DNA of 29,077 nucleotides from a virus: positions 1 through 29,077 of IMG/VR virus record IMGVR_UViG_3300030102_002557; one strand, 5' to 3'. The notes under the pieces were generated by a model, which was not told the DNA's origin, searched no databases, and saw nothing but the letters and a program-made list of their open reading frames with translations. Positions 1 through 29,077 of the stretch are shown one piece after another. Each line of letters opens with the position of its first letter. Position 1 is the first letter of the stretch. The position numbers and the translations under genes are program-made.

Positions 1-122
1 TTACTTCCAGCTTTAATACGCTGAAAGATACGTTTTCTCATAGCAGGCTTTGTATAGTTACCTGCTTCGTTAACTCGTGACTTAGTCTTTTTCTTTTTAG
101 TTGTTTTCTTTTTACTTGCCAT
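1..122 (-). CDS. Small basic phage protein, C-terminus cut by window edge
   Basis: The first 40 residues are visible; the gene runs off the left edge. The N-terminus is a lysine tract (residues 3-13), followed by SRVNEAGNYTKPAMRKR and then IFQRIKAGS. The GNYTKPxMRKR...IKAG pattern is one I recognise from short basic hypothetical proteins found in many aquatic phages, whose function is not established. The ATG at 122 overlaps the end of the upstream gene by 11 bases, so translation is probably coupled. The high positive charge would suit DNA or RNA contact, but that is inference. Its place behind the tail genes says only that it is expressed late. Confidence 0.75.
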   Translation of the reverse strand, partial: MASKKKTTKKKKTKSRVNEAGNYTKPAMRKRIFQRIKAGS

Positions 123-333
123 TGCCTTTTAATATGCCTAATCCATTTTTTCCTGCAAGAGTAAGCCACTCTTGTGGTGTTACTTTTCCATCTTCAAGTA
201 TATCTGCAAATAGATTTCCTATTCTTACAAGCTCTTCTTTTTCGTCTACATTTTTTAGTGTAGCCAAGAAGAACTTAATAATATTCTTGTATGGTTGTGG
301 CATCAAAGGTAGCAAAGATGTAAATAGTTTCAT
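112..333 (-). CDS. Hypothetical 73-aa protein of the late cluster
   Basis: I do not recognise a characterised family. The N-terminal third (about residues 3-26) is moderately hydrophobic but broken by prolines and lysines, so it is not a convincing membrane segment. The C-terminal half reads EDGKVTPQEWLTLAGKNG, a short acidic helix then a glycine-rich end. That layout recalls small phage proteins encoded near lysis genes, a weak resemblance only. The start overlaps the upstream gene by four bases (ATGA), and the end overlaps the next gene by 11. No holin or lysin is otherwise visible at this end of the late cluster, so a lysis accessory role is possible but unproven. Confidence 0.7.
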   Translation of the reverse strand: MKLFTSLLPLMPQPYKNIIKFFLATLKNVDEKEELVRIGNLFADILEDGKVTPQEWLTLAGKNGLGILKGNGK

Positions 334-530
334 CTGCCTACTGCTTTCTGCGATTGTTTATGAGCCGCTGTAAATGAAGTACCCTTAGCCATACGTCTTT
401 TCATATCTCTAAGGTGCTTCGCTGTATGGTGTTTACCATGTTTTTTCATGGCTTGCTGTTGTCTTGCGGACAATCCCGTTAAAGTTACACCTTTTACAGT
501 AATATTTTTTGTTTTCTTTTTAGTAGCCAT
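330..530 (-). CDS. Highly basic 66-aa hypothetical protein
   Basis: This very lysine-, arginine- and histidine-rich protein begins MATKKKTKN. It has a central QQQAMKKHGKHHTAKHLRDM segment and ends in KQSQKAVGR. The middle could form an amphipathic basic helix. Similar short proteins with a GLSARQQxAMKKHxxHHT core occur in marine phage genomes, often near structural genes, with no known function. A nucleic-acid-binding or capsid-internal role is inferred from charge alone. The gene overlaps the downstream 73-aa gene by four bases and is 17 bases from the upstream coiled-coil gene. Both the first gene at the left edge and this one begin with a lysine tract, but their remaining sequences differ. 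Confidence 0.75.
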   Translation of the reverse strand: MATKKKTKNITVKGVTLTGLSARQQQAMKKHGKHHTAKHLRDMKRRMAKGTSFTAAHKQSQKAVGR

Positions 531-547
531 AACTTATTTTTTTCTTT

Positions 548-736
548 TTAGCTGGCTTTTTCATCTTCTTTTTTTTTGCCGAAGACTTCTTTTTTTTCAT
601 CATTTTGCCTGGCATTTTTAAGCTCCTCAACTTGTCTGTTTAAGTCTAGAACAAGTAGTTCTAGCTCTGCTATTCTTTGATTCCGACCTTGTATCAAAGT
701 TAGTAAATCTGCTTTAGTCTGTTCTTCTGATGGCAT
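548..736 (-). CDS. Small coiled-coil protein
   Basis: A 62-aa protein. Residues 8-42 show leucine/isoleucine heptad spacing (DLLTLI, RIAELELLVLDL, VEELK) typical of a coiled coil. It ends in a charged tail rich in lysine and glutamate. There is no signal peptide or membrane segment, so it does not look like a spanin. It sits between the fibre cluster and the basic small proteins in the late cluster. It may be a trimerising accessory or chaperone for the fibres, but that is only positional inference. The ATG at 736 is preceded by an AGGAGG-like site in the short gap to the upstream gene, which fixes the start. Confidence 0.7.
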   Translation of the reverse strand: MPSEEQTKADLLTLIQGRNQRIAELELLVLDLNRQVEELKNARQNDEKKEVFGKKKEDEKAS

Positions 737-744
737 TGCTCCTC

Positions 745-1062
745 CTATACCTGTGGATTTATTTGTTCGTTAATATTCATTTTTGCTCTTTGATTATTAA
801 TTAATGTAACATAAGTATTATCTACTGCCCAAGTGCCATCTATGTATGTCATAGCATTACCAAAAAAAGATGTGGGTGCAGTTACATCATCAATTCTATC
901 AAAGTCATTTGTATTTACATCTTGAAATGTTATTTGTTTTGCACCATTGTTCATAGTGCAAGACATATTGGTACTTGTAAAATTTATGTTATTTATATCT
1001 GTAAGATGTGTAAGTAGAACTACAACTTTGTTATCTGATTTTCGTCTAAATGCTGTCGCCAT
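745..1062 (-). CDS. Hypothetical protein after the fibre genes
   Basis: A 105-aa protein starting MATAFRRKSDNKVVVLLTHL. It is rich in asparagine and threonine, has a predicted all-beta look, and contains a FFGNAMTYIDGTWAV segment. I do not recognise it. Small proteins of this kind directly downstream of fibre genes are often fibre-assembly factors or fibre-tip caps, which is a guess here. Start and stop are tightly linked to the upstream fibre gene through a TAATG overlap at 1062, so the two are likely translated together. The next gene starts nine bases further on. Confidence 0.65.
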   Translation of the reverse strand: MATAFRRKSDNKVVVLLTHLTDINNINFTSTNMSCTMNNGAKQITFQDVNTNDFDRIDDVTAPTSFFGNAMTYIDGTWAVDNTYVTLINNQRAKMNINEQINPQV

Positions 1063-2495
1063 TATCCACCTGTATCAAAACCTATCATAACACCTTCTTG
1101 GCTTTGGTTGCCGTCATAGAACGGCATGATTGCACCAAAGTTTCCTGTGTGCATATCGCTTCCGTGCATTGTTTGTTGCATACCTAAATACCTACCAAGA
1201 AAAAGATCATGACTACTAACTTTTACAGTTTGTTCTGACCCATTTGCAGAAAATGTGCTGTTGGCTTCTGTGCCTGTATCTTCTGTAAACTTATACCCTA
1301 ATGCTCTAATTGTTGAACCATTTGGAAATGCAGATGACCTAGATGTGTTTGATCCCATTACCCCTAACATACCTCTGTGGTGGTTATACCAAATTGTAGA
1401 ATAGTTCTGCATATTACTTGGTATTTCAAGCTCATAAGTTGTATGTGGATCCATAGTAAAAGAACCATCAGAACCACTAATCTTTACATTACGAACTTTT
1501 TTAGTGCTATCAGCAGCTTCATTAAATAAAACATGATGTATGTTTGCACTAGCATTATATGCACACCAAGCTCCTGCATCATATCCAGAAGCAACGGTAC
1601 CAGTAAATAATTGAGTTCCGGGCAAACTTAACTCTAACTGTAATTCTAAGCCATTAGTAGAACTAGCATTATAATCTAAAATATTGCCATATATATAAGC
1701 TGTGCTACTGACGTATTGTAAAGAAAAAACTACAAGTCTATCTATAGCAGAATCATATTCAATATTATAAAATTCTGTAGTAGTATCAGCAAACATAAGT
1801 TCATTCGCACCACTAGATATTACACTGTTATCGCTAGTATCCATTTTAAATGCTTTTACGAAGTTAGCAGTACCATCGTCATCACCATATTCTAATGCTG
1901 TAACAACAGCACCCATATCTTCCCAGTATCTTGCTATTGAACTAACATCACCTTGGTTATAAGTACCACTAGATGTAGCGTGTATTACCTCAGGAGTGCC
2001 TACACTCATACTTGGTGTAGAACCACTATTGGTAATTGTGCCAAATGCAATACTGTATCTATTAGTAGAACTAGCACCACTCTCTAAATATGCTAATCCC
2101 ATTCTTCCATTACCACCACTACTTTGACCACTGATGAATACAGGTTGGTTATGATATGCTGCTCCTGCTGTTGATATTGTTGTTTCGCTTTGCCAAGTTA
2201 TTGTTACATCACCTGTAGTTGCATTTAGTTTTCCTAATCTGTATGACGGATAATCACCATTGCCGTCATCACCATACAGTACAACTAATGTGTCAGTTTC
2301 TTGACACCATGCCATTTGTGTACCCCAACTCCTATTACCATTAAATTGGGCATTGTTAATTGTAAAAGCATCTGGTGGAACTGAACCAGTAAATGTTTGT
2401 CCATTTATATTTTTAATATTTGCATCAGTAAGACCATTAATATTTTTAATATTTCCTATTGCTACACCATTAAAACTTTTTACTTGATTAGACAT
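1062..2495 (-). CDS. Tail fibre / tail-tip protein with beta-propeller-like body
   Basis: A 477-aa protein. The first 35 residues carry two spaced copies of an IKNING motif (GNIKNINGLTD and ANIKNINGQT). Short repeats of this I-K-x-I-N-G type are common at the virion-attached end of fibres in aquatic phages. The rest is beta-rich, with blades that have aromatic and acidic pairs such as WCQETDTLVVLYGDD and EYDSAIDRLVVFSL, resembling a propeller of host-receptor type. There is no catalytic motif I can name. It follows another fibre gene with a TAATG overlap. It is probably a distal receptor-binding or decorative fibre. It could instead be a capsid-attached fibre, which sequence alone cannot exclude. 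Confidence 0.75.
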   Translation of the reverse strand: MSNQVKSFNGVAIGNIKNINGLTDANIKNINGQTFTGSVPPDAFTINNAQFNGNRSWGTQMAWCQETDTLVVLYGDDGNGDYPSYRLGKLNATTGDVTITWQSETTISTAGAAYHNQPVFISGQSSGGNGRMGLAYLESGASSTNRYSIAFGTITNSGSTPSMSVGTPEVIHATSSGTYNQGDVSSIARYWEDMGAVVTALEYGDDDGTANFVKAFKMDTSDNSVISSGANELMFADTTTEFYNIEYDSAIDRLVVFSLQYVSSTAYIYGNILDYNASSTNGLELQLELSLPGTQLFTGTVASGYDAGAWCAYNASANIHHVLFNEAADSTKKVRNVKISGSDGSFTMDPHTTYELEIPSNMQNYSTIWYNHHRGMLGVMGSNTSRSSAFPNGSTIRALGYKFTEDTGTEANSTFSANGSEQTVKVSSHDLFLGRYLGMQQTMHGSDMHTGNFGAIMPFYDGNQSQEGVMIGFDTGG

Positions 2496-4243
2496 TAATC
2501 CCTCTCTATAACATCCAAGCTAGGACTAAAGTAAAGTGTGTCTGCTGATAAAGCTATACCTACTTTTTGAATAAAATGTCCATCAGTTGTAGATGCTGAT
2601 TGTGTAAAGTTACCTTCTCCACTATGGTCTGCAAATACTGCTGTACCTACTGTAAAGTTAAATTGGTCTGCATCTTTATAAAATCCATGCAATAAAACTT
2701 TTATGTCTGCATCACTTCCAGAGCTGTTTGCTTCAAGAGCTATACCTATTGCTGGCATATCAGCACTAGCGTCTGCGTGTGCTTGATCAATCTTGCCATT
2801 TCCGTCAATGTGAACTAACTCACCAACAGATACTCCAGTCAATGCAGTCATAGTTGCTACTACACCTGTTGCTGTATCATCTGTAATTGAAGCATCCTTA
2901 CCCACAAATACTGCTTGTGTAAGTGCAGTAAGGTTATCTATCTCGCCTTCCATGTAAGTAGCAAGTGTCTGGACTTTAGTTTGTCGCATTGTGCCACCAT
3001 CGTTAGTAACAATACCATCATCATCTGCAATCGCAGTTGTTCCTACTGTAGTGTTACCATCTGCAACTGTATTTATTTCTGTTGATGTAGCATCTATTGC
3101 TGCTAACTTGGTAAAGTCAGCTTGTACTAATCCTGACACACCATCTAGTAAATTAAGTTCTGTTGCAGTTGCTGTAATAGCTACATCTTCGTTTATTTTT
3201 GGTGATGTAAGTGTCTTGTTAGTTAATGTCTGCGTTGTGTCATCACCAACTAGATTAGTAGCAGCAGCAGGTAATACTACTGTTACATTTCCAGAGTAAG
3301 CAGAGTGTGGTGATGCTTGTAATTGAGTGTAGTGTGCGTTTGATGATTCACAGTAAAATCTAACATATGATTCTGCACCACTATTTTTTATTGATATTGC
3401 ACCTGACTCCATGTCAATACCATTTGTACCATCAATTCTTACTACACCTGTACCATGTGGTGTAAGTGCTATGTTTCTATTACTAGCACCTGTTACTATT
3501 CCGTGTGTAAGTACATCTAAATCGCCACCAAGCTCTGGTGATGTATCTTCTACTATGTTAGATATACCAGATGATGTAGCAAGGCCTGATACAAGTGTTG
3601 ACCTTGTAATTTTTTTAAGACCACCACCTGATGTGTCTACTGCAAGTAGTACATCGTCTGATGCAACTGTAGATATTTCTGATAAATCACCAACTGCTGT
3701 AGGATTGTAGTTTGTACCATCTGCGATAAGTAAATGACCTGCTGTATTAGTTCCCATAAACAAATCATCGCCTGTTATGGTAAGGTCACCACCTACAGTT
3801 ACATTTCCTGTAGTTGTTATTGAGTCTATAAAGGCATCTTTAAATCTTACTCCAGTAGTACCTAAGTCTACATCAGAGTCAGTTACTGGTTGTAACACGC
3901 CATCTACTAATTTAATTTGGTCAGCACCTGCTGCTCTAAAAATAATGTTGTTATCAGTTGCAAAGTCAATGTCATTGTCTGCATCTCTACCTACAACTAA
4001 AGATGTGTTAAGGACAGAGGTAACTCCTGTAAGTGCTGCAACATATTCTGGAGCTGATGCACCAGAGTTTACTGCAAGAACCTTACCTGCTGTACCTATA
4101 CCTAGTCTTGATAATTGGCTTGTTGAGCTTGCATATATAATGTCTCCTGCAGCTTGAGAGTCAAGAACGTGTCCTGTCGTAGATTCATACTCAGTCTGTG
4201 ATAGCTGAGAACCTACTGTTGAGTGTTTAAATTCATTTGCCAT
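2495..4243 (-). CDS. Tail fibre protein with repetitive beta-helical shaft
   Basis: A 582-aa protein of low-complexity, Ser/Thr/Ala/Asp-rich fibre type. The N-terminus (1-35) includes HSTVGSQLSQTEYESTTGHV. The middle contains shaft-like elements familiar from marine phage fibres: SITTTGNVTVGGDLTITGDD, DTTQTLTNKTLTSPKI and ATATELNLLDGVSG, plus a second, diverged copy of the last (ATSTEINTVADG). Such modules form trimeric beta-helices. The C-terminal 170 residues look globular, with GELVHIDGNGKIDQA near the start. It probably mediates receptor contact. It overlaps both neighbours by one base (TAATG), so the fibre genes form a coupled block. There is no chaperone domain at the C-terminus that I can recognise. 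Confidence 0.85.
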   Translation of the reverse strand: MANEFKHSTVGSQLSQTEYESTTGHVLDSQAAGDIIYASSTSQLSRLGIGTAGKVLAVNSGASAPEYVAALTGVTSVLNTSLVVGRDADNDIDFATDNNIIFRAAGADQIKLVDGVLQPVTDSDVDLGTTGVRFKDAFIDSITTTGNVTVGGDLTITGDDLFMGTNTAGHLLIADGTNYNPTAVGDLSEISTVASDDVLLAVDTSGGGLKKITRSTLVSGLATSSGISNIVEDTSPELGGDLDVLTHGIVTGASNRNIALTPHGTGVVRIDGTNGIDMESGAISIKNSGAESYVRFYCESSNAHYTQLQASPHSAYSGNVTVVLPAAATNLVGDDTTQTLTNKTLTSPKINEDVAITATATELNLLDGVSGLVQADFTKLAAIDATSTEINTVADGNTTVGTTAIADDDGIVTNDGGTMRQTKVQTLATYMEGEIDNLTALTQAVFVGKDASITDDTATGVVATMTALTGVSVGELVHIDGNGKIDQAHADASADMPAIGIALEANSSGSDADIKVLLHGFYKDADQFNFTVGTAVFADHSGEGNFTQSASTTDGHFIQKVGIALSADTLYFSPSLDVIERD

Positions 4244-6765
4244 TATGTGGTTTTAACCTCCGTCATTGTCATTGTAACGAGTCTTGACTGGTCAGGAGCA
4301 ACATTCCTCGTACTATATACTCTACTAGAAATCATCGAATCTGTGTATCTTAGATTGACGTAGTGAGATGAACCATCGGGATCTTGTAGCAAAACAAATG
4401 GTTCTTTCCTAAGGGTTTCTAAGTCTGACATCACTGATGTTTTTACCTGAGTTGACCTAACTCTCCTCAGTAACATAGACCTTTTATCTGATACTTTCAC
4501 AACTGCAGTCCACTTCCTATAGTCAATAGGGTTCCAAGCTGCGTGAAATACCAGTGCGTTAATTCTTGGTGACACACCTGTATCATCAGTGGTAAACACT
4601 ATCTTAAACCTAATACGATCAAAGTTAGTAATTGTGCTGATGTCTGCCGTAACAGTTTGACCAGAGGATGTAAACTTACCTGTGCTACCAAAGGTTGTCC
4701 ATCCAGTTGTGTCGTCATCAGTTGTGTCGTCAGTTTTATAAAATACAGTTACAAACTTACTTGAGTCTAAATTTAGTCCATTTACTGTAAGTTTTACTGC
4801 AGCTTTATTTACATCAGGGTAGTTAAAGTTGATATAAGGTGTGTAAAAGTTTCCTGTAAGAGGGTGCTCTGTAATACTGTTTAGTGAAGGATTTTCGTTC
4901 CTAATAGGCATCCTAAGTCTAAATGACCTTGGCTCCTTGTTGTTGTTACCATCTGCACTATCATCATTTATGTTGTTACCAAGTACAAAGAGACTCATTC
5001 TTTCTGAACCCTTAAATTTACCCATGCTTTCTATTTCAGAAACTGCAAAGCTAGCAATAGTGTGTGCTACATCTTCGGGCCTAGATCCGGGTTCTTCTTG
5101 TTGTGTTCTTACAGACAATAGCTTTACTGTCTTTGATATGTTTGCTCCTGCGAATGAGAATGGGAAAGTGTAGGGGAAACCAGCAGACTCGGACTCTAAG
5201 TCGTCAGCCAAGGCGACAAAAAGATTATTCCTGTCTTGAGTCATTGCAGTTACTCTTCCACCAAAACCTCTATAAGCAGGAGCTTTAAATAAATATGACC
5301 TATCTTCAAATAGGTACGAACCAGAGAAGCTACCAAAAGATATTTTAAAAAAGGCCTGATCACCACCTGCAGCGAATATTGATCCACCTCTACCCATAGC
5401 TGACTTGAAGTTTGAGTCGTCAGGAAACAGGTTTGCCTCTGGTTGTAAGTCTAAAAATTTAGCAGAAGATCTATCAAACTGAAAAAGCCCATCTTCTCTT
5501 CCAACGTAAATTAGATCATTAGCAGAAAAAAGATTTGTTATATCTCTGTCGCTATCTCCACATTGTATTTCTGTAGCAAAATTGTTTGCATCAGTTGGTG
5601 TAGTTGTTACTGCAACTTGGTTTGCTCTTGTTTTAAATAAAGCCAAGTCACCAGATGCGTTTCTTCCTTTTGCAAAAAATTTTACAAATCTGCCATTACC
5701 AGATGATATGTTAGATGGATTTTGCCAAGTTGTACCATTTGCAGAAAAGATATATGTTTCACTCTCACCTCTTGCTGCATAAAGATTGCCATCAAAAGAT
5801 TCTAAATCTGTAATAGAGTGTGAGTCATCAAGATAGACAATATTCCATTTTTCATTTGTGTCATCCCATTTGTATATTGCTCTTGAACACGCAGCATAAA
5901 TATTACCTTCAAATTCTTGAGGCTGGGTCCATTCTGCTCCACCCTCTGGGAAAACAGCAACATCATCTAATGCAAACTCATCACCACTTGTAGATAAAAG
6001 TATTCTTACTTTTAGGGTGGTTGCGTCTGCTGCCACTGTATGCTCAACAGATGCAAATGTAAATGAGCTTGTATTTGTAATTGCAGATGACGATGAAGAT
6101 CCAGAAGAATCAACAAGCTGTATTTTTGCATTTCCTGATCCTGATACTCTTCTTAAATAACAATGTGCAAAAAACTTTTTTCTATTCTCAGAACCACTTA
6201 TATCTTCTTTAAAAAAATCGTTGAATGTAATTTCTTGTTCTATATATCCATTATTAGAACTTGCAGTTACAACAACACCTCTGTTGCCACCTTTGGCGTA
6301 AGTTGATGATGATGCAACACTTGCAGTTGTAGTATCCCAATCTGTAAGATCGTATTCGCTGTTTGCATTTAGTTTTTCAAATCTTCCGTTAGATATAAGT
6401 ACATCTGTCTCATCTTGCTGATAGCCCAAAACAAGTTCTCCTCTAAACATAGACAGCACATTCTCACTGTAACCATACCTTGCCCTAGCTCTGTTCGCTT
6501 CTGTCGCTGTACCGAAACGTGTGATAGTTGCAGCACCAAATCCCCTGTGCCATGTATCTTGATCTAATACCAAACCTATGTCGGGAGATTGTTGCTGATA
6601 GTTTGCAGAATCACTAACTTGTCTTGGAGGTGCAGGCGAAACGTGCTCAGTTTTCCAACCTCCCGGCACAGAACTATTATCTTTATACAAAGTAAGACCA
6701 ACCTTATTAGTAGATCCGTCTGATTTACTTATTACAATATCTGCGTTCTGTGGTGCTGTTGACAC
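4243..6765 (-). CDS. Large tail hub / nozzle-like protein with inserted jelly-roll
   Basis: An 840-aa structural protein. Residues 1-120 form an N-terminal region with TWHRGFGAATITRFG. Residues 125-275 look like a carbohydrate-binding-module jelly roll of CBM4/9 style: they open SNGRFEKLNANSEYDLTDW and close EFALDDVAVFPEGG. Residues 280-560 have propeller-like strands such as GNIYAACSRAIYKWDD, DGNLYAARGESETYIF and GREDGLFQFD. The C-terminal 250 residues hold another beta domain. In short-tailed phages, large beta-propeller proteins at this gene position form the tail nozzle. I infer a nozzle or hub that also grips surface glycan. The start is GTG, with a GGAG site ahead and a TAGTG overlap with the upstream stop. 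Confidence 0.75.
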   Translation of the reverse strand: MSTAPQNADIVISKSDGSTNKVGLTLYKDNSSVPGGWKTEHVSPAPPRQVSDSANYQQQSPDIGLVLDQDTWHRGFGAATITRFGTATEANRARARYGYSENVLSMFRGELVLGYQQDETDVLISNGRFEKLNANSEYDLTDWDTTTASVASSSTYAKGGNRGVVVTASSNNGYIEQEITFNDFFKEDISGSENRKKFFAHCYLRRVSGSGNAKIQLVDSSGSSSSSAITNTSSFTFASVEHTVAADATTLKVRILLSTSGDEFALDDVAVFPEGGAEWTQPQEFEGNIYAACSRAIYKWDDTNEKWNIVYLDDSHSITDLESFDGNLYAARGESETYIFSANGTTWQNPSNISSGNGRFVKFFAKGRNASGDLALFKTRANQVAVTTTPTDANNFATEIQCGDSDRDITNLFSANDLIYVGREDGLFQFDRSSAKFLDLQPEANLFPDDSNFKSAMGRGGSIFAAGGDQAFFKISFGSFSGSYLFEDRSYLFKAPAYRGFGGRVTAMTQDRNNLFVALADDLESESAGFPYTFPFSFAGANISKTVKLLSVRTQQEEPGSRPEDVAHTIASFAVSEIESMGKFKGSERMSLFVLGNNINDDSADGNNNKEPRSFRLRMPIRNENPSLNSITEHPLTGNFYTPYINFNYPDVNKAAVKLTVNGLNLDSSKFVTVFYKTDDTTDDDTTGWTTFGSTGKFTSSGQTVTADISTITNFDRIRFKIVFTTDDTGVSPRINALVFHAAWNPIDYRKWTAVVKVSDKRSMLLRRVRSTQVKTSVMSDLETLRKEPFVLLQDPDGSSHYVNLRYTDSMISSRVYSTRNVAPDQSRLVTMTMTEVKTT

Positions 6766-8078
6766 TATACTGCTCCTTTGAACAGAGGCATAGCTGCCAT
6801 CTGGCCTCTACCCTGTTCTGCCAAGTTTCTGTAGTGTGCGTATCTTCTCTGTGCAGCGTTAAGGTCGGTCACATCTAACTGATCCAAGTCTTGCTGGAAC
6901 CAAAGCATTGCAGCGTGAGCATAGAGTATTCTAAGTTGATCGCCTTCTATTTCCATAGTGTCTGATCCTGTTGATACGGATGAAAGAACACCCATGCCCT
7001 TCACTCTTAGTGTTCTGTCTTTCTCTGTAGCAGAGTTTCTTAAAATAATTTCGTCACCCTCTTCTCTCCATGACATGATTGGGTGACCTGTTAGTCTAGG
7101 TATCTCGCTTTGACCTGCAGTAACTATTATTTCGTCTGCATAGAAAACAAACGCATCAGAGTCACTTGTTACATGAAGTCCTACTTTTATACTTGTGTCT
7201 AAGTCTTTTGCATCTAGAGTGTGGGTAAGTCTTTCCCAACCACCACCAGAGTGAGTTGTACCTGTTGATATACTGTCGCTGTCTATCTGTATTGCTGCAG
7301 ATATCCTGCTTGCAGTTTTTGAGTAAACATATATTCCTACATTTATCTCTTCACCTTGATAGTTAGTTCCGTCTGGTACAGTAAGCAAAGCTGTGTTTAC
7401 AGCACTAGCTTGTACTTGAAACCTTGCAGAGTTTGTCCCTGCAAAAACCATATAGTTATCTGGAGCTGTTGTTTCTGACTCCTGAGATATGCTTGTAAAG
7501 TTTGAGTTTACCCAGTCTGCAGGTGTAGTTGAGTCTGTCCATGTTTCAAAGTCACAGTTAAGTGTTTGCACAATATTGTTTGCAAAGCTCTTCGCATCTA
7601 TCCTTGGTTCTTCAAATATCTGTCTCACAAAGCCTTTTCGTATTGATGTGGGCCTTGCGTACCTATATTGATGACCAGCAAGCGTAAGCGATAAATCATT
7701 TACTTCTTTGTAGAGTCTTGGAAAAACATCTTCTCTTGCATCATTTAACATATCTTTTAACTGCGAAGGATCGTATCTGTATATTTCAAAAGTTGCTGAT
7801 CCAGAATCTGCAGTCAAATTAGTTCCTGAGAGAGTGAGAGCACCAGTTGAGGCAGTATAGTCTGTGACTAGCCTTACTGTTTCATCATTGTTACCACTCG
7901 TTATTCTTACGAAAGTATCATTTAGTGCATCGTCATTGTTGAAGCCAGTGTCAGTAAGTGAAGTAGATATCAGTGATGTGTTGCCTGCTATATTAGTTGT
8001 AGTCGTAAAAGAACCTACAAATGCACCTATGTACCTTGCAAATCCCGGTAACATTGTGTCTAAAGTAGTTGTTGCCAC
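6765..8078 (-). CDS. Head-tail connector / tail adaptor protein with inserted jelly-roll
   Basis: A 437-aa protein. The N-terminal 100 residues are beta-rich. Residues 103-170 are helical (SQLKDMLNDAREDVFPRLYK, then a QYRYARPTSIRKGFV strand), the style of adaptor or tubular proteins that dock under the portal. Residues 172-322 look like an inserted jelly roll (CDFETWTDSTTPADW ... FYADEIIVTAG), the same fold style as in the next gene. The last 60 residues are helical (QLRILYAHAAMLWFQQDLDQ). The role as adaptor or tail-tube gatekeeper is inferred from position between head and tail genes. The start is GTG in a TAGTG overlap with the upstream stop; no in-frame ATG lies near enough to replace it. 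Confidence 0.65.
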   Translation of the reverse strand: MATTTLDTMLPGFARYIGAFVGSFTTTTNIAGNTSLISTSLTDTGFNNDDALNDTFVRITSGNNDETVRLVTDYTASTGALTLSGTNLTADSGSATFEIYRYDPSQLKDMLNDAREDVFPRLYKEVNDLSLTLAGHQYRYARPTSIRKGFVRQIFEEPRIDAKSFANNIVQTLNCDFETWTDSTTPADWVNSNFTSISQESETTAPDNYMVFAGTNSARFQVQASAVNTALLTVPDGTNYQGEEINVGIYVYSKTASRISAAIQIDSDSISTGTTHSGGGWERLTHTLDAKDLDTSIKVGLHVTSDSDAFVFYADEIIVTAGQSEIPRLTGHPIMSWREEGDEIILRNSATEKDRTLRVKGMGVLSSVSTGSDTMEIEGDQLRILYAHAAMLWFQQDLDQLDVTDLNAAQRRYAHYRNLAEQGRGQMAAMPLFKGAV

Positions 8079-8539
8079 TATACTGGTATCTCCTGTGTTT
8101 TACCTGTGTCTAGATCAACCCTAATTTTTAAGGGCCTTGTCAAACCACTGGTTTCTGTTTTCATAAAAAGATAATCTGTAGCAACGTGCTTTCCTGCATT
8201 ATCAGTTACTTTAAACTGTTGCATCACAGGCATTCTACTAGCCATCTTGTTTACAGCCATCTTAAGTTTGTGTTCTTCTACAGATGAACCATTGTCTTGT
8301 TCTCTCTGCTTACGAACTTCCTCGTAAACCCTTTGACCTGCTTTAGTATCGCTTGAATGCTTGTTTGCTAAATCACCTGCAATTTGTGCGTGTGACTCTA
8401 CATCACCATATCCAATCTTACCTTCAGGGATTACCATCTTCATTTTCCTGCCGTTTTTCTCAACAGTGTGTTCTGAGACAGCAATCTCGGGTTTATCTCT
8501 AAAAATATTATTATTGTTAGACTTAGTATACTTTCCCAT
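8078..8539 (-). CDS. Hypothetical 153-aa protein in head-neck region
   Basis: A charged, mostly helical protein. It starts MGKYTKSNNNNIFRDKPEIA, has a lysine/glutamate-rich helical middle (residues 60-100) and a C-terminal beta segment (DYLFMKTETSGLTRPLKIRV). I recognise no domain. It overlaps the upstream 100-aa gene by one base and the connector-like gene by one base (TAGTG), so it belongs to the head-to-tail joining set. It could be a minor neck or head-completion protein, but nothing in the sequence proves that. Confidence 0.65.
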   Translation of the reverse strand: MGKYTKSNNNNIFRDKPEIAVSEHTVEKNGRKMKMVIPEGKIGYGDVESHAQIAGDLANKHSSDTKAGQRVYEEVRKQREQDNGSSVEEHKLKMAVNKMASRMPVMQQFKVTDNAGKHVATDYLFMKTETSGLTRPLKIRVDLDTGKTQEIPV

Positions 8540-8841
8540 TATTTACTAATTTTAATGCCGTGAAACCCACTGTGGTCCACACCATAAGCTATATTTAAAA
8601 CTGCACTTGTGCTTGTGTCTCTAATCATTTGTATTTGATCTAGAGTATCTTCACCATAAATCTCTAAAAATTCTCCATTAGTAACGAGAACTCCGTTTGT
8701 TCCTGTTGGTGCTGTACCATCATGTCTTACTCTAATTGCTGCTGTTTCTATACTTGCAACAGCATAGTTAGTGCCATCTGGAACTGTTAGAGATACGGCT
8801 GTGCCTGCTACTGTTTTGTTTACTTCGCTTCCAAAAGCCAT
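8539..8841 (-). CDS. Small beta-rich head protein, candidate decoration protein
   Basis: A 100-aa, almost entirely beta-rich protein: MAFGSEVNKTVAGTAVSL, then VPDGTNYAVASIETAAIRVR, DGTAPTGTNGVLVTNGEFLEIYG and QIQMIRDTSTSAVLNIAYG. The G-T-P-x-x-G-V-x-v-x-G-x-x-x-e-I-x-G layout is common among small capsid-surface or completion proteins in phages, so decoration or head completion is a fair inference. The gene follows the structured element at 8858-8906 and has a clear GGAG site 10 bases before its ATG, so it starts a new translational unit. The phrase VPDGTNY recurs in the jelly roll of the 437-aa protein, which may be chance. Confidence 0.65.
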   Translation of the reverse strand: MAFGSEVNKTVAGTAVSLTVPDGTNYAVASIETAAIRVRHDGTAPTGTNGVLVTNGEFLEIYGEDTLDQIQMIRDTSTSAVLNIAYGVDHSGFHGIKISK

Positions 8842-8857
8842 GTTTTCTCCTTATGTA

Positions 8858-8906
8858 GTGAGGACCACGGGAATTAAATTTCCGTAACTTTAACTCTGGC
8901 CCTCAC
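8858..8906 (-). promoter_or_regulatory. Strong stem-loop between two head genes (processing or attenuation site)
   Basis: In the minus-strand transcript an outer stem of nine pairs (GTGAGGGCC at 8906-8898 with GGTCCTCAC at 8866-8858, one G-U pair) encloses an inner hairpin (ACGG at 8885-8882 with CCGT at 8870-8867, extended by three more pairs after one mismatch). The only sizeable gap in this stretch, 8842-8922, is filled by it. No U-run follows; the ribosome site of the next gene does. It is therefore not a classical intrinsic terminator. RNase processing, partial attenuation or mRNA stabilisation between high- and low-expressed head genes is plausible. Confidence 0.6.
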
Positions 8907-8922
8907 CACAACTATTCATTTA

Positions 8923-9312
8923 TTATGCGTCAGATCCAGCTATGCCAATCCATCCGTTAGTCGCACCTGTCCAATAGCACAGAGCAGTTTCGTTTTGGGT
9001 TGGAGTCATAATTGTACCTGTAGTAGATGAACCATTCCATCCTCTCACAGTGATTACCTCTGCAGCGTCAGCAGTGTTGCTGATTACAAAGAATCCACTT
9101 TGAGCGTCAACGTATCTATCTGTACCTGCATCACCCGTACCTTCAGAGTTAATGTCTGTAGTAAGAGTTCTCATGTCAGGAAGATCCACGTTTCTCGCAG
9201 AACCTCCGGGGTCTAAAAACTGATATTTAGAGTCTGTGACTGCTAAAGTTTTAGCTCCAGATAGAGTCTCTGCGTTTGATGATTCATACTTGTTACCCAT
9301 AGTGTTACTCAT
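8923..9312 (-). CDS. Small beta-rich head protein near the capsid gene
   Basis: A 129-aa protein. After a polar N-terminus it shows FLDPGGSARNVDLPD, GFFVISNTADAAEVITVRG and a C-terminal CYWTGATNGWIGIAG. A pattern of LDPxGxxRxVxLP, then F-x-I-x-N-T, then a terminal aromatic W-x-G strand is typical of beta-sandwich virion proteins that sit on capsids or fibres. I therefore call it a likely decoration or head-fibre protein, but no specific family is assigned. It lies 12 bases downstream of the 120-aa gene and ahead of the stem-loop at 8858-8906. Confidence 0.65.
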   Translation of the reverse strand: MSNTMGNKYESSNAETLSGAKTLAVTDSKYQFLDPGGSARNVDLPDMRTLTTDINSEGTGDAGTDRYVDAQSGFFVISNTADAAEVITVRGWNGSSTTGTIMTPTQNETALCYWTGATNGWIGIAGSDA

Positions 9313-9324
9313 CTTTTAAGTCTC

Positions 9325-9687
9325 CTATTTTTTTTCAAGTTTATCTAGTATTGGTTTCTCCGTTTCCATCTTGGGGAGCTGCTCTTTCGTCTTAGATGCT
9401 TCAACCTTTGCAGGGAGCTTCATGAGACCACCTTTCTCAAGATACCCAACGATGCTTTCTGGAAACATCCGAGCTCTTGTTTTATCATACCGAACATCTT
9501 TTCCATTTAAGGAACGTGTTGGCAGATATATGTAAGCCATAGTAGGATCATTTTCAGTCCATTCAGGTTCAGGAAGTTCCGAAAGTTTATTGTCCTTAAG
9601 ATGTTTCTCAAGAACTTCTTTCGCTTTGTTCTCAAACTTGATTAGTTTAATGATGGTTTCCCATCGGCCTGTAATTTGAGTAGTCAT
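9325..9687 (-). CDS. Hypothetical protein downstream of major capsid
   Basis: A 120-aa charged protein. The N-terminus is helical (RWETIIKLIKFENKAKEVLEK), the middle has SELPEPEWTENDPTMAYIYL and RARMFPESIVGYLEKGG, and the C-terminus is lysine/glutamate rich. No known domain is recognised. It overlaps the upstream gene by four bases (ATGA). The proximity to capsid suggests a head-assembly accessory role, but this is guilt by association only. Confidence 0.6.
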   Translation of the reverse strand: MTTQITGRWETIIKLIKFENKAKEVLEKHLKDNKLSELPEPEWTENDPTMAYIYLPTRSLNGKDVRYDKTRARMFPESIVGYLEKGGLMKLPAKVEASKTKEQLPKMETEKPILDKLEKK

Positions 9688-10007
9688 TTCTTTCTACCTC
9701 TCCTACCTCGTCTTCGTTTCCCAGCTTTAACCTGACTGTCAGGAGCAACCCTATCAGTCTCGCCGGAAGACGGAGAACCAATGATTTCGTTTTTTGTTTT
9801 TACGAAGGCAGGTATCCACTCACCTGTGAATACCAACTTGTTGTCTACGATCTTAGATTTTTTCTTTAACTTAGAAAGATAATGACCTGCCATTTCAGTT
9901 TTTATCCTAAAAGGATCTCCAGTAACAGAGTCATACAACACTGTGTACAGATGATCGTCATTACTTTCTATATGTTTAACGAAATAATCTTGTGATTGCG
10001 TAGTCAA
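9684..10007 (-). CDS. Hypothetical 107-aa protein with TTG start and basic tail
   Basis: The protein begins TTQSQDYFVKHIESNDDHLY. It has a central FRIKTEMAGHYLSKLKKKSK segment and ends in a very basic stretch (KAGKRRRGRRGRKK). The start is TTG at 10007: an AGGAGG site lies five bases ahead, and the next in-frame methionine is 38 residues in, past well-formed sequence. The polybasic C-terminus could contact packaged DNA or the acidic capsid interior; that is inference. It starts eight bases after the major capsid stop, so it is co-transcribed with capsid. Confidence 0.65.
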   Translation of the reverse strand: MTTQSQDYFVKHIESNDDHLYTVLYDSVTGDPFRIKTEMAGHYLSKLKKKSKIVDNKLVFTGEWIPAFVKTKNEIIGSPSSGETDRVAPDSQVKAGKRRRGRRGRKK

Positions 10008-10015
10008 TTAGCCTC

Positions 10016-10912
10016 CTATAGTGCGTCTGCTGCACCTAGCATTTCAACACCCCAAGGATCAGCTACTTCAGCTTCTCCCCATTCACCAACCATAACCATT
10101 TCAGTACCTCTTAGTGAAGCATCTCTTTCTTCTTCAGCTTCCATTTCGTGAGCCATAGCCAAAGCTAGAGCCTGTGGAACGAAAACTGCACCTTTAGCGT
10201 CACCAGAACTATCTCTTCCTAATACACCTGATTGGAATATTGGAACACCGAAAGCTCTTTCGTTTCCTCTAAAGTAGTTTTGGATTACTTCTGCTGTGAT
10301 ACCTTCTGGGATTGGCTGTGCTGCCATACCAGAACCACCAGCTTGAATGCCAGTTACTTCTTGTACGAATCTTCTAATTTGTTCTGGGTGCATAACTGCG
10401 TTAGGCGTACCCGGAGCCATACCAAAAGATGAGTTGTTATCTGTTTTTAAGAAAGATACTGCACCAGCAATATCTCTGTAAGTTAAGTTACTTCCTGCTG
10501 ATCCGATTGAGTTTGAGAACCCATCGAAAAGAGTGATAAGGTCGTCTTCAAGTAATCTACCTAAAGCTCCACCTTGCACATCTCCAACGTGTGAAAGTAT
10601 ATCTTCGTTATTTTGTCTTAGTAGTCTGTCAGATACAAAAGTCATTATTCCGTGTTCAGAGCTTGTAATGCTTGTCACAGTTACTGACAATTGTTGAGGA
10701 GCCGTTAAATCAACACCTTCTGATAAGGCTGCTGCATCGTTTCTACCCCAGATAGGGACATTAACTTGCTTGCTTCCTTGAGGAATGTCGTATCGGCTTA
10801 CTAGCTGGTTTGTAGGACCAGCAGGCTCTATATTAGATATTGCGTTAGCAATAACGATACTAGATTGGTCTGATAGACTAGAACTTGACGATAAAGTCAA
10901 TCCTGTTGCCAT
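10016..10912 (-). CDS. Major capsid protein
   Basis: A 298-aa protein directly after a scaffold-like gene. It has the features of an HK97-fold capsid: a polar N-terminal arm (residues 1-30), a strand region SRYDIPQGSKQVNVPIWGR (40-58), a long helix (LLRQNNEDILSHVGDVQGGALGRLLEDDL, about 96-125), and a C-terminal acidic helix (AHEMEAEEERD) before strands ending WGEAEVADPWGVEMLG. The length is ordinary for this fold, with no fused protease. Assignment rests on order (portal, internal proteins, scaffold, then capsid) and composition; no exact family is named. A ribosome site (AGAGGT) lies eight bases upstream. The gene is the second in the unit started by the promoter at 11779-11809. Confidence 0.88.
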   Translation of the reverse strand: MATGLTLSSSSSLSDQSSIVIANAISNIEPAGPTNQLVSRYDIPQGSKQVNVPIWGRNDAAALSEGVDLTAPQQLSVTVTSITSSEHGIMTFVSDRLLRQNNEDILSHVGDVQGGALGRLLEDDLITLFDGFSNSIGSAGSNLTYRDIAGAVSFLKTDNNSSFGMAPGTPNAVMHPEQIRRFVQEVTGIQAGGSGMAAQPIPEGITAEVIQNYFRGNERAFGVPIFQSGVLGRDSSGDAKGAVFVPQALALAMAHEMEAEEERDASLRGTEMVMVGEWGEAEVADPWGVEMLGAADAL

Positions 10913-10924
10913 TTTATTTTACCT

Positions 10925-11707
10925 CTATAAAGTTGTGTATCCTTGATTTTTTATTTCACGCTGACCTTTTCTGAACTGCTCTGCTGTCAAAGATCCTTTT
11001 GCCATCTCTGATGCTAGATCAGAAACAGTTGAGAACCTTTTATTTCCAGCTTTAGGAGCACCTTCAGTAGTAGGTGGTGGAGGTGTTTGTTGAGGAGCTT
11101 GCTTTTGAGGTTGTTGTGTTTCTGGACTCTTAAGTTTGGCTAAATTAGAATTTGCTAGTGCAACTAACTCTTGGTCAGTCATACCAGCGTTTGCACCTTC
11201 CCAGAGTCTTTGATCATGTTTTACATCAACATTGACTCCAAGAGCCATTGCTGCACCTTGTGCTGCTGAGTAAACCTGAGAGAAATCTCTCTGTGGTTGT
11301 TGCTCTTGCACAGTTGGTTCAACGGGCTTTTGTGCCTTTTGCTTCCAATATTCAACCTGTTCTTCAGGATCCATCTGAGATAATCTCTGTTGCTCTAGAG
11401 CTTCTTGGTGCTCTTTGTACCCCTTGAGGTCTTCAGCAATGTTTTGTCTTATCTCTTTTAACTGTTGTGCAGTGTAATTGATTTGGTCTCCTCTGAGCTT
11501 ATTCATCTCTTTAGAAACTGTCTCTCTTATTATCTCTGCAACATCAACTTCCTGTTTAGGCTCTTCCTCTACCTTCTCCAGTACCTCTTCCTGTACCTGC
11601 TCTTTTACTTGTTCAGAAACCTGTTCAACGATTTCTTGAGCTTTTTCCTCTGCCGTAACATCATTATTTTGCTCTGAGGCCGTGACCTCGTTTTTATCTG
11701 TAGTCAT
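10925..11707 (-). CDS. Capsid scaffolding protein
   Basis: A 260-aa, highly charged, Glu/Gln/Lys-rich protein with almost no aromatic residues in its first half. Residues 20-75 are a long acidic coiled coil (EEKAQEIVEQVSEQVKEQVQ). A second helical stretch runs to about 130. A proline/glutamine linker (QKQAPQQTPPPP, about 200-217) leads into a short basic C-terminal helix (LTAEQFRKGQREIKNQ), the usual capsid-contact end of scaffolds. Position directly before the major capsid gene is the standard arrangement. The gene begins 66 bases after the likely transcription start of its own promoter, with an AAGGAG site 10 bases before the ATG. Confidence 0.85.
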   Translation of the reverse strand: MTTDKNEVTASEQNNDVTAEEKAQEIVEQVSEQVKEQVQEEVLEKVEEEPKQEVDVAEIIRETVSKEMNKLRGDQINYTAQQLKEIRQNIAEDLKGYKEHQEALEQQRLSQMDPEEQVEYWKQKAQKPVEPTVQEQQPQRDFSQVYSAAQGAAMALGVNVDVKHDQRLWEGANAGMTDQELVALANSNLAKLKSPETQQPQKQAPQQTPPPPTTEGAPKAGNKRFSTVSDLASEMAKGSLTAEQFRKGQREIKNQGYTTL

Positions 11708-11778
11708 TTGAGCCGTAACTCCTTAATTAATTACATTAAATTATTATAAATAATATATTTTATTATCTATATATATAT

Positions 11779-11809
11779 ATTATAAACTCTTTCTCTCTCT
11801 AAATGTCAA
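11779..11809 (-). promoter_or_regulatory. Sigma70-like promoter for scaffold-capsid genes, with GA-repeat spacer
   Basis: Reading the minus strand, TTGACA (11809-11804) is followed after 19 bases by TATAAT (11784-11779). The spacer contains AGAGAGAGAAAGAG. The -35 box overlaps the TGA stop of the 1739-aa gene. The region 11708-11803 downstream is extremely AT-rich and non-coding. Both hexamers are perfect but the spacing is two bases longer than ideal, so activity may depend on a factor. It would raise scaffold and capsid output over the upstream part of the late cluster. Confidence 0.6.
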
Positions 11810-14800
11810 TAGTATTCTGGGAATACTTCTTTTCTATTTCTCATTAATTGTGACCAATCAACAGGAATAACATCTCTTAGTGCATACAATTCTTGAGGAT
11901 TAGGTTCTCCATCTATTCTCCAAGCATCTGAGAGAAGTTTATTATCATATCCATTCCTGTATACCCAAGCATCAAGATAAGGATCGTTCATTCTAAGTTG
12001 ATCCCTTACTTTGTTTCTGACAGCTATAAATTCTGCTAGCCTTGGGTTTTCTTCTCTTAAGAGTCTTTTATAATCTGGACTTGCAGCTTGATATTTATCA
12101 TAATATATTCTCTCCATGTCAGGGAACTCATTTAATGTAGCTGTGTCTGCACCTTGAAAATATTTACCACCAAATATGTGATGACCAATTACAACTTCTG
12201 CCTCAAACTCATTGAGGTCTTTCTTCTGAAATCTTATACTTACTATTTGATCATACAAATCTTTGTTTCCATCAAGGTCAAACTGCAAAAAATTCCTGTC
12301 TGCTTGTTGCATTGCTTGATAATCAAACTCTCCGTCTTCAAGATAATTTGACGGATTATCAAAAACTTTTCTGTTGTAAAGATCAAGATAATAATTAATT
12401 GTATTGTCAGTATTTTCTGCTGCTTGTTGCTCAAAATATGCTTCAACTTCTGTTGAACTTAATTCTTCAATAGAATTATATTTATCTTCAAGTATTTCTT
12501 TTCTTTTTCTTCTATATATTTGCATTGCAGATTCATATTGACGAGGACTTGATGCTAATCCACCCTGTTTTAGTGTTTCAGTAAGTGCATCTATTTTTTT
12601 TCTGGCTTCTGTATTAATTTGATTAAAACTCTCATACCAGCTCTCCATAAATTCAGGTGTATTAGGTTGAGTAACATTTGCGTAAACTTTTTCTGCAACT
12701 CTTTTTAGCACTGCTGCATCGTTTGTAATTTGTGCTTTTTCTGATTCTGATAAACCTTCAAGTATTTCAGCAGGGGGGTTTTCTAGTCCCTCTCTTTGCA
12801 GTCTGCTTAAATCTCTCCATTTAGTTAGCTTGTCTGTGCCACTTGGAAATCTTCTTGCTGCTATTTCGTCTCTAGTATTATAAAGATAATCCCAGTTTGA
12901 TTGTGGATATTCTTTAATACCAAGAGGATTTAATGCTTGAAGCCAATAAAAATCAAGTTCGGTGCCAATAAAAGGAAGTGTAAAATCAGGCTCTCTTGCA
13001 GCTCTGTTAATATCATCAATTATTGCACCCTGCACTGAAAATGGAAGTGGTAAAAGTTGTTTTGCAATGTCTGCCGAGAATGGATTTCTTGATACGTCAT
13101 ATCCAAAGTAATCTTCCCCGGTTACTATACTCCAAACAGCACCACCAAGAACAGAGGATTTAGATCTCAAGATTCTTGTTACAGGATTATAAATTGTTTT
13201 TCCGTCTGCAGTTCTTGTGCCACTTTCTAAAGGGTTTATTATAAAGTCTTTAAATGCTTCTGGGCTATCCATTGATATTTCAGCAGACTCAGCCAACAAT
13301 CTCATTACAGGCGTAAGTGTTTGAGAAAAACCAACTGTGCTTCCATTTGGAAGTTTTACAGATGCAAAATTTCCTGATGAAGGATCAATATTTAATTCAC
13401 CACCTGTAATATCTGCAAATTCTTTCATTAGTATTATTTGAGCTGTTGCTAGCTTACCCCATGCCTCTCTTGCTAAATCACCTCTTAATCCACCTCTAAA
13501 TGCGTCAACTGAAAGTGCAACAACACCTCTAAACAATCTTGGCGAGAAGAATGCTAAAGCATTTTCAATAGATCTTTGCGTTTGCCCTATACCCATTGCA
13601 GCAGTATCCATTGACCCCGTAGATGCTCTTATAAAGTGATGTAGCTCATCTAGTTCGTCTACGTTTTTTATAAGTGGTTCAAATGCCTCATAAGTAAGAA
13701 TTTTAAAAGCGTCAAGTGGATCACTATAAGTGCCTTGAAGTTTTTTACCAAATCTTTTAACTCTTGAGTACAAAGGAATGTCAGCTTTTGAGTAATATTC
13801 TTTTCCTTTTAATTTACCAAAGGCTCTAGCTATTAGCCCAGCTTCTTCAAAATCTTTACCACCTTTATTAAATAAATAAAAAAAGTCAGATGTTCTTGCA
13901 CCAAGAGGGATGCCACCATCAATCATTTTTTGTATAGTGTCGGTATGTTTTGATATAAATTGATAATAATATCTCTCATCGTTTAAAGAATCTATCATTA
14001 GTTTGGTTCCTTGTGCCCAAGACTTTGGATCTCTTGAAAGTATAAATTGTCCTTGCAATAGTGGTGCAGCTAGGTCAAAGTTAGCCATAATACCTTTCAT
14101 GGCATTACCCACGCCTTCTGCAAGCTGTAATCCTTTGTTTCCAATAGTTAAGGCTGCTTTACCAGTTTGAGTAGATTTTATCGCTTTCATAAGTGCAGAA
14201 TCAAAATCCGTTACATCTGTTTCATTTAAAGCAATAGCAATTTTTTTTCTAGATGCTCTTGCTAAATTTTCATCTACCAGTACGTCACCAAAAGCTGTAT
14301 TTTTTGCAAAAGATGCGTACTCATTAGCAAGCTGTTCAGTTTCTTTAGCTACCTCATCAATTTGTTTTAATCTTTGACCAAATACAGAATTAGGATCTTT
14401 TTTTAATTTTTCAATTTGTTTATTTAAATTTTTAAGGGCTTGAGGCCTTGCTGTTCCAGATACATTTTCTATATTTTGTAATTCTTCAGTTAATTCAGGA
14501 AAATTATATTTAATTTTGTTAAATAAAACTACCGGCTTTGTTGGAGATTTTCCAAGTATTTGATCTTGTATTTTAGTTACCTCATCAAATAATAAACTTC
14601 TACCTGTGTAAGTACCATCAACTATTTGATCGCTTGCGATATTTCTTACTCTTTTTCTTAGCTCATCATCGAATTGAGCTTTGTAAGTAGAATTTAAAAA
14701 TGTTCTTAAAATATCAAATTCATCATTTTGATACCTTCCACCATCCTGAATAAATTTTTGTAAACTCTCTTCGTCTAGTGCTCTTAGTTTTGAAGGATCA

Positions 14801-17025
14801 TACGTCACACCTCTTAAAAATTCTGTTTGTGCATCCTCACCTTCTTTTAGAATGGTTGCAGCAACTCTTGATATATAGGACTCACCTTTTAAAGCAGGTC
14901 TACTAAAAAATGATTCTCTGCTATACCCTTCTACATTTCTTGCAAACATTTCTTCTAATCTGTCTTCAAATATTTTTTGATACTTTCTAACGTATTTTCC
15001 AGTTGGTGTTGCTGCAGCTTCTCCTGCATTTCTAGCTATATTCCCAGATGCGTTAAGTAGTTTCCAATATTGCTGATCTCCTGCAGTGGTAAAAAACTTT
15101 CCATAAAACTCAGAGGTTGGAATTATTAATTTTCCATCACTGGTTTTACTTGGAACTTTAATGCCTAAATCCCTTAAAAGTTTTTCTGTAATTTCTACTT
15201 CTCCAACATGAGTTATACCTGCAACAGGATCTTTTCTAAATGGACTTCCTATTTCTTTTAGTTCTGCAAATGCTGGTGACTTCTCTATTAAATCAGGTAT
15301 TGCATTTGTTTGCTGCAAATAAACTTGATGAGCTGCTTCAAGATAATCACTGGGACTATCAAAGTTGCTAAGAGCATTTCTTCCAATAGTAGCTCTTGGT
15401 GAAACAATACCATATATAAATCTTTGCAATCTACCCTTGCCTGAAGCACTTGATATAGTTTCTCCTGACAATACTGTTGCACCAGTAGGTGTTTCAAATA
15501 AAGTTTTTTCATTTACATCTATTTGATCTGCAGTTTTAAATGGTGAGTTTGGTCCTTTGCTTCCATATCTTACATAAGGCTTGCCTTCACTGCGACCAAA
15601 AATTAAATCTGGCCTAGTGTTTGCTCCCGGTGTAAATACTCCAGATCTATTTCTAAGAATGTCTGTGTCAAACGCTCCTCTTGATTGTGCTGAAATAACA
15701 TCATCATTTACTAAGAAATTATTTAATTTTTTTAGCAATGTTTCGGAGTCCTCTACATTTCTTATCTTTCCATTAATAAAAGTTACTGGATTTGCGTTTG
15801 GATCTAAATTTTCTTGTTTTGAAAAAGACTGTTTTACTTTTGCTTGGTCAAAATATTTAGCATTGTCAATTTCTGATGTTAAATCTTCAAATATTTTAAG
15901 AAGCTCTCTTCTTGTATAACCAATTCTTCCGTCCCTTAAAACTCCATCTGCAGTGCCAACAAAGTTTCTTTTAGGTGGCAAATCATCTCCCAAGCCAAAC
16001 GCTTGTAATCTTTCGTATGATATTACCTCTTCTGCTTCATCAGCGTTAAGTAAAACATTTTTATTAACTATTAGTCCGTCTGAAGTCGCTGCCTTTGATA
16101 GAGTATCTTTACCTAATTCAAATTTACTTAATACTTTTGCACCTTTTGCAGCTTTTAATACTAAACCAGCTTCGACAAAGTTAAATGGATCGTAGGCAAA
16201 AGCTATACCAGTTTTTTTAGACATTTCCGGAATATTAGTTAAATTTTTAGGAACTGGCTCACCTTTAATTGCTGCCTCTAAAAACAATTTTTGATTTGTT
16301 TTTGCAACTGATGGAATTTGATTAAAAGCAAAACTAGATGGTGCATAAAAAAGGTCTTGTAGAATATTTCTGTCATCCACTGTTGATATTCCAATAGTAT
16401 TAAGACCAAATTCTACAGCATCATTTACCCATCCATAATTACCTAAATCTGTTTGATCAAAGGAATCTAAAACTTTTTTTTGTGATTCTGATACCTCGCC
16501 ATCTTTGCCAACCTCTGTAGAAAAAAAATCTGATGCTTTTACACCTTTTTTTCTCAAACTTTTTCCTAAATCGTTAAGTCCCTCAAACTGAAGTGGGCCT
16601 CTTACAGTTCTTGGTAAATTCTCATTTGCAATCTCAAATGGCGTTTTGTCAGTAAAAGGCAAATCTGTGGTGCCTAAAAACGCTAGTGATGAATAAAAAC
16701 TTTTACCTGCTCTATCTAGCTTGCCTAAAACATCTTCACCAAACTTTCTAAATGTACCTCTTTTATCTGGCTGTTCTAAGCCAAGTTCAGCTTCAGTACC
16801 ACCAGCAGGTTTCCTAAGTTCTTGTGCAGTAACTACCTCTGGGCTTTCCTGAGTATCAGGTACTTGAGATTCAATTCTTTCAACCCTTTCTCTAAACTCA
16901 GCTTCTTGTCTTCTTTTTCTAGCTTGTTCAAATAGCCTAGGATCAGGTTGCTGAAGTAAACTATCAAGTTGTTTCTTTCTTGTCCTGTCTCTTAAAGTAT
17001 TCTGTGGTCTATACCTTTCAAGCAT
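11806..17025 (-). CDS. Giant internal virion / DNA-ejection-type protein
   Basis: A 1739-aa protein, 18% of the window. It is mostly helical and charged. The N-terminus (1-70) is an arginine-rich coiled region. The central and C-terminal parts have moderately hydrophobic segments, for example NFDLAAPLLQGQFILS (about 980), then IGQTQRSIENALAFFSPRLF (about 1140) and LLPLPFSVQGAIIDDI (about 1330). The last 350 residues are charged helices. Position between portal-side genes and scaffold, and this size, match internal core or ejection proteins of short-tailed phages and large polyvalent virion proteins. I see no clear transglycosylase, protease or polymerase motif. The ATG overlaps the upstream stop by one base (TAATG). 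The role is inferred. Confidence 0.7.
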   Translation of the reverse strand: MLERYRPQNTLRDRTRKKQLDSLLQQPDPRLFEQARKRRQEAEFRERVERIESQVPDTQESPEVVTAQELRKPAGGTEAELGLEQPDKRGTFRKFGEDVLGKLDRAGKSFYSSLAFLGTTDLPFTDKTPFEIANENLPRTVRGPLQFEGLNDLGKSLRKKGVKASDFFSTEVGKDGEVSESQKKVLDSFDQTDLGNYGWVNDAVEFGLNTIGISTVDDRNILQDLFYAPSSFAFNQIPSVAKTNQKLFLEAAIKGEPVPKNLTNIPEMSKKTGIAFAYDPFNFVEAGLVLKAAKGAKVLSKFELGKDTLSKAATSDGLIVNKNVLLNADEAEEVISYERLQAFGLGDDLPPKRNFVGTADGVLRDGRIGYTRRELLKIFEDLTSEIDNAKYFDQAKVKQSFSKQENLDPNANPVTFINGKIRNVEDSETLLKKLNNFLVNDDVISAQSRGAFDTDILRNRSGVFTPGANTRPDLIFGRSEGKPYVRYGSKGPNSPFKTADQIDVNEKTLFETPTGATVLSGETISSASGKGRLQRFIYGIVSPRATIGRNALSNFDSPSDYLEAAHQVYLQQTNAIPDLIEKSPAFAELKEIGSPFRKDPVAGITHVGEVEITEKLLRDLGIKVPSKTSDGKLIIPTSEFYGKFFTTAGDQQYWKLLNASGNIARNAGEAAATPTGKYVRKYQKIFEDRLEEMFARNVEGYSRESFFSRPALKGESYISRVAATILKEGEDAQTEFLRGVTYDPSKLRALDEESLQKFIQDGGRYQNDEFDILRTFLNSTYKAQFDDELRKRVRNIASDQIVDGTYTGRSLLFDEVTKIQDQILGKSPTKPVVLFNKIKYNFPELTEELQNIENVSGTARPQALKNLNKQIEKLKKDPNSVFGQRLKQIDEVAKETEQLANEYASFAKNTAFGDVLVDENLARASRKKIAIALNETDVTDFDSALMKAIKSTQTGKAALTIGNKGLQLAEGVGNAMKGIMANFDLAAPLLQGQFILSRDPKSWAQGTKLMIDSLNDERYYYQFISKHTDTIQKMIDGGIPLGARTSDFFYLFNKGGKDFEEAGLIARAFGKLKGKEYYSKADIPLYSRVKRFGKKLQGTYSDPLDAFKILTYEAFEPLIKNVDELDELHHFIRASTGSMDTAAMGIGQTQRSIENALAFFSPRLFRGVVALSVDAFRGGLRGDLAREAWGKLATAQIILMKEFADITGGELNIDPSSGNFASVKLPNGSTVGFSQTLTPVMRLLAESAEISMDSPEAFKDFIINPLESGTRTADGKTIYNPVTRILRSKSSVLGGAVWSIVTGEDYFGYDVSRNPFSADIAKQLLPLPFSVQGAIIDDINRAAREPDFTLPFIGTELDFYWLQALNPLGIKEYPQSNWDYLYNTRDEIAARRFPSGTDKLTKWRDLSRLQREGLENPPAEILEGLSESEKAQITNDAAVLKRVAEKVYANVTQPNTPEFMESWYESFNQINTEARKKIDALTETLKQGGLASSPRQYESAMQIYRRKRKEILEDKYNSIEELSSTEVEAYFEQQAAENTDNTINYYLDLYNRKVFDNPSNYLEDGEFDYQAMQQADRNFLQFDLDGNKDLYDQIVSIRFQKKDLNEFEAEVVIGHHIFGGKYFQGADTATLNEFPDMERIYYDKYQAASPDYKRLLREENPRLAEFIAVRNKVRDQLRMNDPYLDAWVYRNGYDNKLLSDAWRIDGEPNPQELYALRDVIPVDWSQLMRNRKEVFPEYY

Positions 17026-19019
17026 TAACTTACTATTGCTCCTATTGTGCTAGCTCTTCTATTTTGTACACCCGGCGTTCTGCCAAGACTTTCAAGAACT
17101 GCTTCATCTTGCGTTGTTCCTTGTCCTGCTAAATTGCCAAGATATATTTGAAGTGCAGTAGGATTTTCTCTTTCAAGTTGTGCCAATCTTGCACTTGTCA
17201 AAGGAACACCAGTTTCAAGCGAACTCAAAACATCATCAGGAACTCTGCCAACTAAGGACTGCAAATAGTTTTGTGATATTGGTGCTGCTTGAGTTGTGCC
17301 ACCACCAAGTTGTTGTATAACTGTTGGTAAAACTTCTCTTGCACCATCAAATGCACCAAGCCTAGATAACAATCCTTCTACATTTTGAGTGCCACCAAGA
17401 GCAGCTACTGTGCCCGGTTGAAAGAACCCTGATATAGCTTGTATCAAGTTTGGCCTTGCACCAATCCTTTGTTTTTCTAATTCTAGTTCAACAAAGTCAG
17501 TTTCGCTAAGTCCTTGCCTTTCTAAAGATAATCTTTGATCTGCAGTTAATCCAAATGGATTAGCTCTTAATTTTTCTATTTCAAGTTGATCTTGTGCAGT
17601 AAGTCCAAACGGATTTGTCTGAGCTTGTGCTACTGCAAGTTGATTCTTTTGATTCTGAGCCTCTCTGGCCATTAATAGAGCGTTACCTACATATTCGTTA
17701 TAAAAGTCCAACAGAAGCTCTCCTGCAGGATCTAAGGTAGGTACAACAGTTGTTATTGTGTCTGGTATACCTGCAGCAACTGCATCTTGAGGATCAAGTG
17801 CTAAGAATGCTGGATTAGGAACAGTTTGTTCAACATTTCTTGTAAGCTGTTGCAATAACTCACCCGGAAACTCTGGTAAAAACGGAGAACCATTTTCATT
17901 GAATTTCAATGGCTGAGATATTTGCTTAAAGAATTTATTTAAGAATACTGTGTCACCACCTGCAGATTCTACTGCAGCTTTACCTGAACTATAAGCAGAT
18001 GTTAAATCCTCTGAAGTCTGCACACCAAGGCCTGTATTAAATCCATCTATTTGAGTTTCTAGACTATTTAAATTTGCATTATCAAATCTAGAAATCGGAG
18101 GCCCACCTTTACCTGTACCTGCTCCATCTTCTAATGAATTTTCATCAGTTCCAGCATTTGGATCTTTAAAATCTTTATCTATCTCATCTGCAATACTGCC
18201 CGGTGGTATTTGATCACCCGGAGGAATAAAATCAAATTGTTGTCTCATCATAGTTGAAGAGCCACCTTCTTGTTCTCCTTCTGGATCACCTGCAAATAAA
18301 TTGCCTACTGCACCTGCAGCAGAACCAATTGCACCACTAATATCATCACGAAAATCTGCTCCTGCGTCTGCTAAAGGACCTTCAGGAACTAAACCTAATG
18401 CAGCACGAGTAGTGTCATCAAGTGGCGTAATACCTAAATCTCCATCTGCCAATCTGCCAAAAAGTTCTCTGTTGTAACCAAAATATCCCGGATCATTAAA
18501 AAAGTTTTGAGCACTAAAATCAGGTCCAATAGGTGTTCCTGTGCCTCTATTTGCTGCTAGGTTACTAATTCCTGCAGCGTCTAACATTGGAGCTGTTCCA
18601 CCCACGACTGTTTGACCACCTATATCAACCTGTCTATTTTCAGGTAATACTTCCTGAGTTCTTGATTCTACGATTCCTTGTAAAACATCTGGACTACCAA
18701 CAAAGTTACCTTGAGGTATCTGGCCTAATATATCAGCTTGCCTGTTTTGCATATTTGCTGCATTTGAAGCTGCTAGATTTTCTAGTCTTCTTTGCTCTGC
18801 AGCAGCAGAAAAACCTGTATTAGCCAATCCCGGTGTTGCAGGGGTCGGAGGAATAAAAGATTGCTGTTGGCTAAACAAATTGCCAGTAACTGCAGATGGG
18901 CTTGTACCCGGTGAAAGCATACTTGTAGACTGATCAACATTTTGATCTCTTCTATTTCGTAGCCTTTCTTGTTCTGCTCTTTGTTCTCTCAGCGTTTGCT
19001 GAATGTCATAATTCATCAT
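17025..19019 (-). CDS. Virion-associated protein with NPFGLTA repeat
   Basis: A 664-aa protein of uncertain function. The first 300 residues are low-complexity, rich in Gln, Asn, Pro and Gly (SPGTSPSAVTGNLFSQQQSF, AAGAVGNLFAGDPEGE). The middle (330-470) is more ordered. Around residues 475-515 there is a tandem pair, NPFGLTAQDQLEIEKLR then NPFGLTADQRLSLERQ. The C-terminus is helical. Between portal and the giant internal protein, such proteins are usually inner-capsid or ejectosome components, which is my inference. It starts in a four-base overlap (ATGA) with the 59-aa gene and ends in a TAATG overlap with the giant gene, so the three are translationally linked. Confidence 0.65.
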   Translation of the reverse strand: MMNYDIQQTLREQRAEQERLRNRRDQNVDQSTSMLSPGTSPSAVTGNLFSQQQSFIPPTPATPGLANTGFSAAAEQRRLENLAASNAANMQNRQADILGQIPQGNFVGSPDVLQGIVESRTQEVLPENRQVDIGGQTVVGGTAPMLDAAGISNLAANRGTGTPIGPDFSAQNFFNDPGYFGYNRELFGRLADGDLGITPLDDTTRAALGLVPEGPLADAGADFRDDISGAIGSAAGAVGNLFAGDPEGEQEGGSSTMMRQQFDFIPPGDQIPPGSIADEIDKDFKDPNAGTDENSLEDGAGTGKGGPPISRFDNANLNSLETQIDGFNTGLGVQTSEDLTSAYSSGKAAVESAGGDTVFLNKFFKQISQPLKFNENGSPFLPEFPGELLQQLTRNVEQTVPNPAFLALDPQDAVAAGIPDTITTVVPTLDPAGELLLDFYNEYVGNALLMAREAQNQKNQLAVAQAQTNPFGLTAQDQLEIEKLRANPFGLTADQRLSLERQGLSETDFVELELEKQRIGARPNLIQAISGFFQPGTVAALGGTQNVEGLLSRLGAFDGAREVLPTVIQQLGGGTTQAAPISQNYLQSLVGRVPDDVLSSLETGVPLTSARLAQLERENPTALQIYLGNLAGQGTTQDEAVLESLGRTPGVQNRRASTIGAIVS

Positions 19020-19195
19020 TGTTGGAATCCTTTTAGTAATTTTTCTAATGCTTCTTCTCTAGTTCTAGCCTGTCTTTGCTTTGGATCTTCAGGTTTCTGC
19101 ATATCCTTGTAAGACTCTCCGACTGTTCCTAAAAATCTTTTCATTAGGTCATCTGTTTCTTTGAATGCGTTATTTATAAAATCGTTCTTGCCCAT
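19016..19195 (-). CDS. Small helical protein between portal and internal proteins
   Basis: A 59-aa open frame fills the otherwise empty space after the portal gene. It reads MGKNDFINNAFKETDDLMKR at the start and ends REEALEKLLKGFQQ. It is predicted helical, with a central KDMQKPEDPKQRQ turn, and resembles the small portal-following proteins seen in many aquatic phages. It begins one base after the portal stop and overlaps the next gene by ATGA. The tight packing on both sides supports it as a real gene. Function is unknown; a portal or ejectosome adaptor is conceivable. Confidence 0.7.
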   Translation of the reverse strand: MGKNDFINNAFKETDDLMKRFLGTVGESYKDMQKPEDPKQRQARTREEALEKLLKGFQQ

Positions 19196-21133
19196 TTATA
19201 CTCCTAATCCGGGTGGTAAGTCTCTACCCGGGACTCTTTGGTTTCCTGTTCTTGCTGGGCTAGCTATTTGACGAGCAACTAAATCTTGCTCTCTAAGACT
19301 TCCCGGTATTACAGGTCTTGTGTTAGTTTGAACTCTTGCTCTTTCTGAGGCTAAAGTTCTTGGTGGTTGATTCACCGAACTAAAGTTTCCAGCGTTTGGT
19401 AGTTGCTGTGAGCCTTGAGTGTTTATAATGTTTTGTGCAATCTGCTCTGCTTGAGCTGTAGATGTCTGTCCACCACTAGCAGATTCAATGATCTGTGCTA
19501 ACAATGGCACTCTTCTAGCTGCCTCACCTTGAAGAACCTCTTGTACCTGTTGAGATTTCAAGAACTCTTCTGCAAGCAACCTAGATCTTACATCAAGTGC
19601 ATTTGACACACCTGCTTTTCTGAGCGATGTATCATGATCTATAAATCCTGATCTCCAAAGGTTTGCATAAAGATTTAGTTTTCTTTCCTGCTCCTCTGGA
19701 GATGTTGGTGTAAGTTGCACCATGTTTACATAGTGACCTCTAATATCATTAGGCCTGATTATTGCATCTAGTGCACCAGCTTCTGTTTTTCCAAATACAG
19801 TTACCTTATCTTGAATTACGTTTTCAATAATTTGTAACACAATAGAGTTCCTGTTCTGAAGGCCTCTTTGAGATGCTTCTACATATGGACCAAAGTTCAA
19901 AGCTGCTATACCTGCAAGAACTGCAGTGTGATATCCAGATGCAGCACCTTGTGGTCGTTCTCCCCTGACAACAGCAGGTGCAGTATTAGATTCAATAGCT
20001 CTGCTCATCATGCTCTGTGCAATCTGTATTGATGCAGGTGGTTCTGCCACTCTGCTCTGCTCAATAGTTACGTTCTGAGGCATAAAGTTTTTAGCACCCG
20101 GTGTCTCTTCGTAACCATCCATAACTTGTTCTGTGATACCCGGAGGCCCTCTAAAGTCTCTAGTCGGCCATGCTGAGTTAGCAACAATGTCCATGTACTG
20201 TGAAGCCAGCCTAGACTCTGCCCTAAGCATGTCGAAGTTACCATGCAGTATTCCTCTGTATAATCTTTCAGGTTCAGCGTCCTCGGTCATCAAACCTGTG
20301 TGAGGCCAATACTGTGTAAATGGCAGAGTCTTGTATCCGTGTCGCCTTGGCTCTAATGCAAATTTGTCATCTGCTACATACGCTACTTGCGTTTTTGTCC
20401 AGTATTCAATAAATTCTACTCTTCCTGTCATTGGGCCATCCCAATCAGGAAAGTGTGCAGAAACCCAGTCTGCGTCTACTTCGTAGTAGTGGATTATCCA
20501 TCTAGGATCTTGTCCATTGTTAAGATCCCAAACACAACTTTTTGGGTTTACTGTTGTAGTAATAACGGGGAATGTAAGATTTCTATTATCAAGAACTTCT
20601 TTTACACGTTCTTTATAATCTGCGTCTTGACCATCTGCTGGAGGTTCTGGAAACTCTTGCCACCTGTTTGCAGCAAACTCTGTCTTTTCCCAAGCAACTC
20701 CGTACAATGCCATTTGCTTTGCAATCTCTCTTCTAGTTGGAGAGAACTGTTCTAGCATATGGTTTGCACCGATCAAAAACTTTTCAATAAGTTCTGCTCT
20801 TGCTTGACCTCTTGCTCCCGGTGATGGCACTGATATATCTAAGAACTGAGGTGTAACGTGTGCTACAAGTGAGTTGACAACACTTTGAGATGTACCAAGT
20901 CTAATTAGTGATCCAGTCTCTGGAACATCAAAATCAAACTCACCAAGATAAAATTCTTCAGACTCACTACACAAATCATAGAAATCTCTAAACTTTGATT
21001 TACCCTGATTCAGCTTATCCATGATAAGTTCAAGACTAACCAAAGGTTCTTCTATAGGATTTGCTCCCTCTCTTGCTATCTCCTCTTCTGGGTCAGAAGA
21101 TGTCTGCTGATAGCCACCTTGATATGATACCAA
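19196..21133 (-). CDS. Portal protein
   Basis: A 645-aa protein directly downstream of the large terminase, the usual portal slot. After an acidic N-terminus, residues 38-130 are helical (MDKLNQGKSKFRDFYDLC). A central region has the strands and helices of portals (GVAWEKTEFAANRWQEFPEP, VVRGERPQGAASGYHTAVLAG, then EERKLNLYANLWRSGFID). The C-terminal 100 residues form the low-complexity barrel or tail, rich in Gln and Arg. Length is typical of short-tailed-phage portals. The start is TTG at 21133, five bases after an AAGGAG site; the first in-frame methionine is 37 residues further and would delete conserved-looking sequence. It forms the dodecameric DNA gate. Confidence 0.9.
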   Translation of the reverse strand: MVSYQGGYQQTSSDPEEEIAREGANPIEEPLVSLELIMDKLNQGKSKFRDFYDLCSESEEFYLGEFDFDVPETGSLIRLGTSQSVVNSLVAHVTPQFLDISVPSPGARGQARAELIEKFLIGANHMLEQFSPTRREIAKQMALYGVAWEKTEFAANRWQEFPEPPADGQDADYKERVKEVLDNRNLTFPVITTTVNPKSCVWDLNNGQDPRWIIHYYEVDADWVSAHFPDWDGPMTGRVEFIEYWTKTQVAYVADDKFALEPRRHGYKTLPFTQYWPHTGLMTEDAEPERLYRGILHGNFDMLRAESRLASQYMDIVANSAWPTRDFRGPPGITEQVMDGYEETPGAKNFMPQNVTIEQSRVAEPPASIQIAQSMMSRAIESNTAPAVVRGERPQGAASGYHTAVLAGIAALNFGPYVEASQRGLQNRNSIVLQIIENVIQDKVTVFGKTEAGALDAIIRPNDIRGHYVNMVQLTPTSPEEQERKLNLYANLWRSGFIDHDTSLRKAGVSNALDVRSRLLAEEFLKSQQVQEVLQGEAARRVPLLAQIIESASGGQTSTAQAEQIAQNIINTQGSQQLPNAGNFSSVNQPPRTLASERARVQTNTRPVIPGSLREQDLVARQIASPARTGNQRVPGRDLPPGLGV

Positions 21134-21142
21134 TGCTACTCC

Positions 21143-22657
21143 TTATTGTTCTTTTATCAGGAGCTCAGGTTCTTCGTAGTTTTCCATCTCACGCTTCATC
21201 TGTCTCCATCTTTTTATTCTGGATGACTTCTTAGAATAGCTTGAGTTTAGTGGGGTGATTCCAGACTTTGACGTAGGAAAGAATTTTTCTTCATTCATAT
21301 CTACAGCAGGATCACAGGCCATTAAAGCCAAACATTCTGCATCCACCCAGTCATCATGCCTCCCGGACACAGTATAAAAAGTGTGTCCCCGATTTGCTGT
21401 TTCCCTATGTGCAATGTCTTCTAACTGACTTATTAGTTTACCCCAACTCTGTGGAAATGCAACTGTTTCTTTTTCAAGCGACAGTGCATAGTCTAAAAAT
21501 AATTGATATTTCTTTGCAGGTGTAAAGTTGTATCCAACTACAGGAATAGACTCTTCCATAAGCTCACGATACAGCACGTCTTCTCCTAATTTACCACCTA
21601 GACCTGTAGAGTCCATGTAAATCTCTTGTACACCCCATCTAATCGCCTCACGCTTGATAGTTTCTACCTGCAGAGACCAATCTGTTTTTAAAAGTTCTAC
21701 AGCAAACACAGAAGTTCTGGATTGTCTGTCTTTGATAATCAAAACTGTCGCATCGTTAGTTCTACCTAGGTCAAGACCTGCTACATAGAATCTGTCTTCG
21801 TGTGGTCTTGCAAGTTCAATAGAATCTGGTTTTGAGTACGCTGCAGTAACATTCCTAAAAAAGTTACCTGCTCCTTCTGGTTGATGAGCCATGTAAAATC
21901 TTTCCCATATGTTTTCTGTAAGAGTTGCCTTTTCTTCTTCTATTTCCATCTTGTCGTCTTCAGTCAGATACGGATTATCAAACGTAGATGCGTGAAATGC
22001 CTCTCTTCTGTTTGATGGATTATCTTTTGCCATCTTAAAATTTCTTGCAAACCAGTGCTGTGAGCTTTCTGGAGGTATGCCTTCTACAATAGCCCTGCCC
22101 ATTCTACCGGGAGAGTTAAGCGTAGGCCTGACCTTGTTCCACGCAGCTTCTTTGATGTCCTGTGATTCAGCCATGTGTAGAAAATCAAGACCTACAGTTT
22201 GCAGTCCTTCTGGATTATCGGCAGACTTCAGTTCCCAGAAAACAGATCTTCTCCACTTTCCTGCCATCCATTTGCCGTTTGTGTCTTTAAAATCTAGCCA
22301 CACGTTTAATTCATCGTGTTTAAATCCACCACCTCTGCCACCTCTTTGATTATCTTTTTTTACTCTTACAAGATTCTCAGGAATAAACTCTTGCATCTCG
22401 TTCCACTGCTGTAACATCTGTGCTCTTGTAGGTGCAACTGTCCAGACATGGATAGGTGGTATTAGTCCTGCTTCATTTGCAGTTTGTTTTTTAGTTTCAC
22501 CGGGAAAGATGACAGGCATGACTGAGGCTTTCCGTATCACAGAGAGGGCTTCATTCAACGCAGAACGTGTTTTACCAGCACGCCTGCCAGCTTGCACAAA
22601 TTTAATCTTGGCTTCGCTTTCGTGCATATTCTGTTGCCAAGGGTATGGTTTATACAT
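21143..22657 (-). CDS. terL: Terminase large subunit (packaging ATPase and nuclease)
   Basis: A 504-aa protein. The ATPase domain shows a Walker A loop AGRRAGKT at residues 23-30, an adenine-side motif WTVAPTRAQ near 72-80, and a Walker B LDFLHMAES at 157-165 with E164 as likely catalytic glutamate. The RNase H-like nuclease domain follows, with acidic positions in GLDLGRTNDA (D296), YMDSTGLGG (D349) and HDDWVDAE (D436/D439). Order and spacing fit terminases fully, with no break. The start is coupled to the upstream gene by a TAATG overlap and lacks its own clear ribosome site. It cuts and translocates genome DNA into the prohead through the portal encoded next. Confidence 0.96.
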   Translation of the reverse strand: MYKPYPWQQNMHESEAKIKFVQAGRRAGKTRSALNEALSVIRKASVMPVIFPGETKKQTANEAGLIPPIHVWTVAPTRAQMLQQWNEMQEFIPENLVRVKKDNQRGGRGGGFKHDELNVWLDFKDTNGKWMAGKWRRSVFWELKSADNPEGLQTVGLDFLHMAESQDIKEAAWNKVRPTLNSPGRMGRAIVEGIPPESSQHWFARNFKMAKDNPSNRREAFHASTFDNPYLTEDDKMEIEEEKATLTENIWERFYMAHQPEGAGNFFRNVTAAYSKPDSIELARPHEDRFYVAGLDLGRTNDATVLIIKDRQSRTSVFAVELLKTDWSLQVETIKREAIRWGVQEIYMDSTGLGGKLGEDVLYRELMEESIPVVGYNFTPAKKYQLFLDYALSLEKETVAFPQSWGKLISQLEDIAHRETANRGHTFYTVSGRHDDWVDAECLALMACDPAVDMNEEKFFPTSKSGITPLNSSYSKKSSRIKRWRQMKREMENYEEPELLIKEQ

Positions 22658-23283
22658 TATAGATCTGGTGCAATAGTTGGTAGATCATCTTCTTCTTTTT
22701 TACTGAAATCAGGAAGTCCGTCATCAACAATCAGTTCTGTGTTATCGATGCTGTGCCCTTCAAGTACACCCGGGCCTTCTTTTTGCTGATCAAAGTAATG
22801 TTTGATCTCTGGTCTTTCAGATACATTCTCTACGATATCCAGCATTCCTGCCTCTAAAATTAATTTAATCGCAAAGTCAGTACCTGCTTTACCTTGTGCC
22901 TTAGCATCCTCTAGGTGCATAAACTGAATCATTGCTGCCTCTTGAGTATAGAGGGTATTTAATTGTGCAGTAGTAAGTCTTGAGTTTCTTTTACTCTGTG
23001 GTATTTCTGGATACGCACCTTCTTCTCTGTATTCTTGAAGTGCATCATAAAAATCTTGACACTGCTCAATCTGTTCTTTTAACTCATTGGCATCCCATCC
23101 GAACTCATCACACATCTCCCTGAGTGCAGCATTACTAGATCCGTATGTGCCAAGCAGTATATAAACCTTCCTGAGTCTTCTAGGCCACTGTTTCCAAGCA
23201 GGCAGTACCTTAAGCACCCTTTTCTCAATAGCAGTAAACCCTGTACCTATTCTGGCAATGATCTCTTGTACATTAACTGGCAT
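22657..23283 (-). CDS. Putative terminase small subunit
   Basis: A 208-aa protein immediately before the large terminase and coupled to it by a one-base overlap. Residues 15-90 look like a helical DNA-recognition region (RRLRKVYILLGTYGSSNAAL, then DEFGWDANELKEQIEQCQDF, of helix-turn-helix style). The middle (100-160) is helical (LTTAQLNTLYTQEAAMIQFM), suited to oligomerisation, and the C-terminus is acidic and disordered. Size and position are those of small terminases. There is no signature motif that makes it certain. It overlaps the HNH gene by 11 bases. It should recognise the packaging start site. Confidence 0.7.
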   Translation of the reverse strand: MPVNVQEIIARIGTGFTAIEKRVLKVLPAWKQWPRRLRKVYILLGTYGSSNAALREMCDEFGWDANELKEQIEQCQDFYDALQEYREEGAYPEIPQSKRNSRLTTAQLNTLYTQEAAMIQFMHLEDAKAQGKAGTDFAIKLILEAGMLDIVENVSERPEIKHYFDQQKEGPGVLEGHSIDNTELIVDDGLPDFSKKEEDDLPTIAPDL

Positions 23284-23527
23284 TTCGTTTTCTTCTCCCC
23301 TCTCTTTTTAAATTAGTCTTTGCAGTAGATACTCTTAAATTAGATCTCTTGTTATTCCTAGGATTGTTATCTTTATGATCTGCGTGCTTACCATCACCTA
23401 CCTTAAGACCAAGCATTCTTCTTGCAGCATTACGACTGGCTCTTTCCTTTGCTCTATTGGGCCTATTCTTCTTCTCCCACGCTAACTCCTTTTTATAATC
23501 TCTTTTTCCATTGGTCATAAATGGCAT
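23273..23527 (-). CDS. HNH-family endonuclease-like protein
   Basis: An 84-aa, very basic protein. The core HADHKDNNPRNNKRSNLRV at about 48-66 fits the HNH pattern, in which the paired histidines and the NN...NL block bind metal and DNA. No zinc cysteines are present. It is short, lacks an added DNA-binding domain and sits right before the terminase genes. HNH proteins in that place are known in several phage groups to aid terminase cutting at packaging, so this is more likely a packaging cofactor than a selfish homing enzyme. It overlaps the upstream gene by one base (TAATG). The start could be the ATG at 23527 or its second methionine, three codons in. Confidence 0.78.
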   Translation of the reverse strand: MPFMTNGKRDYKKELAWEKKNRPNRAKERASRNAARRMLGLKVGDGKHADHKDNNPRNNKRSNLRVSTAKTNLKREGRRKRNAS

Positions 23528-23784
23528 TAGAGTTCCATCCTCTCAATAAACACCGGAGTATTATCTCCCATGAATGCACCTGTCACATTATAATCAAAGT
23601 ATTCCATGGCCTCATCGTCACTCATACCTTGATCCGTCAGGATCTCGATACATTTTGATTTATCGTATACTGCCATGAATTTAGAGAATTGTTGACCAAT
23701 ACCTATAAACGCATCATCAAACCCATCAGCTAATAGTATTTCCATATCCGGGTATTCTTCATGTATTTTATTAGATAGTGTCAT
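23527..23784 (-). CDS. Small acidic hypothetical protein, first gene of the late cluster
   Basis: An 85-aa acidic protein: MTLSNKIHEEYPDMEILLAD, then FDDAFIGIGQQFSKFMAVYD, CIEILTDQGMSDDEAMEYFD and a YNVTGAFMGDNTPVFIE end. The segment DAFIGIGQQF...AVYDKxKCIxIL...GMSxDEAxEYFxYNVxGA is one I associate with conserved hypothetical proteins in many marine phages and some bacteria, without a known function. It is the promoter-proximal gene of the minus arm: the ATG lies about 118 bases after the likely transcription start of the promoter at 23909-23937. It is coupled to the HNH gene by TAATG. Confidence 0.72.
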   Translation of the reverse strand: MTLSNKIHEEYPDMEILLADGFDDAFIGIGQQFSKFMAVYDKSKCIEILTDQGMSDDEAMEYFDYNVTGAFMGDNTPVFIERMEL

Positions 23785-23908
23785 ATTGTAATCTCAACGC
23801 TCTGAGAGGTATACATATATATAATACATACCCCCATACGTCTATCGGCGTATTATTGCCAGTCAATAAAAATTATGCAATAGCCAATTATATATTATTG
23901 ACAAGTCA

Positions 23909-23937
23909 ATTATAACATATATTGTTTAATATGTCAA
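23909..23937 (-). promoter_or_regulatory. Perfect sigma70-consensus promoter of the minus-strand cluster
   Basis: On the minus strand TTGACA (23937-23932), a 17-base spacer and TATAAT (23914-23909) give a full consensus promoter, pointing at the packaging and structural genes. A short near-palindrome, TTGACAAGTCAA (23898-23909), covers the expected start of transcription and could be an operator. The leader to 23784 holds a small hairpin (ATACG at 23836-23840 with CGTAT at 23849-23853) and a CTCTGAGAG palindrome (23800-23808). The GA tract at 23941-23952 abuts its upstream side. Confidence 0.8.
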
Positions 23938-23940
23938 GAT

Positions 23941-23952
23941 GAGAGAGAGAAA
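23941..23952. repeat. GA-repeat tract between two divergent promoters
   Basis: A run of GAGAGAGAGAAA lies in the 23 bases that separate the -35 boxes of the minus promoter (23932-23937) and the first plus promoter (23961-23966). Similar tracts occur at four other promoters in this window (24173-24183, 24579-24589, 27853-27868 and, on the other strand, 11787-11800). The recurrence suggests a regulatory site rather than random simple sequence. Confidence 0.6.
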
Positions 23953-23960
23953 GAAAGCTA

Positions 23961-23989
23961 TTGACAATATAATATATTTATGATAGAAT
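23961..23989 (+). promoter_or_regulatory. Plus-strand promoter, divergent from the late promoter
   Basis: TTGACA (23961-23966), 17 bases, TAGAAT (23984-23989): five of six bases match in the -10 box. It faces away from the minus promoter and shares the GA tract between them. The following 270 bases (23990-24260) carry no gene and are very AT-rich. They hold two more promoter-like pairs and nothing else I can name. Confidence 0.65.
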
Positions 23990-24034
23990 TAATATTATTA
24001 ATATATTAAATATAATAAATTATATAAATAATAC

Positions 24035-24063
24035 TTGACAATATTAAAAAGATTTGATAAGAT
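24035..24063 (+). promoter_or_regulatory. Weaker plus-strand promoter candidate
   Basis: TTGACA at 24035-24040 is followed after 17 bases by TAAGAT (24058-24063), a four-of-six -10 match. The -35 is perfect and the location lies in the same tandem array as the promoters at 23961 and 24164. In such AT-rich sequence a weak -10 match can be chance, so confidence is modest. Confidence 0.4.
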
Positions 24064-24163
24064 AATAAAAGAGATTAATAAAGTAACTTAATCAAATAGT
24101 TAAGGAACTCTTTAAAGAAAAGCTAGTATAAGCACTGCAAAGCAGATAATTACTAAAAGATAC

Positions 24164-24192
24164 TTGACAAGTGAGAGAGAGAGTGATATACT
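24164..24192 (+). promoter_or_regulatory. Strong plus-strand promoter with GA-repeat spacer
   Basis: TTGACA (24164-24169), 17 bases, TATACT (24187-24192), a near-consensus promoter. The spacer contains the GA tract 24173-24183. A 12-base inverted repeat CTTAATCTTAAG (24191-24202) covers the end of the -10 box and the likely start of transcription, so it is a good operator candidate. It would drive the small gene at 24261 and possibly the genes beyond. Confidence 0.75.
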
Positions 24193-24202
24193 TAATCTTA
24201 AG
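24191..24202. promoter_or_regulatory. Operator-like palindrome at transcription start
   Basis: The sequence CTTAATCTTAAG has perfect five-base arms (CTTAA/TTAAG) around a two-base centre. It overlaps the last two bases of the -10 box at 24187-24192 and the expected +1. A bound repressor here would block initiation. No repressor gene is visible in the window, so the binder is unknown. Confidence 0.35.
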
Positions 24203-24260
24203 AAAATAAATAAAATTAAATAAATAGCCAAACATAAATGGCACGAGTGGAGTTGAGAAC

Positions 24261-24569
24261 ATGGTAACTACATTTACCAAGTATCCTAAGCAACACTGCA
24301 AGGTATCAGGTCGTGAGCAAAACGTATCTAGATGCCAGAGTAGAGGACATCAGCAATGTATTCCTACTGCTAAGGATCACTTAAGAGTAACTGAGTATAA
24401 CTTTCACGCTTTGAGTAGCGTGTCAGATATGCCAACTAAAAGACAACAGAAGACGAATAAGACTAAGGGCATTGGTGGTGCAATGGCTAAGGATTGGCTA
24501 CCTGTTAAAGCCCCTAAGAAGAAGTTCCCTAGAACTAGGGACAATCAAAGATTTACTTACTATATGTAG
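24261..24569 (+). CDS. Doubtful small basic protein
   Basis: A 102-aa open frame, first after the strong promoter at 24164. It starts at an ATG with a GGAG site eight bases ahead. The product is basic (MVTTFTKYPKQHCKVSGREQ at the start, KAPKKKFPRTRDNQRFTYYM at the end) and has cysteines at residues 13, 25 and 33 without a clear metal-binding spacing. Composition differs from the acidic proteins that follow. It has no recognised family. A shorter gene from an internal ATG (24429 or 24484, giving a lysine-rich product) is possible. It ends just before the next promoter. If real, it is an immediate-early protein by position. Confidence 0.5.
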   Translation: MVTTFTKYPKQHCKVSGREQNVSRCQSRGHQQCIPTAKDHLRVTEYNFHALSSVSDMPTKRQQKTNKTKGIGGAMAKDWLPVKAPKKKFPRTRDNQRFTYYM

Positions 24570-24571
24570 TA

Positions 24572-24600
24572 TTGACTTGAGAGAGAGAGTGTGGTAGTAT
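24572..24600 (+). promoter_or_regulatory. Plus-strand promoter with GA-repeat spacer before the early operon
   Basis: TTGACT (24572-24577), 17 bases, TAGTAT (24595-24600). The spacer holds the GA tract 24579-24589 in the same position as in the promoter at 24164, which supports it as a related element. A perfect TATAAT lies five bases further (24600-24605) but at a 22-base distance. Transcription would run through 24606-24856, which has no large gene; it holds a structured RNA and a possible 14-codon leader frame. Confidence 0.6.
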
Positions 24601-24713
24601 ATAATTAAATAGTTAGATAAGCCTACTAACAATAAATAAACAGGCACTATATAAAGTGATTGGTCAATAGCAATTGCAGACATAAACTACAAGATAGGAT
24701 ATGTTTTTCAGAA

Positions 24714-24758
24714 ATGAATATTGATCAATTACAGAGAGTGAGATCGGTTGCATCATAG
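24714..24758 (+). CDS. Possible 14-codon leader peptide
   Basis: A short frame encodes MNIDQLQRVRSVAS and ends in TAG at 24756-24758. It has no strong ribosome site. It is listed because its second half is exactly the 5' arm of the long stem at 24734-24828, so a ribosome reading it would open that stem. This is the geometry of translation-linked leader control. The coincidence may be chance. Confidence 0.25.
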   Translation: MNIDQLQRVRSVAS

Positions 24759-24828
24759 GGAACGGAAAGGTTCTAGAACAATAGTCATGCCTCGATACAA
24801 TCGATGCTCTGCAGTCGGTCACACTCTC
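24734..24828 (+). ncRNA. Structured leader RNA with long imperfect stem
   Basis: Bases 24734-24752 pair with 24810-24828: GAGAGTG with CACTCTC, one A-A mismatch, then GATCGGTTGCA with TGCAGTCGGTC including three G-U pairs, 18 pairs in all. Within the loop, TCGAT-ACA-ATCGA (24792-24804) forms a perfect hairpin and GAAC (24760-24763) can pair with GTTC (24770-24773). GCATC (24750-24754) can alternatively pair with GATGC (24803-24807). No U-run follows, so it is not an intrinsic terminator. It ends 28 bases before the first gene of the early operon. It may be an RNase III-type processing site, a cis-regulatory leader or a small RNA. It does not fit a tRNA. Confidence 0.55.
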
Positions 24829-24856
24829 ACACATAACAACAATGAAAGGATAAGTT

Positions 24857-25255
24857 ATGAACATAAAAGAAAAAGCTAAGATCATACAAGAAACGTATAG
24901 CGATCTATACTTTCTTAGAGGATTACATATCAAGATCAATCTTGATAGCCTAACTGATCTTACATGGAGAAATGAGAAAAGTTGGAGAGGTTGGTTATCT
25001 AATTCTGGTAGGAAATACGGCAAGATATGGACTCTAAATTTTGCTAGTAAGTATTGGGCAGTCAAGCAGTTAGCAAGTGCAGTAACAACACGCACACCAA
25101 GTCTAAAAGATATACACGTCTTGAGAGATGATTATGTTATGGCACACCAAACAGCAACAGAATTTGGTAAAGCCAAACTAAAAAGAAGAATGAAACACTT
25201 AGATAAAATATTGCAGATAGAGTTTACAGACTTTCTGCCAGAAAGAGAGGATTAA
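24857..25255 (+). CDS. Early hypothetical protein, first of the small-gene operon
   Basis: A 132-aa protein with no recognised family. It starts MNIKEKAKIIQETYSDLYFL, and has a tryptophan-rich stretch (TWRNEKSWRGWLSNSGRKYG, about 46-65) and a basic helical C-terminal part (FGKAKLKRRMKHLDKILQ). Overall it is basic, unlike most genes after it. A ribosome site (AAAGGA) is seven bases ahead of the ATG, and the structured RNA lies just upstream. The next gene starts one base after its stop. DNA or RNA contact is possible from charge only. Confidence 0.7.
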   Translation: MNIKEKAKIIQETYSDLYFLRGLHIKINLDSLTDLTWRNEKSWRGWLSNSGRKYGKIWTLNFASKYWAVKQLASAVTTRTPSLKDIHVLRDDYVMAHQTATEFGKAKLKRRMKHLDKILQIEFTDFLPERED

Positions 25256-25256
25256 A

Positions 25257-25475
25257 ATGAAAGATTATTTAAAATGTACAAACGATAATGTTCAAGAATA
25301 TATAGATGTAATATATTCAGTTATGCACGATGAAGATGAAATTGAAAAACTAAGAGAAAATTCTTTATCATCTGAAAATTTTAGAGAGTGGAAAAAATTA
25401 ACACATGAGAACAGAAAACTTTTTCAAATAATTCAATTGTTAAAGGAATACGCAATAATAAGTTCTATTGAATAA
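25257..25475 (+). CDS. Early acidic hypothetical protein
   Basis: A 72-aa protein: MKDYLKCTNDNVQEYIDVIY, then DEDEIEKLRENSLSSENFRE and a helical tail LFQIIQLLKEYAIISSIE. It is predicted mostly helical and acidic. There is no recognised domain. It follows the 132-aa gene by one base and precedes the 85-aa gene by nine bases. Confidence 0.65.
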   Translation: MKDYLKCTNDNVQEYIDVIYSVMHDEDEIEKLRENSLSSENFREWKKLTHENRKLFQIIQLLKEYAIISSIE

Positions 25476-25484
25476 GGAGTAAAA

Positions 25485-25742
25485 ATGAAAGAAGTAAAAA
25501 GCGACGTAGAATTTATATCTGCTGTAAGACGTCTAAATTTTATAGAAAATCTTTTTATTGATAATAGAATCCGTTTAACAAAACAAGTGGATAAATTACA
25601 TGAAAGTAACAGTTCTAATTACAACTCAATAGTAATTAATGATATTAAAAACACTATCAAAAGAATTGAAAAATATAATAAAGATTTATATTTAGCAAAT
25701 TTAAAAAAGAATTATCAAATAAATAAAGATAATATTTTATAA
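25485..25742 (+). CDS. Early helical hypothetical protein
   Basis: An 85-aa protein, rich in Asn, Lys and Ile, mostly helical: AVRRLNFIENLFIDNRIRL, QVDKLHESNSSNYNSIV and DIKNTIKRIEKYNKDLYLAN. It probably forms a helical hairpin. No family is recognised. The ribosome site is AAGGAGT with an A-rich spacer (AAGGAGTAAAAATG, 25474-25487), identical to that before the gene at 28101. Its codons are even more AT-rich than those of its neighbours. Confidence 0.65.
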   Translation: MKEVKSDVEFISAVRRLNFIENLFIDNRIRLTKQVDKLHESNSSNYNSIVINDIKNTIKRIEKYNKDLYLANLKKNYQINKDNIL

Positions 25743-25759
25743 ACAAGAAAGGAGAAAAA

Positions 25760-25963
25760 ATGAAAGAGTATGAGATTGAGATACACGTTACAACAAGAAA
25801 AAAAGTAACGATAAAGGCTCACACAGAGGTACAAGCAATCACAACTGCTGAAGTAGATGTTGCTGAAATGCTGATGCAAGATGAAGAGTCAGGCAGAAAT
25901 AAATATGTAGGTGCTGAAGTAATGACACCTCTACAAACTGAACTAGAATGGGAGCAAGAATGA
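25760..25963 (+). CDS. Early small protein, N-terminal paralogue of the 27249 gene
   Basis: A 67-aa protein starting MKEYEIEIHVTTRKKVTIKA, a single beta-hairpin-like start, followed by an acidic helix (AEVDVAEMLMQDEESGRNK). Its first 18 residues match those of the protein at 27249-27425 in 13 positions or so (M-x-EYE-x-EI-x-VT-x-RKK-x-T). The remainder differs. Its last residues, EWEQE, are encoded by the ribosome site of the next gene, and its stop overlaps that start by ATGA. Similar short EYE-x-x-V-x-x-R-K proteins occur in phages with no known role. Confidence 0.68.
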   Translation: MKEYEIEIHVTTRKKVTIKAHTEVQAITTAEVDVAEMLMQDEESGRNKYVGAEVMTPLQTELEWEQE

Positions 25964-26061
25964 TTAAATGTAAATATTGTAATCGTAAATTTATAACGAT
26001 AGATGAATTAAATATTTGTCATTATTGTTATGTAAATGTTTATAGCAAGGAGCAAGAATGA
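25960..26061 (+). CDS. 33-aa zinc-ribbon-like microprotein
   Basis: A tiny gene that fits exactly between two stop-start cassettes. The product MIKCKYCNRKFITIDELNIC continues HYCYVNVYSKEQE. Two CxxC knuckles (C4/C7 and C20/C23) with a 12-residue loop give a complete four-cysteine zinc-ribbon pattern in a 33-residue protein. Zinc ribbons of this minimal kind bind nucleic acid or a protein partner. Start and stop are both fixed by ATGA overlaps with the neighbours, and the ribosome site GGAG is in place, which together support it as real. Confidence 0.72.
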   Translation: MIKCKYCNRKFITIDELNICHYCYVNVYSKEQE

Positions 26062-26216
26062 TTGAAACTAATACTTGTGATAAATGCAAAATTGTAGAAC
26101 CTGTAATTGATTTGGTTTGGGATACTGATGATGAATGGTGGGATAGTAAATGGGCAAAGCAAAATAATCATGTCGCATTATGCGAGGAATGTTTTTACGA
26201 TAAGGAGCAAGAATGA
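26058..26216 (+). CDS. 52-aa zinc-ribbon-like microprotein
   Basis: A second tiny gene lying between stop-start cassettes. The product starts MIETNTCDKCKIVEPVIDLV and ends ALCEECFYDKEQE. CxxC pairs lie at C7/C10 and C42/C45, with a highly acidic, tryptophan-rich stretch between them (DTDDEWWDSKWAKQ). Four cysteines in two knuckles suggest one zinc. The acidic insert could mimic nucleic acid, which is speculation. It is adjacent to the 33-aa ribbon but not obviously its duplicate beyond the CxxC pattern and the shared KEQE end. Confidence 0.72.
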   Translation: MIETNTCDKCKIVEPVIDLVWDTDDEWWDSKWAKQNNHVALCEECFYDKEQE

Positions 26217-26491
26217 AAAAATATTGGGTTGAAGAATGGTCGCAAGATACAAGACGCTTTGAGATTGTATCTAATCATGTGTTAGATGCTGACATTTTAG
26301 AGTCAACTTACTTTCATGGAGCAGGGTCGTATGATGAGAAAGCAGATGCTGAAGACATCACAGAGGAAGTAATAGAAGAAATGAAAAGAATGGATTACAA
26401 AACAATTCCAAGCGATTTAAAAGTTACTGTGAAATTTACAGGCACAGAATATGGTGATGACAGCCAGACTTGTAGTGGTGAATTTGCATAA
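26213..26491 (+). CDS. Early acidic hypothetical protein (DUF-like)
   Basis: A 92-aa protein: MKKYWVEEWSQDTRRFEIVS, a helical acidic middle (KADAEDITEEVIEEMKRM) and a beta C-terminus (DLKVTVKFTGTEYGDDSQT). No family is recognised. It has strong net negative charge. It begins in the third stop-start cassette, coupled to the 52-aa ribbon. The small alpha/beta design with high acidity fits proteins that bind host factors or mimic DNA, but no direct evidence supports this. Confidence 0.68.
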   Translation: MKKYWVEEWSQDTRRFEIVSNHVLDADILESTYFHGAGSYDEKADAEDITEEVIEEMKRMDYKTIPSDLKVTVKFTGTEYGDDSQTCSGEFA

Positions 26492-26505
26492 AGAAAGGAG
26501 CAAGA

Positions 26506-26784
26506 ATGATTTGGTACAAGATAAATGAACGCAATGGTAATTATGAGTACACTCATAGATACTTTATGGAAGGAGATATTGAAGAGTATGAAGGCACGAG
26601 AAAACAAGATGAGGTTCTTTTAAAGAATTTTTATGGAGAAGAGTCAGTTAAATATAGTGAGGCTGATAGAGCATGGTGGTTACATGGAGAATGTTTGGTA
26701 AGTGTATATGGAGTTGCAGAGTATGATGATGATGCACAAGCGTTACACAGAATTTTAAATAAAAAATTAAACGGATTACTATAG
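26506..26784 (+). CDS. Early acidic hypothetical protein
   Basis: A 92-aa acidic protein, rich in Tyr, Trp and Glu: MIWYKINERNGNYEYTHRYF, EGDIEEYEGTRKQDEVLL, then DRAWWLHGECLVSVYGVAEY. There are single cysteine and histidine residues only. It starts with the fourth copy of the GGAGCAAGAATGA cassette and is followed by a 12-base gap and another small gene. No family is recognised. Confidence 0.66.
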   Translation: MIWYKINERNGNYEYTHRYFMEGDIEEYEGTRKQDEVLLKNFYGEESVKYSEADRAWWLHGECLVSVYGVAEYDDDAQALHRILNKKLNGLL

Positions 26785-26796
26785 AAAGGAGTAAAG

Positions 26797-26955
26797 ATGT
26801 ACGGAGTTGAGAACGCATACTTCAAGTCTTATGAAACTGACAAGTTCATAGATGAAGTATTGAAAGAGCAGAGTCCAATAGACAAGCTCAATCAAGCAAA
26901 CGCACAGCAGTTCAACAGAATTATGACTGAAATAGCTGCTGAAAAATTAACATAA
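26797..26955 (+). CDS. 52-aa early hypothetical protein
   Basis: The frame MYGVENAYFKSYETDKFIDE continues to a helical end IMTEIAAEKLT. An AAAGGAG site lies seven bases ahead of the ATG, and the frame fills the space between its neighbours. It is predicted helical and mildly acidic. No family is recognised. Confidence 0.62.
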   Translation: MYGVENAYFKSYETDKFIDEVLKEQSPIDKLNQANAQQFNRIMTEIAAEKLT

Positions 26956-26973
26956 CAATAGAAAGGAAAAGAA

Positions 26974-27249
26974 ATGAAAATAAAGTTTAGCGTTGACGAT
27001 TGGCACGGCTTTGAGATTGACGGGGTACAATATGATTTAAACTTGTACGCTGACCAAGATACATCTATTCAAGCAACTATTTATAGATGCACAAAGGATG
27101 AAAATGGCACATGGTCAACTGAAACTGGTGCAGAAAATAACATTTTGGAATGTTCATCAGAAATTGAAATAGAAATAGTACAAGATCGGCCCGATACACC
27201 GGACATAGATAGTATCGCAGAAAGAAACTATGAGAACAGGAGAACATAA
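26974..27249 (+). CDS. Early acidic beta-rich hypothetical protein
   Basis: A 91-aa protein: MKIKFSVDDWHGFEIDGVQY, then LNLYADQDTSIQATIYRC, NNILECSSEIEIEIVQDR and an arginine-containing end AERNYENRRT. It is predicted largely beta, with strong acidity in the middle. No family is recognised. The stop and the next start overlap as TAATG inside a GGAGAACATAATG junction. Confidence 0.66.
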   Translation: MKIKFSVDDWHGFEIDGVQYDLNLYADQDTSIQATIYRCTKDENGTWSTETGAENNILECSSEIEIEIVQDRPDTPDIDSIAERNYENRRT

Positions 27250-27641
27250 TGCCTGAATACGAATTTGAAATCAATGTAACTAAAAGAAAAAAAATAACTG
27301 TTGAAGAAGAAATCCCTGAAGATGCAATAGAGAAAGTAGCTTCAATGTTAGATGATATGAAAGCTGAGGTTAGAAATTTAGTTGATGCAGATATTCATAA
27401 TTACAGAGAGATAAGGAGAAGATAATGGATAAACACAAAGAAAGCGACTTAGACGAGTACGTTAGAAGCCTCATAGCAGATGAGATAATAGATAATTACA
27501 AAGGTAAATGGGCATACGCAACCACTGACTCACTGATTGAAGAATTAGAAATCGTTTACAGAGAGGGCATCAAAGGGTTGAAGAATATGGACTACGAAGA
27601 GATTAAAAGAGAACTTGAAGATCAGAAAGGAGACCATAATG
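27239..27641 (+). repeat. Second junction cassette, three copies of GGAGANNATAATG
   Basis: GGAGAACATAATG (27239-27251), GGAGAAGATAATG (27415-27427) and GGAGACCATAATG (27629-27641) differ only at two or three central bases. In the first two, TAATG joins stop and start. In the third the upstream gene ends five bases past the start. It is a separate cassette type from the GGAGCAAGAATGA set. Confidence 0.65.
27249..27425 (+). CDS. 58-aa early protein, N-terminal paralogue of the 25760 gene
   Basis: The product begins MPEYEFEINVTKRKKITVEE, closely matching the start of the 67-aa protein at 25760 through residue 18. It then has an acidic helix (DAIEKVASMLDDMKAEVRNL) and ends YREIRRR. The shared strand-like start and different C-terminal helices point to an old duplication followed by divergence or tail exchange. 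Its limits are set by TAATG junctions at both ends. Function is unknown. Confidence 0.7.
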   Translation: MPEYEFEINVTKRKKITVEEEIPEDAIEKVASMLDDMKAEVRNLVDADIHNYREIRRR

Positions 27642-27646
27642 AGTAG
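27425..27646 (+). CDS. Early acidic helical hypothetical protein
   Basis: A 73-aa protein: MDKHKESDLDEYVRSLIADE, then IIDNYKGKWAYATTDSLIEE and a helical charged end MDYEEIKRELEDQKGDHNE. It is acidic and helical throughout. No family is recognised. It starts one base after the previous stop and overlaps the next gene by eight bases. Confidence 0.66.
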   Translation: MDKHKESDLDEYVRSLIADEIIDNYKGKWAYATTDSLIEELEIVYREGIKGLKNMDYEEIKRELEDQKGDHNE

Positions 27647-27824
27647 AGTATTAACAGATAAAGAATGTCAGTATTTAGCCGAGATTGGAAAGAAAATACG
27701 CTTGGCTTTGGAATGCGACATAAATGGTACAGGGCTACCTTGTAGAACTGATAGACTTGCAAGTGTAAAACTAATGAGGGAATACCTAGCAATTCATGAT
27801 TATGAGCTAAATGAGAATATTTAA
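27639..27824 (+). CDS. 61-aa early hypothetical protein
   Basis: The start is taken at the ATG at 27639 because AAAGGAG lies seven bases ahead. A longer frame from TTG at 27615 has no site. The product MSRVLTDKECQYLAEIGKKI continues as a helical pair (CRTDRLASVKLMREYLAIHD). It resembles a small helical bundle, no family assigned. The following 70 bases carry a perfect promoter, so it is the last gene of this sub-operon. Confidence 0.66.
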   Translation: MSRVLTDKECQYLAEIGKKIRLALECDINGTGLPCRTDRLASVKLMREYLAIHDYELNENI

Positions 27825-27852
27825 TTGACAGATAATTAGAAATATGTATAAT
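27825..27852 (+). promoter_or_regulatory. Perfect-hexamer sigma70 promoter within the early operon
   Basis: TTGACA (27825-27830), 16 bases, TATAAT (27847-27852). The -35 begins one base after the previous gene's stop codon. GA repeats (27853-27868) follow straight after the -10, over the likely start of transcription. It would supply the gene at 27896 and onward, independent of the upstream promoters. Confidence 0.8.
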
Positions 27853-27868
27853 GAGAGAGTGAGAGAGA
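27853..27868 (+). repeat. GA-repeat tract at transcription start
   Basis: GAGAGAGTGAGAGAGA occupies the initiation region directly downstream of the -10 box. It is the longest of the GA tracts in the window and differs in placement: others lie in promoter spacers or upstream. Confidence 0.6.
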
Positions 27869-27895
27869 TTAACTAGCCTAAGGAAAGGAGGTTAT

Positions 27896-28087
27896 ATGAG
27901 AGTTGATTTTACTGAGATGGCTATCATCACAGGTCAGAAAGAATTAAATGATCTGATGGCTGAACAAAAAAGACAACGCAGTTGCAATCACTCCTATCAA
28001 ATGTCAATACATGACTTACAGATATTTGTCTGTACCAAGTGTGATGACATGGTAGAAGTTGATGCACATAAAAACGATAACAGATAG
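27896..28087 (+). CDS. 63-aa zinc-binding-like early protein
   Basis: MRVDFTEMAIITGQKELNDL forms a helical start. A metal-site pattern then follows: C30, H32, C46 and C49 (SCNHSYQMSIHDLQIFVCTK, then CDDM). A C-x-H...C-x-x-C ribbon of this type is frequent in short phage proteins. It is preceded by a near-perfect ribosome site, AAAGGAGG with a four-base spacer, and sits first behind the promoter at 27825, so strong expression is expected. Function is unknown; nucleic-acid or polymerase contact is a guess. Confidence 0.72.
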   Translation: MRVDFTEMAIITGQKELNDLMAEQKRQRSCNHSYQMSIHDLQIFVCTKCDDMVEVDAHKNDNR

Positions 28088-28100
28088 AAAAGGAGTAAAA

Positions 28101-28625
28101 ATGTTATTAGTAGAAATAATAAAACTGTACACAGATGAAATTGAAAGAGATGAAATATTTAGTCGGGAGTATCGCATAGTTGAGGACTTAAATTCTCATA
28201 CTAACTGGGAAAAAGATCCCGATCATTATAACGTTCAATGGAAAAAGAATGGTGGAGTTTGTTTTGAAGTTGAGGTGTTATTTGATTATTGCTGGATAGA
28301 GGAAAGCCATGATCCCTCACATGACAGAGGAGAGTGGCACCTATACAAAGGCGATTACAATTATAAATACGCACTACAGAGATTCAGGAAAGGTGACAAT
28401 ATCGATTGGTACTTTGATTCACCCACAGAAAAAGAGATTGTTGCGATTAGTGGAATATGGGGTTGGTATGAAGAAGATGAGAAAGCACACAAACACTTAC
28501 TAAAAAAGACGGGCAATATCTTTGGTAACTATGAACCATTCCATATCCACAGACAAAAGTACAAGGGTAAAGAATACACTGACGCTCAGATAGCGTTTGC
28601 TAAACAAATACAGGAGAGAAAGTAA
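28101..28625 (+). CDS. Early acidic hypothetical protein of 174 aa
   Basis: I place the start at ATG 28101, which has AAAGGAG seven bases ahead, rather than at an upstream TTG. The product begins MLLVEIIKLYTDEIERDEIF. It has an unusually tryptophan- and tyrosine-rich middle (FDYCWIEESHDPSHDRGEWH, NIDWYFDSPTEKEIVAISGI, then WGWYEEDEKAHKH) and ends TDAQIAFAKQIQERK. No family is recognised. It overlaps the next gene by one base (TAATG). Confidence 0.72.
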   Translation: MLLVEIIKLYTDEIERDEIFSREYRIVEDLNSHTNWEKDPDHYNVQWKKNGGVCFEVEVLFDYCWIEESHDPSHDRGEWHLYKGDYNYKYALQRFRKGDNIDWYFDSPTEKEIVAISGIWGWYEEDEKAHKHLLKKTGNIFGNYEPFHIHRQKYKGKEYTDAQIAFAKQIQERK

Positions 28626-29041
28626 TGAAAGAAATAGAAAAGATGACTAACGAAGAACTTGCTAGTCTACACGCAGAGCTTGTCGAGGCAAAGCGTGAGA
28701 TAGAAGGTAAGTTAAATCCTATCAAGGTAGCATTGCTACGCAGGATGGATGAGACTGGTGGAGATGCTCTGCCAGTTGAAGGGTTCAATGTGTCAAGGAA
28801 GATGACTTGGCAGTATGACCCTAAGAGTTTGATGGCTGCTCTCTACGGAGAGGTCAGGCTTATCTCTGATGAAGAGTTGGCCAAGCTAATCAAACAGATA
28901 CCACCAATGATGAAAGTTGATGGTACAACTGCAAGGTCTTTGATTAGTAAGTATGGGCTTGGATCTAAAGTCCATGAAGCAATAGAAAAAAATAGGGATG
29001 GCAAGTCAGTCATTCTAAAAGTTGAAAGGAGTGATCAATGA
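28625..29041 (+). CDS. Early hypothetical protein with coiled-coil start
   Basis: A 138-aa protein. Residues 1-40 are a coiled coil (MTNEELASLHAELVEAKREI). A short strand pair follows (ALPVEGFNVSRKMTWQYDPK, about 48-67). The C-terminal 60 residues hold helices with ELAKLIKQIPPMMKVDGTTA and ISKYGLGSKVHEAIEKN. It resembles small phage proteins encoded next to recombination or replication genes, a weak resemblance. Composition is balanced rather than acidic, so it may mark the shift toward replication genes to the right. It overlaps the next gene by ATGA. Confidence 0.68.
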   Translation: MKEIEKMTNEELASLHAELVEAKREIEGKLNPIKVALLRRMDETGGDALPVEGFNVSRKMTWQYDPKSLMAALYGEVRLISDEELAKLIKQIPPMMKVDGTTARSLISKYGLGSKVHEAIEKNRDGKSVILKVERSDQ

Positions 29042-29077
29042 ATGATCCAAAGGCGTTAATGATGTGGGGAGAGATGG
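29038..29077 (+). CDS. Start of a gene cut by the right edge
   Basis: Only MNDPKALMMWGEM is visible. The ATG overlaps the previous stop (ATGA) and has AAAGGAG ahead, so it is a real start. The product cannot be judged. Confidence 0.6.
   Translation, partial: MNDPKALMMWGEM

Follow-up and report, generated by a model that had tools for sequence, protein, structure and literature searches.

A structured leader with a constant stem and an exchangeable tip precedes an exchangeable early gene in an uncultured phage family

The window analyzed here, a stretch of 29,077 nucleotides of viral DNA, has its structural genes transcribed leftwards and its small early genes transcribed rightwards. It has no close annotated relatives, and no terminase of a deposited phage exceeds 30% identity to its large terminase. 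The best explanation is that the window comes from a tailed phage and that the leader described below belongs to an early transcription unit (Table 1). The promoter at 24577-24605 recurs exactly in seven related contigs and has an alternative reading as TTGACT-17-TAGTAT at 24572-24600. A family search with the protein encoded directly behind the leader returned no match. The initial annotation had placed the structured element before the first early gene, but a conserved gene with a promoter of its own lies upstream, so that the stem, termed H2 here, stands in a leader and, given read-through transcription, also between two early units. A perfect TTGACA-16-TATAAT promoter elsewhere in the window (27825-27900) has directly behind it GAGAGAGTGAGAGAGATT and a gene whose ribosome site is strong, an arrangement that is present in L139 and L140 too.

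Table 1. The leader and its neighborhood, in window coordinates.
Feature	Positions	Strand	Remarks
Promoter of the upstream gene, TTGACA-17-TATACT	24164-24192		Own promoter of the 24261-24569 gene
Early gene, 102 aa	24261-24569	+	59-64% protein identity in three relatives (tblastn)
Sigma70-type promoter, TTGAGA-17-TATAAT, with GA box TGAGAGAGAGAGTG	24577-24605	+	Recurs exactly in seven related contigs
H0, small hairpin GUUAG/CUAAC near the predicted 5' end	24612-24630	+	Double changes
H1, second stem, GUGAUUGGUCAAUA with UAUUGAUCAAUUAC	24656-24732	+	z -5.6; missed in the initial annotation
14-codon frame	24714-24758	+	Not conserved; first 19 bases inside H1
H2, the reported element	24734-24828	+	18-bp stem (7 bp, A.A, 11 bp) with exchangeable tip
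A/C-rich spacer with ribosome site AAAGGAT	24829-24856	+	ACACAT invariant directly 3' of the stem
Exchangeable early gene, 132 aa, unknown family	24857-25255	+	Directly behind the leader

The pairing of 24734-24752 with 24810-24828 that the initial annotation had described was found again, with 18 base pairs, one A.A mismatch and three G-U pairs, and direct reading likewise recovered the inner hairpin at 24792-24804 (TCGAT/ATCGA), the alternative pairing of 24750-24754 with 24803-24807 (GCATC/GATGC) and the lack of a U-run 3' of the stem, all of which it had listed. Folding of 24714-24856 gave -34.7 kcal/mol (z -2.28), and H2 folded alone gave -33.2 kcal/mol (z -3.78), a stability equalled in 1 of 500 shuffles; the whole leader (24612-24880) reached a z of -6.1, and none of 200 shuffles was as stable. 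When the 29-kb window was scanned for stems of 19 levels with at most one mismatch, at least eight G-C pairs and a loop of up to 120, H2 was the single match, and the same scan on 60 dinucleotide-shuffled windows returned no match. A two-arm scan over the fetched loci found one copy of H2 per genome, and the basal pairs of H2 have a probability of 0.99-1.0 in the leader folds of every version.

Relatives were gathered by terminase, capsid and DNA-pattern searches. Six distinct versions of H2 were obtained, one in the window and the others in related uncultured phage contigs (L002, L004, L005, L008 and L009), together with a truncated copy in L053/L173, and in all six H2 lies between the same promoter, including its TGAGAGAGAGAGTG box, and an early gene. 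Among the 41 viral-contig stretches with the 15-mer of the 3' arm and the 52 with that of the 5' arm, both arms occur only in the close family. The pattern GTCACACTCTCACACA led to three extra contigs, all chance matches, and annotated phages searched with the region gave two chance matches only. In the species-genome collection the terminase search found no relative, and the exact pattern found one contig, without the second arm. Early regions were also read in relatives found through the capsid protein, and all but the two already known, the more distant ones included, lack H2. An apparent copy in G013 and G015, GAGAGTGAGAT, was rejected as its second arm is missing and it looks coding.

Other sequences were seen in the early regions of the relatives. 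About 250 highly conserved bases without an obvious gene (AACCGCACAGTAACGGAGTAGGTGAACCAGGTCACC...GGGGTGGCCTATATC) lie near the small terminase genes in L141, L142, L143, L147, L148 and L156; they are possibly a structured RNA or a packaging site, they had no Rfam match in L141, L143 and L156, and the window seems to retain only their outer part, near 23795-23855. The palindrome GTGTACAC and AGTGTACA occur 10-19 times per 10-11 kb in L155 and L160, from the early regions of G021 and G029, and are likely a regulator or replication site of that lineage. In L142, L143 and L159 (G004, G005 and G027) clustered GGACATCnnTGTCC-like palindromes share one intergenic stretch with a 17-bp stem that has a 94-base loop.

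Across the six versions of H2, no variation is seen in the seven outer pairs, in the A.A mismatch or in the 3' arm outside its three inner positions, and the variable columns of the 5' arm are 12, 14 and 16. Columns 12 (C-G/U-G) and 14 (A-U/G-U) are paired in every version, column 16 is unpaired in two, and in the three innermost pairs both partners change; 16-18 pairs are kept throughout. With the two arms joined via an artificial 4-base loop, 97.2% of cells were paired and 7 cells carried double changes, either value being reached in none of 500 shuffles, in a comparison where 12 of the 18 pairs never vary and the six related sequences represent few independent events. Slid pairings of the arms scored far lower. 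Arms mutating independently in relatives had been named in the initial annotation as grounds for abandoning the structure; this check was run on the six versions, and the structure withstood it. In all six versions the arms pair more strongly on the + than on the - strand, by 5.0-8.3 kcal/mol, because G-U pairs turn into A-C on the opposite strand, and this asymmetry is better explained by selection on the rightward RNA than by a DNA dyad. The conserved place behind the promoter, the keeping of pairs with double changes and the strand asymmetry thus back the original description of a long structured leader RNA, and we consider it very probable that the leader is selected and functions at the RNA level.

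The surroundings of the stem are exchanged between versions. Its tips are of three unrelated kinds (one in the window and L004, one in L002, and one in L005, L008 and L009). The window, L009 and the L002 group each have a sequence of their own 5' of the stem, and the proteins of the six genes that follow the leader show no similarity to one another. Five of the six versions keep the stem and the start of the spacer amid a variable 5' flank, tip and downstream gene. The window and L004 are 96% identical over 24733-24867, including 105 identical bases (24748-24852), and they show two differences in the 5' arm, both of them pairing-preserving transitions. This shared stretch sits between unrelated 5' flanks and unrelated genes, which indicates that the stem and ribosome-site spacer behave as a cassette, and the 105 bases are, judging from the sequence comparison, a putative mobile cassette. 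A small mobile element with terminal inverted repeats was considered and set aside on account of the one fixed position, with no target duplication seen. In L002 and L004 an in-frame ATG (MKGYVM...) right after the stem would extend the first gene; in the window the upstream frame of the MKGYVM type is shut by TAA after three codons.

Further structure is present in the leader on both sides of H2. Four of the seven pairs of H0 show double changes over five different sequences, with the arms set in filler flanks, and in this hairpin L002 and L008 are a single complementary swap apart. H0 would be complete in the RNA, for which the L002 group requires the upstream promoter reading. H1 ends one base 5' of H2. 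In L009, a 14-pair stem unrelated to H1 in sequence starts at the same leader position, although the upstream leader of L009 is not unusually stable overall (z -0.6), which limits the support for H1, and H1 is missing in the L002 group. At the other end of the leader, a weak hairpin (24832-24859, CAUAAC/GUUAUG, -3.2 kcal/mol), with the same letters in L002 and L004, encloses the ribosome site in its loop, and its 3' arm takes in the start codon.

The strongest rival to a function of H2 in the RNA is a DNA-binding site, because the arms hold the core of the promoter GA box. The arms would then be inverted copies of a motif (core GAGAGTG) recognized by the same regulator as that box, or else homology patches for cassette recombination. 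Such a DNA element would suit the presence of just two copies of GAGAGTGTG in the window, one within the promoter box and the other within the 3' arm, the recurrence of the GA box in several early promoters of the family, and the coincidence of the module borders with the arms. However, the pairing runs well past the box and uses G-U pairs, neither of which a DNA dyad explains, and one strand pairs better in all versions. Neither arm contains the full box TGAGAGAGAGAGTG, and the GGGAGTG of the truncated L053 copy spoils the motif while leaving G-U pairing possible. Recombination patches, for their part, account for the mosaic but not for the stem. On balance we judge a DNA element unlikely. 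The box TGAGAGAGAGAGTG itself is found at 23941-23952, 24171-24186 and 24577-24594 of the window and at the same places in L139, L140 and L167-L172. It occupies the spacer of a number of strong early promoters and also lies between the divergent promoters, with an orientation that is constant across the family; it is probably the operator of a putative regulator.

Among the readings at the RNA level, the leader-peptide or ligand-sensing switch raised in the initial annotation appears highly improbable. The 14-codon frame is present in the window on direct reading and shares bases with the 5' arm, and the sequence allows an alternative pairing of 5 bp, as attenuation or a riboswitch would have it. 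The frame is missing in all other versions, starts inside H1, has no ribosome site at normal spacing and is probably not translated, and the alternative pairing lies inside the closed stem, with H2 at a probability of ~1 in the ensemble. A ligand sensor is made unlikely by the conserved part being the basal helix and by the unrelated genes behind it; conservation is lowest in the tip, the expected place of a sensing core, and neither a conserved core nor a terminator is seen. Rfam, at gathering score, returned no riboswitch, leader or ribozyme for the window and relatives, with a chance hit at E 2.8 only. Candidates rejected along the way were an intrinsic terminator (no U-run after H2, and absent from the terminator scan list), a leader-peptide attenuator (no terminator or ribosome-site-blocking alternative fold), a tRNA or tmRNA, and a known ribozyme or riboswitch (no Rfam match). 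A cis-acting antitermination or antipausing RNA like put of HK022, in which the nascent leader would bind RNA polymerase and bring about read-through of the early region, is suggested by the structured RNA with adjacent stems soon after the early promoter, but the tip is variable, the second stem is missing in the L002 group and there is no strong intrinsic terminator on the + strand in the ~7 kb downstream in L140, so we find this reading quite improbable. Release of the leader as a separate small regulatory RNA as well, with the tip setting its target, would draw on the stable fold and the exchangeable tips; we give it a lower probability again, as the leader is without a terminator of its own and is always joined directly to the ribosome site and gene.

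We favor, at about even confidence, H2 as a stem of the early mRNA leader that serves in processing of the RNase III type, in protection of the 5' end or in insulation. The combination of a constrained helix and a free A/C-rich spacer with its ribosome site, together with an exchangeable tip and gene, fits processing, protection or insulation, and among the functions proposed in the initial annotation an RNase III-type processing site is the best fit, one of shape and position. RNase III substrates offer no sequence signature to look for here. The host-type promoter at 24577-24605 would start a transcript that crosses the leader and carries, in order, H0, then the second stem (in this phage and L009), H2, the A/C-rich spacer with the ribosome site and the exchangeable gene. 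As a double-stranded site of the RNase III type, H2 would be either cleaved or protecting, and it would set a defined, stable mRNA 5' end beside the ribosome site. It would also shield translation of the swapped-in gene from upstream sequence, including read-through RNA of the preceding early gene. Against this reading, the weak hairpin at the start codon would in this phage lower translation and not raise it.

The leader is therefore an uncatalogued structured leader of a recognizable general kind, in an uncultured phage family, with its tip and gene exchanged in the manner of a cassette. That it represents a new class of cis-acting phage leader, in which a constant stem with exchangeable tips moves as a cassette before unrelated accessory genes and acts directly on the RNA polymerase or the ribosomes of the host, in the manner of put or of an insulator, instead of serving simply as a cleavage site, seems to us rather improbable. 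The locus offers a testable example of an early-gene slot that takes unrelated genes, with expression predicted to stay constant, behind a shared promoter, stem and first part of the ribosome-site spacer. Should this be confirmed, the leader would be a natural genetic insulator and a marker of swapped-in accessory genes in viral metagenomes.

Comparable elements are known from several systems. The leader of lambda N has an RNase III processing site near the ribosome site. Five sites in the early RNA of T7 are cleaved by RNase III (PMC4858673), and the enzyme also cuts lambda and T3 RNAs (PMC5371410). H2 resembles the sites of T7 early mRNA and the lambda N leader as a long imperfect stem in an early phage mRNA, just 5' of a ribosome site (PMC4858673, PMC5371410), with the host polymerase predicted to transcribe it from an early promoter. 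The double-stranded stem of ~20 bp that marks RNase III sites in a transcript is present in all six versions of H2. Unlike T7 with its five early sites, H2 is single copy per genome, and unlike both T7 and lambda N its tip is exchangeable and the genes behind it are unrelated; cleavage of H2 is a prediction.

Promoter early stem-loops (PeSL) of T4-type phages were reportedly described by Arbiol in 2010 and Comeau in 2014. T4-type phages carry many such modules, and their stem-loop is terminator-like. As cited in two sources, PeSL are an early promoter and stem-loop tied to accessory-gene exchange (PMC4503421, PMC3950731), and an association of this type is seen here, where one kind of promoter and stem precedes six unrelated genes. 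Unlike PeSL, H2 lies after the promoter in the leader and has no terminator tail, and its single copy, its position and the lack of a U-run led us to reject membership of that class.

The put RNAs are ~70 nt long, consist of two stem-loops and lie 3' of early promoters (PMC9378689). The leader is like HK022 put RNA in being a structured nascent RNA with adjacent stems soon after an early promoter (PMC9378689). The two adjacent stems of this phage and L009 together span 173 nt, against ~70 nt in put; the leader is larger, and it also differs in its exchangeable tip, in a second stem that is not always present and in having no strong intrinsic terminators near. Bacterial mRNAs of the ompA type carry stabilizing hairpins at the 5' end. 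The leader shares with these mRNAs a hairpin close to the predicted 5' end (H0) and structure ahead of a ribosome site that is itself unstructured, and unlike in the ompA type the conserved part here is a large internal stem.
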